Shown here: one piece after another, positions 1 through 64,000 of the stretch
Layout of the letters: each line of letters begins with the position of its first letter
Numbering within the stretch: position 1 is the first letter of the stretch
Source of the DNA: Clostridia bacterium
Lineage (GTDB): Bacteria > Bacillota > Clostridia > Christensenellales > Aristaeellaceae
Assembly (NCBI GenBank): GCA_017412715.1
Contig: JAFPWU010000024.1
Location: 1-64,000, forward strand
Direction of reading: 5' to 3'
DNA length: 64,000 nt
Translations under genes and position numbers: made by a program
Notes under the pieces: generated by a model
Database searches by the model: none
What the model was told of the DNA's origin: nothing
What the model saw: the letters and a program-made list of their open reading frames with translations, nothing else

Positions 1-1209
1 ATGTGCACCGACGAGAACGGCCACATCTGGGCCTTCCCGTGGATTGAGCAGCTGGGCTATGAGAAGACCGCCATCCAGGCTGTCGGCAACATGCCCTTCA
101 TCAACAAGGGCTGGCTGGATTTCCTGGGACTGGAAGTGCCCACCACCGTGGACGACTTTGAGGCCGCTCTGATCGCCTTCCGTGACAACGCGGACGCCCT
201 CAAGGCCGAGTTCAACATTGACGGATCCATCATTCCCATGTCCTTCATCATGAACGACCAGGATCCCTACATCCTGATCAACGGCTTCGGCGAAGGCTAC
301 GGCGATGTGGACGGCGGACGTCATATCGCTGTGACCGCCGACAAGCAGGTGATCTGCACCGCCACCCAGGAAGGCTTCAAGAAGGGCACGGCCTGGATGC
401 ACAAGCTGTATGAGGAAGGCCTGATCGACCCCGAAGCCTTCACTCAGGAATGGTCCACCTACGTAGCCAAGGGCAAGAGCGGCCGTTACGGCGTCTGCTT
501 CACCTGGGACGTGGCCAATATCGCCCAGGTCAGCATGGATGACCTGATCGCCGGCAAGGGCTGGGTGCCGCTGCCCGCGCTGACCGCTGACGTGCGCAAC
601 ATCACTCCCCAGAACGGTTCCTTCACCTCCGGCTTCGACCGCGGCCGCTGCGTCGTGACCGCCACCTGCAAGAACCCCGAGCTGGTCTGCTCCTGGATTG
701 ACCAGATGTACGCTCCGCTGCAGTCTCCTCAGAACAACTGGGGCACCTACGGCGAAGGCGATGATTTCGACATCTTCACCATGGGCACCAACGCCAACGG
801 CGATCCCATGCTGACCCATGCCTGGCTGGGCGATGCTTCCCCCGTGGAAGTCCGCGAAGCTGAGAGCGTAAACGGACCTCTGGCCATCCTGGACAGCTAC
901 TACGGCGTGTATGTGACCCTGCCGGACGATGCGGCCTACCGTCTCAACTGGATCAAGGACGTCTATACCCCCGACATGAATACCGAGTATGTCTATCCCA
1001 ACGTGTTCATGAACACCGACGACAACAAGGAATGCTCCAACCTGAACGCGGATCTGCGCAAGTGCATCAACACCGCGAAGTCCGACTGGGTGATGAACGG
1101 CTTCACCGATGCTGACTGGGATCGTTTCCAGAATGATCTGAAGGCCTACGGCCTGGACAAGTATCTGGAAATCCATCAGAAGTATCTGGATGCCTACTTC
1201 GCCAAGTAA
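1..1209 (+). CDS. Sugar ABC transporter extracellular binding protein, 5' end outside window
   Basis: This is the C-terminal 402 residues of a family 1 extracellular solute-binding protein, which would capture an oligosaccharide outside the membrane for a CUT1 ABC importer. The frame is open from base 1 and there is no signal peptide, so the start lies upstream. The stretch around FINKGWLDFLGLEVPTTVDD closely resembles the middle of the complete binding protein at 20095-21627 (FINKVWLDNLGLSVPTTVEE), which supports both the family and the truncation. Intracellular GH32 and fructokinase follow, so a fructan or sucrose-like substrate is likely, by context only. Its permeases would be upstream, outside the window. 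Confidence 0.88.
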   Translation: MCTDENGHIWAFPWIEQLGYEKTAIQAVGNMPFINKGWLDFLGLEVPTTVDDFEAALIAFRDNADALKAEFNIDGSIIPMSFIMNDQDPYILINGFGEGYGDVDGGRHIAVTADKQVICTATQEGFKKGTAWMHKLYEEGLIDPEAFTQEWSTYVAKGKSGRYGVCFTWDVANIAQVSMDDLIAGKGWVPLPALTADVRNITPQNGSFTSGFDRGRCVVTATCKNPELVCSWIDQMYAPLQSPQNNWGTYGEGDDFDIFTMGTNANGDPMLTHAWLGDASPVEVREAESVNGPLAILDSYYGVYVTLPDDAAYRLNWIKDVYTPDMNTEYVYPNVFMNTDDNKECSNLNADLRKCINTAKSDWVMNGFTDADWDRFQNDLKAYGLDKYLEIHQKYLDAYFAK

Positions 1210-1223
1210 TCAGCTGAATTCAC

Positions 1224-1263
1224 GGCTGTCCTCCCCCCGTGCCCGCACGGGGGGAGGACAGCC
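1224..1263 (+). terminator. Perfect 19-bp hairpin after the binding-protein gene
   Basis: Bases 1224-1242 and 1245-1263 form a perfect inverted repeat, very GC-rich in the stem. No T-run follows, so it may stabilise or trim the mRNA rather than terminate fully. Similar hairpins follow the binding-protein genes at 11963 and 50153. Confidence 0.55.
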
Positions 1264-1297
1264 CTTCCACAAACCGAAACTCAGGAAGGAAAAGGGT

Positions 1298-2806
1298 ATG
1301 ATCAGCGAGTCATTGCAGAAGGCGCGGGATTATGAAGCCCAGTACGCCCCCTACGTGCTTGAGAACGAGCGTCCGGTGTTTCACGTCACCGGAGGAATCG
1401 GCTGGATAAATGATCCGAACGGATTTTCCGTCTACAAGGGCGAGTATCATCTGTTCTATCAGTACTATCCCTACAAACCGGTCTGGGGTCCCATGCACTG
1501 GGGTCATGTCAAAACGCGGGATTTCGTCCGGTGGGAACGCCTGCCCGCGGCCCTCGCGCCCGATATGCCCTATGACAAGGACGGCTGCTTCTCCGGAAGC
1601 GCCATCGAACTGCCGGACGGGCGCCAGCTCCTGATGTATACCGGCGTCCGCGAGGAACCTCAGGAAGATGGATCTCTGAAATCCTTCCAGACCCAGTGCC
1701 TGGCCGTGGGCGACGGCGTCAACTATGAAAAGCTGGCGGAGAACCCGGTGCTGACGGCAAATGACCTGCCCAAGGGCGGAAGCTCGGAAGACTTCCGGGA
1801 TCCGAAGATCTGGCAGGAGGAAGATGGCTTTTACGCCGCGGTCGGAAACCGCCCGGCGGACGGAAGCGGTTCCATCCTGCTGTTCCGCAGCGAGGACGGG
1901 TTTCACTGGAAGTATTATGGCTGTGCCGCCTCCAATCACCGCCAGTACGGCATGATGTGGGAGTGCCCCGATTATTTTAAGCTGCAGGGCAAGCAGGTTC
2001 TGCTCGTCAGTCCGCAGGAGATGAGCCCGATCGGTCTCGAATTCCATGCGGGAAACGGCACCGTCTGCATGATCGGCGAGGCAAACGAAAAGAAACACCT
2101 GATCCGGGAGAATGTCCATGCCATCGATTACGGCATCGACTTCTATGCGCCGCAGACCCTGCAGGCCCAGGACGGCCGCAGGATTATGATTGCCTGGATG
2201 CAGAACTGGGATACGGCCAGAAGCATTCCCAAGGGTACGAGGATCTGCGGCCAGATGACCCTGCCGCGGGAACTGTCCATCCGGGACGGCAGGCTGATCC
2301 AGCAGCCGGTTCGCGAGCTGCAGAACTATTACGGCGAAAAGATAGTATACAAAAACGTACCCCTCTCTACGGAAACGTTCCTCACCGGCATCCGCGGAAG
2401 AGTCATCGACATGACGGTGGATGTGCGGCCCGCCGACGGCAGCACCATGTACCGCGCTTTCCGGCTGAACCTGGCCAAGGACGGCGAACATGTGACCACC
2501 ATCCGGTACAAGCCCGAGCAGGGCATCGTGCGGGTAGACCGTTCCCGCTGCGGCTTCCGGTTCGACATCGTGCACGTGCGCGAGTTCCCGGTGTATTCCA
2601 AGCACGGCTGCATCCGGCTGCGCTGCATCATGGACCGCCACAGCCTGGAGCTGTTCGTGAACGACGGCGAGCAGGTGGCAAGCTTTGTCCTGTACACGGA
2701 TGAATCCGCCGATGTCATCAGCTTTGAGGCTGAGGGCGAGGTGAGGATGGATGTGGAGAAATACGACCTGGTCTTCGATGAGGAACAGAACAATGAAGCA
2801 CTATGA
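1298..2806 (+). CDS. Intracellular GH32 beta-fructosidase (sucrose-6-phosphate hydrolase type)
   Basis: A 502-residue glycoside hydrolase family 32 enzyme that would split beta-fructosyl bonds in sucrose or fructo-oligosaccharides in the cytoplasm. All three family signatures are present: WINDPNG with the nucleophile Asp39, FRDPK with Asp168, and WECPD with the acid/base Glu222. A C-terminal beta-sandwich of about 150 residues follows the propeller. There is no signal peptide. The ATG at 1298 is chosen because AGGAAGGA lies just upstream at 1283-1290. The 3' end overlaps the fructokinase start by 14 bp, so the two are translationally coupled. The exact substrate (sucrose, inulin or levan fragments) cannot be told from sequence. 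Confidence 0.93.
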   Translation: MISESLQKARDYEAQYAPYVLENERPVFHVTGGIGWINDPNGFSVYKGEYHLFYQYYPYKPVWGPMHWGHVKTRDFVRWERLPAALAPDMPYDKDGCFSGSAIELPDGRQLLMYTGVREEPQEDGSLKSFQTQCLAVGDGVNYEKLAENPVLTANDLPKGGSSEDFRDPKIWQEEDGFYAAVGNRPADGSGSILLFRSEDGFHWKYYGCAASNHRQYGMMWECPDYFKLQGKQVLLVSPQEMSPIGLEFHAGNGTVCMIGEANEKKHLIRENVHAIDYGIDFYAPQTLQAQDGRRIMIAWMQNWDTARSIPKGTRICGQMTLPRELSIRDGRLIQQPVRELQNYYGEKIVYKNVPLSTETFLTGIRGRVIDMTVDVRPADGSTMYRAFRLNLAKDGEHVTTIRYKPEQGIVRVDRSRCGFRFDIVHVREFPVYSKHGCIRLRCIMDRHSLELFVNDGEQVASFVLYTDESADVISFEAEGEVRMDVEKYDLVFDEEQNNEAL

Positions 2807-3758
2807 TGTGGTCGCTTTGGGCGAACTGCTGATCGATTTCACGGAGAACGGCGTCAGCAGCCAGGGAAACCCTGTCTTTGAAGCGAACCCCGGCGGAGCG
2901 CCCTGCAACGTGCTGGCGATGCTGCGCAAGCTCGGCAAGACCTGCGCCTTCATCGGCAAGGTAGGGGATGATCTGTTCGGCCGGCAGCTGAAGGCCGTGG
3001 CCGAGGAGGCCGGCATTGATATGAGCGCTCTCCTGCAGGACAGGGAAGTGCACACGACACTGGCCTTCGTCAAGACCTTTGCCAACGGCGACCGTGACTT
3101 TTCCTTCTATCGCAATCCCGGCGCGGATATGATGCTGACGGAGGACGAGCTGCCCCTGGACATGATCCGCGATACCCGTATTTTCCATTTCGGCACTCTG
3201 TCCATGACGCACGCGAACGTGCGCCGGGCCACCAGAACGGCCGTGCTGACCGCGAAGGAAGCGGGTGCGGTCATCTCCTTTGACCCGAACCTGCGGCCGC
3301 CCCTCTGGAACGATCTGGGGGAAGCCCGGGAACAGATGGAATGGGGCATTTCCCAGTGCGACGTGCTGAAGATTTCCGATAACGAGATTGAGTTTCTGAC
3401 AGGGACGGACGACTTTGACAGGGGCGTTGCCCTGATCAGGGAAAAATGGCCCGGCATCCGTCTGATCAATGTTACGGCCGGCCCCGACGGCAGCTATGCC
3501 TATGGGCCGGAAACGAAGGTATTCGTGCCCGGCTTCCTGCTGGGCGGAACCATCGAAACCACCGGCGCCGGAGATACCTTCTGCGCCAGCGTACTGAACT
3601 TTATTCTGGAGCACGGGCTGGATGCCCTGGGCCAGGAAGACCTGAAGCAGATGCTTCGCTTCGCCAACGCGGCGGCCTATCTGGTTACCACGAAAAAGGG
3701 CGCGATCCGCTCCATGCCGGAGCGCGCGCAGGTTGAAGCGATTCTTTCGGAACACTGA
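2793..3758 (+). CDS. PfkB-family fructokinase
   Basis: A 321-residue ribokinase/PfkB-type sugar kinase, most likely fructokinase, phosphorylating the fructose released by the GH32 enzyme encoded just upstream. The N-terminal GELLIDF and NPGGAPCNV segments match the sugar-binding side. The C-terminal TTGAGDTFCAS motif carries the catalytic base Asp261 and the anion hole. Length is normal for the family. The start at 2793 lies inside the end of the GH32 gene, in a different frame, which is typical of coupled operon genes. Fructose specificity is inferred from the neighbour; related PfkB kinases take other ketoses. Confidence 0.92.
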   Translation: MKHYDVVALGELLIDFTENGVSSQGNPVFEANPGGAPCNVLAMLRKLGKTCAFIGKVGDDLFGRQLKAVAEEAGIDMSALLQDREVHTTLAFVKTFANGDRDFSFYRNPGADMMLTEDELPLDMIRDTRIFHFGTLSMTHANVRRATRTAVLTAKEAGAVISFDPNLRPPLWNDLGEAREQMEWGISQCDVLKISDNEIEFLTGTDDFDRGVALIREKWPGIRLINVTAGPDGSYAYGPETKVFVPGFLLGGTIETTGAGDTFCASVLNFILEHGLDALGQEDLKQMLRFANAAAYLVTTKKGAIRSMPERAQVEAILSEH

Positions 3759-3772
3759 CCGGTTGTGATATA
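3744..3772 (+). promoter_or_regulatory. Candidate extended -10 promoter for the msmX-like gene
   Basis: TTCGGA at 3744-3749, a 17-bp spacer, then TGATATAAC with the -10 at 3767-3772. The TGA before the -10 matches an extended -10 also seen at 31253, 43574 and 55367. The -35 is weak. It overlaps the end of the fructokinase gene. Confidence 0.42.
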
Positions 3773-3863
3773 ACCCAACGGACCCCATTTTCATGGCGGG
3801 ATGCCACTCCACGTAATGGTTTTCCGCACATTCAAAAAGGAGGATAAATATCCGCAGGCTCGC

Positions 3864-3947
3864 GGTGCGGCAGTGTGGAGACCTGTCGTAATGCGGTTCG
3901 CACCACCATATGCGACGCGAGACAGTCTGAAAAGAGTTCAGGCTGTC
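3864..3947 (+). promoter_or_regulatory. Structured 5' leader of the msmX-like gene
   Basis: The roughly 200 bases before the ATPase gene hold no convincing ORF but can fold. GGTGCG at 3864-3869 pairs with CGCACC at 3899-3904. An 11-bp stem with one G-U pair forms between 3921-3931 and 3937-3947, ending six bases before the ribosome site AGGAG at 3953. An AGGAGG at 3838 has no start codon at the right distance. No known riboswitch class is recognised. Confidence 0.35.
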
Positions 3948-3960
3948 AGAGCAGGAGATT

Positions 3961-5115
<1,155 letters not shown>

Positions 5116-5132
5116 TTTTCATCATGAAGGGA

Positions 5133-5172
5133 GACTGGATGCCCGAGGAATGACAGCCTCCGGCATCCAGTC
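5133..5172 (+). terminator. Long hairpin terminator after the msmX-like gene
   Basis: Bases 5133-5143 and 5162-5172 pair perfectly over 11 bp and the stem continues inward with one mismatch. CTTTCATT follows, only a modest T-run. It ends the ATPase transcript 17 bases after the stop codon. Confidence 0.55.
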
Positions 5173-5223
5173 CTTTCATTATGTTTATGTTTCCACTGTC
5201 ATAACGACGGGAACGGAGTGTGA

Positions 5224-6744
5224 ATGATGAGAGCAAAGCTCGCGGCCGCGTCTGCTGCGCTGGCGCTTTCCCTGTCCGTCCTGGCGTCCGGCGATACAGC
5301 GGAAGCGAGTACGGCGGCGGATTACCAGCTCTATCCGGCACAGGAAAACGCCTATGTCGGTGATACCATGCCCTTCGTGACGGAGGACGGGACCCTGGAG
5401 CTGTATTATCTGTATGATACGGATCATAACGGACAGGGGTATCATCCCATTTACAGGTTTACCACGGACGACCTCGTCGGCTATGAGGACGACGGCATGA
5501 TGCTCAGCTACGGCCTCATGTCGGAGCCCGACCCGGCCCTGGGAACCGGATCCGTCATGCGGGACCGGGAGGGCCTGTACCATCTTTTTTACACCGGTCA
5601 CAACGACACAGGAAACGGCGGCCAGGGCAAGGAATGCGTGATGCACGCCACCAGCAAGGACCGGAAGAACTGGGAGAAGCATCCGGAGGATACTTTTTTC
5701 AGCCCGGAAGGCTATTCCAGGGATGATTTCCGCGATCCGGAGGTGTTCTGGGCGGAGGAAGATCAGTGCTACTGGATGCTCATCGCGGCGAGAAACGGCT
5801 CCCTGGGCGGCGTGATTGCAAGATACACTTCCGCCGATCTGAAGAACTGGACCTTTGAGGGCCCCCTCTATGCCCCCCAGGCGCAGTACATGCTGGAATG
5901 CCCGGATCTTTTCCGAATGGGAGACACCTGGTATCTCACATACAGCTGGGACTGCGTGACCTACTATGCCATGGGTCCAACGATGAACGGTCCTTTTACC
6001 GCGCCGGAAGACAACATCCTGGACGGGCAGGGACAGATGGAAGGGAACGGTTTCGTCTTCTACGCGGCCAAAACAGCCGAGTGGGGCGACAGTACTTATC
6101 TCTGCGGCTGGCTGGGCCGGGCCGCGCTCTCCGCTGATTCCGGCATCTATCAGTGGGCCGGGAATGTACTCAATCATCAGCTGGTCCGGCACGAGGACGG
6201 GACGCTGGGCGTGGAGGCGCCGGAAACATTCGGGGATTACTTCACGCAGGATGCAGCCTTCCAGGCGGCAGGCCTCGAAGGAAAAACGGAGATCGATGGA
6301 AACAGCATCGCGCTGTCCGCCGGAGAGGATGAAATCGCCCTGGCGGATATTGGCGCGCGGCCCGGGACCATGATCCTGGAATGCGATGTCACGCTGGATC
6401 CGGACGGCTGCACCGGATTTGCCTTCGGCGACGGTGAGACGGGCGCGGAGTATACGGCGCTGTGTCTGGACGCCCGACGGAATATGCTTCATTATGAAGG
6501 CTATTTCATCCAGGAGATTTCGGAATATGAGCCCATGGCGCTGACCCGGTTCGATTTTTCGGACGGGAAGGTCCACCATGTGACGCTGGTGTGCGAAAAT
6601 GAAATCGTCGTGATGTATGTAGACAGCGAGAAGGCGCTCAGCTCCCGTATCCTTTCTTCCACAGGCGGCGCCCATATCGGCGTTTTTGCGGACGGATGCG
6701 GCGCGGCATTCAGCAACATCACCGTCAGAGTCCCGGAAGAATAA
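5224..6744 (+). CDS. Secreted GH32-family fructan hydrolase
   Basis: A 506-residue secreted protein with a GH32-type five-bladed propeller and a C-terminal lectin-like sandwich from about residue 355. It starts with a signal peptide (Lys, then an Ala/Leu-rich core ending near residue 29). The catalytic positions can be traced: Asp47 in YVGDTMPF replaces the usual NDPNG nucleophile context, Asp171 lies in FRDPEVF, and Glu225 lies in LECPDLF. It would cut fructans outside the cell and feed the intracellular GH32 at 1298. Two ATGs occur at 5224 and 5227; either fits. The divergent first motif means the exact specificity (exo-levanase, inulinase or a non-fructan substrate) is open. GH43 was considered, but the RDP and ECPD motifs favour GH32. 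Confidence 0.85.
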   Translation: MMRAKLAAASAALALSLSVLASGDTAEASTAADYQLYPAQENAYVGDTMPFVTEDGTLELYYLYDTDHNGQGYHPIYRFTTDDLVGYEDDGMMLSYGLMSEPDPALGTGSVMRDREGLYHLFYTGHNDTGNGGQGKECVMHATSKDRKNWEKHPEDTFFSPEGYSRDDFRDPEVFWAEEDQCYWMLIAARNGSLGGVIARYTSADLKNWTFEGPLYAPQAQYMLECPDLFRMGDTWYLTYSWDCVTYYAMGPTMNGPFTAPEDNILDGQGQMEGNGFVFYAAKTAEWGDSTYLCGWLGRAALSADSGIYQWAGNVLNHQLVRHEDGTLGVEAPETFGDYFTQDAAFQAAGLEGKTEIDGNSIALSAGEDEIALADIGARPGTMILECDVTLDPDGCTGFAFGDGETGAEYTALCLDARRNMLHYEGYFIQEISEYEPMALTRFDFSDGKVHHVTLVCENEIVVMYVDSEKALSSRILSSTGGAHIGVFADGCGAAFSNITVRVPEE

Positions 6745-6790
6745 CAAAAAATGTCAAATCGTATCAGTACTGACCGAGGAGGTAGACACC

Positions 6791-7534
6791 ATGAAGAAAA
6801 TCATTGCTTTGGTATTGTGCGCAGCGCTGCTGCTGTGCGCCGGCTCCGCGCTTGGCGAACAGTATGAACTCGCGACCGACGCCTCTTTCCGCCCCTTTGA
6901 GTACACCGATAAAACCGGCGTGCTGGTGGGAATTGACGTGGAGATTCTGGCGGCCATTGCCAGGGATCAGGGCTTCGAATATACCCTTGAGCCCCTGGGC
7001 TGGAACACCGCCATCGCCGCCTGCCAGGCGGGGATGAAGGACGGCATGATAGCCGGTGCGTCCATCACCGAGGACCGGAAGGCGGATGGCTGGATTTTCT
7101 CTGATCCCTATTTTACCGCGACCCAGTCCATGGCCGTGGCCCAGGGCGTGCAGATCAAGGGCTTTGAGGACCTGAACGGACACAGCGTTGCCGTGAAAGC
7201 CAACACCACGAGTATGGAATATGCCGAAAGCCTGGCGGAGCAGTACGGCTTCAAGGTGATGACATTCGACTCCAGCCTGGCTGCGTATATGGCGGTGACA
7301 GGCGGCCAGTGCGCGGCCTGCTTCGACGATACCCCTGCCCTGGAGGATTACATCGTCAACGGCGGCGTGTTCCTGCAGATGGTGGAAGGCACTGCCAACG
7401 AGGGCACCGGCCTCGGTTTTGTTGTCTTCAGTGCCGACAAGCAGGAGCTGCTGGACAAGTTCAACGCGGGCCTGGCCAATATCAAGGCCAGCGGAGAGTA
7501 TGACCAGATCCTGGCGAAATATCTGGGTGAATAA
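6791..7534 (+). CDS. Family 3 extracellular binding protein (amino-acid ABC type)
   Basis: A 247-residue periplasmic-binding-fold protein of solute-binding family 3, like GlnH or FliY. It carries a clear signal peptide (KK, hydrophobic core, AGSALG) followed by YELATDASFRPFEY, the standard start of the ligand domain. SITEDRKADGWIFSDPYF and the GTGLGFVV region are the usual hinge and binding segments. The ATG at 6791 follows GAGGAGGT at 6776-6783. It lacks a lipobox, unlike most Gram-positive binding proteins. No polar amino acid permease or ATPase lies beside it, so it is an orphan; it could serve a transporter encoded elsewhere or sense a ligand. Confidence 0.9.
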   Translation: MKKIIALVLCAALLLCAGSALGEQYELATDASFRPFEYTDKTGVLVGIDVEILAAIARDQGFEYTLEPLGWNTAIAACQAGMKDGMIAGASITEDRKADGWIFSDPYFTATQSMAVAQGVQIKGFEDLNGHSVAVKANTTSMEYAESLAEQYGFKVMTFDSSLAAYMAVTGGQCAACFDDTPALEDYIVNGGVFLQMVEGTANEGTGLGFVVFSADKQELLDKFNAGLANIKASGEYDQILAKYLGE

Positions 7535-7570
7535 TGGTCCTTCAGGCCGATGATTTTTCACCGGTGAAAG

Positions 7571-7662
7571 CCGGCCGGCATTCAGCATGAACGCCGGCCG
7601 GACAACAGAAAAACGGTTTTCAAAAGGGGAGCATGCGGCGCTGGGCGCTGCTGCTCCCCCTT
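7571..7662 (+). terminator. Two hairpins after the family 3 binding-protein gene
   Basis: CCGGCCGGC at 7571-7579 pairs with 7593-7601. A second stem pairs AAGGGGAGCA at 7624-7633 with the complementary arm at 7652-7662. Neither has a strong T-run. They separate the plus-strand gene from the convergent minus-strand gene at 7734. Confidence 0.4.
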
Positions 7663-7733
7663 GTCATATCCGGAACCGCTCGAGCGGAGGATCTGATCCT
7701 TTTGCCTTTCAGGCCTGTCTTTTCCTGAATGCA

Positions 7734-8075
7734 TCAGAAGGAGTACTGATCAACCAGCATGCCGTTGCACATATAAACCTTCACAACCCGATTCACGTTG
7801 TCCTTCTGATAGATGCAGTTATCATCATCGACCCACTCTTCATAGGTCAGCAGGTTGTATTCTTCCACATACTTGGTGCCGTTGTAATACTCCACGGAGA
7901 TGCGGCCGAGCTTGGGATCATCCGGCTGCACCAGATGTTCGGTATGTACCAGCTGGGTACCGTCGTCCATTTTTTTGGTGGTCGTATTCTTGACTTCGGC
8001 TCCGGCATACATCGGAATCATCAGGGCGGCAACCGTCATGACAACCAGGGACAGAGCGATCAGTTTCTTCAGCAT
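7734..8075 (-). CDS. Small secreted protein of unknown function
   Basis: A 113-residue protein I do not recognise. It has a signal peptide (MLKKLIALSLVVMTVAAL, cleavage likely after AGA) and then a polar, Tyr- and Asp-rich mature part of about 88 residues with one Cys, ending MLVDQYSF. The start at 8075 is supported by AGGAGGG on the minus strand at 8088-8094. It is alone on its strand, divergent from the LacI regulator and convergent with the binding protein at 6791. A copy lacking the first two-thirds lies at 31017-31185 in the same orientation. The retained NVNRVVKVYMCNGMLVDQYS segment suggests a real coding gene family in this genome. Confidence 0.78.
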   Translation of the reverse strand: MLKKLIALSLVVMTVAALMIPMYAGAEVKNTTTKKMDDGTQLVHTEHLVQPDDPKLGRISVEYYNGTKYVEEYNLLTYEEWVDDDNCIYQKDNVNRVVKVYMCNGMLVDQYSF

Positions 8076-8378
8076 TTCCTAAACCCTCCTGAGCATTTTG
8101 AGCTTCCGCTTTGAATTCGTCCGGCCTCATCGCCCGACGCCTGTTCATACGTACTTCCTCCGGCATATGGCAGTCATCATTCGCATGAAAATTTGCTCCA
8201 GATTTCCCCTCATTTTCCCTTTTTCAGAAAAAGTTGAAGAGAGGTTCATTCTGTGTTATTCTGAAATCCAGCGATCAACTGTTTTCGGAAGACAAAGGAC
8301 AGGGACCGGAAAACCATAAACCGGAATCAGGGCGGCTTTGGATCCGCCCGTGCTTTGAGCAAGAGGAATGAAGGAATT
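8076..8378. other. Intergenic region between divergent genes
   Basis: About 300 bases between the small secreted gene (minus) and the LacI gene (plus). It holds the minus-strand ribosome site at 8088-8094, a roughly 80-base stretch at 8111-8190 whose relative is fused to the gene remnant at 31017-31185, and the candidate lacI promoter at 8234-8262. No convincing coding sequence is seen. Confidence 0.7.
8234..8262 (+). promoter_or_regulatory. Candidate promoter of the LacI-family regulator gene
   Basis: TTGAAG at 8234-8239, 17-bp spacer, TATTCT at 8257-8262, about 115 bases before the start codon. Confidence 0.4.
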
Positions 8379-9404
8379 ATGCCAACACTGAAGGACGTTG
8401 CGGAGGCCTCCGGGTTTTCTACGGCTACGGTTTCCCATGTGCTGAACGGCACGAAAAAGCTGTCTCCCGAGACCACGGAAAAGGTGCTCGAGATGGTCCG
8501 GAAGATGGGGTATCAGCCGAACAACCTGGCCAAGGCACTTCGGCGCGGACAGACGATGCAGGTCGGCGTCCTGGTGGAGGACATCCGGGGGATTCCGGTG
8601 CCCGAGATCGTCTGCGGGATTGGGGACAGGCTGCGGGAAGCGGACTATAAAATGCTGCTCTATGATCTGCATCTGATGGAACAGCTGAACACACGGTACG
8701 AGGATACCCGATTCTATCAGAAACAGATCGAAGACGGATTTCAGGCGCTTGAATCCGCAAAGGTGGACGGGCTGATTTATGTGGGCATGCAGGACATTCC
8801 CCTGATGTACCGGTTCAAGCCGGTGGATATTCCGCTGGTTTTCGCTTACTCCCATGTGATGCAGGATGACTGCTACGTGACCTACGATAATCTGGAAGCT
8901 TCCGTCGAAATGGTTCAGTACCTGATCGGGAAGGGGCATCGGCGAATCGCCGTGATCAGCGGGCATCCCCATTCCCATCCGACCACCATGCGCATGTACG
9001 GGTACTGCAAGGCCATGCATGACGCGGGAATCAGCATTCCTGAGGGATATATTCATTACGGAAACTGGGAATTCTCCTCCGGCTACGAGGAGACCGGAAA
9101 GCTGCTGGAGCTCCGGCCCAGACCCACCGCCATCTTCGCGATGAACGATCAGATGGCGGCCGGAAGCATCCATGCCATTCTTGACCATGGACTCAGAATC
9201 CCGGAAGATATTTCCGTCGTCGGATTTGAAAATCACGCGCTTTCCGGCTTTCTGAAACCGCCCCTGACGACGGCGGAGCTGCCCCTGGCCGAAATCGGGC
9301 GGGAAGCGGCGGATTTCACCCTGGAGCGGATCAAAAATCCAGCCCTGCGGCCGGAGCATAAGGCATTGGCCTGCAGGCTGATTGAGAGAAAATCTGTCCG
9401 CTGA
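8379..9404 (+). CDS. LacI-family transcription regulator
   Basis: A 341-residue LacI/GalR repressor. The N-terminal helix-turn-helix is TLKDVAEASGFSTATVSHVL at about residues 3-22, followed by the hinge region near residue 50 and a sugar-binding-protein-like effector domain (VGVLVEDI... to the C-terminus). The ATG at 8379 follows AAGGAA at 8371. Two LacI-type operators lie immediately downstream, at 9501 and 9586, before the HAD phosphatase and the binding-protein/permease operon. It therefore probably controls 9619-13803 in response to the imported sugar or its phosphate. The effector is unknown. Confidence 0.94.
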   Translation: MPTLKDVAEASGFSTATVSHVLNGTKKLSPETTEKVLEMVRKMGYQPNNLAKALRRGQTMQVGVLVEDIRGIPVPEIVCGIGDRLREADYKMLLYDLHLMEQLNTRYEDTRFYQKQIEDGFQALESAKVDGLIYVGMQDIPLMYRFKPVDIPLVFAYSHVMQDDCYVTYDNLEASVEMVQYLIGKGHRRIAVISGHPHSHPTTMRMYGYCKAMHDAGISIPEGYIHYGNWEFSSGYEETGKLLELRPRPTAIFAMNDQMAAGSIHAILDHGLRIPEDISVVGFENHALSGFLKPPLTTAELPLAEIGREAADFTLERIKNPALRPEHKALACRLIERKSVR

Positions 9405-9425
9405 GAAGAAAGATTTATTTTTCTC

Positions 9426-9453
9426 TTGCAATTTTGGCCATTTTGTGTAAAAT
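9426..9453 (+). promoter_or_regulatory. Candidate promoter of the HAD / sugar-transport operon
   Basis: TTGCAA at 9426-9431, 16-bp spacer, TAAAAT at 9448-9453. The two operator-like sites lie 48 and 133 bases further downstream, consistent with repression by blocking or looping. Confidence 0.45.
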
Positions 9454-9500
9454 AGAACACAATATAGGAATTGTTTTGAGCTTTTTCGTTGTTTACGCAA

Positions 9501-9516
9501 GGTTAATCGATTATCC
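9501..9516. promoter_or_regulatory. LacI-type operator, copy 1
   Basis: GGTTAATCGATTATCC is a 16-bp near-perfect palindrome (14 of 16 positions symmetric) with the central CG typical of LacI-family sites. Confidence 0.55.
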
Positions 9517-9585
9517 GGTTTTCCCGGAGGATCCGGCCCGGAACCTGTGCCGGCAGGTGAGACAGATATTGAATTAATTCTTGTT

Positions 9586-9601
9586 GGTTAAACGATTATC
9601 C
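9586..9601. promoter_or_regulatory. LacI-type operator, copy 2
   Basis: GGTTAAACGATTATCC differs from copy 1 at a single base and begins 85 bp after it, close to eight DNA turns. It ends just before the ribosome site of the HAD gene. Confidence 0.55.
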
Positions 9602-9618
9602 TGATGGAGGTGGCTCTA

Positions 9619-10455
9619 TTGCGGATAAAACTGATTGCGACGGACCTGGATGGAACGCTGCTGGACGGAAACAGCAATTTAACCCCCAAGAGCCTTGAGG
9701 TGATGCAGGCCTGCGAGGAGCGGGGAATCCATTTTGTGATGGCCAGCGGAAGGCTTTTCGAGGGAATCCGGCTGCTGGCCCGAAAGGCAAATCTGCACAG
9801 CCCCATTATCTCCAGCAACGGGGGCAGAGTGGATCTGACCCCCTTCGGCCCGGCCATCATGGAGGACACGCTTCCTCATCCGCTGGCCCGAAAGGTATTC
9901 GACATTCTGAAGGCGTCCGGACTCTATATCGAGTGCTACAGCGGAAACACCATCTACCGGAGCCATCCCAGGCTCTCGCCCTTTCTGAAAAGCCCGGAGG
10001 ATTATGTTCCGACTCCCTGCATTCCGGACGGAGAGGGGTTCCAGCAGCGGTTTGTGGACGATGTGGACCGAATGGAAGCCGAGGGAATGGATCGGGCCTA
10101 CAAATTCGCCGCATTCAGCCGAAACCCGGAGGATCTGCAGGAGATCGTGCGGCAGCTGGACGGCCTCCCGGTGACCATTAACAGCTCCTTTCCCTTTAAC
10201 ATTGAAATCATGGAAAAGGGGCACGGAAAGGGCAAGGCGATTCAGTTCCTGCAGGAGTACTACCAGCTGGACCGGGATGAAATCATGACCTTCGGCGACA
10301 GTACGAACGACCTGGAGATGATGCTGGCCTCCGGCGTGCCGGTGGCGATGGGAAACGCGCTGGAAGAGGTGAAGAAGGCGGCAAAGATTATCGCTCCGCC
10401 CAACACGGAGGACGGGGAAGCCCGGATTATTGAGCAGTATGTGCTTTGCTCTTAG
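9619..10455 (+). CDS. Cof-type HAD-superfamily phosphatase
   Basis: A 278-residue haloacid-dehalogenase phosphatase of the Cof/YbjI type (cap type IIB), probably acting on a sugar phosphate in the cytoplasm. Motif I is DLDGTLLDG with the nucleophile and acid/base Asp near the N-terminus. Motif II is the Ser of MASGR, the Lys of GKGKAI is motif III, and motif IV is FGDSTNDLEMM. The first in-frame ATG (9604) overlaps the ribosome site; GGAGGT at 9606-9611 is well spaced from the TTG at 9619, which also gives the family-typical start RIKLIATDLDGTLL, so TTG is chosen. It sits behind two LacI operators and ahead of the sugar transporter. Confidence 0.93.
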   Translation: MRIKLIATDLDGTLLDGNSNLTPKSLEVMQACEERGIHFVMASGRLFEGIRLLARKANLHSPIISSNGGRVDLTPFGPAIMEDTLPHPLARKVFDILKASGLYIECYSGNTIYRSHPRLSPFLKSPEDYVPTPCIPDGEGFQQRFVDDVDRMEAEGMDRAYKFAAFSRNPEDLQEIVRQLDGLPVTINSSFPFNIEIMEKGHGKGKAIQFLQEYYQLDRDEIMTFGDSTNDLEMMLASGVPVAMGNALEEVKKAAKIIAPPNTEDGEARIIEQYVLCS

Positions 10456-10511
10456 GCGAGAGAAACCGATTTCGGAAAACTCAGGCAGCCACGGACCCGC
10501 AACCTTTGCTC

Positions 10512-10538
10512 TTGAGAAGGGGAGGCGCCCCTTCTTAA
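10512..10538 (+). terminator. Hairpin before the binding-protein gene
   Basis: An 11-bp stem (10512-10522 with 10528-10538, one G-U pair) and a 5-base loop. No T-run follows. It may be a weak attenuator or an mRNA-processing hairpin between the HAD and binding-protein genes. Confidence 0.35.
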
Positions 10539-10566
10539 AGATAAATCATTTTAGGAGGGAAAAACG

Positions 10567-11955
10567 ATGAAGAAAATCCTGTCTCTGCTTTTGGCCCTGC
10601 TGATGGTTGGCGCTCTCGTCACCGCACAGGCGGAGCCCATGTCCTGGTGGGATCAGTTCCTGAACCTGCAGGAAACCCATGAGAACGTGATCTGGAAGCC
10701 GTTCACCGAGGAAACCGGCATCGAAGTTGAATACCAGAACTACGATGCGGCTTCCTTCAAGGAAGCATTTGACCTGGCGATGGGAACCGATCAGGGACCT
10801 TCCGTCATGTCCTACGCCTGGGGCGGAAACGAAGCGGTTGCCAAGTACAACAACGGCTATTTCTCCCCGCTGTCCGTAAACAAGGAGGATCTGCCGGATT
10901 ACGTTCAGGCGACGCTGGCGGAGGGCTATACCATGTTCGACGGACAGGTCTATTCCTTCCCGACCTTCGCACATAACCACTATGACCTTTTCTGGTACAA
11001 TAAGGAGAAGGTATCCGAGGTTCCGCAGACCCTGGCTGAAATGAGGGAGCTGCTCAAGAGCCTGACGAATGCGGAGAACAACGTATACGGAATCGCCCTT
11101 CCCCTGACGGATACCGGCAGAATGAACGGCATTATCAACTACCTGGCCGAGATGTCCGGCGGTGTATACGATATTGACTACGCGACCGGCCAGTATGTGT
11201 TCAATGATGACATTACCAAAGCGGTATTCAAGTTCTTTGTGGATATCTGGGAAGACGGAAGCGTGCACCCGGCCTCCACGACCCTGAAGACCCGTACCGT
11301 GCGGGAACGGTGGGCCAATGATGAAGCGGTGTTCGCGATCGACGGCTGCTGGTATCCCGGATCCATCAAGAATGCCTTCGGCGCGGAATATCTGGACAAG
11401 CTGGGAGTTGCCGCGGCGCCGGTGGTCGGGGAGACCCGGAATCCGGTCTGCACGGCTCCTTCCACCGGAACCTTCTATTTGTCCAGCTTCTGCAAGGACA
11501 CGGAAGCCGGCACGAACCTCATGCTTCGGCTGCTGAGCGATGAATATGCCATTGCCCTGGCGGAAGCGATGGACCAGCCCCCGCTGAATACCGCGGCCCT
11601 GGAGAAAGCGGAAAATGTGGCGGAGGTGTATGTCGAAGGCTGCAAGATCATGGCCTCCCAGATGGGATACCGGCCTGAACCGCAGGTCCGCAACAGCGCG
11701 GTGGGAGACGTGTACACCGAACTGATGACCATCTCCCCCAACGTGGGCGACATCTATGTGGGCTATATCACCGGAGCGATTACGGACTGGGAGACCGCGC
11801 TGGATGAGTATACGGCGGCCATGAACGCGGAGCTGGATCGGGCGATCGAGACCTGCCGCAGCATGGGCAGCAATGTATCCCGGGACGACTTTATCTTCTC
11901 CAACTATGTGCGCGGTGAGGACTATACCAGTGACAAGTATGCCGAGCTGAAGTAA
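10567..11955 (+). CDS. Sugar ABC transporter extracellular binding protein
   Basis: A 462-residue family 1 solute-binding protein for a CUT1 importer. The signal peptide is MKKILSLLLALLMVGALVTA with AQA before the mature start. The mature part begins MSWWDQFLNLQETHENVIWK, then FTEETGIEVEY and later GCWYPGSIKN, all usual in this family. There is no lipobox Cys at the cleavage site, so anchoring is not obvious. A strong AGGAGGG site precedes the ATG. Two permease genes follow after a terminator-like hairpin. The substrate is unknown; the LacI gene and HAD phosphatase upstream point to a regulated sugar. Confidence 0.93.
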   Translation: MKKILSLLLALLMVGALVTAQAEPMSWWDQFLNLQETHENVIWKPFTEETGIEVEYQNYDAASFKEAFDLAMGTDQGPSVMSYAWGGNEAVAKYNNGYFSPLSVNKEDLPDYVQATLAEGYTMFDGQVYSFPTFAHNHYDLFWYNKEKVSEVPQTLAEMRELLKSLTNAENNVYGIALPLTDTGRMNGIINYLAEMSGGVYDIDYATGQYVFNDDITKAVFKFFVDIWEDGSVHPASTTLKTRTVRERWANDEAVFAIDGCWYPGSIKNAFGAEYLDKLGVAAAPVVGETRNPVCTAPSTGTFYLSSFCKDTEAGTNLMLRLLSDEYAIALAEAMDQPPLNTAALEKAENVAEVYVEGCKIMASQMGYRPEPQVRNSAVGDVYTELMTISPNVGDIYVGYITGAITDWETALDEYTAAMNAELDRAIETCRSMGSNVSRDDFIFSNYVRGEDYTSDKYAELK

Positions 11956-11962
11956 TCCGCGC

Positions 11963-12001
11963 GGCGGGGGAGGGACACCAGGTTCTTCCCCCGCCCTTTT
12001 T
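11963..12001 (+). terminator. Rho-independent terminator between binding protein and permeases
   Basis: A 9-bp GC-rich stem (11963-11971 with 11987-11995) followed by CTTTTT. It lies inside the operon, so it probably lowers permease expression relative to the binding protein. Confidence 0.72.
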
Positions 12002-12023
12002 CACCTGGAAAGGAGGCTGTTTG

Positions 12024-12944
12024 ATGAAGCGAATCAATACGCTGAAGCGTCATCGCACGCCCTATGGGTGGATATACCTTTTTCTGGCGCCGACGCTGAT
12101 TCTGTTTTCCATGTATACTCTCTATCCCATTGGCGCGACCGTATGGTATTCGCTCACCAATATGCGCTCCTTTACGAGCAGAAATATCGCCTTTGTAGGC
12201 CTTGCGAATTACAGGGCGCTGTTTGCCGACAGCCAGTTTCTCAACAGCCTGTCGGTGACCGGGCGCTTCCTGCTCATGGCAGTGCCGGCAAGGTTTGTGC
12301 TTTCCCTTCTGCTGGCGCTGCTGCTGAACTGGAAGCGGTGCATGGGGAAGACCTTCTTCAGGACCATGTTTTTCCTGCCGGTGCTTACGACTTCGGCCAT
12401 TATCGGCGTCGTGTTTATCATGATCCTCGATCCCACGATGGGACCCGTCAATATCATCCTGAACAGGCTGAACATTCAATCCCTGGCCAGCGTATCCCTG
12501 CTGGGAAACTTTAATACGGCCCTGCCGACTACCGCCATTGTATGGGTATGGAAATGGCTGGGAAATTCCCTGATCTACTGGATTGCCTCCCTGCAGAGCG
12601 TGCCGGATGAGCTGTACGAAGCAGCGCGGATTGACGGAGCGAACAGCTGGCAGCTCTTTAAGTCCATTGTGGTGCCGCTGCTGATCCCCTTCGCGGTGAT
12701 CATTCTGATCCTGACGGTCAGCGACGCCATCCGGGTATTCAACCTGATGCTGACCCTGACCAACGGAGGTCCCTTCTTCGCGACGGAAACGGTGGAGGTA
12801 TTCATCTATCGGCACGCGTTCCAGGCCTCCTCACCGCGTATGGCCTATGCCTCCGCCGCGGCCGCGGTATTCGGTTTCGCCTTCATGATGATCGTTGTGA
12901 TTCAGCGAATCGCAAATGCAGCAGTGAAGCGGGGTGAACAGTAA
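12024..12944 (+). CDS. CUT1 sugar ABC permease, MalF/UgpA type
   Basis: A 306-residue inner-membrane permease with about six transmembrane helices, starting with the YLFLAPTLILFSMYTLYPIG helix. The EAA loop that docks the ATPase reads EAARIDGANSWQLFKSIVVP. The ATG at 12024 is preferred over the adjacent TTG at 12021 because AAAGGAGG at 12009-12016 is better spaced. It would pair with the next gene and use an ATPase from elsewhere, probably the one at 3961. Confidence 0.93.
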   Translation: MKRINTLKRHRTPYGWIYLFLAPTLILFSMYTLYPIGATVWYSLTNMRSFTSRNIAFVGLANYRALFADSQFLNSLSVTGRFLLMAVPARFVLSLLLALLLNWKRCMGKTFFRTMFFLPVLTTSAIIGVVFIMILDPTMGPVNIILNRLNIQSLASVSLLGNFNTALPTTAIVWVWKWLGNSLIYWIASLQSVPDELYEAARIDGANSWQLFKSIVVPLLIPFAVIILILTVSDAIRVFNLMLTLTNGGPFFATETVEVFIYRHAFQASSPRMAYASAAAAVFGFAFMMIVVIQRIANAAVKRGEQ

Positions 12945-12945
12945 G

Positions 12946-13803
12946 ATGAGTACAGCAATCGGAATCAGCCGGAGGAAAAGACCTTCCGCCGGGGTTGTAA
13001 TCAGCTTTATCCTGCTGCTGGGCCTGGCGCTGCTTTGGGTATACCCGTTTATCTGGATGTTCTCAGCATCCTTTAAATCAAACCAGGCGATTCTCAGCGA
13101 CGGACTTCGTCTTCTTCCGAGGGAGCCCACCTTTTCAGCCTATGGACGCGCATGGAATGAAGCCCACTTCAACGTTTACTTTCTGAACTCGGTCATTACA
13201 ACCGCGGCCACCATCGTGATTGTTGTACTCCGCTGCTCCACCTCGGGGTATGTGCTGGCGATGTATGATTTCCGGGGAAAGAAACTGATTGAAGCGATGC
13301 TGATCGTTACCTTCTTTATCCCCACGGGCACCATGCTGATTCCCACCGTGCTGATGAGCAAGAATATGGGCCTGCTCAATACCAGGATCGGACTGATTCT
13401 GGCGCTGGCCGGAGGAGGACAGGTGGCCTCCACCTTTATGTACAAGGGCTTTTTCCAGCAGACTCCCCGGGAACTGGTGGAGGCGGGAGAAATAGACGGA
13501 GCGGGTTTCCTCAGATGCTTTCTTTCCATCATGCTTCCGCTGACCGGTCCGATTACGGCTACGACCGTGATCCTGACCTTTATGGGCGCCTGGAACAATT
13601 TCATGCTTCCCCTGGTGTTCACCTTCTCCAATGCGGCGCTCCGTACGCTGCCGGTCGGGATGATGGTCTTCTCAAAGGGGGACATGGTAGACTATTCCGG
13701 GCAGTGCGCCGCGGCGCTGCTGTCCATCGCCCCGATTGTGCTGGCCTATGTCTTCTGCCAGAAATACTTTGTTTCGGGAATTGCCGGCGCCATCAAATCA
13801 TGA
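12946..13803 (+). CDS. CUT1 sugar ABC permease, MalG/UgpE type
   Basis: A 285-residue second permease subunit with six predicted helices and the EAA-type loop EAGEIDGAGFLRCFLSIMLP. In that loop the second residue pair differs slightly from the consensus EAAxxDGA. The ATG at 12946, one base after the previous stop, is chosen over the in-frame GTG at 12934 because GGGGTG just upstream acts as ribosome site. It closes the LacI-linked operon; a clear terminator follows at 13868. Confidence 0.93.
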   Translation: MSTAIGISRRKRPSAGVVISFILLLGLALLWVYPFIWMFSASFKSNQAILSDGLRLLPREPTFSAYGRAWNEAHFNVYFLNSVITTAATIVIVVLRCSTSGYVLAMYDFRGKKLIEAMLIVTFFIPTGTMLIPTVLMSKNMGLLNTRIGLILALAGGGQVASTFMYKGFFQQTPRELVEAGEIDGAGFLRCFLSIMLPLTGPITATTVILTFMGAWNNFMLPLVFTFSNAALRTLPVGMMVFSKGDMVDYSGQCAAALLSIAPIVLAYVFCQKYFVSGIAGAIKS

Positions 13804-13867
13804 TCCTTCAGGCCAAAGATTCTTTCAGCAACAAACATAGCTTTCTGGAGCTCAATCCATGAAGAAG

Positions 13868-13899
13868 AGCAGGCAGCAAAATTGAACTGCCTGCTTTTT
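13868..13899 (+). terminator. Rho-independent terminator of the LacI-linked operon
   Basis: AGCAGGCAG at 13868-13876 pairs with CTGCCTGCT at 13887-13895, followed directly by TTTT. Confidence 0.82.
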
Positions 13900-13954
13900 G
13901 CATACCTATTATCCAACTCGTCAGAGAAGGATTGTCCAACAGCCAAGAATCTGA

Positions 13955-13983
13955 TTGACAATTATTGACTAAGACAGTAATAT
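13955..13983 (+). promoter_or_regulatory. Strong sigma-70-type promoter before the antitoxin-like gene
   Basis: TTGACA at 13955-13960, a 17-bp spacer and TAATAT at 13978-13983. This is among the best promoters in the window. Confidence 0.75.
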
Positions 13984-13986
13984 ATG

Positions 13987-14002
13987 AGTGGGATATCCCA
14001 CT
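13987..14002. promoter_or_regulatory. Perfect 16-bp palindrome overlapping the predicted transcription start
   Basis: AGTGGGATATCCCACT begins four bases after the -10 box, so a dimeric repressor bound there would block transcription. It suggests autoregulation of the gene at 14026. Confidence 0.6.
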
Positions 14003-14025
14003 ACGTTAATTGTGGAGGAATGGAT

Positions 14026-14274
14026 ATGGAAACCGTTGTTCGCGAATATGATGCAAAACTGGATTCAAAAAAGAGGCTTATACTGCGTGAAGCCGGATAT
14101 GAGTACTATCATGTTTCTGTTCTTTCTGATCAAAGGATCGTCCTGGAACCAAGAGTGCTGACTAAGCCATTTGAAGTATCCGCAAACACGCTGAAGATGA
14201 TGGACAGTGCTATTGAAAACATGAAAAAGGGAAATGTTTCCCCTGCATTGGATCTGTCCGAATTTGAGGAATAA
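14026..14274 (+). CDS. Small antitoxin-like / hypothetical protein
   Basis: An 82-residue acidic protein beginning METVVREYDAKLDSKKRLIL. I recognise the pattern from short Clostridia proteins sometimes labelled antitoxin or AbrB-like: an N-terminal beta-strand segment with LDSKKRLIL, a central VLEPRVL, a helix TLKMMDSAIENMKKG and an acidic tail LDLSEFEE. The ATG at 14026 is chosen because GGAGG at 14014-14018 is well spaced from it; an upstream ATG at 14020 is too close. A strong promoter and a perfect palindrome precede it, as in autoregulated antitoxins. No toxin gene follows, only about 100 noncoding bases. The function stays unproven. Confidence 0.75.
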   Translation: METVVREYDAKLDSKKRLILREAGYEYYHVSVLSDQRIVLEPRVLTKPFEVSANTLKMMDSAIENMKKGNVSPALDLSEFEE

Positions 14275-14374
14275 AGCATGTTTAAGATACATCTCGGATT
14301 TGTACCGGCAAATATCATAGCCTGAGGAAGAAGCCCGGAGAAATCGGCGATTCCCTGCCGACGGAGCGGATAAA

Positions 14375-15709
14375 ATGAAGATAAAAGAAATCATCGGTGA
14401 AAACTACCTGGGACATTGGGAAAAGACGCGGACAGCATGCAGGGGCATCATCATTCAGGATGGCAGGATCCTGCTTTCCTTCGAAACGAAAACCGGACAG
14501 TGGATGCTGCCGGGCGGCGGACTGGAAGACAATGAAGATGAGCAGGCCTGCTGCATCCGGGAGGTCGCGGAGGAAACCGGCGTTCTGATCCAGCCGTCAG
14601 AATGCCGGCTTGAGATCGATGAGTATTATGAAGGCTGGAAGTGGGTTAACCGCTATTTCTTCGGAACTGTCACCGGAGAGACGGAGATCAGGCTGACGAA
14701 CCGCGAAAGGGAAGTTGGCATGGAACCCAGATGGCTTCCGGTCAGCGAGATCATCGAAGTATTTGCCGGACACAGATCCTATGCAGATTCGGACGAGATG
14801 AGACGGGGAATGTATCTGCGGGAGTACACTGCGCTGAGCGAACTGATCTCAGATGAGAAACATCGGATCTGGCGGAATAATGCTCCGCTTCGCTTAACAG
14901 ATCTTCAGCCTTCACAGTTCTGCATTTCAGAAAAGAAGCTTCAGAACGTCAGAAACTGGTTTGATCCATCCGATCTTTCCAACTTCGAACCTATACCTGT
15001 CAAAATGCTGAACGGGATTCCGGTCATGACGGACGGACACACCAGAGCTGCAGCAGCATTGCAGGCTAATCTGGACTCCGTACCGATGATCTGGGAGCGA
15101 GATGACCTCAGTTGGGAAATGTACAGAAGATGTGTATCTGAATGCAGAAAAAGGCGAATTATTTCACCGGGGGATCTGCTTCACTGCATCATTCCTGACA
15201 ATGAGTACTGCGTAAAATGGGATCAATGGTGTGATGCCATGCAGGCAGAAATCAACGGGCTGATAGTTGAAGAAGTCCCGGAAGAGAATAAGAAGAATTA
15301 TATTTCCCTCCTTCTGCTGGCGGATGAACAGGAAGATATGATTGACCGCTATCTGTTCCGGGGCACAATGTATATTCTGCGGACCGCGGAGGATGTTCGC
15401 GCCGAATGTGTTGTTACCGATGAAGGAGACGGAATTCTTGAGATCAAGAATCTTGCTGTTAATCCCTCCTGGCAGGGACATGGCTACGGCAGGATGCTCA
15501 TTGATGAAATGGAAGACCGATACAGCAGCAGATACAATATTCTGCAGGTGGGTACAGGAGACAGTCCTCTGACGATTCCTTTTTATGAGTGTTGCGGATT
15601 TATCAGGCATCATACGCTGAAGAACTTCTTCTCTGATCATTATGAGCATCCCATTTTCGAGGCAGGAAAGCAGCTCACTGACATGATCGTTCTTCAGAAA
15701 AGGATTTGA
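14375..15709 (+). CDS. NUDIX hydrolase / ParB-like / GNAT acetyltransferase fusion
   Basis: A 444-residue cytoplasmic protein with three parts. Residues 1-150 are a NUDIX hydrolase with a perfect Nudix box at 48-70 (Gly48, Glu54, Arg62-Glu63, Glu66-Glu67, Gly69). Residues about 165-290 resemble a ParB/sulfiredoxin-like domain, with DGHTR at 220-224 and a trailing helical region. Residues about 300-444 are a GNAT acetyltransferase with the acetyl-CoA loop QGHGYG from Gln367. NUDIX enzymes cleave nucleoside diphosphates linked to another group and GNATs acetylate amines; substrates of this fusion are unknown. Composition here looks AT-richer than the operons on either side, which may mean transfer. 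The middle-domain call is the least certain. Confidence 0.85.
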   Translation: MKIKEIIGENYLGHWEKTRTACRGIIIQDGRILLSFETKTGQWMLPGGGLEDNEDEQACCIREVAEETGVLIQPSECRLEIDEYYEGWKWVNRYFFGTVTGETEIRLTNREREVGMEPRWLPVSEIIEVFAGHRSYADSDEMRRGMYLREYTALSELISDEKHRIWRNNAPLRLTDLQPSQFCISEKKLQNVRNWFDPSDLSNFEPIPVKMLNGIPVMTDGHTRAAAALQANLDSVPMIWERDDLSWEMYRRCVSECRKRRIISPGDLLHCIIPDNEYCVKWDQWCDAMQAEINGLIVEEVPEENKKNYISLLLLADEQEDMIDRYLFRGTMYILRTAEDVRAECVVTDEGDGILEIKNLAVNPSWQGHGYGRMLIDEMEDRYSSRYNILQVGTGDSPLTIPFYECCGFIRHHTLKNFFSDHYEHPIFEAGKQLTDMIVLQKRI

Positions 15710-15746
15710 CGGAAAGCTGAGTCAGTTCCTTTTCCAGCCGATTAAG

Positions 15747-16379
15747 TTACAGCCATTTTTTCCTTTTGAAAAGGATCAGGCAGTAGACGATCACTGCAAC
15801 GCTTAACAAAAAAACTGCCAGGTAACCGCAGCGCCACTCCAACTCGGGCATATATCGGAAATTCATGCCATACCAGCCCGCTATAAGAGACAGCGGCATA
15901 AAGATGGTCGTAATGACTGTAAGCAGCGTCATGGTCTTGTTCTGACGCACCTCCAGTTGCGTATTGTGAAGATCCCGTACCTGAATCGTATAATCGCGGA
16001 GTGAAGTTGCCGTGCTGTGCCGCCTGATCATATAATTCATGAAAAGGTGGATATATCGCAGATTCTCCTCGCGGAAGAAGCCGTTTTCATTCTCCTCCAG
16101 TTCCTGCGTCATATCTATGAGCTGCTCATAATGCACAAGCAGCCTGCGGATATCGCTGCAGATCTCGTTGACCCTTGCCAAATTGCCCTGACCGTCGGAA
16201 GATAAGACCTCATCCTCAATCTGATTCAACTCGGATTCGTAGTGCTCCAGGATCGACAGGTCACGTACGACGATCTGTTCCAGAAAATCATGCAGGAAGC
16301 GTTCCAGACATGGTTCCCTCCAGCGCTTTGTGTGGCGGAGCCCATCGCCGCTGCCGGCAGAGATCAGACCGTAAGCGGT
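15747..16379 (-). pseudogene. corA: N-terminally truncated CorA-family magnesium/cobalt channel
   Basis: The frame encodes the C-terminal two-thirds of a CorA channel subunit: a long cytoplasmic helix region containing LERFLHDFLEQIVVRDL, then the two membrane helices with the YGMNF selectivity signature between them, and a basic tail FKRKKWL. Full-length CorA is about 300-320 residues; here only about 210 codons remain before an in-frame TGA at 16380-16382. The missing start lies exactly where the GH28 gene ends (16404). An alternative TTG at 16229 would give a 160-residue product without the sensor domain. It is most likely a broken gene at the edge of the polysaccharide locus. Confidence 0.75.
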
Positions 16380-16403
16380 TCACAGAGAGACGCCTGGAAA
16401 TGC

Positions 16404-17900
16404 TTATTCGTTTTTGCGCTCAGTTTCAGAAATATGGACATTTTCCATCGTGATTTCATCTGCATGCTTTGTATATATGGTGTAAGGCGCGGACCCCGCA
16501 ACATTTTCCAGCTGAATGTTACGCAGGTGGTTTTCCGGCAGCCCGCGCAGATAAATGCCGTAGCCTCTCACCGTATCAAGGGTGATATTTCTGAAGACGA
16601 TATCCCGGATGGCGGGCGTGCCGTCGGAAACCGGTTCGCTCTCTTTCATAGAAACTCCGTCCACGCCATAAAACTGATCCACATAAATGGCACCTTTGAA
16701 CCACTTTGTCATATCGTGTTCCGCGGAGGTATTCACCATCCGGATATTTTCGTACAGCACCCGCTCGATCACACTGCCGCGTCCGCGGCAGTTTTTTACG
16801 CTGGCCAGGCTGAAGGACTGGCGAAAGGTACAATCCTGGACCAGCACATCCGATACGCCGCCGGACATTTCACTGCCTACGGCCGCACCGAAGCCGTGGG
16901 AGAATTCACAATTGGTGATACGAATACGCACGGATGGAACGGCCACGGCCCGGCCCTCCTCATCCCGGCCGGATTTTACGGCGATGCAGTCGTCCTGGCT
17001 TTCGATGCTGGAATGAACGATGGCCACGTCGCTGCAGGAATCAGGATCAATACCGTCCCCATTGTACAGGGCCTGGTAGCGGTTTCCCTGCTCGTCGAAT
17101 TTGTTTCGAATTCTGACGCGGTTCATGGTCACATGATTGGAATAAATGACATGCAGGCACCAGAAGGGAGCCTGGCGAACGGTTACATCGTACAAATACA
17201 GGCCGTCCACGTTGCGCAGGCACACGGCGCTGCCGCGATGGCCGTGGGGGCTGTCCAGTTCCTGCTGAATCAGAGCCATGCCGTTGGCGTTGATCACGCC
17301 GCCCCGGATGGTCACGTTTTTCCATGCCGGCTTTGTTTTACAGGCCCCGGGCACCTCTATGGGCATATTGATCAGACTGGCAAATCTGGGCGCTTCTCTG
17401 CCTTCATACCGATAGGAAAACACGGGATAATCGCGGATATCGCCGCTGCCCAGCAGCGTTGCGTGATTCGACAGGCGCAGCGTCATATCACTCTTCAGAA
17501 ACAGCGCGCCGGTCACATAGACGCCGTCCGGCACATAGACCGTCCCGCCCGGGGGGCAGGCATCAATGGCCAGCTGGATGGGCCGTGTGTTCAGGCTCTT
17601 CCCGTCGCCCGCCGCGCCAAAGGCGGAAATATCCATTACGCCGCTCAGGGGGGCGGTACGCACGATCAGCGGATCGGTTTTCTCAAGAATGCTCCCGTTT
17701 TCCGCGGCAGCAACCTGCAGCGTATACTCCGTGTCTGCATCCAAACCCGTAATCGTTTCATCCGTACAGGCCACGCAGGAGAAGAGGCGATCGTTGACAT
17801 ATACCTGATAATCGACCGTGCAGGGCCCTTCCCGGAATTTATCCCAATAAATCATGACGGTATCCGGGGTGCGGGCTTCCATGGGAGCATACAGTTTCAT
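16404..17900 (-). CDS. GH28 polygalacturonase-type glycoside hydrolase
   Basis: A 498-residue enzyme. Residues about 1-85 form a fibronectin-III-like domain, then a GH28 parallel beta-helix starts at MDISAFGAAGDGKS. The catalytic set is traceable: Asp285 and Asp287 in GIDPDS, the pair Asp303-Asp304 in SQDDCIAVKSG, and His335-Gly336. GH28 enzymes hydrolyse alpha-galacturonosyl bonds of pectin, including exo-acting and rhamnogalacturonan types. No signal peptide is visible from the chosen start, so it would act on imported oligosaccharides. The ATG at 17900 has GGAG at the right distance; longer in-frame starts exist but lack a ribosome site. It is divergent from the LplB/LplC/binding-protein genes and shares their control region. 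Confidence 0.9.
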   Translation of the reverse strand: MKLYAPMEARTPDTVMIYWDKFREGPCTVDYQVYVNDRLFSCVACTDETITGLDADTEYTLQVAAAENGSILEKTDPLIVRTAPLSGVMDISAFGAAGDGKSLNTRPIQLAIDACPPGGTVYVPDGVYVTGALFLKSDMTLRLSNHATLLGSGDIRDYPVFSYRYEGREAPRFASLINMPIEVPGACKTKPAWKNVTIRGGVINANGMALIQQELDSPHGHRGSAVCLRNVDGLYLYDVTVRQAPFWCLHVIYSNHVTMNRVRIRNKFDEQGNRYQALYNGDGIDPDSCSDVAIVHSSIESQDDCIAVKSGRDEEGRAVAVPSVRIRITNCEFSHGFGAAVGSEMSGGVSDVLVQDCTFRQSFSLASVKNCRGRGSVIERVLYENIRMVNTSAEHDMTKWFKGAIYVDQFYGVDGVSMKESEPVSDGTPAIRDIVFRNITLDTVRGYGIYLRGLPENHLRNIQLENVAGSAPYTIYTKHADEITMENVHISETERKNE

Positions 17901-17968
17901 CCGGGGCATCTCCTTTTCTTCGGGTTTATTCATGTGTATTGTAGCATATTTTCTGCCGAAAACATTAT

Positions 17969-17982
17969 GCTGAAATTTCTGC
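17969..17982. promoter_or_regulatory. Operator-like pseudo-palindrome, copy 1 (GH28 / permease divide)
   Basis: GCTGAAATTTCTGC is a 14-bp inverted repeat with only one mismatched symmetric pair. It occurs, with two further identical bases, again at 18033. A TACAAT on the minus strand at 17943-17938 may be the GH28 -10. Confidence 0.45.
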
Positions 17983-18034
17983 ATAGTATTGAAAAACTTT
18001 GATTTTGCAAAGCTTTTTTGAAAATTGGGAAGAT

Positions 18035-18048
18035 GCTGAAATTTCTGC
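18035..18048. promoter_or_regulatory. Operator-like pseudo-palindrome, copy 2
   Basis: Identical 14-mer to that at 17969, 66 bp away and about 78 bases before the permease start codon. Two exact copies in a divergent promoter region suggest binding by one regulator, possibly the AraC-type protein at 22777. Confidence 0.45.
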
Positions 18049-18125
18049 CAATTGAAAACGAAAAAAAACTATGCAAGAATGTCCCTGACGGACAAAAAAC
18101 GACCACGCAGAAAAGAGGGATTCAA

Positions 18126-19082
18126 GTGCAGCACACCCTGAAAAGGAAGCTCACAGCGGGAGACAGGCTGAAAAAACTGGGTCTGGAAATCATCCAGAAT
18201 CGATGGCTCTATGTGCTGATCCTTCCCGCGCTGGTGTATCTGATCATCTTCAACTATCTGCCCATGTACGGTGTTCAGATCGCCTTCAAGGATTACAAAG
18301 CGGTGCGCGGAATTACAGGGAGCCCCTGGACCGGCATGAACGGCTTCAAGCACTTTTACACCTTTTTTCATGCCTATTACTTTGGACGGCTGATCGGCAA
18401 CACCCTGCTTCTGAACGTGCTGGGGCTGATCTTCACCTTCCCGATGCCCATCGCCCTGGCGCTGATTGTGAACAACATCCGCTCCCAACGGCTGAAAAAA
18501 TTCACTCAGACCGCCATCTACGTGCCTCATTTCATTTCCACGGTGGTGCTGGCTGGTATCCTCTATATTCTTCTATCGCCCACCAACGGCATTGTGAACC
18601 ACCTGATCACGGCCATGGGCGGAAAGTCCATCTACTTTATGAATGAAGCCAGCTGGTTCCGTCCGGTGTATATCATTTCAGGAATCTGGCAGAACGCGGG
18701 CTGGGATTCCATCCTGTATATTGCGGCTCTGGCGGGTGTTGACCCGGAGCTCTACGAAGCCGCCACCATCGACGGGGCCAACAAATGGCAGAAGGTACGC
18801 TACATTGATTTGCCCCATATCGTGCCCACTGCCACCATGATGCTGATTTTAAACAGCGGCTCCCTCCTTTCCTCAGCCACGCAAAAGACATTGCTGCTCC
18901 AGACCGGCGGAAACATGGCCACCTCCGACATCATCGGCACCTATGTGTACACCATGGGTCTTGGTTCCGGCCAGTTCTCCTATACCGCCGCCATCGGCCT
19001 GTTTGTGAACGTGGTCAATTTTATCCTGGTGCTGTCTACCAATAAGATTTCCGCCAGGATGAACGGCGAAACGCTGTTCTGA
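18126..19082 (+). CDS. lplB: CUT1 ABC permease, LplB type
   Basis: A 318-residue membrane permease of the LplB/YtfT-like branch used for complex plant oligosaccharides. The first helix region reads YVLILPALVYLIIFNYLPMY and is followed by GVQIAFKDYK, a family hallmark. The EAA loop is EAATIDGANKWQKVRYIDLP. GTG at 18126 is chosen as start because GAGGGA at 18113-18118 lies seven bases before it; upstream in-frame codons have no such site. It heads an operon with the second permease and binding protein. Symbol by family resemblance. Confidence 0.92.
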   Translation: MQHTLKRKLTAGDRLKKLGLEIIQNRWLYVLILPALVYLIIFNYLPMYGVQIAFKDYKAVRGITGSPWTGMNGFKHFYTFFHAYYFGRLIGNTLLLNVLGLIFTFPMPIALALIVNNIRSQRLKKFTQTAIYVPHFISTVVLAGILYILLSPTNGIVNHLITAMGGKSIYFMNEASWFRPVYIISGIWQNAGWDSILYIAALAGVDPELYEAATIDGANKWQKVRYIDLPHIVPTATMMLILNSGSLLSSATQKTLLLQTGGNMATSDIIGTYVYTMGLGSGQFSYTAAIGLFVNVVNFILVLSTNKISARMNGETLF

Positions 19083-19099
19083 GGAAGGGAGAGAAAAGC

Positions 19100-20032
19100 A
19101 TGACGGCTATTGCGAAAAAAGAAATAAAACCCATGAAGCAGAAGGAAATCAAGGCGGACCAGATATTCAACATCTTTGTGGGAGTTATGGTGGCTTTGGT
19201 GCTGCTCGTTACCCTGTATCCCATTTACCTGGTGATCATCTGCTCCTTCTCCGACGCTTCTCTGGTCACCTCCGGCCAGGTAACGCTGTATCCCCGGGGG
19301 CTGACGCTGGTGGGCTATAACGCGGTATTTCAGAATCAGGAATTGATCCATTCCTTCTTCAATTCCGTTCTGTATACGGTGACAGGTACGGTGATCAGTC
19401 TGGCGGTCACCATGGGCGCGGCGTTCACTCTTTCCCGGAAGTTTCCGGGAAAGAAGCTGCTCTCCTTCCTGTTTGCCTTCACCATGTTCTTTAACGGCGG
19501 CCTGATCCCCACCTTCCTGACCATCCGGGACGTGGGGCTGTTTAACAAAGCCTGGGTGTGCATCCTGATGGGCTGCGTGTCCGTATGGAACGTGATGGTG
19601 GCGCGCACCTACATTACTTCCACCATCCCCGAAGCGCTGTATGAAGCGGCCAACCTGGACGGCGCGTCCCAGCTGCAGTATTTTGTCCGCATCGTGATTC
19701 CGCTAAGCGGCACCATCATCGCCGTGCTGTCGGTGTATTACGGTGTAGCCAAATGGAACGATTACTGGACAGGGCTCATCTACCTGCAAACCCGCTCCCT
19801 GCTGCCGCTGCAGACCATCCTGAAAGAAATTCTGGCATCTCTGGAATCCAGCCGTGAGCTGCTCATGAGCATGGTCAGCGATACGGCGGCACAGGACGCG
19901 GAGCTTTTGAACCGGGCCCAGATCGCCAAGTACTGCATCATTGTGGTGTCCACTGCCCCCGCCGTAGTGCTGTACCTATGCATGCAGAAGTTCTTCGTCA
20001 AAGGCGTTATGATAGGTTCTGTGAAAGGCTGA
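19100..20032 (+). CDS. lplC: CUT1 ABC permease, LplC/YtcP type
   Basis: A 310-residue partner permease starting 17 bases after the previous stop behind GAAGGGAGAG. It has about six helices, the hallmark FNGGLIPTFLTIRDVGL segment, the loop EAANLDGASQLQYFVRIVIP and the C-terminal FVKGVMIGSVKG typical of LplC. With the genes on either side it forms a complete importer apart from the ATPase. Confidence 0.93.
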   Translation: MTAIAKKEIKPMKQKEIKADQIFNIFVGVMVALVLLVTLYPIYLVIICSFSDASLVTSGQVTLYPRGLTLVGYNAVFQNQELIHSFFNSVLYTVTGTVISLAVTMGAAFTLSRKFPGKKLLSFLFAFTMFFNGGLIPTFLTIRDVGLFNKAWVCILMGCVSVWNVMVARTYITSTIPEALYEAANLDGASQLQYFVRIVIPLSGTIIAVLSVYYGVAKWNDYWTGLIYLQTRSLLPLQTILKEILASLESSRELLMSMVSDTAAQDAELLNRAQIAKYCIIVVSTAPAVVLYLCMQKFFVKGVMIGSVKG

Positions 20033-20051
20033 GCCAAAAATCCGTTTCCCC

Positions 20052-20069
20052 TCGGGATACGTATCCCGA
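20052..20069. promoter_or_regulatory. Perfect 18-bp palindrome before the binding-protein gene
   Basis: TCGGGATACGTATCCCGA lies between the second permease and the binding-protein start. It could be a protein-binding site or a small mRNA hairpin; there is no T-run, so it is not a normal terminator. Confidence 0.42.
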
Positions 20070-20094
20070 CTAAAATGATAAAGGAGGCTTCCCC

Positions 20095-21627
20095 ATGAAA
20101 AAGACTCTCGCCCTGCTGCTGGCCGCTATTATGCTGCTGGCCTGTATCCCTGCTTCCCTGGCTGAAACCAAGGAAATCAGCGTCATGATCTGGTATCGTG
20201 ATATCGACGACCTGGATTTCGCCAACATGCCCTACTTCAATGATCCAGAAAACGGCATCACCGCCCAAAGCGGCACCCATGCCACCTTCAATCAGGTGAA
20301 GGGCTCTGACTGGAGCACCAAGGTGAACCTGATGCTGGCCAGCGGCGAATACCCTGATGTAATCGTCCGCGGCGGCCTGAACCTGGAAATGTACGGAGTG
20401 GATCAGGAGATCCTGATTCCTCTGGATGATGTCATCGACCAGTATATGCCCAACTACAAGGCGTACCTGGATGCTGACCCCGCTCTGGCACAGAGCCTGA
20501 AATCCTCCAACGGCAAGACCTATCAGATCGGCTGGCTGATTCCCCAGAACATAAACACGGACAGCCACCTGTTCATCAACAAGGTCTGGCTGGACAACCT
20601 GGGCCTCAGCGTTCCCACTACCGTGGAAGAATTTGAAAAAGTCCTCATCGCCTTCCGGGATCAGGATGCCGACGGCGACGGCAATCCTTCCAACGAAATT
20701 CCCATGGGCGGCACCCTGCGCAACCTGGTGGACGGCATTGCCCATCTTATGAACTTCTGGGGCGTAGCCTACAATGATATCGACATCGCTCTGGACGATG
20801 AAGGCAGGGTTTATTCTCCTTTGACCGCTGAAGGCCTGCGCCCCGCACTGGAAACCATCTCCCGGTGGTACAATGAAGGTCTGATCGACGTGGAAGCTGT
20901 TTCCCAGGATTCCAATGCCGCCGAAGCAAAAATCAACGCGGGGAATGTCGGCGTCACCTGGCGCTGGCGCATGTCCGCCATGGGCACCGACGAAGCCATC
21001 TATACCCAGTATACCTGCGTGATCCCCTTCTCCGCCGATGGTTACCATGCCCGCCTGCAGCGCTATCTGGAAATCCCCTCCTTTGGAGCGGCCATCACCG
21101 CGGGCTGCAAGGATGTGGAAGCTGCCGCCAAGTGGCTGGATACCCAGTTTGCTTGGGAAAACATGATCTCGGGCTACAATGGCGCCAAGGGTGAATTCTG
21201 GTTCTATAACGACGATAATATGGTGGAGCTGGTGCCCATGAGCGACGGCACCCGCACCGTGCCCGGGCAGTCCTCTATGATGTATTGCTCCGGCGATGAA
21301 TACTTCTCCAAGGTTGTGATGGCTTCTCACCGCATTGAGAAGACCGAATACTGCAAGGCTTACGAGGAAGCGGGCGTTATCGAAAAGAACAGCTGGAACA
21401 TCCTTTCCCGTCTGATCTCTCTGACCGTGGAGGAGTCTACAGAAAAGGATCTGCTCTTTGCTGAAATCCACAAGTACGCCAATGAATCCCTGTCCAACTT
21501 CATCGTGAAGGGCGTGACCGATGATGGCTGGAATACCTACATGAACACCTTGAACAGCCTGCGTCTGAGCGACTATATGAACCTGTACCAGACCGCCTAT
21601 GACCGGTACGTAGAAGCCAATCAGTAA
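20095..21627 (+). CDS. Oligosaccharide ABC binding protein (LplA/YtcQ type)
   Basis: A 510-residue solute-binding protein. The signal peptide runs MKKTLALLLAAIMLLACIPA; the Cys in LLAC could be a weak lipobox but the SLA site before ETKEISVMIWY looks like ordinary cleavage. EWM-type features such as NQVKGSDWSTKVNLMLASGE and the FINKVWLDNLGL segment are standard for the long LplA branch. An AAGGAGG site precedes the ATG. Given GH28, GH115 and GH43 nearby, a uronic-acid-bearing oligosaccharide is a reasonable ligand, by context only. Confidence 0.93.
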   Translation: MKKTLALLLAAIMLLACIPASLAETKEISVMIWYRDIDDLDFANMPYFNDPENGITAQSGTHATFNQVKGSDWSTKVNLMLASGEYPDVIVRGGLNLEMYGVDQEILIPLDDVIDQYMPNYKAYLDADPALAQSLKSSNGKTYQIGWLIPQNINTDSHLFINKVWLDNLGLSVPTTVEEFEKVLIAFRDQDADGDGNPSNEIPMGGTLRNLVDGIAHLMNFWGVAYNDIDIALDDEGRVYSPLTAEGLRPALETISRWYNEGLIDVEAVSQDSNAAEAKINAGNVGVTWRWRMSAMGTDEAIYTQYTCVIPFSADGYHARLQRYLEIPSFGAAITAGCKDVEAAAKWLDTQFAWENMISGYNGAKGEFWFYNDDNMVELVPMSDGTRTVPGQSSMMYCSGDEYFSKVVMASHRIEKTEYCKAYEEAGVIEKNSWNILSRLISLTVEESTEKDLLFAEIHKYANESLSNFIVKGVTDDGWNTYMNTLNSLRLSDYMNLYQTAYDRYVEANQ

Positions 21628-21680
21628 AACTTCCCCAGGACAGATTTGCCCAGTTGTTGTAAAATGGAAAAAGATTTCCC

Positions 21681-21710
21681 GCACCCTGACCCTTTATCCG
21701 GGCAGGGTGC
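21681..21710 (+). terminator. Hairpin between binding protein and esterase genes
   Basis: GCACCCTG at 21681-21688 pairs with CAGGGTGC at 21703-21710. No T-run; likely partial attenuation or mRNA processing. Confidence 0.38.
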
Positions 21711-21737
21711 ATCCATGCTTGTTTGGAGGTCAAAACG

Positions 21738-22544
21738 GTGCAGACGACAGTCGATCTATTCTTGTTCGCGGGCCAATCCAATATGGCGGGACGGGGCATT
21801 TTCTGCGAGCGGTTTCCGGAAAGGGCTCCTGCGGTCCTTCCCGGAGCGGGGTGGGAATACCGGGCTGTTTCCGCCCCCGGTCGGCTGTTTCCTATCACAG
21901 AACCGTTTGGAATTTATGAAAATAATCCCGATGGCATCCATGAAAACCTGAAAACCGGTTCCATGGTGTCCGCCTTTGTGAATGCTTATAGTGCGGGAAC
22001 GCATATACCGGTGGTAGGTGTATCCGCTTCCAAGGGCGGCAGCGTAATGGCTGAATGGCAGCCGGGCACAGTCTACCTCACTGACGCGCTGAATCGGGTG
22101 GTAGCTGCAGGGAACTGGCTGAACCAAAATGAATACCGGATCCGCCATACCTTTGTCCTCTGGTGCCAGGGCGAATCCGATGGGGACGCCGGAACGGAGA
22201 AGGAAGCCTATTTGCAGGGCTTTAACCGGATGCTCGGCGCTATGCTTGAGGCGGGCGTGGAACGGCTGTTTCTGGTTCGCATCGGGCAGTGCAACGTGGA
22301 GGGCAGCTTTGCCCGGTATGAGCCCATGATGGAATGGCAGGAGGAAATTGCCAAAACAAATGACCGTGTAACCATGGTATCCAGATTGTTTTCCACCATG
22401 CGGGACCGGGGCCTGATGAAGGACGCCTTTCATTATTATCAGGCGGCCTATAACGAAGCAGGAACAGAAGCCGGGGAAAATGCTGCGGATTATGTGAAAA
22501 AACACGGGCGCGAGCACAGCCGGACTGAGGAGATACGGCCCTGA
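21738..22544 (+). CDS. SGNH-type carbohydrate acetylesterase (sialate O-acetylesterase-like)
   Basis: A 268-residue SGNH-fold esterase, likely removing acetyl groups from plant polysaccharide fragments. The block with the Ser nucleophile is LFLFAGQSNMAGRG near the N-terminus; VVGVSASKGGSVMAEW and LWCQGESDG are the oxyanion Gly and Asn/Gln blocks, as in the DUF303 acetyl-xylan-esterase group. No signal peptide is present, so it acts in the cytoplasm. GTG at 21738 is preferred because GGAGGT at 21725-21730 precedes it by seven bases; the TTG at 21723 overlaps that site. The catalytic His-Asp near the C-terminus (KDAFHY) is plausible but not certain. Confidence 0.86.
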   Translation: MQTTVDLFLFAGQSNMAGRGIFCERFPERAPAVLPGAGWEYRAVSAPGRLFPITEPFGIYENNPDGIHENLKTGSMVSAFVNAYSAGTHIPVVGVSASKGGSVMAEWQPGTVYLTDALNRVVAAGNWLNQNEYRIRHTFVLWCQGESDGDAGTEKEAYLQGFNRMLGAMLEAGVERLFLVRIGQCNVEGSFARYEPMMEWQEEIAKTNDRVTMVSRLFSTMRDRGLMKDAFHYYQAAYNEAGTEAGENAADYVKKHGREHSRTEEIRP

Positions 22545-22645
22545 AGATGATTTATACCTGTTTTCCAGCGGGAAACATATATGCCTGATGCTCAGCTGCA
22601 GAGGCCAGATCGTCGGCAAAATGGAAGTATTTCCTCATCTGCGTT

Positions 22646-22674
22646 TTGCTGTGGACAATTCTTTTGTGTATAAT
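22646..22674 (+). promoter_or_regulatory. Candidate promoter of the AraC-type regulator gene
   Basis: TTGCTG at 22646-22651, 17-bp spacer and a consensus TATAAT at 22669-22674, about 100 bases before the start codon. Confidence 0.52.
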
Positions 22675-22776
22675 CCCTCAATGGAGAGCGCGCGGATTCG
22701 GGCAAAAAATGACGAACCCATGGAAAAACCCGGAGAGAAACTGGTCATGCTGTATGGACGGGGGAGGGGTAGAGAA

Positions 22777-24987
22777 ATGAAAGAAAAACATCGATTCAGC
22801 AAATTGCAGTATCAGTATTTTGCATCCTATCTGGTGATTCTGCTGCTGGTGATGATGGTGATGATATTCTTTGCCTACCGTTCTTTTTCCAGGTTCCATT
22901 CCCAGATCCTTCTGAACCGCTACCAGGCTGATCTGCATCTGGTGCAGGATGCCCAGGATCAACTGGTTTCCACCCTGATTTCCATTGCCGGGCAAATGAC
23001 CAACAACGATATTACGCCTGTACGATACGCTGACGATCCCGTGAAAGCATCCCGTTTTTCAGGCAAGCTGGCTTCATACCGGGCAGTGAACGACACCTTT
23101 GACGAAATCTTTATTCATTTTTCAGGAGACGATTATGTGTACTCCTCCACCAGCTTTTTCAGCATGGATCGCTTTGTTGGACAGGCATTGAACCTGGAAG
23201 ACGTTTCCCCGGAGGAATTGCAGAATGCCCTGGAAAAAACAGCATTTTTAACGATCTGGCCGGAAAAGCGCGTGCAGGGTTATGCTGTGCGCAGCGATAC
23301 GGGCATCCACAGCGTAGTCTCGATCCTGGTGCCCCTCAGCTACCCGGGCGGGGCCAGAGTTGGCACAGTCATGTACCTGGTGGAAACCGATCAGTTTGCG
23401 AAATGGTACGAAAGCTTTGGCCTCAAGGACGCAGACGTGGTGTTCCTGCATCAAGGTCAGATCATCACGGGACAGAATCGATCCGGAATTCCCGGCGAAG
23501 CGCTGCTCCAGGCGGCGGATGCCGGTCAGACAGCGCTGCGCTACGGCGGAAAACAATACCATATTCTAACCGAAAACGGCAGCAGCCGGTTGAGCTGCGC
23601 CGCTTTGGTGTCGGATGAAGAATTTGCCGTGGCCCTCAGCGGGTCGGTCAAGGCGCTGGTGCTGGTATCCGCCTTTGCGGCGGCGGTTGCGATGCTGCTG
23701 ATCACCCGCTTTGTCCAGTCCAGGATGCGGGGCATAAAGCTTGTACATTCCATGCTGGCTGATCACGAGCCCACCGGCAACGAGCTGCTGGAAATCCGGG
23801 ACGGCATCCAGCGGCTGATCGATGAAAACGCGTCCATGACAACAAGGCTGGAAAACATGGCGGACGTGCAGCGGGGCGAATTCGTGCGACGTTTTCTGCT
23901 GGGCACCTTCCAGGATGAGGACGCCTTTTTGCAGATGGCCGAGCAGGTGTCCGTCAATGTCGACACCCGGTTCTTTGCTGTCGCAATCGTGGCCAAGGCC
24001 GCCGAATCCTCCTATGAGCTGACGGTGGATAAAATCGACCGGCTGTTTGACGAACATGTCAGCGGCGCATCCCTGATCCCCGTATCAGCGGAGAATCATT
24101 TGATCCTGCTGGCCTTTGCCAACGAGGAAGGGAGGCTTCGGGCGTTCCTGGAAGGCAAGTTTGCCGGGCTGAAAGCATGCAGCGCATCCATGATCATGGG
24201 GGTCAGCGGCTTTCACCGCGCGTGGACGGAGGGACAGCGGGCCTATCTGGAAGCGGAAAACGCGTTTGAAATGCGCTTTGTGAAGGGCAACACAGCGCCA
24301 ATTTATTTTGAGGAGCTGGGTGAAAATCAAACCCTGGAGGCAGATTATAACCGGCAGGCTGTGGATCATCTGCGCCAGGCCCTGCGAAAGGGCGATGAAG
24401 TCCGGGTGGAAAAGGCGCTTGCCGAGGTATCTCAGGCCATGCACGACACCAGATCCTCCCTGTTCGGCTTCCGGTGCATGTACAGCGAAATCATTACCGC
24501 CGTCAGCGCGGAGGCCCGGCAAAGCGGCGTAAACGAAGAAGAGCTATACGATCTGTTCCGCCTGAGCCGATGCCTTTCCGTGGATGAACTGGATGCAATG
24601 CTGAAGCAGGTATGCCGGAAGATCGTTACCCTGCAAAGCAAAACAGAAACAGAGGAAATCCCGAAGCCGGTCAGAAATGCCTATAACCTGATTCAGCGTC
24701 GATTTTCTGAGCCGGGGCTCACCGTAGCCAGCATCGCGGAAGAAGTGGGTATGAGTGATTCGAGACTTTCTGTGGATTTTAAGCGCGTTTATCAGGAAAC
24801 GCCGCTGGAGTGCATCACCCATGCCCGGATGCACCGTGCTCAGCATTTGCTGGGGCACACCGAAATGCCCGTCAAGGACATTGCCACTGAATGCGGCTAT
24901 TATGATATTTCAGCCTTCAACCGCCGTTTCAAATCTTATACCGGCTGCACGCCGCAACAGTATCGACAGCAAGGAACACAGGAATAA
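22777..24987 (+). CDS. Membrane-bound AraC-family sensor-regulator
   Basis: A 736-residue one-protein signalling system. A membrane helix at about 15-38 is followed by an extracytoplasmic dCache-like sensor (about 39-290), a second helix (about 293-313), a short HAMP-like linker, a cytoplasmic middle region and a C-terminal AraC DNA-binding domain. That domain contains two helix-turn-helix motifs: TVASIAEEVGMSDSRLSVDF and MPVKDIATECGYYDISAFNR. This layout is common next to LplABC-type loci in Firmicutes, where an external sugar signal activates transcription. ATG at 22777 follows GGGGAGGGG. It sits between importer and enzyme genes and is the natural regulator of 16404-30942. Confidence 0.92.
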   Translation: MKEKHRFSKLQYQYFASYLVILLLVMMVMIFFAYRSFSRFHSQILLNRYQADLHLVQDAQDQLVSTLISIAGQMTNNDITPVRYADDPVKASRFSGKLASYRAVNDTFDEIFIHFSGDDYVYSSTSFFSMDRFVGQALNLEDVSPEELQNALEKTAFLTIWPEKRVQGYAVRSDTGIHSVVSILVPLSYPGGARVGTVMYLVETDQFAKWYESFGLKDADVVFLHQGQIITGQNRSGIPGEALLQAADAGQTALRYGGKQYHILTENGSSRLSCAALVSDEEFAVALSGSVKALVLVSAFAAAVAMLLITRFVQSRMRGIKLVHSMLADHEPTGNELLEIRDGIQRLIDENASMTTRLENMADVQRGEFVRRFLLGTFQDEDAFLQMAEQVSVNVDTRFFAVAIVAKAAESSYELTVDKIDRLFDEHVSGASLIPVSAENHLILLAFANEEGRLRAFLEGKFAGLKACSASMIMGVSGFHRAWTEGQRAYLEAENAFEMRFVKGNTAPIYFEELGENQTLEADYNRQAVDHLRQALRKGDEVRVEKALAEVSQAMHDTRSSLFGFRCMYSEIITAVSAEARQSGVNEEELYDLFRLSRCLSVDELDAMLKQVCRKIVTLQSKTETEEIPKPVRNAYNLIQRRFSEPGLTVASIAEEVGMSDSRLSVDFKRVYQETPLECITHARMHRAQHLLGHTEMPVKDIATECGYYDISAFNRRFKSYTGCTPQQYRQQGTQE

Positions 24988-25004
24988 AGGCAAGGAGACC
25001 GACA

Positions 25005-27308
25005 ATGCATCGTACCGTTTTAAATCTGAAGGATGGCTGGCTTTTTGCCCTGGGCATGGAGCTCCCGGCCCGGGAAGCTTTTCATCCGGTTCATATTCCC
25101 CATGATTGGGCAGTTACGAGCCCTGTTTCTCAGGATGCGCCGCTCAATATGGCCCAGGGCTATTTCCATCGAAAGGAAATTGGCTGGTATGAGCGGACTG
25201 TCTGCGTTGCAGAAAAGAGGGCGGACAGACGCTATTTCCTTGACTTTGGCGGCGTATTTGAGTGCGCTGAGGTATTGGTCAATGGAATTAAAGCCGGAGG
25301 GCAGCGCTATGGTTATACTCCCTTCCGCCTGGATGTGACCAATCTGACGCAGACCGGCGAAAACCATATCCTGGTGCGAGTTGATAACACCCGGGAGCCC
25401 GCCGACCGCTGGTATTCCGGCTGCGGCATTTACCGTCCCGTGCAATGGATCGAAACGGATCAAACGTATCTGGATGAAAAGAGTATTCTTGTGCATTCTA
25501 TCATCCAAAACGGTCAGGCCGTCCTTCATATACAGACTGGTACATCTTTTCCGGTGAAAGCATCCCTGTTTGCTCCGGATAAAGGTTTGACGGATGAAGC
25601 CTGCGGCTGCGGAGAAATCACGCTGAGGGTCATCAGGCCTGTTTTCTGGTCGGCTGAATCGCCCTGCCTGTATACGCTTTCCCTTGCATTGGAAAATGGA
25701 GACGCGCTTTCCCTGCACATCGGAATCCGTACCGTGGAAATCAGCGCTGAAAAAGGCTTGACTGTCAACGGCATCCCCGTCAAGCTGCGAGGCGTGTGCC
25801 TTCACCAGGATATGGGCTGCAGGGGCATCGCCGCCACCAAAGAAATGTGGCGGGACCGGCTGAAGAAGCTCAAGGAAATGGGATGCAATGCTCTACGCCT
25901 GGCCCATCATATGCACAGTAATGAAATGCTGGATCTTTGCGATGAAATGGGCTTTTATGTGTACGAAGAAGCCTTTGATAAATGGCGCAGCGGCTTGTAC
26001 GGCAGATATTTTGCTCAGGACTGGCAGCACGATCTGGAGGCCATGCTGCTGCGGGATCGGAACCGGCCCAGCGTGATTATCTGGGGCGTGGGCAACGAGG
26101 TAGAAAACCAGGGACAGCAGTCCATGGTGGATACCCTTTCCATGCTGACGGATTTCGTTCACCTGAAGGAGCCCACCCGTCCGGTGAGCTACGCCATGAA
26201 TCCTCACTTTAAGAGGCCTGGGAAAAAGATCGATTTCAGCGCTGTGAAGGATATTCAAAAGCTGGTGGATGAAGTGGACAACCGGGAAATCGACAAAATG
26301 GAAGAACGTCTGGATTGCATCGCGGCCATTGCCGAGCATGTGGATGTGATCAGCTGCAATTATCAGGAGCAGTGGTTTGAAATCATTCATCGGCGCATTC
26401 CCGGAAAACCCATTCTCAGCACGGAAGCATATCCCTTTTTCGTCGGAAACGAGGCCAGCATGCAGAATTACACGGAATGCATTCCCTCCTTCATTCCGGA
26501 AAAGTATCCCTATGTGATCGGAAGCTATGTATGGACGGGCTATGATTATCTGGGCGAATCCATGGGCTGGCCCAGCAAGGGCTGGACGGGCAGCCTGCTT
26601 CGCATGGACGGCACGCCGCGCGTTTCATGGTATATTTTAAAATCCCGATGGACTAAGGAACCAATGGTGTATCTTTCCGTTCTGGATAATGAGCTGGGGG
26701 ATGAATTTACAAAGGCTCACTGGGCCAATCCGCCCTTTGAAGGCATATGGGATTTCCCAAAGCTGCATCAGGGCGTGCTGCCCTATTTGATTGCTACCAA
26801 CTGTGAGAGGGTGGAAATACACGTAGGAGGACGGGTGCTTTACCCTGACTTGCCGAAAGAAAAGCGGGAAGGCTATATCACAGGCTTCGTACCCTGGGTT
26901 CCCGGAAAAATCGAAGTCAGGGGCTATATGGGAAAAGAGTGCGTGTGCAGTCATGCCCTGTATACGCCTGGTATTTCTGATCATTTGGTGTTTTCCGCCC
27001 GCGATCCGGAAACCGTTCAGCCGGGGGAAGAAATGCTGCTGACGGCCAGTATCGTGGATTTCGGGGGAAATCTCTGCATTCGGGATGAAAGGCGCGTTTC
27101 TTTCAGGGCAGAAGGAAACGCGGTAATTCTGGCAACGGAGAACAGCAATTTGATGGAAACCACGCCTTATTCCTCCGCTTCCGTGCCAGCTTGGCATGGG
27201 AAGGCGTCGGTAGTGTTCCGGCGTACCGGAAAAGAAGGATTTCAAATCATCGCAGAAGCAGAAGGCCTGAATCCAGCCGTATGGTATGCTGAAAGTTCTT
27301 CATATTGA
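25005..27308 (+). CDS. GH2 glycoside hydrolase (beta-galactosidase-like)
   Basis: A 767-residue family 2 enzyme with the usual order: sugar-binding jelly roll (about 1-150), Ig-like domain, TIM barrel from about residue 255, and C-terminal sandwich domains. The acid/base is Glu365 in WGVGNEVENQG and the nucleophile Glu474 in ILSTEAYPFF. No signal peptide, so cytoplasmic. It starts 17 bases after the AraC gene. GH2 covers beta-galactosidase, beta-glucuronidase, beta-mannosidase and others; beside GH115 and GH28 a beta-galactosidase or beta-glucuronidase role on branched hemicellulose or pectin is plausible. Confidence 0.91.
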   Translation: MHRTVLNLKDGWLFALGMELPAREAFHPVHIPHDWAVTSPVSQDAPLNMAQGYFHRKEIGWYERTVCVAEKRADRRYFLDFGGVFECAEVLVNGIKAGGQRYGYTPFRLDVTNLTQTGENHILVRVDNTREPADRWYSGCGIYRPVQWIETDQTYLDEKSILVHSIIQNGQAVLHIQTGTSFPVKASLFAPDKGLTDEACGCGEITLRVIRPVFWSAESPCLYTLSLALENGDALSLHIGIRTVEISAEKGLTVNGIPVKLRGVCLHQDMGCRGIAATKEMWRDRLKKLKEMGCNALRLAHHMHSNEMLDLCDEMGFYVYEEAFDKWRSGLYGRYFAQDWQHDLEAMLLRDRNRPSVIIWGVGNEVENQGQQSMVDTLSMLTDFVHLKEPTRPVSYAMNPHFKRPGKKIDFSAVKDIQKLVDEVDNREIDKMEERLDCIAAIAEHVDVISCNYQEQWFEIIHRRIPGKPILSTEAYPFFVGNEASMQNYTECIPSFIPEKYPYVIGSYVWTGYDYLGESMGWPSKGWTGSLLRMDGTPRVSWYILKSRWTKEPMVYLSVLDNELGDEFTKAHWANPPFEGIWDFPKLHQGVLPYLIATNCERVEIHVGGRVLYPDLPKEKREGYITGFVPWVPGKIEVRGYMGKECVCSHALYTPGISDHLVFSARDPETVQPGEEMLLTASIVDFGGNLCIRDERRVSFRAEGNAVILATENSNLMETTPYSSASVPAWHGKASVVFRRTGKEGFQIIAEAEGLNPAVWYAESSSY

Positions 27309-27418
27309 ACAGAAAGCTATGCGTTATTTCGTTTCTGAGCAGCCGCATTTGCACGCTGCGGTAGCTCCGCGCTCACCGGAACTAAAAGAATATGGACTGG
27401 CAAAGGGGAGGAAGGACC

Positions 27419-29446
27419 ATGGAAAATTTTGTTTTTTCTCGATCCACCGTTATTCTTGCGGATGAAACCATTCCTGCCATTCAAAGCGGAGTGGAGCTGC
27501 TAAAGCGCGACATGCGCGATACGCTGATGGAAACAGGTGAACGCAATGTGATCCGGGCAGTTCTGGACGCATCCGTGGGGAAAGAACGATATCAGGCAAA
27601 GGTCACGCCCCGGGAAATTCTGCTCACCTGCGGGGACGATTTGGGAGCGATGTACGCTCTTCTGTCTGTGAGCGAACGGATCCTGGGGATCCGTCCCCTG
27701 GATTGGTGGATGGGGGTGAAGCCAAAGAAACAGGGGGTTGCCGCAGTTCCCTGTTCAGCCTGGGAATCTCCTTCCTGCGCCGTGCGTTACCGCTGCTGGT
27801 TTGTCAATGACGAAGTGCTGTTCACTGGCTGGCACCAGGAGGAAGCCAGAAGAGCCGCGGTGTGGAAACGGCTGTTTGAAACGATCCTGCGCTGTGGCGG
27901 CAACATGGTCATTGCGGGCACGGACAGGGAATACGATGGCCATGTGCTGAACGATCTGGCGCTGGATATGGGTCTGTGGATTACCCAGCACCACACGGAG
28001 GTGCTGGGCGCCCGGATGTTTGGCAGATTGTATCCTGATCTGCAGCCGTCCTATACGCTGTATCCCGATTTGTTTGAAGGCTTGTGGCGGGAAGCGGCGG
28101 AGTATTACGCGGGCAGGCGGGTGGTCTGGACCATCGGTTTTAGAGGCCAGGGCGATAAAGCCTTCTGGCACGACGACGCTGACTTTGATACTGATGAAAA
28201 ACGCGGCGAAATGATCTCAAAAATCATGCTGCGACAGATGGAAATTGTGCGTGAAAAGAACCCAGATGCACATTTCTCCACCAACCTGTATGGCGAGATG
28301 ATGAGCCTGTACCGCCAGGGTTATTTGCAAATTCCCTCCGAGGTTATCAAGATTTGGGGTGACAATGGCTTCGGCAAAATGGTGTCCCGCCGCCAGGGCA
28401 ACCACAATCCCCGCACCGACGCCATGCCCGACAGAAACGAGCCTGGAGAAAACGGAATCTATTATCATATTAGCTTTTATGACCTTCAGGCAGCCAACCA
28501 TATCACGCCGCTGCAGATTCCGCCCCGGGAAATCACAGCGGAGTTGGAACAGGTGCTGACCAGGAACGGAGACACTCTGTGGAATATCAACGTGGGCTCG
28601 GTGAAGCCCCATACCTTCATGCTCGATATTGTGCGCCGCCTGTGGACAGATGGACACTGCGATCCGGTCAAGGCAGCCCGCGAGTTTGCCCAAACCTATT
28701 TCGGCAGTCAAGCCGTGGCTCCTCTTCTCCTGGAATACGGGGAAGCTGCGGTTTCATATGGCCCGTATCCGGACGACCGGGCTGGTGATCAGTTCTATCA
28801 TTTTCCTCTTCGCGCACTGGCTCGTGCTTTGATGAGAGGTGAAACGGATAAAGCGGTTCCATCCTTGTGCTGGGCAGCAGGAGACGCTTCCTTCCGCGCT
28901 CAGGTGAATATCCTTGGACGGATCGCGGAAAAAGGTGTGCCTGCCTGGCGGGCGTACAACAAACAATGCCGCCATGTCATGGAGGACCTGCCAGAGGAAG
29001 CAGCGGACCGGGTCAGGGAGAACCTGCTGCTGTCCGGCACCATCCATGAAATGGGATGCTTGGGGCTGTACGCTTTCTGCCAGGCCTGCGTTCACACGAT
29101 GAACAATCAGCTTTTGCAGGCGTATTTGTGGACGGATAAAGCTCTGACGGCGGCGCGGGAAGCGCTGGCTTCCATGCGGGCGGTGTCGGGCCGCTTCGCT
29201 CACATCTATGACAACGACTGCTTTGTTGGCGTAGGCCTGACAGCTCAAGTACTGGAAAATGTACGGGGCTGGCTCCGGGTGCAGGGCGATGGTGAAATGC
29301 TCTATGACTGGGAAAAACGATTTCTGACTCCGCCGGAAGAAAACAGGGTAGTGCTGCAAACCCACCGTACCGTTCAATTGTCCGATGACGAATTGTGCCT
29401 GCGTCTGCGGAGAGAAACAGATATAGAAACAGTGCCATTTGAATAA
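27419..29446 (+). CDS. GH115 alpha-glucuronidase
   Basis: A 675-residue protein matching glycoside hydrolase family 115, which releases (4-O-methyl) glucuronic acid from internal xylose units of xylan. Recognisable features are the N-terminal alpha/beta domain with LGAMYALLSVSERILGI, the DWWMGV segment, the barrel motifs IWGDNGFGKM and GENGIYYHISFYDLQ, and WNINVGSVKPHTFMLD. It is shorter than many GH115 enzymes (about 800-1000 residues) and lacks a signal peptide and the C-terminal accessory domain, so it would act inside the cell on imported fragments. ATG at 27419 has GGGGAGG upstream. It lies 11 bases before the GH43 gene. Confidence 0.88.
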   Translation: MENFVFSRSTVILADETIPAIQSGVELLKRDMRDTLMETGERNVIRAVLDASVGKERYQAKVTPREILLTCGDDLGAMYALLSVSERILGIRPLDWWMGVKPKKQGVAAVPCSAWESPSCAVRYRCWFVNDEVLFTGWHQEEARRAAVWKRLFETILRCGGNMVIAGTDREYDGHVLNDLALDMGLWITQHHTEVLGARMFGRLYPDLQPSYTLYPDLFEGLWREAAEYYAGRRVVWTIGFRGQGDKAFWHDDADFDTDEKRGEMISKIMLRQMEIVREKNPDAHFSTNLYGEMMSLYRQGYLQIPSEVIKIWGDNGFGKMVSRRQGNHNPRTDAMPDRNEPGENGIYYHISFYDLQAANHITPLQIPPREITAELEQVLTRNGDTLWNINVGSVKPHTFMLDIVRRLWTDGHCDPVKAAREFAQTYFGSQAVAPLLLEYGEAAVSYGPYPDDRAGDQFYHFPLRALARALMRGETDKAVPSLCWAAGDASFRAQVNILGRIAEKGVPAWRAYNKQCRHVMEDLPEEAADRVRENLLLSGTIHEMGCLGLYAFCQACVHTMNNQLLQAYLWTDKALTAAREALASMRAVSGRFAHIYDNDCFVGVGLTAQVLENVRGWLRVQGDGEMLYDWEKRFLTPPEENRVVLQTHRTVQLSDDELCLRLRRETDIETVPFE

Positions 29447-29457
29447 AAGGAGCATTC

Positions 29458-30942
29458 ATGCTTTACGAAAATCCTATCATCCGTGGCTTTAATCCTGATC
29501 CCAGCATTTGCCGGGCGGGAAAGGACTATTATCTGGTCACGAGTTCATTTGAGTATTTTCCCGGGATTCCCGTTTACCGCAGCACCGATCTGGTGAACTG
29601 GCGGCAAATCGGCAACTGCATCAACCGGGATGATCAGCTGCCCTATGAAAACGCCGCGGCCGGGCAGGGCATGTGGGCTCCCACAATCCGTTATCATGAA
29701 GGAATGTTTTTTGTGACCGCCACGTTCCAGGGCTTTGGCAACTTCATCATCCATTCCCAAGACCCTGCCGCAGGCTGGTCTGATCCCGTGAAAGCGGGTA
29801 TGTCCGGCATTGATCCCTCCCTCCTGTTTGATGAAGGCCGGGTCTATTACTGCACCAACCAGCGGGGGGAGGATGACCTGGAAGCCATCTCTCTTGCAGA
29901 GATCAATCCGTTTACCGGCGAGCTTCTTTCGCCTGCCCGGGTCATCTGGCACGGCATGAGCGAGGACAGGCCCCAATACCTGGAAGCGCCGCACGTGTAT
30001 CATATTGGTTCCTGGTATTACTTGCTGGCCGCGGAAGGCGGCACCCGCTTCCATCATATGATTACCGCCGCGCGGAGCCGGAGCGTTTTCGGGCCTTATG
30101 AATCCTGCGGCAGGCCGATTCTCACCAACCGATATGCGGAAAATACCGGCGTTGCCGGCAGCGGCCACGGTGATCTGGTGGAGGATCAGAACGGCAGATG
30201 GTGGATCATCCATCTGGCCACCCGTCCGGATGAGGGCTGGTATTCCCATCTGGGCAGGGAAACCTTTCTGCTTCCGGTAAGCTGGGAAAACGAATGGCCG
30301 GTGATTGGGGACGGGGCGTCCCACATTCTATGCGATGGCCCCTTATGGGAGCCGCAAAAGCAGACGGATTCCTGGCAGGCGGATTATAACTATTGCCAGC
30401 CGCAATGGCTGTTCCTGCGGAAACCAAGGTGGGAAAACTATGATTTTCAGGGGGATATACTGCAGCTGACCCCCTCCGGAGACCATTTATCCGATCCCTT
30501 GGGCCGCCCCACTTTCCTGGCGCTCCGTCAAATGGACGAGAACTGCACGGTGGAAGCGGAAATGGATTTCGATCCTGTCTGCGACGGAAGCGAAGCTGGG
30601 CTTACGATTTTCATCGCTGACTATGGATATTATACCTTCTGCAAACGGAGGGAAAACAGCAAAAACTGGCTTTCGGTCCAACGACGGGGCGGAGTGTTTC
30701 AGCCAATCCGCATTCCGGCTGAAGACGGAACGGTTCTTCTGAAAATAACCGCGTCCAAAGGAGCGTATTTACTATCCTATGCTTTTAAGGGCGATACCTG
30801 CTGTAAAATGACCATCGTGCCGCCGTTTTCTGAAAATGACGCAGGAAAAGGGTTTACCGGAACGCTGATTGGTTTATATGCACAGTGTAAACATGATAGC
30901 GAAAAAGCTGCGAAGATGAAGATAAAGGTCAGCCTGCCATAA
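29458..30942 (+). CDS. GH43 beta-xylosidase / alpha-L-arabinofuranosidase
   Basis: A 494-residue family 43 enzyme with a five-bladed propeller followed by a beta-sandwich from about residue 305, the layout of XynB-type beta-xylosidases. The catalytic residues are Asp14 (base) in NPDPSI, Asp119 (pKa modulator) in GIDPSLLFD and Glu176 (acid) in LEAPHVY. It has no signal peptide. It is the last gene of the polysaccharide operon, behind AAAAGGAGC, and would trim xylo-oligosaccharides after GH115 and the esterase remove side groups. Confidence 0.92.
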   Translation: MLYENPIIRGFNPDPSICRAGKDYYLVTSSFEYFPGIPVYRSTDLVNWRQIGNCINRDDQLPYENAAAGQGMWAPTIRYHEGMFFVTATFQGFGNFIIHSQDPAAGWSDPVKAGMSGIDPSLLFDEGRVYYCTNQRGEDDLEAISLAEINPFTGELLSPARVIWHGMSEDRPQYLEAPHVYHIGSWYYLLAAEGGTRFHHMITAARSRSVFGPYESCGRPILTNRYAENTGVAGSGHGDLVEDQNGRWWIIHLATRPDEGWYSHLGRETFLLPVSWENEWPVIGDGASHILCDGPLWEPQKQTDSWQADYNYCQPQWLFLRKPRWENYDFQGDILQLTPSGDHLSDPLGRPTFLALRQMDENCTVEAEMDFDPVCDGSEAGLTIFIADYGYYTFCKRRENSKNWLSVQRRGGVFQPIRIPAEDGTVLLKITASKGAYLLSYAFKGDTCCKMTIVPPFSENDAGKGFTGTLIGLYAQCKHDSEKAAKMKIKVSLP

Positions 30943-31016
30943 CGGTCCGGATACCTGTGAAAAAACAGAGACCTCATTTTCGGTCGCTGCAGGTTTTCAG
31001 GGCTTTGGGGACCCAA

Positions 31017-31185
31017 GCATCAGTAGGAGTACTGATCAACCAGCATGCCGCTGCACATATAAACCTTTACAACTCTATTCACGCTGTCCTTCTGATAGTT
31101 CCAGTTGTCATCACACTGCCATTTGAATTCGTCCGGCCTCAGCGCCTGACGCCTGTTCGTATGGCAGTCATTATTTTTTTGAAAC
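31017..31185 (-). pseudogene. Deleted copy of the small secreted protein gene at 7734
   Basis: The first roughly 100 bases match 7731-7830 with about ten differences and still encode the C-terminal SVNRVVKVYMCSGMLVDQYS. They are then joined directly to sequence matching the upstream region of the intact gene (8111-8190). The signal peptide, start codon and most of the coding sequence, about 275 bp, are missing, plus a further 18 bp. Orientation is the same as the intact copy. A chimeric frame stays open but has no secretion signal. Confidence 0.85.
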
Positions 31186-31232
31186 TTTTTCTCTGTACAA
31201 AGCCCTGCGGGGGACAGGTTCAATGGGAAGCA

Positions 31233-31261
31233 TTGCGGGAAGCTTTGCGAAATGATATAAT
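31233..31261 (+). promoter_or_regulatory. Extended -10 promoter of the phosphatase / export operon
   Basis: TTGCGG at 31233-31238, 17-bp spacer, TGATATAAT with the -10 at 31256-31261. Confidence 0.52.
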
Positions 31262-31333
31262 TACTGTGATATGGACGGCCTTTTTTCAGGAAATGTTTCC
31301 GGAAGGGAAAGGGAGAAAGGACGGAGAAGAAGG

Positions 31334-32038
31334 ATGAGATCCTGCCTCATTGGGGATATCCACGGATGCCATCGGGAACTGATGGATCTGCTGGAACGGA
31401 TGAAGCCGGACCCCGGGAAGGACCGGCTGATCCTGCTGGGCGACCTGTTCGACCGGGGACCGGACAGCTATGAGGTGTTCCTGGAGGTGCAGCGGCTGGC
31501 GGAGGCCTTCGGCGAGCGGTTTGTGCTGCTCAGGGGAAACCACGAGGACTACCTGCTGCGGGAAAAGCTGTCTTTCTTTGAAAAACGGATGTGGAACCGG
31601 GTGGGGCGGGGCGCCGCGGCGGAATCCTTTGCCCGCCACGGGGCCAGGATGGAGGACAGCCGGGATTTCCTCCGGACCCATTGCGTGCTGTATTATCGGG
31701 AAGCGGATTTTCAGTGCGCGCACGCGGGGGTGAAGGTGGAGCCGGCGGAAGCCAATGATATGCAGACCCTGGTGCACGATCATGATATCGTGCCGGAAAA
31801 CGGCTACGCGGGGATGCTGACGGTGACGGGGCATATCGCGCTGGAAAAGCCCACCTGGTTTGCGGGGGACCGGGAGCGGACGGAGGAACTGCCCTACGGG
31901 GAGACGCTGCCCCTGCCGGAAAAAGGCGTCATCTGCATCGATACGGGATGCGGCAAGGGCGGCAGGCTGACCGGCATGATAGCGGAAGACCGCCGGTTTA
32001 CGCTGGCCTGCAGCGGCGGACAGGGAAGCGCGGAATAA
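31334..32038 (+). CDS. PPP-family metallophosphoesterase (Ser/Thr phosphatase or Ap4A hydrolase type)
   Basis: A 234-residue cytoplasmic calcineurin-like phosphoesterase with the full metal-site set: GDIHGC near the N-terminus, GDLFDRGPDS, RGNHEDYLL, and a later GHI with the His ligand. This pattern fits PrpA/PrpB-like protein phosphatases and ApaH-like hydrolases; sequence alone does not choose. ATG at 31334 has GGAG seven bases upstream. It leads the run of genes that continues into the NHLM export cassette 86 bases downstream, but a functional link is not evident. Confidence 0.88.
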   Translation: MRSCLIGDIHGCHRELMDLLERMKPDPGKDRLILLGDLFDRGPDSYEVFLEVQRLAEAFGERFVLLRGNHEDYLLREKLSFFEKRMWNRVGRGAAAESFARHGARMEDSRDFLRTHCVLYYREADFQCAHAGVKVEPAEANDMQTLVHDHDIVPENGYAGMLTVTGHIALEKPTWFAGDRERTEELPYGETLPLPEKGVICIDTGCGKGGRLTGMIAEDRRFTLACSGGQGSAE

Positions 32039-32124
32039 ACGGACTTCGGCGGTCATCGCCTGAAGGAAGGTAATAAATCAACACATTCACGGGAAAATGA
32101 TCATCAGGCTGGAGGATGGGATCG

Positions 32125-32637
32125 ATGGAACAGGAACAGGGAAAGGTCAAGCTTTTTCGTGAGCGGAGCCTGGAGGCGATCGAATCGCCGGAGTCGCTGA
32201 ATGACTATCTGAAGGTGACCTCAGCCGGCGTCTGGCTGGTGATGGGGGCGGTGATTCTGCTGCTGATCGGGGGAATCCTGTGGAGCATTTTCGGCCGCAT
32301 TGAAACCAGCAAGTCCGTGGCGGTGTCCGGCGAAAACGGTGGGGCCTCGGTTTACGTGCCCTATGACAGCCTGGAGGCGGTCATGGCCAGCGGAACGGTT
32401 CAGGTGGACGGCGCCAGCTACCGGCTGTCCGACCGGGAAACGGACGCGGAAATGATCGTGGTTACGGAGGAGATGAATCCCTTTGTCCGGGTAGCGGGCA
32501 GGCTTCAGGCCGGGGATGTGGTGGTCCGGATTCCGCTGGCGGAGTCCGACTCCGGGCTGGAAAGCCTGGAGGGGGTGCATGCGGGCACGGTGATCACCGA
32601 GAGCCTTCAGCCCATTTCCCTGCTCCTGCAGCAATAA
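32125..32637 (+). CDS. NHLM-type export cassette membrane-adaptor protein
   Basis: A 170-residue protein with one membrane helix (VWLVMGAVILLLIGGILWSIF, about residues 37-56) and an extracytoplasmic part. The N-terminal FRERSLEAIESPESLNDYLKVTS followed by that helix and FGRIE is the pattern of the HlyD-like secretion protein of NHLM bacteriocin export systems. It is much shorter than a full adaptor because the long coiled-coil arm and second lipoyl half are missing. ATG at 32125 is preferred (GGAGG at 32111-32115); a closer ATG at 32116 overlaps that site. The two ABC genes that follow support the assignment. Confidence 0.74.
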   Translation: MEQEQGKVKLFRERSLEAIESPESLNDYLKVTSAGVWLVMGAVILLLIGGILWSIFGRIETSKSVAVSGENGGASVYVPYDSLEAVMASGTVQVDGASYRLSDRETDAEMIVVTEEMNPFVRVAGRLQAGDVVVRIPLAESDSGLESLEGVHAGTVITESLQPISLLLQQ

Positions 32638-32786
32638 GGGGACGGGGCAATTATTCAGCATTTCCTCAGCTTTTTCCCGGACGCTCCTTATCCGCGGACA
32701 TTCCGTTCCGGATCGGGGAACACGGAGGAAAAGAATCCGGCGGGGGACAGGCGATCCCGCCGGTCCGGCAGAAGGGATAGAAGACC

Positions 32787-34958
32787 ATGTCGAAAAAAGT
32801 ACCGGAACCTTTGAAGAAGGGCGTGGCCCGGGTGCCCGTCGTCATGCAGATGGAGGCCCTGGAGTGCGGCGCCGCCTCGCTGACCATGATCATGCACTAC
32901 TACCGGAAATGGATTCCCCTGGAGCAGGCCCGGGTGGACTGCGGGGTCTCCATGGACGGCGCCAGCGCCAAGAATATCATTCTGGCGGCCCGGAGCTACG
33001 GCATGACCGCCAGCGCCTGGCGGCTGGAGCCGGAGGATCTCCTGGAGGAGGGCCCCTTTCCCTGCATCATCCACTGGGGATTCAACCACTTCGTAGTGCT
33101 CTGCGGCTTTCAGAGGAAAAAGGCCGTGATCAACGATCCCGCCCGGGGCCGGGTCACGGTGGAGTGGGAGGAATTTGACCGGGAGTTTACCGGCGTCTGC
33201 ATGACCATAGAGCCCGGGGAAGGCTTCCAGCCCGAGGGAAAGCCCAAGTCCGTGTTCTCCTACGCGAAGGAACGGCTGAAGGGCTCCTCCGTCGCGGTGG
33301 CCTTCGTGGTGCTGACCACCACCATCGCCTCCCTCCTGTCCCTGATCAACCCGGCCATGAGCAGAACCTTCCTGGACCGGCTGCTGACGGGGCGGAATCC
33401 GGAGTGGCTGATTCCCTTTATGCTCATCTTCTGCGGACTGATTCTGGTGAACATCATCGTTAGCTGGATCGCCGCGGTTTACAGCCTGCGGATTCAGGGC
33501 AAGATGGCGGCCTACGGCAGCGCCAGCTACCTGTGGAAGGTGCTGCGGCTGCCCATGCAGTTCTTTACTCAGCGGCTGTCCGGGGATATCGCGGACCGGC
33601 AGGCTACAAACGCTTCCATCGCCGGTACCCTGGTGAATACCTTCGCGCCCCTGGCCCTGCAGGGGCTGATGATGGTCTTCTATCTGGTCATCATGATTCG
33701 CTATTCCCCCCTGCTGAGCCTCACCGGCGTGGGGGCCATCTTCCTGAACATGGGGGTCTCCGCGCTGATCACCGCCAAAAGGGTGAATATTACCCGGGTT
33801 CAGCAGCGGGACGCGGCCAAGCTGTCCTCCACCACCATGTCCGGCATCTCCATGATCGAAACCATCAAGTCCAGCGGCGCGGAGAACGGCTTCTTCGGCC
33901 GGTGGTCCGGCTATCAGGCCAGCGTCAACACCCAGGCCGTCCGGTATACCCGGCTGAACCTGTTCCTGGGAAGCCTGCCCACCGTGATTTCCGGGATTGC
34001 CAACCTGGCGGTGGCGGGGCTGGGGGTGATGCTGGTGCTGCACGGCCGGTTTACCATCGGTATGGTCATGGCCTTCCAGTCCTTCCTTGCCTCCTTTATG
34101 GCCCCGGCCGGCGCGCTGATTTCCGCCGGCCAGTCCCTGCAGGAAATGGTGACCCAGATGGAGCGGGTGGACGACGTGATGAGCTACCGGGAGGATGCCT
34201 GCTTTGCCCCCCGGGAGAAGAAAGAGGAATACCGGAAGCTTTCCGGCGCCATTGAGCTGAAAAATGTGACCTTCGGATATTCCCGGCTGGGCAAGCCCCA
34301 GATCACGGATTTCTCCATGACGGTGAAGCCCGGCCAGCGGATTGCCTTCGTGGGCCGGACCGGATGCGGAAAGTCCACCCTGGCCAGGCTGATTTCCGGC
34401 CTGTATCAGCCCTGGAGCGGCACGGTGACCTTCGACGGGGTGCCCCTCAGCCAGATTGACCGCCACGTATTCACCGGCTCCGTCAGCGTCATCGACCAGG
34501 AGGTGACCCTCTTCGAGGATACCATCTCGGAGAATATCCGCATGTGGGATGACTCCATCGAGGATTTTGAGGTGACCCTGGCGGCCCGGGACGCGGGCAT
34601 CTATGACGATATCGTCCAGCGGGAAGGGGGCTTCTCCCATAAGCTGCTGGACGGGGGACGGGATCTGTCCGGCGGACAGCGGCAGCGCATCGAGATTGCC
34701 AGGGCCCTGTCCCGGGATCCCACCATCTGCATCATGGACGAGGCCACATCCGCCCTGGATGCCCAGACAGAGCATGAGGTAATCAAATCCATTAACGACC
34801 GGGGAATTACCTGCATCATCATCGCCCACCGGCTGTCCACGATCCGGGACTGCGATCAGATCATCGTCCTGGATAAGGGCCGGGTGGTGGAGCAGGGAAC
34901 CCACGAGGAGCTTTTTGCCCGGGGCGGCATGTATGCCAGCCTGGTGACCAGCGAGTAA
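32787..34958 (+). CDS. NHLM-type peptidase-containing ABC exporter (C39 protease, permease, ATPase)
   Basis: A 723-residue transporter that would cut leader peptides at a double-glycine-type site and export the product. The C39 peptidase (about 1-140) keeps Gln21, Cys27 in ALECGAASL, His101 in FNHFVVL and Asp117 in NDPARG. Six membrane helices follow (about 160-460), then an ATPase with Walker A VGRTGCGKST, signature DLSGGQRQRIEIARA and Walker B CIMDEATSALD. This order is that of the peptidase/permease/ATPase member of NHLM bacteriocin systems. No substrate peptide gene is visible nearby. It is 15 bases before its partner exporter. Confidence 0.88.
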   Translation: MSKKVPEPLKKGVARVPVVMQMEALECGAASLTMIMHYYRKWIPLEQARVDCGVSMDGASAKNIILAARSYGMTASAWRLEPEDLLEEGPFPCIIHWGFNHFVVLCGFQRKKAVINDPARGRVTVEWEEFDREFTGVCMTIEPGEGFQPEGKPKSVFSYAKERLKGSSVAVAFVVLTTTIASLLSLINPAMSRTFLDRLLTGRNPEWLIPFMLIFCGLILVNIIVSWIAAVYSLRIQGKMAAYGSASYLWKVLRLPMQFFTQRLSGDIADRQATNASIAGTLVNTFAPLALQGLMMVFYLVIMIRYSPLLSLTGVGAIFLNMGVSALITAKRVNITRVQQRDAAKLSSTTMSGISMIETIKSSGAENGFFGRWSGYQASVNTQAVRYTRLNLFLGSLPTVISGIANLAVAGLGVMLVLHGRFTIGMVMAFQSFLASFMAPAGALISAGQSLQEMVTQMERVDDVMSYREDACFAPREKKEEYRKLSGAIELKNVTFGYSRLGKPQITDFSMTVKPGQRIAFVGRTGCGKSTLARLISGLYQPWSGTVTFDGVPLSQIDRHVFTGSVSVIDQEVTLFEDTISENIRMWDDSIEDFEVTLAARDAGIYDDIVQREGGFSHKLLDGGRDLSGGQRQRIEIARALSRDPTICIMDEATSALDAQTEHEVIKSINDRGITCIIIAHRLSTIRDCDQIIVLDKGRVVEQGTHEELFARGGMYASLVTSE

Positions 34959-34973
34959 AGGAGGTGACAGCGG

Positions 34974-37166
34974 ATGGGCTGGTTTGACGAACAAATTGAA
35001 TATCAGAAGAAACGGGAGCGGGAGCTGCTGACCGATTCCTTCGAAAACATTTCCCGCGCTGTCACCGGCCGGCGCATGGGCAGCTTTCTCCGGGAGGAGG
35101 CGGACGTTTCCGACGCCATCTCCGCGCTGCTGCGCCATCTTGGGGTGAAGGAGAAGGAAGTGCCCGCGGGCATCAGCGGCCTGCAGGACCGGCTGGACTA
35201 TCTGCTGTCCGGCACGGGCATTCTGTACCGGGAGATCCGGCTGACCCCCGGATGGCATCGGGACGCCATGGGCGCCATGATTACCAGCCTCCGGGAGGAG
35301 GGCATCGTGATCACCGTAGTGCCCGCGGATATGGGAGGATATGCCTATACGGATCCCCGGACGGGGGAGAAGATCCGGATTACCCAGGCGGAGGAGAAGC
35401 GCATCAGCGAGGAAGCCCTCTGCTTCTATCATCCGCTGCCCATGCGGAAGCTGGAGATCAGGGATCTGCTGCGCTATATGGCGGGCTGCCTGACGATCCA
35501 GGACCTGCTCAGCTTCGGGGCCGCGGCCCTGGCCATCACCCTGGTCGGGCTGCTGGTGCCTCGGCTGAATCAGATTCTGATGGGAACGGTGGTGGCCTCG
35601 GGAAGCTATCAGCTGCTGTTCGCGGTGATGAGCTTTCTGCTGTTCGTCACGCTGGGAACCGCGGTGCTGCAGGTTATCCGGGCCCTGCTGCTCAGCCGGA
35701 TCCAGTACAAGCTGAGCATCAATGTCAGCGCCGCCACCATGATGCGGCTGCTGTCCCTGCCCGCCTCCTTCTTTAAGAATTACTCGGTGGGCGAACTGAA
35801 CCAGTATATTTCCTACATGGACTCCCTGTGCTCCCTGCTGGTGGATTCCCTGTTTTCCACCGCGGTGACCGGGATCTTTTCCCTGATCTACCTGGGACAG
35901 ATCTTCACCTTTGCCCCCTCCCTGGTCTGGCCCAGCCTGCTGGTGACCCTGGCCACGGTGGCGGTCAGCCTGGTCTCCGCGCTGGTGCAGATGCGCATCG
36001 AGACGGAGAAGATGCCCATTACGGCCCAGGAGCGGGGCCTTGTGTTCTCCCTGATCCGGGGCATCCAGAAGATCCGCCTCAGCGGATCCGAAAACCGGGC
36101 CTTCATCAAGTGGTCCAAGATCTATACCCGCAGCGCGGAAATGACCTATAATCCCCCGGCCATCATCTGGCTGTCCACGGTGCTCACCACGGCCATCACC
36201 ATGATCGGAACCGCCGTGATGTATTATGTATCCGTGCGCAGCGGCGTATCCGTTGCGGATTACTACGCCTTCAATTCCTCCTACGCGTACATTTCCTCCG
36301 CTTTTTCGGCACTGGCGTCCATGGCCCTGTCCGCGGCCTCCGTACGGCCGATCATCGGGTTGATCAAGCCCCTGCTGGAGGCGCAGCCGGAGACCTCGGA
36401 GGACAAGGAGACCGTGACCCGCCTGTCCGGCAATATCGAGATTTCCCACATGACCTTCGGATACGATCCGGAGAGCAAGCCCATCTTCGAGGACTTCTCT
36501 CTGACCATTCCGGCCAGGCAGTATGTGGCCATCGTCGGGCGCAGCGGATGCGGCAAGTCCACGCTGGTCCGGCTGCTGCTGGGCTTTGAGAAGCCTCAGC
36601 GGGGCGTGATCAACTACGACCGGCGGGATCTGCAGCAGCTGGACGTCCGGTCCCTGCGGCGGCATATCGGCACGGTGATGCAGGACGGAAAGGTTTTTTC
36701 CGGGAGCATTTTCGATAATATCGTGATCTCCGCGCCCACCCTGAAGCTGCAGGATGCCTGGGAGGCGGCGGAGATCGCCGGCATCGCGGAGGACATCCGG
36801 GAGATGCCCATGGGGATGAACACCGTGCTGCAGGAAGGGGGCGGCACCATCTCCGGGGGACAGCGGCAGCGGCTGCTGATCGCCCGGGCCATCGCTCCCA
36901 AGCCCCGGATCCTGATCTTTGATGAAGCGACCTCCGCCCTGGACAACATTACCCAGAAGAAGGTATCCGAAGCCCTGGACGGCATGAACTGCACCCGCAT
37001 CATCATTGCCCACCGGCTTTCCACCATCCGGCGCTGCCACAGGATTCTGGTCATCGACGGCGGAAAGATTGCCGAGGACGGCACCTATGAGGAATTGATG
37101 GCGAAGAACGGGCTCTTCGCGGAACTGGTGGCCCGGCAGCAGCTGAACCTGCCGGAGAACGGATGA
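34974..37166 (+). CDS. NHLM-type second ABC exporter (permease and ATPase)
   Basis: A 730-residue ABC exporter half-transporter. Its N-terminal roughly 170 residues are soluble and unlike the C39 peptidase (no Cys/His pair); this degenerate leading domain is typical of the second ABC protein of NHLM systems. Five or six membrane helices lie at about 175-470. The ATPase has VGRSGCGKST, TISGGQRQRLLIARA and LIFDEATSALD. It probably forms a heterodimer with the preceding exporter. It starts behind AAAGGAGGTG. Confidence 0.87.
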   Translation: MGWFDEQIEYQKKRERELLTDSFENISRAVTGRRMGSFLREEADVSDAISALLRHLGVKEKEVPAGISGLQDRLDYLLSGTGILYREIRLTPGWHRDAMGAMITSLREEGIVITVVPADMGGYAYTDPRTGEKIRITQAEEKRISEEALCFYHPLPMRKLEIRDLLRYMAGCLTIQDLLSFGAAALAITLVGLLVPRLNQILMGTVVASGSYQLLFAVMSFLLFVTLGTAVLQVIRALLLSRIQYKLSINVSAATMMRLLSLPASFFKNYSVGELNQYISYMDSLCSLLVDSLFSTAVTGIFSLIYLGQIFTFAPSLVWPSLLVTLATVAVSLVSALVQMRIETEKMPITAQERGLVFSLIRGIQKIRLSGSENRAFIKWSKIYTRSAEMTYNPPAIIWLSTVLTTAITMIGTAVMYYVSVRSGVSVADYYAFNSSYAYISSAFSALASMALSAASVRPIIGLIKPLLEAQPETSEDKETVTRLSGNIEISHMTFGYDPESKPIFEDFSLTIPARQYVAIVGRSGCGKSTLVRLLLGFEKPQRGVINYDRRDLQQLDVRSLRRHIGTVMQDGKVFSGSIFDNIVISAPTLKLQDAWEAAEIAGIAEDIREMPMGMNTVLQEGGGTISGGQRQRLLIARAIAPKPRILIFDEATSALDNITQKKVSEALDGMNCTRIIIAHRLSTIRRCHRILVIDGGKIAEDGTYEELMAKNGLFAELVARQQLNLPENG

Positions 37167-37236
37167 GTATCCCGGCGGCGGGCCGGATTCCGGAACAAAT
37201 AAAGAGACAGGAGCCCCTGGAGGATTGGAAGATCAG

Positions 37237-38175
37237 ATGACTGAATTTGTGCATGAGCCGGTGATGCTTGCGGAGGTGATCGAATGGCTGCGGCCCGCGG
37301 CGGGGGGCGTCTACTGCGACGGAACCCTGGGCGGCGGGGGACACAGCGGAGCCATCCTGAAGGCGGCGGGCGGAGACGCCCGGCTCTTCGGAATCGACCG
37401 GGATGAGAACGCCATCCGGGCCGCCACGGAACGGCTGAAGGGGTATCCGGGATTCCGGGCGATCCATGGGAATTTCCATGAGGCGAAGCGGCTGCTGGAG
37501 GAGGCTGGCGCGCCGCCGCTGGACGGGGCGCTGCTGGATCTTGGCGTTTCGAGCCCCCAACTGGATACGCCGGAGCGGGGTTTCAGCTATCACGAGGACG
37601 CGCCGCTGGACATGCGGATGGATCAGAGCCAGGGACGGACCGCGGCGGAGCTGCTGAACGAAGCGACGGAAAAAGAGCTGGAAGAAATCATCCGGGAATA
37701 CGGGGAGGAGAAATGGGCAGCCAGGATTGCGAAGATCATCTGTGAGCACAGGGCGGAGAAGCCCATGGAGACCACCTTTGATCTTGTGAAGGCGATCGAT
37801 GCGGCCATTCCGAAGGCGGTCCGGCGGAAGGAGGAAGGCCATCCGGCCAGGCGAACCTTCCAGGCGATCCGGATCGCGGTCAACGACGAGCTGGGCCCGC
37901 TGGAGGAGGCGCTTCGGGAGATGACCGGGTGCCTGAAGCCCGGGGGAAGACTCTGCGTTATCACCTTCCACAGCCTGGAGGACCGGCTGGTGAAGAGATG
38001 CTTTCAGAAGATGCAGAATCCCTGCATCTGCCCGCCGAAGGCACCCATCTGCACCTGCGGCAGGAAGCAGATCGGGCGCGTGATGGGAGGCGGGGCGGTT
38101 AAGCCCTCCCGGGAGGAAACGGAGCGCAATCCCCGGGCCCGCAGCGCCAAGCTGCGAATTCTGGAAAAGGCATAG
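37237..38175 (+). CDS. rsmH: 16S rRNA (cytosine-1402 N4) methyltransferase
   Basis: A 312-residue SAM-dependent methyltransferase for C1402 in the ribosomal P site. The signature N-terminus TEFVHEPVMLAEVIEWL, the SAM loop DGTLGGGGHS, LLDLGVSSPQLD and RGFSYHEDAPLDMRMD are all present, and the C-terminal FHSLEDRLVKRCF is typical. ATG at 37237 matches the usual family start; a TTG at 37225 overlaps GGAGG. RsmH normally leads the mra/division cluster before ftsL; here no mraZ, ftsL or pbp genes flank it, so it has moved into an export-gene neighbourhood. Confidence 0.96.
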   Translation: MTEFVHEPVMLAEVIEWLRPAAGGVYCDGTLGGGGHSGAILKAAGGDARLFGIDRDENAIRAATERLKGYPGFRAIHGNFHEAKRLLEEAGAPPLDGALLDLGVSSPQLDTPERGFSYHEDAPLDMRMDQSQGRTAAELLNEATEKELEEIIREYGEEKWAARIAKIICEHRAEKPMETTFDLVKAIDAAIPKAVRRKEEGHPARRTFQAIRIAVNDELGPLEEALREMTGCLKPGGRLCVITFHSLEDRLVKRCFQKMQNPCICPPKAPICTCGRKQIGRVMGGGAVKPSREETERNPRARSAKLRILEKA

Positions 38176-38245
38176 GGAAACGATGAATCAGCGCATTTCG
38201 GGGGCCAGAGCCTTAGAGAAGGCGATGATTCCCGGAATGGAATAC

Positions 38246-38269
38246 CCCCGTTTCCGTCAGGGAACGGGG
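38246..38269 (+). terminator. Hairpin after rsmH
   Basis: A 10-bp stem (38246-38255 with 38260-38269, one G-U pair) with a GTCA loop and no T-run. It may be a weak terminator or a processing site. Confidence 0.38.
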
Positions 38270-38315
38270 AATCGGGGAGGAAGAAGGAGAACCGGTATTA
38301 AGGAGGAAAAACGAG

Positions 38316-39020
38316 TTGTCAGCTTATATTTCCTTTGAAAACGTCTGCAGGGATTACCCGGCGGGGGATTCGGTGGTCCACGCGGCGGACCATGTGAATT
38401 TCCAGATCGGGAAAGGGGAATTCTGCGTCGTTCTGGGGCCCAGCGGGGCGGGGAAAACCACGGTGCTGAACCTGCTGGGGGGGATGGATCAGGCCACAGC
38501 GGGCACGATCCTGGTGGACGGACAGGAAATCACCCGGATGAACGGGCGCCAGCTGACAGAATACAGGCGGACCGCGGTAGGATTCGTGTTCCAGTTCTAT
38601 AACCTGATGCCCAATCTGACCGCACTGGAGAACGTGGAGCTGGCCCAGCAGGTCTGCAAAAAGGCGTTGGATCCACGGGAGGTGCTTCGCCAGGTGGGCC
38701 TGGAGGAGCGGATGAACAACTTTCCCGCTCAGCTCTCCGGCGGGGAGCAGCAGCGGGTTTCCATCGCCCGGGCACTGTGCAAGAATCCGGCGCTGCTGCT
38801 TTGCGACGAGCCCACAGGCGCCCTGGACTCCCAGACCAGCGCCCAGGTGCTGGCGCTGCTGATCCGGCTGTGCAGGGAATACCATACCACGGTGGTCGTC
38901 ATTACGCATAACGCGGCCATCGCGGATCTGGCCACCCGTGTGATCCGGCTGAGAAGCGGCTCCGTGGTGGAGGTCAGGATGAACGAGCACCCAGCCAGAG
39001 TGGAGGACATTGAATGGTAA
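38316..39020 (+). CDS. MacB/LolD-type ABC transporter ATPase
   Basis: A 234-residue ATPase that would drive an FtsX-type permease. Walker A is GPSGAGKTT, the Q-loop lies in FVFQFYNLMPNLTALENVEL (typical of the MacB/LolD group), the signature is LSGGEQQRVSIARA and Walker B LLLCDEPTGALDSQT. TTG at 38316 is the start, nine bases after AGGAGG. Its end overlaps the permease start by 7 bp. Confidence 0.92.
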   Translation: MSAYISFENVCRDYPAGDSVVHAADHVNFQIGKGEFCVVLGPSGAGKTTVLNLLGGMDQATAGTILVDGQEITRMNGRQLTEYRRTAVGFVFQFYNLMPNLTALENVELAQQVCKKALDPREVLRQVGLEERMNNFPAQLSGGEQQRVSIARALCKNPALLLCDEPTGALDSQTSAQVLALLIRLCREYHTTVVVITHNAAIADLATRVIRLRSGSVVEVRMNEHPARVEDIEW

Positions 39021-41329
39021 GGCTGAGAGCGCTGCGGAGGAAGCTGGGGAGGGATCTGCGGCAGAACTTCATGCAGTTCGGCGCCATGATGCTGCTGTGC
39101 CTGCTGGGAACCTGGGTGTTCGCGGGGCTGGATGCCAACTGGCGGCAGGAGGACGCGACCATCGAGGGATGGTGGCGGGAAGCGGCGCTGAGCGACATGT
39201 GGGTGAGCGGGGAGGGCTTCTCCCGGCAGGATCTGTACCGGATTCGCGCGCTGGATGGGGTGGATGTTCTGCAGTCCAGGGTCACGCTGACGGCGGACTG
39301 CCTGGATCTGGAAGGCAAGGTCACCGCGGTGATCCACGGCATCGAGGGTGAAATGAAGCTGAACATTCCGACCCTCCGGGAGGGGGAGATGCTCCTGCCG
39401 GAGGACGTACGCGGCTGCCTGATGGAGGAACAGTTTGCCCGGGCCCAGGGGCTTTCTCCCGGGGACACGGTCAAAATTCAGTTTTCCGGCCTGGAGCGGA
39501 CACTGTTCATCCGCGGGACTGTGCTGAGTCCGGAATACCTGATTACCACGAAGGATCAGACGCCGGATCCGGCAACTTACGGATTCCTGCTGACGAATGC
39601 CAGGGCCTTTTCCGAGCTGCCCTGTAACCAGCTGGTTCTGTCCCTGCGGGAGGGAGCGGACGCCCGGGAGATCGAGGACCGGATCCGGGAGATCGTGCCC
39701 GGAGCGGTGATTCTGACTCAGGAGACCCACGGGAGCACGCTGCAGGGAAGAAACTACATTTCCCTGTTCCGGAACATGAGCTATCTGTTCCCGGTGCTGG
39801 CGTATTTTGTGGCGGCGCTGGTGGTGGTGACCACCATCTCCCGCCTGATGGATACCCAGCGGCTGCAGATGGGGACGCTGAAGGCCCTGGGCTACGGGAA
39901 CGGGGCCATCCGGAGACATTATCTGGCCTATGCGCTGATTCCCTCGGTCCTCGGGTCCGGGCTGGGACTTTTTTCAGCGAAATATACCCTGCCGCCCGTG
40001 CTGTGGAAAATGCTGGCGGTGAACCTGCGGGTGCCGGAGGTGCGCTACGCCCCCATCTCGCCCATCGCCTGGGGGCTGGCCGGGGCGGAGGTGGTCCTGG
40101 CGGTGCTGATCTGCGTGATCCATGAGGGGAGAGCCTCCCGGGAGACCGCGGCGGAGCTGCTGCGGCCCAAGCCCCCCAGGGCGGGGGCGCGGATCCTGCT
40201 GGAGCGGATTCCCTTCCTCTGGAGCAGGTTTTCCTTCAATACCAAGATGGTGATCCGGAATCTTTTCCGGAACAAGGGGCGAACCTTCATGTCCATGATC
40301 GGCATGCTGTTCTGCAACATGCTGATCATCTGCAGCTTCGGGCTGCAGGAATCCATTCCACGGTTTATCGATCAGTATTTCACCGAGACGCTGCGGTACG
40401 ATCTTCGGGTCCAGCTGAAGGCCGGGAAGGCGGGAACCCTGGAGGGCTACCGGGCCAGGCTGGAGGCGGAGCAGGTGGACGGCATTATGGAGATGAGCGC
40501 CAGCCTGCGGACGGAGAAAAGGATTAAGACGGTGCTGATGACGGTGGTGCCGGAGGATACCACGCTGCTGGCGATAGCGCCGGGAAGAACCGCCGCGCCC
40601 CTGCCGGAGGAGGGAATCCTGCTGACGGAGAAGCTGGCGGAGCAGATGGAGGTCGAACCCGGGGATACGGTTTCCCTCTGGCTGACGGGGGAAGAGGAAA
40701 CCCTGGAGATCCTGGTGGCGGGGGTTACGGATATTACCATCGGGCAGGGGGTTTATCTGAGCCGGACCGCCTGGGAGCGGCTGAGGAAGGGAGACTTCGT
40801 GCCCACGGCGCTGCTGCTGAAAAATCCCAGCGGAAATGCGGTGAACCGGGCGGAGGACATGGACGAGACGGAATCGCTGAAATATCCGTCAGAGCAGCGG
40901 ACCCAGACCATGCGTGTCCTGGAATCCGCTACATCGGCCTTCTCCATCCTGAGCGGGGTGGCCCTGGGGCTGGCCTTCGTGATCTGCTACAATATGGGAC
41001 AGCTGAACTTTACGGAGCGGGTGAGGGAATACGCCACCCTGAAGGTGCTGGGTTACCATCAGCGGGAAATCCGGGGACTCATGTTCCGGGAAAACAACCT
41101 GACCGCGCTGATCGGCGTGGGAGCCGGGATTCCGCCGGGAATCATCCTGGTGCGCCTGATTCTGAAAATGTGCGAATTTGACCAGATGGTGTTTGTGCCC
41201 CATGTATCCCTGAGGACGGTGCTGCTGTGCAGCCTGGCTACCTTTGCCTTTACCTGCCTGATCCAGCTGATGATTACCAGAAAGGTGCGAAAGGTGAATA
41301 TGGTGGAGGCCCTGAAGAGCGTAGAATAG
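39014..41329 (+). CDS. FtsX/MacB-family ABC permease
   Basis: A 771-residue permease of the long Gram-positive kind. A first helix (about 18-38) leads into an extracytoplasmic domain, then come two FtsX membrane blocks: three helices at about 255-380 and, after a second extracytoplasmic region, three at about 635-760. The second block reads LKVLGYHQREIRGLMFRENN, as in MacB/FtsX permeases. These machines move substrates or signals outward by mechanotransmission rather than classical transport. With the ATPase upstream and the adaptor downstream it makes a complete exporter. The substrate is unknown; antimicrobial peptides are common clients. Confidence 0.91.
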   Translation: MVRLRALRRKLGRDLRQNFMQFGAMMLLCLLGTWVFAGLDANWRQEDATIEGWWREAALSDMWVSGEGFSRQDLYRIRALDGVDVLQSRVTLTADCLDLEGKVTAVIHGIEGEMKLNIPTLREGEMLLPEDVRGCLMEEQFARAQGLSPGDTVKIQFSGLERTLFIRGTVLSPEYLITTKDQTPDPATYGFLLTNARAFSELPCNQLVLSLREGADAREIEDRIREIVPGAVILTQETHGSTLQGRNYISLFRNMSYLFPVLAYFVAALVVVTTISRLMDTQRLQMGTLKALGYGNGAIRRHYLAYALIPSVLGSGLGLFSAKYTLPPVLWKMLAVNLRVPEVRYAPISPIAWGLAGAEVVLAVLICVIHEGRASRETAAELLRPKPPRAGARILLERIPFLWSRFSFNTKMVIRNLFRNKGRTFMSMIGMLFCNMLIICSFGLQESIPRFIDQYFTETLRYDLRVQLKAGKAGTLEGYRARLEAEQVDGIMEMSASLRTEKRIKTVLMTVVPEDTTLLAIAPGRTAAPLPEEGILLTEKLAEQMEVEPGDTVSLWLTGEEETLEILVAGVTDITIGQGVYLSRTAWERLRKGDFVPTALLLKNPSGNAVNRAEDMDETESLKYPSEQRTQTMRVLESATSAFSILSGVALGLAFVICYNMGQLNFTERVREYATLKVLGYHQREIRGLMFRENNLTALIGVGAGIPPGIILVRLILKMCEFDQMVFVPHVSLRTVLLCSLATFAFTCLIQLMITRKVRKVNMVEALKSVE

Positions 41330-41468
41330 GCGGGATGCTGCCCGGATCCGGGGAAGCCGCCCGCTTTCATGAAAACCGCGGCCGCATTTTCCCACCCTGG
41401 AAGCTTCCGAAAGAATGGAAAGGGAAGAGGAAGGCGGGAACGGCCTTTTGCCGGAAGGAGGCGTTTCG

Positions 41469-42548
41469 ATGAATAGAATGAAAAAGCAAACTGCGTTGCT
41501 GATTCTGCTGGCCCTGACCGTGGGAATGCTGACCGGGGCTTCGGCGGCGAAGCTGGATCGGTTCGAGTACGTGATCGCCAGCGGAACCGTGGCGGCGGCC
41601 GCCTTCGAGAATGTGACGGCGCCTTTTTCCGGCACGCTGCTGCCCTTTGACTGGGAGGCGGGGGACCGGGTCAGCGAGGGGGAGACCCTGTTCAGGACCC
41701 GCACCCTGACGCTTCGCGCGCCTGCAGCCGGAACGGTGACTGCCGTATTCGCCGGGGAAGGGGAAAACGCGGAAGGAGCCATGAGCCGCTTCGGAGCCCT
41801 GGCAGCCATTGAGCATGAATACGGCTACCTGATCAACGCCAGCGCGGGCAGCGCCTACAACAAGAGCAAAAACCGGGAGCTGCACATCGGGGAGACGCTG
41901 TACTTCCGATCCACGGCTGAGGGACGGGAAGAGGGGAGCGGGACCGTGATCTCCGTGACGGGGGAAAACTACACGGTGGAGATCCGGGAGGGGAGCTTCA
42001 ATACCCGGGAGACGCTGAGCCTGTACCGGACGGATGACTATGCCGCCGCCGACAAGGTGGGCAGCGGGACGGTGATCCGGCGGGATCCGCTGACGGTGAC
42101 CGGAGGCGGCAGAATCCTGAAGGTTTACGTAAAGCCCGGGGACACGGTGGCCGCGGACGAACCCATGTTCGAAATGATGAGCGCGGACGCGGAGCCGGAG
42201 TCCGGGGACGGGATCGCGAGCCCCTGCGACGGGGTGCTGACGGCGGTTGCGGTTCAGCCGGGACAGCAGGTATGGAAGGGAGCGCTGCTGTGCAGGGTTT
42301 CCCGGACGGATCGGCTGGAAGTGGTGGCCGAGCTGGACGAGATGGATCTGGGAAAGATCCAGATCGGGTCCGTCTGCCCCGTCGTGCTGGATATGGATGA
42401 GGATACGGTGATGCAGGGCCGGGTAACGGAGATCAGCGCCCTGGGCTTTGCCCGGCAGAATGCCGCCTGGTTCCGGGTGCATCTGGCCCTGGAAGGGGCG
42501 GCGGACCTGCCGCTGGGAGCCAGCGCTTCAGTATATCTGCCGAAATAA
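41469..42548 (+). CDS. HlyD/MacA-like efflux adaptor protein
   Basis: A 359-residue secreted or membrane-tethered adaptor with an N-terminal signal/anchor (LLILLALTVGMLTGASA). Biotinyl-lipoyl-like segments can be seen at VTAPFSGTLLPFDWEAGDRV (N-terminal half) and PCDGVLTAVAVQPGQQVWKG (C-terminal half), and a beta-barrel region precedes the end. The first lipoyl-like motif appears twice, and the coiled-coil hairpin is short. ATG at 41469 follows GGAAGGAGG. It completes the three-gene MacAB-like unit with 38316 and 39014. Confidence 0.82.
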   Translation: MNRMKKQTALLILLALTVGMLTGASAAKLDRFEYVIASGTVAAAAFENVTAPFSGTLLPFDWEAGDRVSEGETLFRTRTLTLRAPAAGTVTAVFAGEGENAEGAMSRFGALAAIEHEYGYLINASAGSAYNKSKNRELHIGETLYFRSTAEGREEGSGTVISVTGENYTVEIREGSFNTRETLSLYRTDDYAAADKVGSGTVIRRDPLTVTGGGRILKVYVKPGDTVAADEPMFEMMSADAEPESGDGIASPCDGVLTAVAVQPGQQVWKGALLCRVSRTDRLEVVAELDEMDLGKIQIGSVCPVVLDMDEDTVMQGRVTEISALGFARQNAAWFRVHLALEGAADLPLGASASVYLPK

Positions 42549-42583
42549 GGCTTCCCGAAAAACGGTCAGGAGAAGGAGAATTT

Positions 42584-43444
42584 ATGGCCAAGCTGTTCGT
42601 AGTGGCTACCCCTATCGGGAACCTGGGGGATTTTTCACCCAGGGGAGTTGAGACGCTGCGGGAGGCGGATCTGATCGCGGCGGAGGATACACGGGTGACG
42701 GCGAAGCTCTGTCAGGTGCACGGAATCCACACGCCGCTGACCAGCTGCCACCAGCATAACGAGGGAACGAAGGGGACGTATCTGGCGGAGAAGATGCTGA
42801 CGGAGAACCTGACGGTGGCCCTGACGACGGACGCGGGAACCCCCTGCGTGTCGGATCCGGGTTACGCGCTGGTGAAGGCCTGCGCGGACCGGGGAATCGA
42901 GGTGCAGCCGGTGCCAGGATGCTGCGCGGGAATTGCAGCGCTGAGCATTTCCGGCTTTGACAGCCGGGAGTTTTCCTTCTACGGTTTCCCTCCCAGGGAG
43001 AAGAAGGACCTGCGGGAGAAACAGCGGGAGATCGCGGACAAAAGCCGGGTGGCCATTCTGCATGAATCGCCTTTCCGGGTGATCGAGTTGGTGGAGACCA
43101 TCGGGGAGGAGCTGCCGGAGGCGAGGCTGAGCGTCAGCTGCGACCTGACCAAGATGCACGAAAAGACCCTGCGGGGAAGCCCGGAAGAGGTTCTGGCGGA
43201 GCTGAAGGGCAACCCCAGGACGGAGAAGGGGGAGTACTGCCTGGTGCTGGACCTGCGGGATGTTCCGGAGAAGAAAACCGGGGAGGAGCCTGCGGGGGTA
43301 GCATCCATCGAGGCGAAGCTGGTGGAGGAAATGATCCGGGAGGGGATGACCCTGCGGGATGCGCAGAATGAGCTGATTCTGGCGGGGGAGAAGAAAAACG
43401 CGGTGAAGCAGGCTGCGCTGAATCTCAAGAAACTGTTCGCCTGA
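42584..43444 (+). CDS. rsmI: 16S rRNA (cytidine-1402 2'-O) methyltransferase
   Basis: A 286-residue tetrapyrrole-methylase-fold enzyme that methylates the ribose of C1402, the same nucleotide modified by RsmH at 37237. Family motifs: FVVATPIGNLGDFSPR at the start, AAEDTRVT, LTTDAGTPCVSDPGY and FYGFPPREKK. Length and ends are normal. Finding rsmH and rsmI within 6 kb, separated by an exporter, is notable. Confidence 0.96.
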   Translation: MAKLFVVATPIGNLGDFSPRGVETLREADLIAAEDTRVTAKLCQVHGIHTPLTSCHQHNEGTKGTYLAEKMLTENLTVALTTDAGTPCVSDPGYALVKACADRGIEVQPVPGCCAGIAALSISGFDSREFSFYGFPPREKKDLREKQREIADKSRVAILHESPFRVIELVETIGEELPEARLSVSCDLTKMHEKTLRGSPEEVLAELKGNPRTEKGEYCLVLDLRDVPEKKTGEEPAGVASIEAKLVEEMIREGMTLRDAQNELILAGEKKNAVKQAALNLKKLFA

Positions 43445-43552
43445 TACAGTGTCCGTCATCAAAACGGAGGCTGTGAAACACTGCGGCTTACGGAGCTTCC
43501 CCGAAACAAGCATGGATAAAAACAGAACAGGCAGATGAATCATGAACGGGTT

Positions 43553-43582
43553 TTACAGAATTATTGGAACTGTGATATAATC
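43553..43582 (+). promoter_or_regulatory. Extended -10 promoter of the Gld-type exporter operon
   Basis: TTACAG at 43553-43558, 18-bp spacer, TGATATAAT with the -10 at 43577-43582, in a 224-base gap before the ATPase gene. Confidence 0.55.
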
Positions 43583-43668
43583 CTCAGCACTGTGACGGAG
43601 AAAATACCTGCAATACCATAATGTCCCTGCCGATCCGCCGGCGGCATGGCCTGAAGGGAGAGTGCCTC

Positions 43669-44616
43669 ATGATTGAAATTCAGCACGTAACAAAGCGATA
43701 CGGGGATAAGCTGGCTGTGAACGATGCCACGTTCACGATCCGCAAAGGAGAAATAATGGGATTTCTGGGCCGGAACGGCGCTGGAAAAACGACCACCATG
43801 AATATCATAACAGGCTATATCTCCGCCAGCAGGGGGACGGTGCTGCTGGACGGATATGATATTCTAGATAATCCCCGGGAGGCCAAGCGCAGGATTGGGT
43901 ATTTACCGGAAATTCCTCCGCTTTACCCGGATATGACAGTAAATGAATATCTGCGATTTGTGTGTGCAATAAAAGATGTGAAACGCTCCAGGATTGCTGC
44001 TCATCTGAACGAAATAACGGAGCTGACAGGGCTTGGCGAAGTGCGCAGGCGGCTGATCCGCAATCTTTCTAAAGGTTACCGGCAGCGGGTGGGTATGGCT
44101 CAGGCGCTGGTGGGCAATCCGGAGGTGGTGATTCTCGACGAACCTACCGTCGGACTGGATCCTGGACAGATTCTGGAGGTGCGGCGGATGATCCGCCAGC
44201 TGGGGGAGGATCATACGGTAGTGCTTTCCAGCCATATTCTGCCGGAGGTGGCGGACGTCTGTGACCGTCTGGTGATCATTCATCAGGGAAGGATCGTGGC
44301 GGAGGACAGCCTGGAGCATCTGACCCGGGCCGGGGAGAACGGACGGAAGCTGCGGCTTCGGATTGCCGGGCCGGAAGCGGAGGTGCTGCAGACGCTGCGG
44401 GAAACGAACGGAGTTCAACAGGCCGACAGCCTTGGAAGCCGGGAAAAGGACAGCGTTGATTATCTGCTGCAGGGAGAAAACGGAAAGGATATTCGCGCTG
44501 CGGTATTTCATCGGATGGCTGAAAGGGGATATCCGATTCTGATTCAGCGGCCGGTGGATCCGGACCTGGAGGATATATTCCTTCAGCTGACCGGAGACAG
44601 CGGGGAGGAGGCTTAA
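43669..44616 (+). CDS. ABC transporter ATPase, GldA type
   Basis: A 315-residue ATPase with Walker A GRNGAGKTT, the signature NLSKGYRQRVGMAQAL and Walker B VVILDEPTVGLDP, followed by a C-terminal extension of about 95 residues. The signature departs from LSGGQ in the way usual for GldA and other ABC-2 exporters. ATG at 43669 is used (GGGAGAG upstream); the open frame before it has no ribosome site. It heads a tight four-gene operon (gaps of 1-4 bases). Confidence 0.93.
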   Translation: MIEIQHVTKRYGDKLAVNDATFTIRKGEIMGFLGRNGAGKTTTMNIITGYISASRGTVLLDGYDILDNPREAKRRIGYLPEIPPLYPDMTVNEYLRFVCAIKDVKRSRIAAHLNEITELTGLGEVRRRLIRNLSKGYRQRVGMAQALVGNPEVVILDEPTVGLDPGQILEVRRMIRQLGEDHTVVLSSHILPEVADVCDRLVIIHQGRIVAEDSLEHLTRAGENGRKLRLRIAGPEAEVLQTLRETNGVQQADSLGSREKDSVDYLLQGENGKDIRAAVFHRMAERGYPILIQRPVDPDLEDIFLQLTGDSGEEA

Positions 44617-44617
44617 G

Positions 44618-45352
44618 ATGCTTGCGATCTGGAAAAAGGAGCTTCAGAACTATTATCTGACCCCGATCGGATATGTGTTCATGGGGATCTTCCTGCTGGT
44701 TGGCGGCGTCATGTTCTATCTGGGAAACATCATGGGAATGACGCCTTCCGTGGCGACGCTGCTGGGCAATCTGAATTATATTTTTATGCTGACGGTGCCT
44801 ATCCTGACCATGAGGCTGCTGAGCGAGGAGAAGCGGACCAAAACTGATCAGCTGCTGATCACCTCTCCCCGCCGGATCTGGGATATCGTGGGCGGCAAAT
44901 TTCTGGCAGCGGCTATGGTGGTACTGCTGACGACCTGCTGCACGCTGCTCTATGTGGCACTGCTGAGCCGGTATACGAACCGCCTGTATCCTGCGGCCAT
45001 TGCCTGCAATTATCTGGGATTTCTGCTGCTGAGCCTGAGCTATGTGGCCATTGGCCTGCTGATGAGCGCCCTGACGGAGAGCCAGGTGTCCGCGGCGGTT
45101 TTGACGCTGGGGGTGAACCTCCTGCTGCAGATTCTGGAAAGCGTCTTTTCCTCTTCTTCCTTTGCGCTGCCTGCCGCACTTTCCTTCCTGCGTCCCGTGC
45201 TTTCCTGGTTCAGCCTGTATTCCAGATATAACCAGTTCGCGGCGGGCCGGCTGAGCTTTGCCAACATTCTTTATTATCTGTCATTCATCGGATTGATGCT
45301 GTTTCTCTCCGTACGTGTGATTGACAGAAGACGGTGGAGCGAGGGGGGCTGA
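44618..45352 (+). CDS. ABC-2 type permease, GldF type
   Basis: A 244-residue six-helix permease opening with MLAIWKKELQNYYLTPIGYV, a family hallmark, and containing SEEKRTKTDQLLITSP in the first cytoplasmic loop. It starts one base after the ATPase stop. It pairs with the preceding ATPase; GldFA-type exporters outside Bacteroidetes have no fixed substrate. Confidence 0.92.
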   Translation: MLAIWKKELQNYYLTPIGYVFMGIFLLVGGVMFYLGNIMGMTPSVATLLGNLNYIFMLTVPILTMRLLSEEKRTKTDQLLITSPRRIWDIVGGKFLAAAMVVLLTTCCTLLYVALLSRYTNRLYPAAIACNYLGFLLLSLSYVAIGLLMSALTESQVSAAVLTLGVNLLLQILESVFSSSSFALPAALSFLRPVLSWFSLYSRYNQFAAGRLSFANILYYLSFIGLMLFLSVRVIDRRRWSEGG

Positions 45353-45354
45353 AG

Positions 45355-46821
45355 ATGAAGAAAGAAGGAAAGGGCAGGTGGCTGTCCCGCCTGAATCATC
45401 GCAAATACCGCTATGGCTGGTTTGCTGTTTTTCTGACAGCTGCGGTATTTGCAGCGGTCATACTGCTGAACGTGGCGGCCGGACGGCTGGAGCAGACCCG
45501 CGCCTGGGCGAAGGATCTGAACGGACTGAACGCAACGGAATTTGACGCTGCGACCCTGGATGTGCTGAAACTGGTGGATGAGGATGTGTATATCTACACG
45601 GTTTATCAGCCGGGCACGGAGAATGCGCTGCGGGTGCAGGTGGACAGCATTCTGGAAAAATATCATGCGCTGAACGCCCATGTGCATACAGGAAATATTG
45701 ATCCCGTGACCGAGCCCGGCCGTATTACGCAGCTGGCGGGAGATTCGGTGAAGGATGAGGGCGCGGTGATTATTACCAACCAGGACGAGAGCCGCGTGAA
45801 GGTCTATAACCGTGATGATTATTTCGGAGTGTCGACATACGGAAACTATCATTTCACCTATCTGTATCTGGAAAGGTATGTGACGAGCTCTCTTGTCTAT
45901 GTTACAAGCAGTGAAACGCCCCATGTATGGTTCCTGACTGGGCACGGAGAAATCAGCGCATCCTCCTGCACGATGCTCAGTCAGGCGCTGGCCAACCGGA
46001 ACTACGAGGTGGACTCCCTGAATCTGTCGGGAGAGGCGGAGAAGCTGCTGCAAAACGATGCGCTGGTGATTGCAGATCCTGCCAGGGATCTGAGCGATGA
46101 GGAAACGGCTCTGCTGCGGAACTGGCTGGCGGCCGGCGGCCGGCTGATGGTCTGCATCAGCTACCAGACGGATACAGCCGCCCTTCCGAATCTGAACAGG
46201 ATCCTGGAGTATTATCAGCTGGCCTACGGGGACGGGGTCATCTATGAGAATGAAAATGAAACAGCTCGATACTGGAACGGGAACACGCTGAATCTGGTTC
46301 CGGAACTGGTCGCGGGGCATGAGATCACGGACAGGCTGATTGAAATCGGATCCGAGAATCTGATTATTCCGCAGGGGCGGCCGATTCAGCCGATTCTGCT
46401 GCCGGAATCCGGCGCGGTATATTCCAGACTGCTGACGACCTCCGACCGTGCCTGGGCGGCGGAAGGGAATGAAAAGGGAAATCCGGGAACCCAGATTCTG
46501 GCCATGGCCATGCTGCGTGCAGACCAGAATCTGGAAAAGGAAAAGGATATCCGGATTGTGCTGATGGACTCTGCCTATCTGCTGGCGGATTCCAGTTTGC
46601 TGTACTACTGCTACAACATGAATTTTACTGTGACCGCGCTGGACTGGCTGATCAACAGCGATACCACCGTAGATGTTTCCAGCAAAGTAATGACCAATTC
46701 AACCCTGTCCATTCCGGACAGCGAAACAGCGAATCGGCTGGGGATGATCTCCATCGGCGTGATGCCGCTGCTGGTGGCGGCAGCGGGGATTATCGTATGG
46801 CGCAGAAGGAGGCGGCTGTAG
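45355..46821 (+). CDS. GldG-like ABC-associated extracytoplasmic protein
   Basis: A 488-residue protein with an N-terminal helix (about 22-42), a long extracytoplasmic domain of the DUF4350/GldG type, and a C-terminal helix followed by a basic tail (WRRRRRL). HVWFLTGHGEIS and the WLAAGGRLMVC segment are typical of this family. ATG at 45355 follows GGGGGG two bases after the permease stop. It belongs with the GldA/GldF pair as an accessory subunit. Confidence 0.88.
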   Translation: MKKEGKGRWLSRLNHRKYRYGWFAVFLTAAVFAAVILLNVAAGRLEQTRAWAKDLNGLNATEFDAATLDVLKLVDEDVYIYTVYQPGTENALRVQVDSILEKYHALNAHVHTGNIDPVTEPGRITQLAGDSVKDEGAVIITNQDESRVKVYNRDDYFGVSTYGNYHFTYLYLERYVTSSLVYVTSSETPHVWFLTGHGEISASSCTMLSQALANRNYEVDSLNLSGEAEKLLQNDALVIADPARDLSDEETALLRNWLAAGGRLMVCISYQTDTAALPNLNRILEYYQLAYGDGVIYENENETARYWNGNTLNLVPELVAGHEITDRLIEIGSENLIIPQGRPIQPILLPESGAVYSRLLTTSDRAWAAEGNEKGNPGTQILAMAMLRADQNLEKEKDIRIVLMDSAYLLADSSLLYYCYNMNFTVTALDWLINSDTTVDVSSKVMTNSTLSIPDSETANRLGMISIGVMPLLVAAAGIIVWRRRRRL

Positions 46822-46825
46822 CACC

Positions 46826-48331
46826 ATGCAGAACGGAAAAAGACTGGCTTCTTCGGAAGAGCTGAAGGGAAAGAAGAACGGCAGCTCCGGGAAAAAAGGG
46901 AAAAACTCCTTTCTGCTTCGGAGCCTGCCTGTGCTGCTGGGGCTTGCCCTGGCCGCGGGAATCTATTTCTTCAGCGGACAGGTTAATCCGCCTGCGGAGG
47001 ATGCTGCTGCGCCGACAGCTGCGCCGGATGAAAGGGTGCGGCTGATCGATCGGCCGATGGAAGAGGTTTCGGAGGTGTCCGTTGAACGCGAGAGCACCGT
47101 GTATACCGTCGTACGGGCCGAAAGCGGCGGAGAAGGAGCGGGCGCCCGTCACATGCTGAAGGAAAGGCCGGATTTTGATCTGGATCAAGGCAAAGCGGAA
47201 TCAATGCTTTCCTGTGCGGCCCATCTGACCGCAACCCGGCTGGTAACGGATGCTGCGGAGGACCTTTCGTCCTACGGACTCGAAACGCCGCTGGCGCGGG
47301 TGACCATGCGCTATACCGACGGGACGGAGACCAAATGGCGGATCGGCGATCGGGCTCCTACTTCAACAGCCTCCTATTTCATGCGGGAGGGGGAACGGGC
47401 GGTATATCTGCTATATGCCTCTGCAGCGGAAAGCCTGAGCCGGGAGCGGAATGACATGCATACCCTGTCCATGCCGGGCGAGCTGAAGTCCGATCGGATT
47501 CGGAATGTGGTGATCCAAGCGTCGGGCCGGGACACCCTGGAGATCGGTTATTCCGAGGAGGGGGCCGCAGATCGGGAATACAGTATTTCCGCGCTGCGGC
47601 TGCGACAGCCTTTCTATTATACGGCGAACACGGAGCGGGGAATGCAGCTGTTTGAAAGCGTCTCCGCCCTGGGAATCACCTCGTTTGCCGGAATGCCGGA
47701 TGAGCTGTCGAATACCGGACTGGAGGATGGAAACAGCCGGTACCGGCTGACCGTGACTCAGACCAAAACGGCGGAGAACCTGACAGATACGGAAACCTTT
47801 GTCTTCCGCGTCGGGAACCGCACGGAGGACGGAAAGCAGGTCTTTATTGCGGTGGACAGCACCCCCGCCGTTTACCTGACAGATGCGGGAACGGTCAGCT
47901 TCTTGGAGGACGCTACGCCGGCTTACCTGGTGGATCAGTTTTCTAACCTGATTTACATTAACGCGGTGCGAAGCATAGAACTGCGGGCGGGCGCTGAAAG
48001 CTGGGTGCTGGAGATTGATCACGGTTCGGACGGAAAGACCGCAGATGCTTTCCGCGTCAACGGAAAAACGGTGGAGGATGCTTCGGCTTTCCGCAAACTG
48101 TACCAGCAGATCATCGGGCTTACCAGCTCCCGGCTGAGCGAAGATTATGATCTGGAAGGGGAGGTTCTGCTTTCCGTTCGCTATACGCTGGAATCCGGAC
48201 CGGACGGACTTCTGGTGGAATATCTTGATTATGATGCCGACTACTGCGCGGTGCGCCGGGATGGGCTGACGCTTTTCCTGATGAAAAAGGAACAGCTGGA
48301 ATCCTTGATGGACGCGCTGCATACCTTTTAA
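46826..48331 (+). CDS. DUF4340-domain extracytoplasmic protein
   Basis: A 501-residue protein with a basic cytoplasmic N-terminus, one membrane helix (about 32-52) and two DUF4340-like regions outside the membrane, one around YGLETPLARVTMRYTDGTET and one in the C-terminal half. Family members follow gldG in many Clostridia, and the four genes here form one operon. Its role is unknown; it is probably part of the exporter's outer module. A terminator follows 16 bases after the stop. Confidence 0.87.
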   Translation: MQNGKRLASSEELKGKKNGSSGKKGKNSFLLRSLPVLLGLALAAGIYFFSGQVNPPAEDAAAPTAAPDERVRLIDRPMEEVSEVSVERESTVYTVVRAESGGEGAGARHMLKERPDFDLDQGKAESMLSCAAHLTATRLVTDAAEDLSSYGLETPLARVTMRYTDGTETKWRIGDRAPTSTASYFMREGERAVYLLYASAAESLSRERNDMHTLSMPGELKSDRIRNVVIQASGRDTLEIGYSEEGAADREYSISALRLRQPFYYTANTERGMQLFESVSALGITSFAGMPDELSNTGLEDGNSRYRLTVTQTKTAENLTDTETFVFRVGNRTEDGKQVFIAVDSTPAVYLTDAGTVSFLEDATPAYLVDQFSNLIYINAVRSIELRAGAESWVLEIDHGSDGKTADAFRVNGKTVEDASAFRKLYQQIIGLTSSRLSEDYDLEGEVLLSVRYTLESGPDGLLVEYLDYDADYCAVRRDGLTLFLMKKEQLESLMDALHTF

Positions 48332-48346
48332 TCGGAAAAACTGAAG

Positions 48347-48379
48347 GCGGAGGGGAAACCTTCCGCTTTTGTATTTTTT
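48347..48379 (+). terminator. Rho-independent terminator of the Gld-type operon
   Basis: An 8-bp stem (48347-48354 with 48359-48366) with a GAAA loop, then TTTTGTATTTTTT. Confidence 0.8.
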
Positions 48380-48394
48380 GGCGCATTTTTGACC

Positions 48395-48424
48395 TTGACA
48401 ATAATGCGGAAAGGGAGGTATAAT
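48395..48424 (+). promoter_or_regulatory. Consensus promoter of the second GH2-linked transport operon
   Basis: TTGACA at 48395-48400, 18-bp spacer, TATAAT at 48419-48424: both boxes match the sigma-70/sigma-A consensus exactly. Confidence 0.85.
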
Positions 48425-48427
48425 TAA

Positions 48428-48448
48428 CTCGAATATTTGAGAGCTCAA
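48428..48448. promoter_or_regulatory. Overlapping inverted repeats at the transcription start
   Basis: CTCGAATATTTGAG (48428-48441) is a 14-bp inverted repeat with one mismatched pair, and TTGAG-AG-CTCAA (48437-48448) overlaps it. The position at about +3 to +24 fits a repressor site on an otherwise very strong promoter. Confidence 0.42.
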
Positions 48449-48536
48449 CATTTTTGGGGTAATAACAGACAAACCGCCTGTCTGTGTTATGTTCGTTTTA
48501 TCCGGCGGAAAAAGAAAAAGGGAGGGTATCTGTTCC

Positions 48537-50138
48537 ATGAAGAAAATTGCCAGACTGCTCTGCCTGGTGCTCGCGCTGGTCATGGCTGCCTCTTTCGCGA
48601 TCGCGGAAGATCTTGGCACCATCTATCGTCAGCACTTCGGCAACGAAGAAGCTCAGGGGGCCATCACCACGGAAGATATTACCGTGGATGTGTGGCGCGG
48701 CTTCTCCTCTACTGTGATGGATACGCTGGCTGACTGTGAGACCTTCAAGAAGATGGAAGAAGTCACGGGCGTGAAGATCAACTGGCTCTATCCGCCGGTT
48801 GGTTCCGAAACCGATAACTTCAATCTTCGCGTAGCCTCTGACGATCTGCCCCACATGTTCTCCACTCCGCCGGCCTATGCGGGAGGCATCGAGACGGCCG
48901 TGGAAGACGATGTCTATCTGGATTATGCGCCTTATTTTGAAAAAGGCTATACTCCCAATCTGCAGTATCTGTTCGAGCACTATCCTGAGATCGCAAAGGA
49001 CGCGAAGCAGGATTCCGGCGCCATGATCTGCTGGTACATGCTGGACTATGTGCCCTCCAGCCCCTGGAGCGGCCTGTGGGTGCGGCAGGATCTGCTGGAG
49101 AAAGCCGGCCTGGAGCCTCCGAAGACCATTGAAGACTGGGACAACATGCTGCATGTGTTCAAAGAGCAGTTTGGCACCCTGCTGGGCTGCAACATCCCCC
49201 AGTGGTACGGCGTGGCGACCAACTATCAGTTTGCAGCTTCTTTTGACTCCGCCTACGGCTGGATTGCCAAGGACGGAACAACGGCGGCCTACGGCCCCAT
49301 CGAACCCGGATACAAGGATTTCCTTGCTCTGCTGCACAAGTGGTATGAGGAAGGCATTCTGGATCCCGACTTCGCGACGCTGACCGATGCGGACTATCAG
49401 TCCAAGATGGCGGACGGCACCTACGGCGCATTCGGTTCCGCCTACGGCGAAATCGGACAGGCCAAGGTGACCGGTACCAACAATAATCCCGAATATAAGC
49501 TGCTGGCGGTCGGTATGCCCACTTCCTATGAAGGACAGCAGACCCATCTGCGCCAGACCGACTTCATCGTTCGCACGGACTACGATGTGCTGACCACCCG
49601 CGCGGTGAAGGAAGGCATCGAGGAAACCGTGATCCGCTGGAAGGATTTCTGGTACAGCCAGTTTGGCGGAGATCTGTGCTCCTATGGTCCGGAAAATGTC
49701 AGCTACAAGTGGGTGGACGCCGGCGACGGCCGTGAAAAGCTGGAATGGATCTATGAAGACACCGGCATTATCTCCAAGGGAGATGACAAGGACTTCTGGA
49801 CCGTGTATCCGCTCTTCAAACTGCACAACTGGGGCTATCTGCGTGACTCCACGGCTTACGAGATGCAGCCCGAAGTATGGCAGTGCATCGAGGAGTGGGG
49901 CAAGGACGGACATGACTGGTTCATGCCTCTGATCACCCCCACGGCCGAAGAATCAGCTGAGCTGGCCCGCATCATGACGGATATCGATACCTATCGCACG
50001 GAAATGACCTATAAGTTCATTACGGGTCAGGAATCCCTGGATAATTTCGATGCCTTCGTGGAGCAGATTAAGAGCCAGGGCATTGAGGATGCCGTTGAAC
50101 TTCAGCAGGCCGCCCTCGACCGTTATAACGCGCGTTAA
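48537..50138 (+). CDS. Sugar ABC transporter extracellular binding protein
   Basis: A 533-residue LplA-branch solute-binding protein. The signal peptide is KKIARLLCLVLALVMAASFA with cleavage near IAE. The mature part contains WYMLDYVPSSPWSGLWVRQD, the usual hinge region of long CUT1 binding proteins. ATG at 48537 follows GGGAGGG at a slightly long spacing. It heads an operon with two permeases and a GH2 enzyme, behind a consensus promoter, so it is probably highly expressed when derepressed. Confidence 0.92.
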   Translation: MKKIARLLCLVLALVMAASFAIAEDLGTIYRQHFGNEEAQGAITTEDITVDVWRGFSSTVMDTLADCETFKKMEEVTGVKINWLYPPVGSETDNFNLRVASDDLPHMFSTPPAYAGGIETAVEDDVYLDYAPYFEKGYTPNLQYLFEHYPEIAKDAKQDSGAMICWYMLDYVPSSPWSGLWVRQDLLEKAGLEPPKTIEDWDNMLHVFKEQFGTLLGCNIPQWYGVATNYQFAASFDSAYGWIAKDGTTAAYGPIEPGYKDFLALLHKWYEEGILDPDFATLTDADYQSKMADGTYGAFGSAYGEIGQAKVTGTNNNPEYKLLAVGMPTSYEGQQTHLRQTDFIVRTDYDVLTTRAVKEGIEETVIRWKDFWYSQFGGDLCSYGPENVSYKWVDAGDGREKLEWIYEDTGIISKGDDKDFWTVYPLFKLHNWGYLRDSTAYEMQPEVWQCIEEWGKDGHDWFMPLITPTAEESAELARIMTDIDTYRTEMTYKFITGQESLDNFDAFVEQIKSQGIEDAVELQQAALDRYNAR

Positions 50139-50152
50139 TCATTCCGGTCTCA

Positions 50153-50187
50153 GCCGGGCGGGGGGTGTTCCTCGCCCGGCCCTTTTA
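50153..50187 (+). terminator. Terminator between binding protein and permeases
   Basis: GCCGGGCG at 50153-50160 pairs with CGCCCGGC at 50173-50180, followed by CCTTTTAT. As in the operon at 11963, this should make the binding protein more abundant than the permeases. Confidence 0.75.
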
Positions 50188-50235
50188 TCGAATGCCGGAT
50201 GAAGAAGATTCTAACAATAGGGAGATGACACGGAA

Positions 50236-51693
50236 ATGACAACAGCTGTCAATACAGCGCCAATTCGGGCGGGAGCGGACTGGAAACGGTTCGCAATTGT
50301 CGGATTGTGTGTGCTCACGCTGCTGGTGATGCTGTTTACGACACAGCTCAACGCGGTGGACAGAAAGACGGAAGAAGGACTGAGACTGACGGGGCTGGAT
50401 TTCCTGCTGGGGAAAACCTCTGGAAAGTCCGCAGGCTCCTGCCATCCAATGGTGATTTCTGCGATCCTGTTCGCGGTTATGGGCATTGCGGCGGCCTGGT
50501 TTGCGCCGGATCGATTCGTCTATTCGATTGTCAGTGCACTTTTCCTGATGGTTTCCGTGTTTATGTTCCGCTTTGATATTACCTATCAGGCGAAAGGTGA
50601 ATTTGGGCTGGATAAGGACAGCCTGGTGTTTACCTTCGGCTGGATGGCCGCCATGGGGCTATCTGTCCTTAATTTTGTGATGGTTATCTGGCGGAAGACC
50701 GGCCGCACCATGGAGCTGCGCAGAGAAGAAATTGCCGCAATCTGGTCCAACGCAAATATTCGGTCCGGCTATAAGGTTCCGACTACCTGGATGATTATCA
50801 AAAAGGATTTCCGCCAGCACTGGCCGATTTATCTGCTGATCCTGCCAACGATCATTTTCTATATCGTCTGGTGCTACGGTCCCATGTACGGCATCCTGAT
50901 CGCCTTTAACAATTACAAGGCGAAGGGCGGTATCACGGGAAGCGAATGGGTCGGGCTTCAGTGGTTCCGAGATTTCTTCCGGTCCGCCTATGCCTACCGC
51001 ACCATTCGCAACACGCTGCTGATCAGCTTCTACAATCTGCTGGTCGGATTCCCGGCGCCGATTATTCTGGCGCTGCTGCTCAATGAGATGCGGGCGCAGA
51101 AATACAAGCGCGTGGTGCAGACCGTGACCTACATGCCGTATTTTATTTCCCTGGTGGTCATGTGCGGTATTCTGACGGACTTCTGTTCCACGACCGGTCT
51201 TTTTGGTGAAATACAGAAACTGCTTGGCTCTGAAAGCCCGGTAAATCTGCTGGGTGATGCGAAGTACTTCAGGACGGTGTACGTTGGTTCGGAGGTCTGG
51301 CAGCGGCTGGGCTGGGATTCCATCATCTTCCTGTCCGCCCTGTCCGGGATCGATCAGGAGCAGTATGAAGCAGCCACGATTGACGGCGCGGGCAAGTTCA
51401 AGCAGGTGATTCACGTGACGCTGCCGGGCATCCTGCCTACGATCTCCATCCTGCTGATTCTGCGCATCGGATCTCTGATGGGCGTGGGATACGAGAAAAT
51501 CATCTTGCTGTACAACGGCCTGACCTACGAAACGGCGGACGTCGTTTCCACCTATGTTTACCGCAAGGGTATTGTGGATGCGAACTTCTCTTTCTCCACC
51601 GCGGTCAATCTGTTCAATTCGGTTATTAATTTCCTGCTGGTGATCTTTGCCAATAAGATGAGCGCACTGCTCACCGAGAACAGTCTGTGGTAA
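50236..51693 (+). CDS. CUT1 ABC permease (LplB type) with extra four-helix N-terminal domain
   Basis: A 485-residue protein. Residues about 180-485 are an ordinary LplB-type permease (WPIYLLILPTIIFYIVW, GILIAFNNYKAKGG, EAA loop EAATIDGAGKFKQVIHVTLP). In front of it is an extra module with four predicted helices at about 18-38, 72-92, 95-115 and 131-153 and a charged linker. Normal LplB proteins are about 300 residues; the other LplB at 18126 has no such module. The ATG and reading frame are continuous with no internal stop, so this is a genuine extension and not two genes. Its role is unknown. Confidence 0.9.
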   Translation: MTTAVNTAPIRAGADWKRFAIVGLCVLTLLVMLFTTQLNAVDRKTEEGLRLTGLDFLLGKTSGKSAGSCHPMVISAILFAVMGIAAAWFAPDRFVYSIVSALFLMVSVFMFRFDITYQAKGEFGLDKDSLVFTFGWMAAMGLSVLNFVMVIWRKTGRTMELRREEIAAIWSNANIRSGYKVPTTWMIIKKDFRQHWPIYLLILPTIIFYIVWCYGPMYGILIAFNNYKAKGGITGSEWVGLQWFRDFFRSAYAYRTIRNTLLISFYNLLVGFPAPIILALLLNEMRAQKYKRVVQTVTYMPYFISLVVMCGILTDFCSTTGLFGEIQKLLGSESPVNLLGDAKYFRTVYVGSEVWQRLGWDSIIFLSALSGIDQEQYEAATIDGAGKFKQVIHVTLPGILPTISILLILRIGSLMGVGYEKIILLYNGLTYETADVVSTYVYRKGIVDANFSFSTAVNLFNSVINFLLVIFANKMSALLTENSLW

Positions 51694-51707
51694 GGGGGGG
51701 AATGAGC

Positions 51708-52607
51708 ATGCAGAAAAGCCGCAAACTGATGACCCGGGGAGAAAGAATCTTCCAGGTGGTCAATAATGTGATCATGGCCCTCCTGTGCGTGATCTGTATC
51801 TATCCGCTCTGGTACGTACTGGTCTGTTCCCTGAGCGATCCCGTGCTGCTTTACGCGCAGCGGGGCATCATGGTCTGGCCGCTGGGGCAGTGGTCCTTTC
51901 GGGGTTATACGCTGGTGATGGAAAACCCGAATATTCCCATCGGCTTCCGGAATACCCTGATCTATATGGGCCTCGGTACGCTGATTAACATGTTCCTGAC
52001 CACCACGGCCGCGTATGGCCTGAGCCGGAAGCATTGCTACTGGAACGGCGCCATCATGAAGTTCATTGCCTTTACCATGTATTTCCAGGGCGGTCTGATT
52101 CCCTTCTACCTGATGGTAAAGGGCATGGGATTGCTGGACAGCTATGCGGGCATCATTCTGCCGGTGGCGGTGAATACCTGGAATCTGGTCGTGATGCGTA
52201 CTTCCTTTGCCGGCATTCCGGACAGCCTGGAGGAGTCTGCCCGGCTGGACGGGGCCAACGACTGGACCATCCTCTGGCGGATTTTCTTCCCGCTAGCTCA
52301 GGCAACCGTAGCAGTTATCGCGCTGTTTTACGCAGTGACCTGGTGGAACAACTGGTTCAATCCCTCCATCTTCCTCTCCAGCAAGGATAAATATCCCCTG
52401 CAGCTGGTACTGCGGGAAATCCTCCTGAAGAATGATACCTCCGCCATGACGCAGATCGGTTCGGTCGGTCAGAGTCAGCAGGAACAGTTCCGAATGCTGG
52501 TGAAGTACTGCACGATCATCGTGGCTACGGTGCCGATCCTGGTGGTGTATCCTTTCCTGCAGCGCTATTTTGTCAAGGGCGTGATGATCGGGTCCATCAA
52601 GGGATAA
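51708..52607 (+). CDS. CUT1 ABC permease, LplC/YtcP type
   Basis: A 299-residue partner permease with six helices, the YFQGGLIPFYLMVKGMGLL hallmark, the EAA-type loop EESARLDGANDWTILWRIFF and C-terminal FVKGVMIGSIKG. ATG at 51708 is chosen because the G-run at 51694-51700 sits seven bases before it; an ATG at 51702 is too close. A terminator follows at 52621. Confidence 0.93.
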   Translation: MQKSRKLMTRGERIFQVVNNVIMALLCVICIYPLWYVLVCSLSDPVLLYAQRGIMVWPLGQWSFRGYTLVMENPNIPIGFRNTLIYMGLGTLINMFLTTTAAYGLSRKHCYWNGAIMKFIAFTMYFQGGLIPFYLMVKGMGLLDSYAGIILPVAVNTWNLVVMRTSFAGIPDSLEESARLDGANDWTILWRIFFPLAQATVAVIALFYAVTWWNNWFNPSIFLSSKDKYPLQLVLREILLKNDTSAMTQIGSVGQSQQEQFRMLVKYCTIIVATVPILVVYPFLQRYFVKGVMIGSIKG

Positions 52608-52620
52608 TCTGTTTCCTCTG

Positions 52621-52650
52621 AAAGGGCATGCTGCAAGGCATGCCTTTTTT
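52621..52650 (+). terminator. Rho-independent terminator after the permease pair
   Basis: AAAGGGCATGC pairs across a TGCAAG loop with GCATGCCTTTT (one G-U pair), ending in TTTTTT. Confidence 0.8.
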
Positions 52651-52796
52651 AGGGGGAGAACTGATACGAACTTACTTCTGAAAGCATGGAAATCCATCTC
52701 ATCCGATTTCTGGCGGCCTGTGAGGACATAGCTGAAAGGGGTGGGCATGGATCAAAACGGAATCAGGATAAAAGAATAGTAAAGGGGACCGAGCAA

Positions 52797-55232
52797 ATGC
52801 GTAAACAGAGCCTGAACCTGAACTGGACGTTCCGGGAAAAGGATACGTTTTTTCTGGAGATGCCCAGGGAAACGAAGAAAATCAATCTGCCCCATGACTT
52901 CATTGTGAACCGCCCCCGTTCGGCTTCCGCCTATGGTGCGGCGCCGAACGGATACTTTGGGGATGGGGAGGGAATCTATGAAAAAACGCTGGAGATTCCG
53001 GAAGAATGGGCAGGAAAGCGCCTGGTGCTGGATATAGACGGCGCATATATGAATACCGAGGTGGAGCTGGACCGGCAGCTGGTGTCCCAGCACCCTTACG
53101 GATATACGCCGTGGCTGGTGGACCTGACCGGAAGACTGAGCCCCGGAACCCATGTGCTGAAAATCAAAACCCAGAGCCGTCAGCCGTCCACCCGCTGGTA
53201 CAGCGGCGGCGGACTCTATCGGGGGGTCAGCCTGTGGGTAGGCGAGGAGACCGGCATTCTGCCATGGGATCTTTTCGTTTCCACACCGCAGGTCAGCGCA
53301 AAAAAGGCGCTGCTGAAAGCGGAGGTAACGCTGACTACAGCCTCTGCCGCACCGAAAAAAACCCTGATCACCGCCTGCGTGACGGATGCTGCGGGGAACG
53401 GAATCGCCTCAGGAAGCCTGCATACTCAGGTGCTTCCGGGAAAGAAGGCCAAATCCGACCTGTGGATGACGGTCGAGGAGCCCGCGCTGTGGAGCCCGAA
53501 GACGCCGAACCTGTATACGCTGCGGGTCAAGGTTTCCGTGCCGGGGCAGGAGGATGAAACAGCAGAAGTTTGCTTCGGCATCCGGAAATACGAAGTGGAC
53601 GCTGAACAGGGGCTGCGCCTGAACGGAAAACCGCTCAAGCTGAAGGGCGGCTGCATTCACCATGACCACGGTTTCCTCGGCAGCGCTGCTTATCCCCGGG
53701 CGGAGGAACGAAAGATTCAGATTCTGAAGGCCGCCGGCTACAACGCGGTTCGCATCAGCCACTATCCTCCCAGCCTGGCGATGCTGGAAGTCTGTGACCG
53801 GGAAGGCATGATTCTGCTGGATGAAGCATTCGACTGCTGGCGGATGGGCAAGGTAGCGATGGACTATCATCTGTATTTTGAGGACTGGTGGGAAAGGGAC
53901 GTGACCTGCATGGTGCTCCGCGACCGGAATCATCCCTGCGTCTTCAGCTACTCCATCGGCAACGAAATCGGGGAGCGGGACGGCTCCGGAGACGGCTATG
54001 CCTGGGCCCATCGAATCTCCGATAAAATCCGCTCCCTGGACAGCACACACTTTATCACCTCTGCGATCTGCGGGATTTTTGACGCGGAAGCCTTTGCCCA
54101 GGCCGTGAAGGAGGCTGGCGGCGACCCCACGAAGGTTAACTTTATGAATCTGGAACAGAAACAGAAAGAACGGGATGCATGGGGCGAAAAAACCGCCGAT
54201 TATGCTTCCGCCCTGGATATTGTGGGCTATAACTATCTGTTCCAGCGCTACGCGGAGGATCACAGGAAATTTCCGGGACGTGTCATCATGGGAACAGAAA
54301 CCCACCCTTTCAATACCTATGATTACTGGAAGGCAACCATGGAGAATCCGCATGTAATCGGGGACTTTATTTGGACCGCCTACGATAATCTGGGTGAAGC
54401 CGGGGTGGGCCGGGTAGTCTGGAACAGCAGCGGAGAGGCTCACGGCTTTATGGGCGGTTATCCCTGGCGCTCATGCTTCCAGGGGGATATGGATCTGTGC
54501 GGTTACCGCACCGGACAGAGTTACTACCGTGAAATCATGTGGGAAGCCTTTGAAGGCGGAAGCGATAAAATGGCGCTGTATACCACCCATCCCTGCCATT
54601 ACGGTGATGAATTCTGGGGAACCGGATGGCACTGGCGGGATGTGGAGGACAGCTGGAACTACGGCGAGGAATGGATTGGGAAACCGGTGCCCGTTTTTGC
54701 CTATGCGGATGCGGAAGAGGTGGAATTCATTCTGAACGGCCGTTCTGTGGGACGGGCCAGAGTAGAAAAGCTGGAAGCTGCGCTGGATATTCGTTACGAG
54801 CGGGGAAAGCTGGAAGCTGTTGCGTATCGGGACGGGAAACCGGTTGCACGGGCGGAACTGGCAACGACGGGGCCGGCCTGCAGGCTGACCGCGGCGGTGG
54901 ACCGGCCTGAAATCCGGGCGGATCAGCAGGATCTGGCCTATGTGGCGCTGACGCTGACGGATGCCCAGGGCGCCAGGGTTCCTGACGAAACGAGGGAAAT
55001 ACATATCGAAGTGGCCGGCGCCGGACATCTGGCGGGAATCGGAAACGGAAACCCCTGCACCGAGGAAAATTATGGCACCCCATTCTGCCTGGCTTACGAA
55101 GGCCGCGCGATGGCGGCGGTGATTGCAGATGAGGAAGGGGAGATTCATATCAAAGCCTGGGCGGATGGACTGGAGCCGGCGGAGACGGTGATTCGGGCCT
55201 GTGAAGCGGAAGAGGACTCTGCCCAGCGTTAA
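52797..55232 (+). CDS. GH2 glycoside hydrolase (beta-galactosidase type)
   Basis: An 811-residue family 2 enzyme: jelly-roll N-terminal domain with WYSGGGLYRGVSLWVG, Ig-like domain, TIM barrel from about residue 275, then C-terminal domains including a DUF4982-like region and a Big-like sandwich. The acid/base is Glu390 in IGNEIGERDG and the nucleophile Glu501 in MGTETHPFN. No signal peptide. ATG at 52797 follows AAGGGGA; an open frame of 37 codons upstream lacks a ribosome site. It follows the terminator at 52621, so it is probably transcribed less or from its own promoter. Only about 40 percent of the sequence looks similar to the GH2 at 25005, so they likely differ in substrate. Confidence 0.91.
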   Translation: MRKQSLNLNWTFREKDTFFLEMPRETKKINLPHDFIVNRPRSASAYGAAPNGYFGDGEGIYEKTLEIPEEWAGKRLVLDIDGAYMNTEVELDRQLVSQHPYGYTPWLVDLTGRLSPGTHVLKIKTQSRQPSTRWYSGGGLYRGVSLWVGEETGILPWDLFVSTPQVSAKKALLKAEVTLTTASAAPKKTLITACVTDAAGNGIASGSLHTQVLPGKKAKSDLWMTVEEPALWSPKTPNLYTLRVKVSVPGQEDETAEVCFGIRKYEVDAEQGLRLNGKPLKLKGGCIHHDHGFLGSAAYPRAEERKIQILKAAGYNAVRISHYPPSLAMLEVCDREGMILLDEAFDCWRMGKVAMDYHLYFEDWWERDVTCMVLRDRNHPCVFSYSIGNEIGERDGSGDGYAWAHRISDKIRSLDSTHFITSAICGIFDAEAFAQAVKEAGGDPTKVNFMNLEQKQKERDAWGEKTADYASALDIVGYNYLFQRYAEDHRKFPGRVIMGTETHPFNTYDYWKATMENPHVIGDFIWTAYDNLGEAGVGRVVWNSSGEAHGFMGGYPWRSCFQGDMDLCGYRTGQSYYREIMWEAFEGGSDKMALYTTHPCHYGDEFWGTGWHWRDVEDSWNYGEEWIGKPVPVFAYADAEEVEFILNGRSVGRARVEKLEAALDIRYERGKLEAVAYRDGKPVARAELATTGPACRLTAAVDRPEIRADQQDLAYVALTLTDAQGARVPDETREIHIEVAGAGHLAGIGNGNPCTEENYGTPFCLAYEGRAMAAVIADEEGEIHIKAWADGLEPAETVIRACEAEEDSAQR

Positions 55233-55346
55233 GGCGGATCAATTCATCGCCTCCTGATGCCGTACTCATCAAAAAAGCATATGGGCTGTACTGAAATCAG
55301 GATCAGCATATTTTGCCGCTGCCAGGGAGTTTTTTCAGGGTTTACA

Positions 55347-55375
55347 TTGCTTCCCGGAACACATTTTGATATAAT
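55347..55375 (+). promoter_or_regulatory. Extended -10 promoter before the flavin/cytochrome gene cluster
   Basis: TTGCTT at 55347-55352, 17-bp spacer, TGATATAAT with the -10 at 55370-55375. It lies about 80 bases before the PAP2-like gene and is the likely start of the run 55455-61115. Confidence 0.58.
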
Positions 55376-55454
55376 AACTGCCGGAGTATTAGCATGAGCC
55401 GCTCTTGAAAGAGAGTCGCGCACAGACGGCTATGGACGAGGGGAAGAGAAAGCA

Positions 55455-55898
55455 ATGAAATCAGTGCTGGAGAACCGGACGCTGATCGCCTGCATGATGG
55501 CGTGGTTTTCCGCCCAGCTGGCGAAATATCTGATCGATGGAATCCGGCGCAGGGGCTGGAGCCCCCGGCAGCTGCTTTTCGGATCGGGCGGCATGCCTTC
55601 TTCGCATACGGCCTTTGTGGTGTGCCTGGGCACCATGGCGGGACTGATCGAGGGATTTGATTCCCTGAGCTTTGCCATGTGCTTTGTGTTTGCCTTCATC
55701 GTCATGACGGACGCCATCGGGGTCCGGCGGGAGACGGGGAGACAGGGAAGCGCCATCAACATTCTGATGGACTGGTTTACCCTGGAGCACCAGTCCGAAG
55801 AGGAAAACAAGGATCTGAAGGAAAGGATGGGCCATTCCCCCCTGGAGGTGCTGGTCGGCGCCCTGTGGGGCGTAGGATGTGCCCTGATCATGAGATGA
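55455..55898 (+). CDS. Divergent PAP2-family (DUF212) membrane protein
   Basis: A 147-residue membrane protein with about three to four helices and the SGGMPSSHTAFVV motif, the phosphatase-like signature of the DUF212 divergent PAP2 family; IGVRRETGRQG is the second conserved block. PAP2 enzymes remove phosphate from lipids; activity in this divergent group is unproven. It starts behind GGGGAAGAG and overlaps the next start codon by four bases (ATGA), so it belongs to the same transcript as the redox genes, though a functional link is not clear. Confidence 0.88.
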   Translation: MKSVLENRTLIACMMAWFSAQLAKYLIDGIRRRGWSPRQLLFGSGGMPSSHTAFVVCLGTMAGLIEGFDSLSFAMCFVFAFIVMTDAIGVRRETGRQGSAINILMDWFTLEHQSEEENKDLKERMGHSPLEVLVGALWGVGCALIMR

Positions 55899-56305
55899 AG
55901 TCCGGAAGGAAGACGCCCGGGAAGGATGAATTCAGATTCCGGAAAGGAGACGGAGTCGCCGCGGGAGCGGTTGTGCTGGCGGCTGTGGCGCTGCTGGTCT
56001 GCCTCCTGACCGCGAACGGGGGCGGGAGCGCCGGCCGGGCGAAAATCTATCAGCAGGGAGAGCTGATCCGGGAGGTATCCCTCGCCGAAAATGCGGAATT
56101 CCTCATCGAGGGGGAATACCGGAACACGGTCACTGTACGGGACGGGAAGATTGCCATCACCGGCAGCGACTGTCCGGGGGAGGACTGTGTTCATTCCGGA
56201 TGGATTTTCCGGCCGGGCCGGAGCATCGTCTGCCTGCCGAATCGGGTGGAAATCCGGCTGGAGGGAACGGCGGGCGCGGACGATGTGGACGCGGTGGTGA
56301 GGTGA
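55895..56305 (+). CDS. NusG domain II-containing membrane-anchored protein
   Basis: A 136-residue protein with one helix (about 25-45) and an extracytoplasmic NusG-II-like domain. The conserved SDCPGEDCVHSGWI contains a Cys-x5-Cys pair plus His, typical of this family, which often lies beside apbE, rnf-like and FMN-binding genes in Firmicutes. ATG at 55895 overlaps the previous stop (ATGA). The Cys pair suggests redox or metal binding, but its role in flavin-based electron transfer is inferred from neighbourhood only. Confidence 0.88.
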   Translation: MKSGRKTPGKDEFRFRKGDGVAAGAVVLAAVALLVCLLTANGGGSAGRAKIYQQGELIREVSLAENAEFLIEGEYRNTVTVRDGKIAITGSDCPGEDCVHSGWIFRPGRSIVCLPNRVEIRLEGTAGADDVDAVVR

Positions 56306-56308
56306 AGC

Positions 56309-56800
56309 ATGAAGACGAAAGACCTGACCACCATGGCTCTTATGACGGCCCTGGCCCTGGCTTTGAGCTGGGTTGAAAGGCTGATTCCGCTGGAGCTGCT
56401 GATCCCTCTGCCCGGCGTAAAGCTGGGACTGGCCAATACGGTCACGCTGTTTGCCCTGTATCGGCTGAATCTGCCGGCGGCCGCTCTGATTCTGACGGCC
56501 AGATGCCTGCTGACGGCGCTGTTCAGCGGGAGCATGACGGGGCTGGCCTTCTCCCTGGCGGGGGGATTCCTGTCGATGGCCGTGATGGCGCTGGCCAGGA
56601 GAAGCCGCCACCTGAGCGTATACGGGGTCAGCGTGCTGGGCGCGGCAGGGCATAACTGCGGACAGATATTTATGGCCATGGGGCTGATGCATTCCACAGC
56701 CATCCTGGGATATCTGCCCTACCTGCTGATGATCGGAACCGTCTGCGGCCTGGCGACCGGAACGGTATGCGCGGGGGTGCTGCGGGCGGTCAGGGGCTGA
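56309..56800 (+). CDS. Gx transporter family / heptaprenyl-PP synthase component I-like membrane protein
   Basis: A 163-residue integral membrane protein with about five helices. MALMTALALALSWVERLIP and VKLGLANTVTLFALY are hallmarks of the Gx-transporter family (Pfam heptaprenyl diphosphate synthase component I). In flavin-based electron-transfer gene sets this protein recurs next to NusG-II and ApbE and is thought to work in the membrane, perhaps with quinone or flavin; that role is inference. It starts three bases after the NusG-II stop. Confidence 0.87.
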   Translation: MKTKDLTTMALMTALALALSWVERLIPLELLIPLPGVKLGLANTVTLFALYRLNLPAAALILTARCLLTALFSGSMTGLAFSLAGGFLSMAVMALARRSRHLSVYGVSVLGAAGHNCGQIFMAMGLMHSTAILGYLPYLLMIGTVCGLATGTVCAGVLRAVRG

Positions 56801-56908
56801 AAATGCCCCGGATGAGGGAGATAAAACTGGCATCCGAAGGACGGAGACACAAGGAGAAAGGGGAGGACGGAGCCGGAAGACGGGCCGTTCTCCGGGGAGA
56901 AAACGACG

Positions 56909-58105
56909 TTGAGACGAAAGATTCCCGCGGTGATGCTGGCGGTTCTGATGGGGGTATGCGCCCTGGGACTGACGGGATGCGCCGCGAAGGAGAAGATTAA
57001 ATATCAGACCACCTTCCTGAACCTCTTCGATACGGTGACATCAATCACCGGATATGAGGAAAGCGAGGAAGCCTTTAACAGGACCGCCGCCCGGATTCAC
57101 GACGAGATGGAGGCCTACGATCATCTGTACGACATCTATCATGAATACCCGGACACAGTAAATCTGTGCACGGTGAACCGGCGGGCGGGAGAGACGGTGA
57201 CGGTGGACCGGCGGATTATGGATCTGTTGGTCTTTGCCCGGCAGGTGGACGAATTCTCGGGGCACCGGACGAACGCCATGTTCGGAGCGGTGCTGCGGGA
57301 ATGGCATGAGGCCAGGGAATACGGCATCAGCAGCCCGGAAAATGCTTATCTGCCGGACGGGGAGAAGCTTCGGGCGGCGGAGAAGCATACGGGATTCGAT
57401 CTGATCGAGATGGATGAAGAATCCTGCACGGTAAGGATTACGGATCCGGAAGCCAGCCTGGATGTGGGCGCCCTGGCCAAGGGATATGCCGTCCAGAAGG
57501 TGAGCGAAACGCTGCCGGAGGGTTATCTGCTCTCCGTGGGCGGAAATGTGGTCGCCACCGGGCCGAAGCCGGACGGGTCGCTGTGGACCATCGGGGTCGC
57601 GGATCCGGAGAAGAACGGGGAAACCTACCTGCAGAAGGTAGGCATCGGCAAGGGAACCGTGGTGACCAGCGGAGATTACCAGCGGTATTATGTCGTGGAC
57701 GGAACCCGGTACAGCCATATCATCGATCCGGAGACCCTCTATCCCGGGACGAAATGGCGCGGAGTGACCGTGATCTGCGATGATTCCGGACTGGGAGACG
57801 CCCTGAGCACCTCGCTGTTCCTCCTGGACCGGGAGACGGGGCAGGAGCTGCTGAACCGCTTCGGTGCGAAGGCCATGTGGATCGACGCGGACGGAAAGCT
57901 GTTATTCAGCGACGGATATGAGAGGATGGGGATGGATCATGAAGAAGACATTACCGGCCTGGGCTGTACTGACTCTCATCTGCATCGTGGCGGCCGCGCT
58001 GCTGGCTGGAACCAACCTGATGACCAAGGACGTGATCGCGGAAAACGCCAACCGGGCCATGATGGAAACCTTCGGAAAGCTACTTCCGGATGCCGCCAGC
58101 TTTGA
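56909..58105 (+). CDS. apbE: FAD:protein FMN transferase, lipoprotein
   Basis: A 398-residue ApbE flavin transferase, which attaches FMN covalently to Thr of target proteins outside the membrane. A signal peptide with lipobox LTGC (Cys23) makes it a lipoprotein. Core motifs: the FDTVTSITGYE start, DVGALAKGYAVQKVSE, SVGGNVVATG, TSGDYQRYY and RYSHIIDPETLYP. TTG at 56909 is the start, behind GGGGAG at 56894-56899. The normal family end is near residue 343 (FSDGYERM). The frame instead runs about 55 codons further, overlapping the next gene by 167 bp with a low-complexity, non-family sequence; a lost stop or frameshift is likely. Its targets should be the FMN-binding domains encoded just downstream. 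Confidence 0.93.
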   Translation: MRRKIPAVMLAVLMGVCALGLTGCAAKEKIKYQTTFLNLFDTVTSITGYEESEEAFNRTAARIHDEMEAYDHLYDIYHEYPDTVNLCTVNRRAGETVTVDRRIMDLLVFARQVDEFSGHRTNAMFGAVLREWHEAREYGISSPENAYLPDGEKLRAAEKHTGFDLIEMDEESCTVRITDPEASLDVGALAKGYAVQKVSETLPEGYLLSVGGNVVATGPKPDGSLWTIGVADPEKNGETYLQKVGIGKGTVVTSGDYQRYYVVDGTRYSHIIDPETLYPGTKWRGVTVICDDSGLGDALSTSLFLLDRETGQELLNRFGAKAMWIDADGKLLFSDGYERMGMDHEEDITGLGCTDSHLHRGGRAAGWNQPDDQGRDRGKRQPGHDGNLRKATSGCRQL

Positions 58106-61100
58106 GACGCTGGAGAGCGGTGTGACCGTCGGAAAGGACGGGAACGGAAACCCGGTGGGGTACGCGCTGGCCGCGACGACCCAGGGCTTTGGCGGCGAGG
58201 TGGAGACCACGGTGTCCGCCCTGACGGATGGAACCATCGGCGGCATCAGCGTGGGCGGATCCAATTTCGCGGAGACGGCGGGATTGGGCGCCCGGGCGAA
58301 GGAGCCCGAATTCCAGGCGCAGTTTGCCGGAAAGAGCGCGCCTGTGGCCCTGACCAAGGACGGAGGGGAAATCGAGGCGCTGAGCGGCGCTACGATTACC
58401 AGCCGGGCGGTCATCAAGGGCGTGAACGAAGCCATGGAGGGCATTGCGGCGGAGGCAGGCTTTTCCGTCGAAGTGAAGATCAATGCCCAGAAGGTGGGCG
58501 AGGGGCAGTATTCCTCCGCCGCTCCGGGGTTCGGCGGAAATGTCCGGGTTACCCTGACCGTGGACGAAGACAGGACGATCACCGCCATGGAGATCGGGGA
58601 CAGCGAGTTCAACGAAACGGAAGGCCTCGGAAAGAGAGCGCTGGAGCCTGAGTTCCAGGCCCAGTTTATCGGAAAGACGCTGCCTGTGACCGCGGACCAG
58701 ATCGACGGTCTGACCGGGGCGACCATCACCACTGGCGCGGTGCTCGAGGCGATCGGAAACATCTCCAGCGGCCTGGATAAGGGGCTGGCGGATATGGAGA
58801 TTACGGCCCTGGAAGCGCCGGAAACGGCTGCGGAGGAAGAGACCGCGGAACCGGAGACTGCGGAAGCGGAGCCAGCGGAAGCCGCGGCAGAGACTTCGGA
58901 AGTGAAGACAGAGGAAGCAGAAGCCGTAGAAGAGGCTGCGGCGGAAGCCCCAGCTGTTGAAACTTCCGGCGAAGCGCTTTCCGCGTCGGCCCAGGGATTT
59001 GCCGGGCCGGTGAAGGTGACGCTGACGCTGGATGAGAAGAAGACGATTACCTCCATCGAGATCGGGGATGAGAACTTCGCCGAGACGGAAGGCATGGGAA
59101 AGAAGGCGCTGGAGCCTGAATTCCAGGCACAGTTCATCGGAAAGACCATCCCGCTGACGATGGATGATATCGACGCGCTGGCGGGGGCCACCGTGACCAC
59201 CACAGCGGTCATTGAAGCAATCAACACCATTGCCGCCGGACTGGACGGAGCTACGGCTGAGGAACCCGAAGCGGCGGAGGCCCCGGCGGCGGAAACTTCC
59301 GGCGAAGCGCTCTCCGCGTCGGCCCAGGGATTCGCCGGGCCGGTGAAGGTGACGCTGACCCTGGATGAGAAGAAGACGATCACGTCCATCGAGATCGGGG
59401 ATGAGAACTTTGCCGAGACGGAAGGCATGGGAAAGAAGGCGCTGGAGCCTGAATTCCAGGCACAGTTCATCGGGAAGACCATCCCGCTGACGATCGAGGA
59501 CATCGACGCGCTGACGGGGGCCACCGTGACCACCACCGCTGTGGTCGAGGCGATCAACACGATTGCCGCCGGGCTGGACGGAGCTACGGCTGAGGAACCC
59601 GAAGCGGCGGAAACCCCAGCTGTTGAAGCTTCCGGCGAAGCGCTTTCTGCGTCGGCCCAGGGATTTGCCGGGCCGGTGAAGGTGACGCTGACCCTGGATG
59701 AGAAGAAGACGATTACCTCCATCGAGATCGGGGATGAGAACTTCGCCGAGACGGAAGGCATGGGAAAGAAGGCGCTGGAGCCTGAATTCCAGGCCCAGTT
59801 CATCGGAAAGACTGTTCCGCTGACGATGGATGACATCGATGCGCTGGCGGGGGCCACCGTGACCACCACGGCGGTAGTCGAGGCGATCAACACCATTGCC
59901 GCCGGGCTGGACGGAGCGCCGGCCGAGGAAACCGCAGAGGATCCTGCCGCTGAAGAAGCTGCGCCGGCAGCCTCCGATTCCGGAACCGGATACATCATGG
60001 CAGGAGCGGGCACCGGGATTACGGTGATCCCTGCCACCGAATGGGAGAACACCTTCCCGGACGTATATGCCAGCTACATGGCGAACGCGGAGAATGAGGA
60101 AGTCGTCGAGTATACGGAACAGTATCCTTTCCTGGGGACGGTTTACGAGGACTATGGATTTGCGAAATATTACGGCAGCGCCCGGGGTCACTATTACAGC
60201 ATCTCTGACCTGATGGCCACCGGACGGCCCCACGCGCTGGCCAATTGCTTCACCTGCAAGACGGCGCAGTTTACCGTCATGACCCTGAATGAGGGGAACA
60301 GCGCCTACAGCAAGCCCTTTGAGGAGATCGACGCCTCCGGATTTGAGGACATCGGGTGCTTTACCTGCCACGCTAATACCCCCGGAGGAAAGATCACCGT
60401 GACCCACAGCTATCTGGTGGACGCCATGGGCGAGGACTTCGAAAAGGTGAAGGGCGAGGTGCTTTCCTGCGGGCAGTGCCACGTGGAATACTACTTTGCG
60501 CCCGACGGGAAGGCAACCTCTCTGCCCTACACCAACCTGGCCGGCATGACGCCGGACGCCATGTACGAATTCTACGAGGCGATGGACTTCGCGGACTACA
60601 CCAATCCCCGGACAGGCGTTCGGCAGCTGAAGGCGCAGCACCCGGAGATGGAGACCTTCCTGGGCGAGGGAAGCGTTCACAGAAGCACCTTTACCTGTGC
60701 GGACTGCCATATGGAGCGGCTGACCAATGAGGCAGGGGAAACCTACCTGAGCCACAAGTACGTGAGCCCCCTGGAGAGCGAGACGATCCGGCAGAACTGC
60801 AGTGCCTGCCATGCCGACCTGACCGGATTCGTTCACGGAATTCAGGAAAAGATGGAGGCCAGAACCATTGCCATCGGGGAGGAACTGGAAACCTTGACAA
60901 ATCGCCTGGCGGACGCGGTAGCAGGCGGAAAATACACGGATGAGCAGTTGACGGAGATTCGGGCGCTGAACCGGAAGGGACAGTGGTACTGGGATTTCGT
61001 CTTTGTCGAGAACAGTGAAGGAGCACATAACTCGAAGCTTGACAACTCCTGCCTCGATAAGGCGGAGACCGCCATTCACGAGGCGCTGGATCTGCTGGAC

Positions 61101-61115
61101 AGGCTGGATGTCTGA
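57939..61115 (+). CDS. Five-FMN-domain / pentaheme NrfA-type nitrite reductase fusion
   Basis: A 1058-residue extracytoplasmic protein. An N-terminal membrane anchor (about 7-27) is followed by an RnfG-like FMN-binding domain and four more. Each has a flavinylation motif whose acceptor Thr lies at about 152 (SGAT), 262 (TGAT), 418 (AGAT), 529 (TGAT) and 640 (AGAT). An Ala/Glu-rich linker separates domains 2 and 3. From about residue 693 it is an NrfA-like ammonia-forming nitrite reductase. Heme 1 is CFTCK (Cys770-Lys774), the lysine-ligated active-site heme unique to NrfA. Four CXXCH sites follow at 807, 844, 920 and 954. The catalytic Tyr851 or Tyr852 (CHVEYY) and His901 (AQHPEME) are kept, with Arg763 a candidate third residue. 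The NrfA part (about 366 residues) is shorter than usual (about 440-480). ApbE upstream and CcsA/ResB downstream fit flavin and heme loading. Electrons would flow FMN to heme to nitrite; the substrate is inferred. Confidence 0.92.
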   Translation: MKKTLPAWAVLTLICIVAAALLAGTNLMTKDVIAENANRAMMETFGKLLPDAASFETLESGVTVGKDGNGNPVGYALAATTQGFGGEVETTVSALTDGTIGGISVGGSNFAETAGLGARAKEPEFQAQFAGKSAPVALTKDGGEIEALSGATITSRAVIKGVNEAMEGIAAEAGFSVEVKINAQKVGEGQYSSAAPGFGGNVRVTLTVDEDRTITAMEIGDSEFNETEGLGKRALEPEFQAQFIGKTLPVTADQIDGLTGATITTGAVLEAIGNISSGLDKGLADMEITALEAPETAAEEETAEPETAEAEPAEAAAETSEVKTEEAEAVEEAAAEAPAVETSGEALSASAQGFAGPVKVTLTLDEKKTITSIEIGDENFAETEGMGKKALEPEFQAQFIGKTIPLTMDDIDALAGATVTTTAVIEAINTIAAGLDGATAEEPEAAEAPAAETSGEALSASAQGFAGPVKVTLTLDEKKTITSIEIGDENFAETEGMGKKALEPEFQAQFIGKTIPLTIEDIDALTGATVTTTAVVEAINTIAAGLDGATAEEPEAAETPAVEASGEALSASAQGFAGPVKVTLTLDEKKTITSIEIGDENFAETEGMGKKALEPEFQAQFIGKTVPLTMDDIDALAGATVTTTAVVEAINTIAAGLDGAPAEETAEDPAAEEAAPAASDSGTGYIMAGAGTGITVIPATEWENTFPDVYASYMANAENEEVVEYTEQYPFLGTVYEDYGFAKYYGSARGHYYSISDLMATGRPHALANCFTCKTAQFTVMTLNEGNSAYSKPFEEIDASGFEDIGCFTCHANTPGGKITVTHSYLVDAMGEDFEKVKGEVLSCGQCHVEYYFAPDGKATSLPYTNLAGMTPDAMYEFYEAMDFADYTNPRTGVRQLKAQHPEMETFLGEGSVHRSTFTCADCHMERLTNEAGETYLSHKYVSPLESETIRQNCSACHADLTGFVHGIQEKMEARTIAIGEELETLTNRLADAVAGGKYTDEQLTEIRALNRKGQWYWDFVFVENSEGAHNSKLDNSCLDKAETAIHEALDLLDRLDV
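58959..59957 (+). repeat. 333-bp tandem triplication encoding FMN-binding domains 3-5
   Basis: Three in-frame copies begin at 58959, 59292 and 59625, exactly 333 bp (111 codons) apart, and are nearly identical at the DNA level, so recent. Each encodes one FMN-binding domain and its Ala/Glu linker. Confidence 0.96.
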
Positions 61116-61181
61116 TGACCCGGGCCGCTTTAAAAGAATAAAAGAAAAAAATTGCACGGAAACGCATTCGGAAATGAATAC

Positions 61182-61213
61182 GCGCCGAAGAACAACCGTT
61201 CTTCGGCGCTTTT
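61182..61213 (+). terminator. Terminator hairpin abutting the ccsA ribosome site
   Basis: A perfect 12-bp stem (61182-61193 with 61198-61209), AACC loop and TTTT, followed at once by AGGAG of ccsA. It would reduce read-through from the large fusion gene into the heme-attachment genes. Confidence 0.68.
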
Positions 61214-61225
61214 AGGAGAAACAGC

Positions 61226-62026
61226 ATGAACGTTTTACTGTTGATTTCGATTCTGCTTTACTTCGCGGCCATGGCGGTTCAGTTTGCCGCTTCGGCGGGA
61301 AAAAAGGCCGGCCTGCACAGAATCGCGCACGGGATCCTGTTTGCCGGACTGACGGCTCATACGGCGATGATGGTCTGGCGGGGGATCGCGGCGGGCCGGC
61401 TTCCCCTGGCCAATCAGTTTGAGTTTGCCAGCGGGTTTGCCTGGGCGGTCGCGGTCATCGGGATCGTCCTCCGGGCCAGGCTGAAGCAGGAGGCCGTCCT
61501 GACCGCCGCCCTGCCCGCGGCGTTCCTGATCCTCAGCTATGCGGCGTTCCAGCCCCGGGAAATCCGGGAGCTGATGCCGGCCCTGCGGTCCTCCTGGTTC
61601 GGGCTGCATATCGGATCTGCGGTCCTGTCCTACGCTTCCTTCGCCATTTCGGCCGGGCTGGCGGTGACCTACCTGCTTCGGCTGAGGAAGGGCGCTTCGC
61701 CGGAGGACGGGACGATGGTTCGGCTGGATTATGTCGGATATCGGCTGATCTGCTTCGGATTTCTGATGCTGACGGTGGTCATCTTTTCCGGGGCCATCTG
61801 GGCGGAGCAGGCATGGAGCAGCTGGTGGAGCTGGGACCCGAAGGAGACCTGGGCGCTGATCACCTGGATTTTCTATGCCATTTATCTGCATCAGCGGCTG
61901 CGCATGAAATGGCGCGGAAAGCGGATGGCCATCCTGGCGGTCATTGCGATTATCCTGGTGCTTTTTACGTTCGCCGGGGTAAACTGGCTGCTTCCCGGGC
62001 TTCACAGCTACGCGACCGCGGGCTGA
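61226..62026 (+). CDS. ccsA: System II cytochrome c biogenesis protein CcsA/ResC
   Basis: A 266-residue membrane protein with about eight helices that carries heme out of the cell and presents it for attachment to apocytochromes. The WSSWWSWDPKETWALITW segment is the tryptophan-rich heme-handling signature, and His residues flank it in neighbouring loops (for example YAIYLHQRL and HIGSAVLSYASF). ATG at 61226 follows AGGAG. It pairs with ResB downstream and is expected to mature the five hemes of the fusion protein at 57939, whose CFTCK site is unusual for system II but known to be handled in some bacteria. Confidence 0.93.
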   Translation: MNVLLLISILLYFAAMAVQFAASAGKKAGLHRIAHGILFAGLTAHTAMMVWRGIAAGRLPLANQFEFASGFAWAVAVIGIVLRARLKQEAVLTAALPAAFLILSYAAFQPREIRELMPALRSSWFGLHIGSAVLSYASFAISAGLAVTYLLRLRKGASPEDGTMVRLDYVGYRLICFGFLMLTVVIFSGAIWAEQAWSSWWSWDPKETWALITWIFYAIYLHQRLRMKWRGKRMAILAVIAIILVLFTFAGVNWLLPGLHSYATAG

Positions 62027-62057
62027 GAATGCTGACTTCCCTGAAAAGGAGAATCCT

Positions 62058-63290
62058 GTGAAAAAAGTCTTTCTGTTTCTGCGCTCCATGCGCTTCGGCA
62101 TGATCCTGCTCTGCCTGATCATGATCCTGTCCCTGGCGGGGTCTCTGATTCCCCAGGGGGAGGAAGCCATGACCTATGTCCGGGCCTACGGCGCCGGAGC
62201 GGCATCCTGGATCATCCGGCTGGGAATCGACGATCTCTTTCACAGCTGGTATTTCCTGCTGATCATGGGGCTGCTGTGCGGAAATCTGCTCCTCTGCAGC
62301 ATCCTGCGCTTCCCGAAAACCCTGAGGACGATGGAGGGACTGAAACGTCAGGCGAAGGAGGCGGAATGGGATCATCCCCTCGCGCCGGGGCAGGCGGAGA
62401 AGATCAGGGACAGGCTGTCCGCCATGCACTTCCGGAGGGACGGAAACCTGTATACGGCGCATGGAATTGGAGCGTACGGCTCCTTCCTGGTCCATCTGTC
62501 CATTCTGCTCATCCTGCTGTTCGGCTCCCTTACGCTGATGACGCCGAAGATTCAGGACCTTACCGTGCTTCCCGGGGACAGCCTGACCCTGGCGGACGGG
62601 ACCGAAGTGACCTGCCTTTCCTTCCGGATTGAGAACGAAAAGGGAGAGCTGGATTATACAAGTCTGCTGAGGGCGATCTCGCCGGGCGGAGACCGGGAAA
62701 AGGAGCAGGAGGTCCGGGTGAATGAGCCGCTCCGGTTCGGACAGTACAAGATCTACCAGCAGACGTACGGAACCGCGGGGAGGGTTCTGATCCAAAACGA
62801 AGGCAACGGGGCGGAGGAAACCCTGTATCTGACGGAACCCGCCTTCCTCTCCATTGACAGCCGGAACGGCGTGTATTTTCAGACCCTGTATCCGGGGTAT
62901 ATTCAGGAGGAAGACGGGTCCTATACCCTGATCACCAGCACGGCCATGGGATACGCGGATCCGGTTTACAGCGTTCAGTCCATTTCGGAAGGAAGCTCCG
63001 CCTCTGTGCTGGCCTTTCCGGGGGAAACGATCCGGATCGGAGAGATCAGCTTTATCTTTCTGGAGCCGGAGGAATATCCCGGGCTTCGGATCAAGACGCT
63101 CTCACCGTTTCTCTACGGCGGGCTGTATTTCGGGTTCGGGCTGATTGTGGCGGCGCTGTATCTCTGCTTTTTCCACACGCCGGTGTGCGTGCGGGTAGAG
63201 GAGGAAGGGGTTGTGATCCGGGCCTCAAAGGAGGTTCCGGAGCTCCGGGCGCAGCTGGATGAATCGGGACAGGGTGAATTCAGTATCTGA
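62058..63290 (+). CDS. resB: System II cytochrome c biogenesis protein ResB
   Basis: A 410-residue partner of CcsA. Membrane helices lie at about 10-30, 60-80 and 135-160, then a large extracytoplasmic domain (about 165-355), then a C-terminal helix (LYGGLYFGFGLIVAALYL). The start SMRFGMILLCLIMILSLAGSLIPQG is the ResB hallmark. GTG at 62058 lies behind AAGGAG. ResB binds the apocytochrome and helps thiol reduction and heme ligation. No separate thioredoxin-like ResA is in the window. Confidence 0.91.
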   Translation: MKKVFLFLRSMRFGMILLCLIMILSLAGSLIPQGEEAMTYVRAYGAGAASWIIRLGIDDLFHSWYFLLIMGLLCGNLLLCSILRFPKTLRTMEGLKRQAKEAEWDHPLAPGQAEKIRDRLSAMHFRRDGNLYTAHGIGAYGSFLVHLSILLILLFGSLTLMTPKIQDLTVLPGDSLTLADGTEVTCLSFRIENEKGELDYTSLLRAISPGGDREKEQEVRVNEPLRFGQYKIYQQTYGTAGRVLIQNEGNGAEETLYLTEPAFLSIDSRNGVYFQTLYPGYIQEEDGSYTLITSTAMGYADPVYSVQSISEGSSASVLAFPGETIRIGEISFIFLEPEEYPGLRIKTLSPFLYGGLYFGFGLIVAALYLCFFHTPVCVRVEEEGVVIRASKEVPELRAQLDESGQGEFSI

Positions 63291-63473
63291 TTTCCCTTTT
63301 CAAAAAATTACAAAAACTTCATATTCTTCAATTTTCATTCAAGGAAAGTCCGTTATGATACGCATGTCATCAGGGAACGGCACCCTGTGGCAGGAACCGA
63401 ATCCCGGTTTGCCGTAACCGGGAAACGGATGAATGGAAATCAGAACCTGAATGAGAATAAGGAGGATATCAAA

Positions 63474-64000
63474 ATGAAGAAAATCTTTGCAGGAATCCTG
63501 GCAGCGGCCTTGCTGCTGACCGCCCTTGCACTCCCGGCCATGGCCGAGGAAACGACAGCGACGAACACCGCAGCCATTACCGCCAGGGGCGGCCGCGGGC
63601 AGAACGGCAGGCAGGGTCAGGGGCCCGGCGGAAATCAGAACGGCCAGATGCCCCAGATGCCCGGGAACAACGGTCAGAACGGCCAGATGCCGGGAAACAA
63701 CGACCAGAACGGCCTGGTGCCCCAGATGCCCGGGAACAACGGTCAGAACGGCCAGATGCCTGGAAACAACGACCAGAACGGCCAGGTGCCTCAGATGCCC
63801 GATAGCAACAGCCAGAACGGCCAGATGCCCCAGATGCCCGGAAACAACGGCCAGAACAGCGATCAGAACACTCAGAATGGCCAGAACAACAGCCAAAGAA
63901 CTCCTCAGAACCGGAAGGGGAGACAAATGAACGGACGGGGACCCAAGGCCAAAGTGGACTTCAGGAGCCTGGTGGATCAGGGAATCATCGATCAGGAGAC
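63474..64000 (+). CDS. Secreted Asn/Gln/Gly/Met/Pro-rich repeat protein, 3' end outside window
   Basis: At least 175 codons, open to the window end. A signal peptide (MKKIFAGILAAALLLTALAL, AMA cleavage) is followed by a flexible repeat region built from QMPGNNGQNG-like units, then a basic stretch and a return to a folded-looking segment (KVDFRSLVDQGIIDQE). That segment resembles the short calcium-independent helix motifs at the ends of other secreted Clostridia proteins. AAGGAGG precedes the ATG, and a weak TATGAT at 63354-63359 may be its promoter. I do not recognise a function. It follows resB by 183 bases and need not belong to the redox genes. Confidence 0.85.
   Translation, partial: MKKIFAGILAAALLLTALALPAMAEETTATNTAAITARGGRGQNGRQGQGPGGNQNGQMPQMPGNNGQNGQMPGNNDQNGLVPQMPGNNGQNGQMPGNNDQNGQVPQMPDSNSQNGQMPQMPGNNGQNSDQNTQNGQNNSQRTPQNRKGRQMNGRGPKAKVDFRSLVDQGIIDQE
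63651..63857 (+). repeat. 69-bp tandem coding repeats, about 2.5-3 copies
   Basis: Units start at 63651, 63720 and 63789. The first two differ at only a few bases; the third is diverged. Each encodes 23 residues with two QMP and two GNN elements, so copy-number change would stay in frame. Confidence 0.9.

Follow-up and report, generated by a model that had tools for sequence, protein, structure and literature searches.

Enzymes of the NrfA type are known to be fed by quinol-linked cytochromes. Meheust et al. (2021) drew attention to a different arrangement in Christensenellales, multi-flavinylated RnfG proteins that carry a multi-heme cytochrome domain, and presented a model of them (Fig. 6H; PMC8238504). 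The role of the multi-flavinylated class has been described as unclear (PMC8238504, PMC12052999). Experimental precedent for an Rnf outlet that delivers to a multiheme cytochrome comes from MmcA of Methanosarcina (PMC11024163).

The gene considered here lies in a window (the whole stretch of DNA analysed, 64,000 nucleotides) from an uncultured, probably gut-dwelling member of Christensenellales. One way to understand it is as the RnfG subunit of a ferredoxin-oxidising Rnf complex, extended by four FMN domains, with a complete NrfA joined to its outer end; we consider this reading reasonably likely.

One open frame with five flavin domains

The fusion gene, rnfG::(FMN_bind)4::nrfA, occupies positions 57939-61115 of the + strand, as do all features below, and translates as a single stop-free open frame of 1058 aa. 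Pfam recognises FMN_bind in five stretches of the protein (E 8.4e-65); residues 701-1049 match Cytochrom_C552/NrfA (E 2.3e-64; PF02335, 222.5 bits). These values rule out chance matches to motifs. The original prediction that FMN domains and NrfA share one chain is borne out by both the frame and Pfam.

The first 170 residues (57939-58448) comprise an N-terminal helix (residues 5-48) and FMN domain 1, with the motif EALSGAT at 146-152. Motif and domain searches place four further FMN_bind domains behind it: domain 2 (58494-58778, DGLTGAT), domain 3 (58962-59246, DALAGAT), domain 4 (59295-59579, DALTGAT) and domain 5 (59628-59912, DALAGAT). A low-complexity linker (59913-60038; residues 659-696 have pLDDT <50) stands where the un-fused sisters have, by eye, a signal peptide, and leads into the NrfA catalytic part (60039-61085).

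A scan of the protein for [S/T/A]GAT[I/V]T finds it at residues 149, 259, 415, 526 and 637. The described flavinylation consensus is D-x-x-[S/T]-G-A-[S/T], in which Asp-to-Ala exchange had minor effects only (PMC12052999). Domains 2 and 4 match it exactly; in domain 1 the Asp is Glu, and in domains 3 and 5 the Ser/Thr is Ala. As the acceptor Thr is kept in all five and loss of the Asp matters little, five covalent flavins are plausible but not certain: of the claim first made, five FMN_bind domains with acceptor Thr stand, with three of the five motifs imperfect. Domains 3-5 share 93-94% DNA identity, with exact repeats of 100-119 nt; in a short-read assembly, such near-identical repeats make the number of FMN domains somewhat uncertain. 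A predicted structure was built (mean pLDDT 71.3, pTM 0.42; linkers between the FMN beads at pLDDT <50); given that pTM and these flexible linkers, its domain arrangement is too loose for any FMN-heme distance or relative domain placement to be read.

A NrfA module with its active site in place

Five hemes are predicted in the order characteristic of NrfA, a CXXCK site and then four CXXCH sites. Heme 1, the active-site heme with its Lys ligand, is at CFTCK (residue 770; 60246-60260; motif scan and alignment); the motif scan places the others at CFTCH (residue 807; 60357-60371), CGQCH (residue 844; 60468-60482), CADCH (residue 920; 60696-60710) and CSACH (residue 954; 60798-60812). The third of these sites continues into VEYY, which the alignment identifies as the Glu-Tyr pair of the Ca site. 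All the elements first noticed here, CFTCK, four CXXCH, CHVEYY and AQHPEME, are found in the translation. Every one of 22 PDB sequence matches is a cytochrome c-552/NrfA or an octaheme nitrite reductase; among them are 3ubr (E 5.6e-41) and 1gu6 (E 4.5e-39).

Residues were compared in a 57-row NrfA alignment that included the E. coli enzyme and the fusion protein (P0001). At the positions of E. coli Arg106, Lys126, Glu215, Tyr216, Lys261, Gln263 and His264, which we take to be the functional ones, P0001 carries R763, K774, E850, Y851, K898, Q900 and H901, covering active site and Ca site. Apart from Arg106, conserved in 55 of the 56 other rows, these residues and the heme Cys, His and Lys are identical in all 56; the alignment also has invariant His at E. 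coli 94, 275, 301 and 393. By these residues the NrfA part looks catalytically complete. Its dN/dS against four of five sisters is 0.13-0.20, at a high dS of 1.2-1.4; the fifth comparison yielded no dS.

The N-terminus as a probable Rnf subunit

The RnfG of Clostridium tetanomorphum (7zc6_G, E 2.2e-21) and that of Acetobacterium woodii (9eri_G, E 6.3e-14) both match residues 1-181, and the N-terminus has the transmembrane helix and FMN domain of the solved RnfGs. Foldseek of the predicted model finds both halves in the one chain: NrfA (2rdz_A, E 2.3e-14) and RnfG (9eri_G, 8.8e-8; 7zc6_G, 1.6e-7). The NCBIfam rnfG profile TIGR01947 gives residues 1-181 alone 97.6 bits against a cut-off of 102, and the RnfG part 94.7 bits in the genome search, again below the cut-off; the whole protein reaches 225.5 bits by summing domains. 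That cut-off is exceeded in only 10 of the 45 genomes of the genus, the source genome not among them. Judged by sequence and modelled fold, residues 1-170 are an RnfG subunit, not a generic anchor; the chain is probably part of Rnf rather than a flavin wire standing by itself. The original prediction of a membrane-anchored flavin chain thus keeps its flavin domains and its anchor, with the anchor now given an identity.

The genus survey (45 genomes; full-length RnfG defined as a match to profile positions 2/3 to 184 or more) agrees with this placement. Full-length RnfG lies within the RnfD frame in 28 genomes; in 10, the source genome included, it sits in a longer frame without RnfD (free rnfG), and in one (G022) it is a 225-aa protein; the profile search found none in the remaining six, and in none of the 45 did it find two. 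In all eight of the ten free cases that were checked (seven sisters and the source; G062 and G067 lay outside the check) rnfG adjoins apbE, with apbE first, and in the seven sisters this apbE-linked homologue is the sole full-length rnfG detected. Stand-alone RnfD frames occur in eight genomes, of which seven have a free rnfG; in the eighth (G061, 68% complete) none was detected. Where rnf operons were read, in five of these eight (G014, G019, G018, G032 and G061), all run rnfC-D-E-A-B with no G, and the FMN HMM finds no FMN domain within 20 kb; the same search recovered rnfC-D-G-E-A-B in the control, L053. Four of these five genomes have a free rnfG elsewhere, G061 being the exception. Since the operons lack G and a free rnfG is present, the simplest reading of the apbE-linked gene, of which the window's fusion is a form, is that it is the subclade's own rnfG. 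Searches of the source genome for RnfD and RnfA/E gave no match; that genome is only 54.7% complete. For this organism itself we infer the link to Rnf.

Gene neighbourhood and birth of the fusion

Upstream of the fusion lie a DUF212/divergent PAP2 gene (55455-55898; domain search and synteny), which is the conserved flank, a NusG domain II gene (55895-56305; domain search), a gene for a Hpre_diP_synt_I-like membrane protein (56309-56800; Pfam) and apbE, for an FMN transferase (56909-58105; PF02424, E 2e-58), which has an N-terminal lipobox-like LTGC by eye and whose frame overlaps the fusion gene by 167 nt. Downstream are two cytochrome c maturation genes, ccsA (61226-62026; PF01578) and resB (62058-63290; PF05140), and then a gene for an N/Q-rich, probably secreted protein (63387-64000 in the window; to 64358 on the contig).

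Scanning genome contigs with the NrfA part gave 21 close-relative loci (57-75% identity), all of them MAG records. Several bear ruminant-gut labels; by title the relatives are uncultured Clostridia or Clostridiales, with one Christensenella sp. and one Oscillospiraceae among them. Only one of the 21, L086, has an FMN domain in its NrfA frame; L073 and L088 are interrupted or incomplete. Stand-alone secreted NrfAs are the nearest relatives of the NrfA part, and intact un-fused relatives have a signal peptide, by eye, just before the conserved region, at the position of the window's FMN linker.

The rnfG loci of the sisters account for the flanks. Upstream, DUF212 and apbE are common to the window, L043 and L047; DUF212, NusG_II, Hpre_diP_synt_I and apbE are common to the window, L042, L045, L046 and L048. 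Directly behind the free rnfG of G019 (L043) and of G007 (L047) stands a homologue of the N/Q-rich gene, and then come genes that by eye are response-regulator-like (87% and 85% identity to the window contig) and sensor-kinase-like (67% and 69%). The window contig has the N/Q-rich gene after resB and the regulator-like and kinase-like genes at 70184 and 70861, with two genes between (64408-69891), the second glycosidase-like by eye. This downstream synteny holds for two of seven sister loci; in the remaining five the sequence after rnfG is different or cut short. Read from gene order, nrfA-ccsA-resB sits in frame behind rnfG and ahead of the gene that ancestrally came next to rnfG, with the signal peptide left out. 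The order of ccsA and resB is swapped relative to the sister nrfA loci; a simple move of one block therefore does not account for the event.

Recurrence of FMN-NrfA fusions

Fusion of FMN domains to NrfA had seemed unusual, even unique; within the genus it is commonplace. NrfA is present in 24 of the 45 genomes, and in 19 of those 24 the local FMN HMM finds FMN domains in the NrfA frame, from one to six of them, placed before NrfA, after it or on both sides. One of these fusions is apparently split over two contigs (G005) and one is cut by a contig end (G068). The local HMM is more generous than Pfam: in G035 it gives six stretches to Pfam's three, and the sole Pfam FMN match in L094 is below the Pfam cut-off. 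The five NrfAs without FMN are secreted (G009, G014 and G024) or have a membrane anchor and lie beside rnf genes (G006 and G010). Of the 20 genus genomes whose NrfA falls outside the window's clade, 18 have RnfD-G on the same stretch as NrfA, and in the remaining two NrfA is near a contig end. The operon of G035, the only one of these followed through gene by gene, runs rnfC, rnfDG, rnfE, rnfA, rnfB, fusion, resB, ccsA; in G064, FMN_bind, FAD_binding_2 and NrfA share one chain.

Fusions extend to a related genus, g35 (L093 and L094, plus 10 of 16 later stretches), and to L086, a single-FMN fusion labelled Oscillospiraceae on a fairly long tree branch. Beyond the window's family f1, judged by open-frame length, none was found in 396 genomes of the order or 391 of the class, nor in 398 of the phylum among the matches listed; among those same phylum matches, by length only, several full NrfA frames measure 519-540 aa and longer frames with partial multi-heme matches reach 810 aa. 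The one phylum frame that was read, 787 aa in G894, has no FMN domain.

In the NrfA tree the fused state, held by 21 rows, requires three changes: most simply three gains, of which L086 forms one group, though one gain with two losses would also serve. A single fused clade is rejected by the AU test (p 2.6e-37; 55-row tree, made from the first, 57-row tree by removing the two longest branches). Duplicates (L071, L072 and L087), fragments (L041, L065, L073 and L088) and the later loci L106-L121 were left out of the trees. The topology suggests that the fusion arose three times. The fusions in rnf operons, moreover, start with an anchor other than RnfG; the window's version, built on RnfG, thus looks like a separate solution.

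A proposed electron route and its alternatives

Profile searches, positive in the E. coli control, found neither the NrfH family nor NrfD in any of the 45 genus genomes. With apbE upstream and ccsA/resB downstream, these absences favour a flavin route into NrfA. That is, the acceptor threonines would be loaded with FMN by ApbE, whose gene lies directly upstream; CcsA and ResB, from the genes just downstream, would attach the five hemes; ferredoxin reduced in fermentation would feed an Rnf complex into which the chain is assembled; electrons would leave at the RnfG flavin and hop along FMN 2-5 to the NrfA hemes; finally, NrfA would reduce nitrite to ammonium outside the membrane, with no need of quinol, NrfH or NrfB. 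Ferredoxin stands at about -0.4 V and the nitrite/ammonium couple at about +0.34 V. The flavins of SaFMN3, at -184 mV (PMC10339131), fall between the two, so that the overall direction would be downhill. The suggestion first made, that a flavin chain stands in for NrfH or NrfB, gains from the missing NrfH and NrfD, but needs amending: the chain is probably a subunit of Rnf. Whether Rnf and NrfA form one quinone-free unit, and whether gut Clostridia built FMN-NrfA three times, from RnfG or other FMN proteins and from different NrfAs, is in our judgement evenly balanced. A physical link is not needed for this type of NrfA: its closest relatives are un-fused, and in G014 the free rnfG and the gene for a secreted NrfA are separate.

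A second perspective accepts the fusion and places it outside Rnf, as a membrane-tethered flavin wire that takes its electrons from a different membrane donor or from diffusible reductants. It would fit the lack of any detected Rnf gene in the source genome, but leaves unexplained why sequence and fold both mark the first domain as RnfG and why sister rnf operons lack an rnfG of their own; we think it possible, though rather improbable. A different doubt concerns the NrfA part, which might act on hydroxylamine or sulfite, detoxify NO, or serve as an electron-transfer multiheme module. NrfA enzymes do reduce hydroxylamine, NO and, slowly, sulfite. Nitrite from 3-NOP metabolism, for its part, is put at about 1.5 uM (PMC12918512). 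Every nitrite-reductase active-site residue tested is nevertheless kept, and we regard such a change of role as unlikely.

The contig itself might also mislead, if two ordinary units, an rnfG-FMN gene and an nrfA operon, had been falsely joined. The assembly is incomplete and in 36 contigs; the exact join recurs in none of 60 other genomes and none of the 21 loci; and the sisters keep the two genes apart. Both flanks, however, match the sister rnfG locus (L043 and L047), and so a false contig would have required two false joins; the junction is also in frame and omits the signal peptide, and analogous fusions recur across the genus. Two-sided synteny led us to reject a chimera as first choice, and its probability is very small.

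If the fusion does work as an RnfG-NrfA outlet, these bacteria would dispose of fermentation electrons on nitrite through a flavin-wired, quinone-free path, which bears on nitrite toxicity in the rumen and on methane control. It would also give a multi-flavinylated chain a concrete terminal enzyme. Within one genus there are fused, split and flavin-extended versions, a natural series in which the assembly of flavin wires could be studied.

Comparison with described systems

The NrfA part resembles the E. coli (1gu6) and Shewanella (3ubr) enzymes in its CXXCK heme 1, four CXXCH sites, Arg/Tyr/His active site and Ca-site residues, and differs from them in its fusion to FMN domains, the lack of a signal peptide of its own and a shorter C-terminus. 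Where NrfHA and NrfABCD systems have NrfH, or NrfB, NrfC and NrfD, as electron donor, the window has apbE, ccsA and resB as neighbours, in a genus whose 45 genomes gave no match to NrfH or NrfD. The RnfG part shares with 7zc6_G and 9eri_G an N-terminal helix and an FMN domain with a flavinylation motif, here with Glu for Asp, and goes beyond them by four FMN domains and NrfA. MmcA likewise passes Rnf electrons to outside acceptors; as described, it is a separate heptaheme protein, kin to octaheme tetrathionate reductase and not to NrfA, with no FMN chain (PMC11024163). SaFMN3 and CbFMN4 also carry several covalent FMN domains per chain; their account, in the parts consulted, mentions no enzyme domain (PMC10339131).

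An FMN_bind-NrfA or RnfG-NrfA fusion was not found by name in the main texts of the open-access journal papers searched. RnfG and NrfA are both mentioned in PMC4837345 and PMC12908670, and Christensenellales together with nrfA in PMC10823672. Closest are the proteins of Meheust et al., alike in joining an RnfG-type multi-FMN chain to a multi-heme domain as a proposed second Rnf outlet (PMC8238504). The name NrfA has no occurrence in the main text of that paper, which, as far as consulted, is also silent on catalytic residues, a displaced rnfG, repeated origins and missing NrfH or NrfD (PMC8238504). The description of the fusion as a little-described enzyme is to be tempered accordingly: a multi-flavinylated, multi-heme RnfG is in print, and its NrfA identity is what that main text lacks. 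A looser form of the flavin-wired RnfG idea has thus already been published; the version that names NrfA is the sharper one.

Flanking genes and the apbE overlap

The apbE frame extends into the rnfG::(FMN_bind)4::nrfA fusion gene in a different reading frame, overlapping it by 167 nt (57939-58105), whereas in a sister stretch (L042) the apbE frame stops upstream of the rnfG start codon. Further downstream, at 63387-64000, lies a gene for an N/Q/G-rich protein, probably secreted; its in-window part has no Pfam match, and a counterpart adjoins rnfG in two sisters. On the other side, a gene judged by eye to be sugar ABC permease-like precedes a glycoside hydrolase family 2 gene (52686-55232), a pairing in line with a carbohydrate-degrading lifestyle.

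Dispersed and alternative arrangements in relatives

Among the relatives' contigs, five rnf operons lack rnfG and run C-D-E-A-B (L056, L057, L058, L059 and L067); in four of the five genomes a free rnfG, full-length and in a frame without RnfD, adjoins apbE elsewhere. Genome G006 has an NrfA that adjoins rnf genes, carries no FMN domain and has a long tail at its C-terminus in which IDPxxMMRxRP-like units repeat (L028:9481-11475); three stretches (L049, L050 and L051) each encode one protein with 3-6 FMN domains near an RnfD-G gene, with no NrfA on the stretch, and from their domain content these would be FMN wires without the enzyme.

Other fusions exist as well. NrfA joined to one FMN domain, apparently a separate third fusion, is found in a metagenome-assembled genome labelled Oscillospiraceae, with resB-ccsA downstream (L086:9476-11044). 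In G064, next to a 4-FMN protein, NrfA shares a single chain with an FMN domain and with an FAD domain that is flavocytochrome-c/fumarate-reductase-like (L061:8766-11717); as read from sequence, this chain is a predicted single polypeptide carrying two terminal-reductase types.
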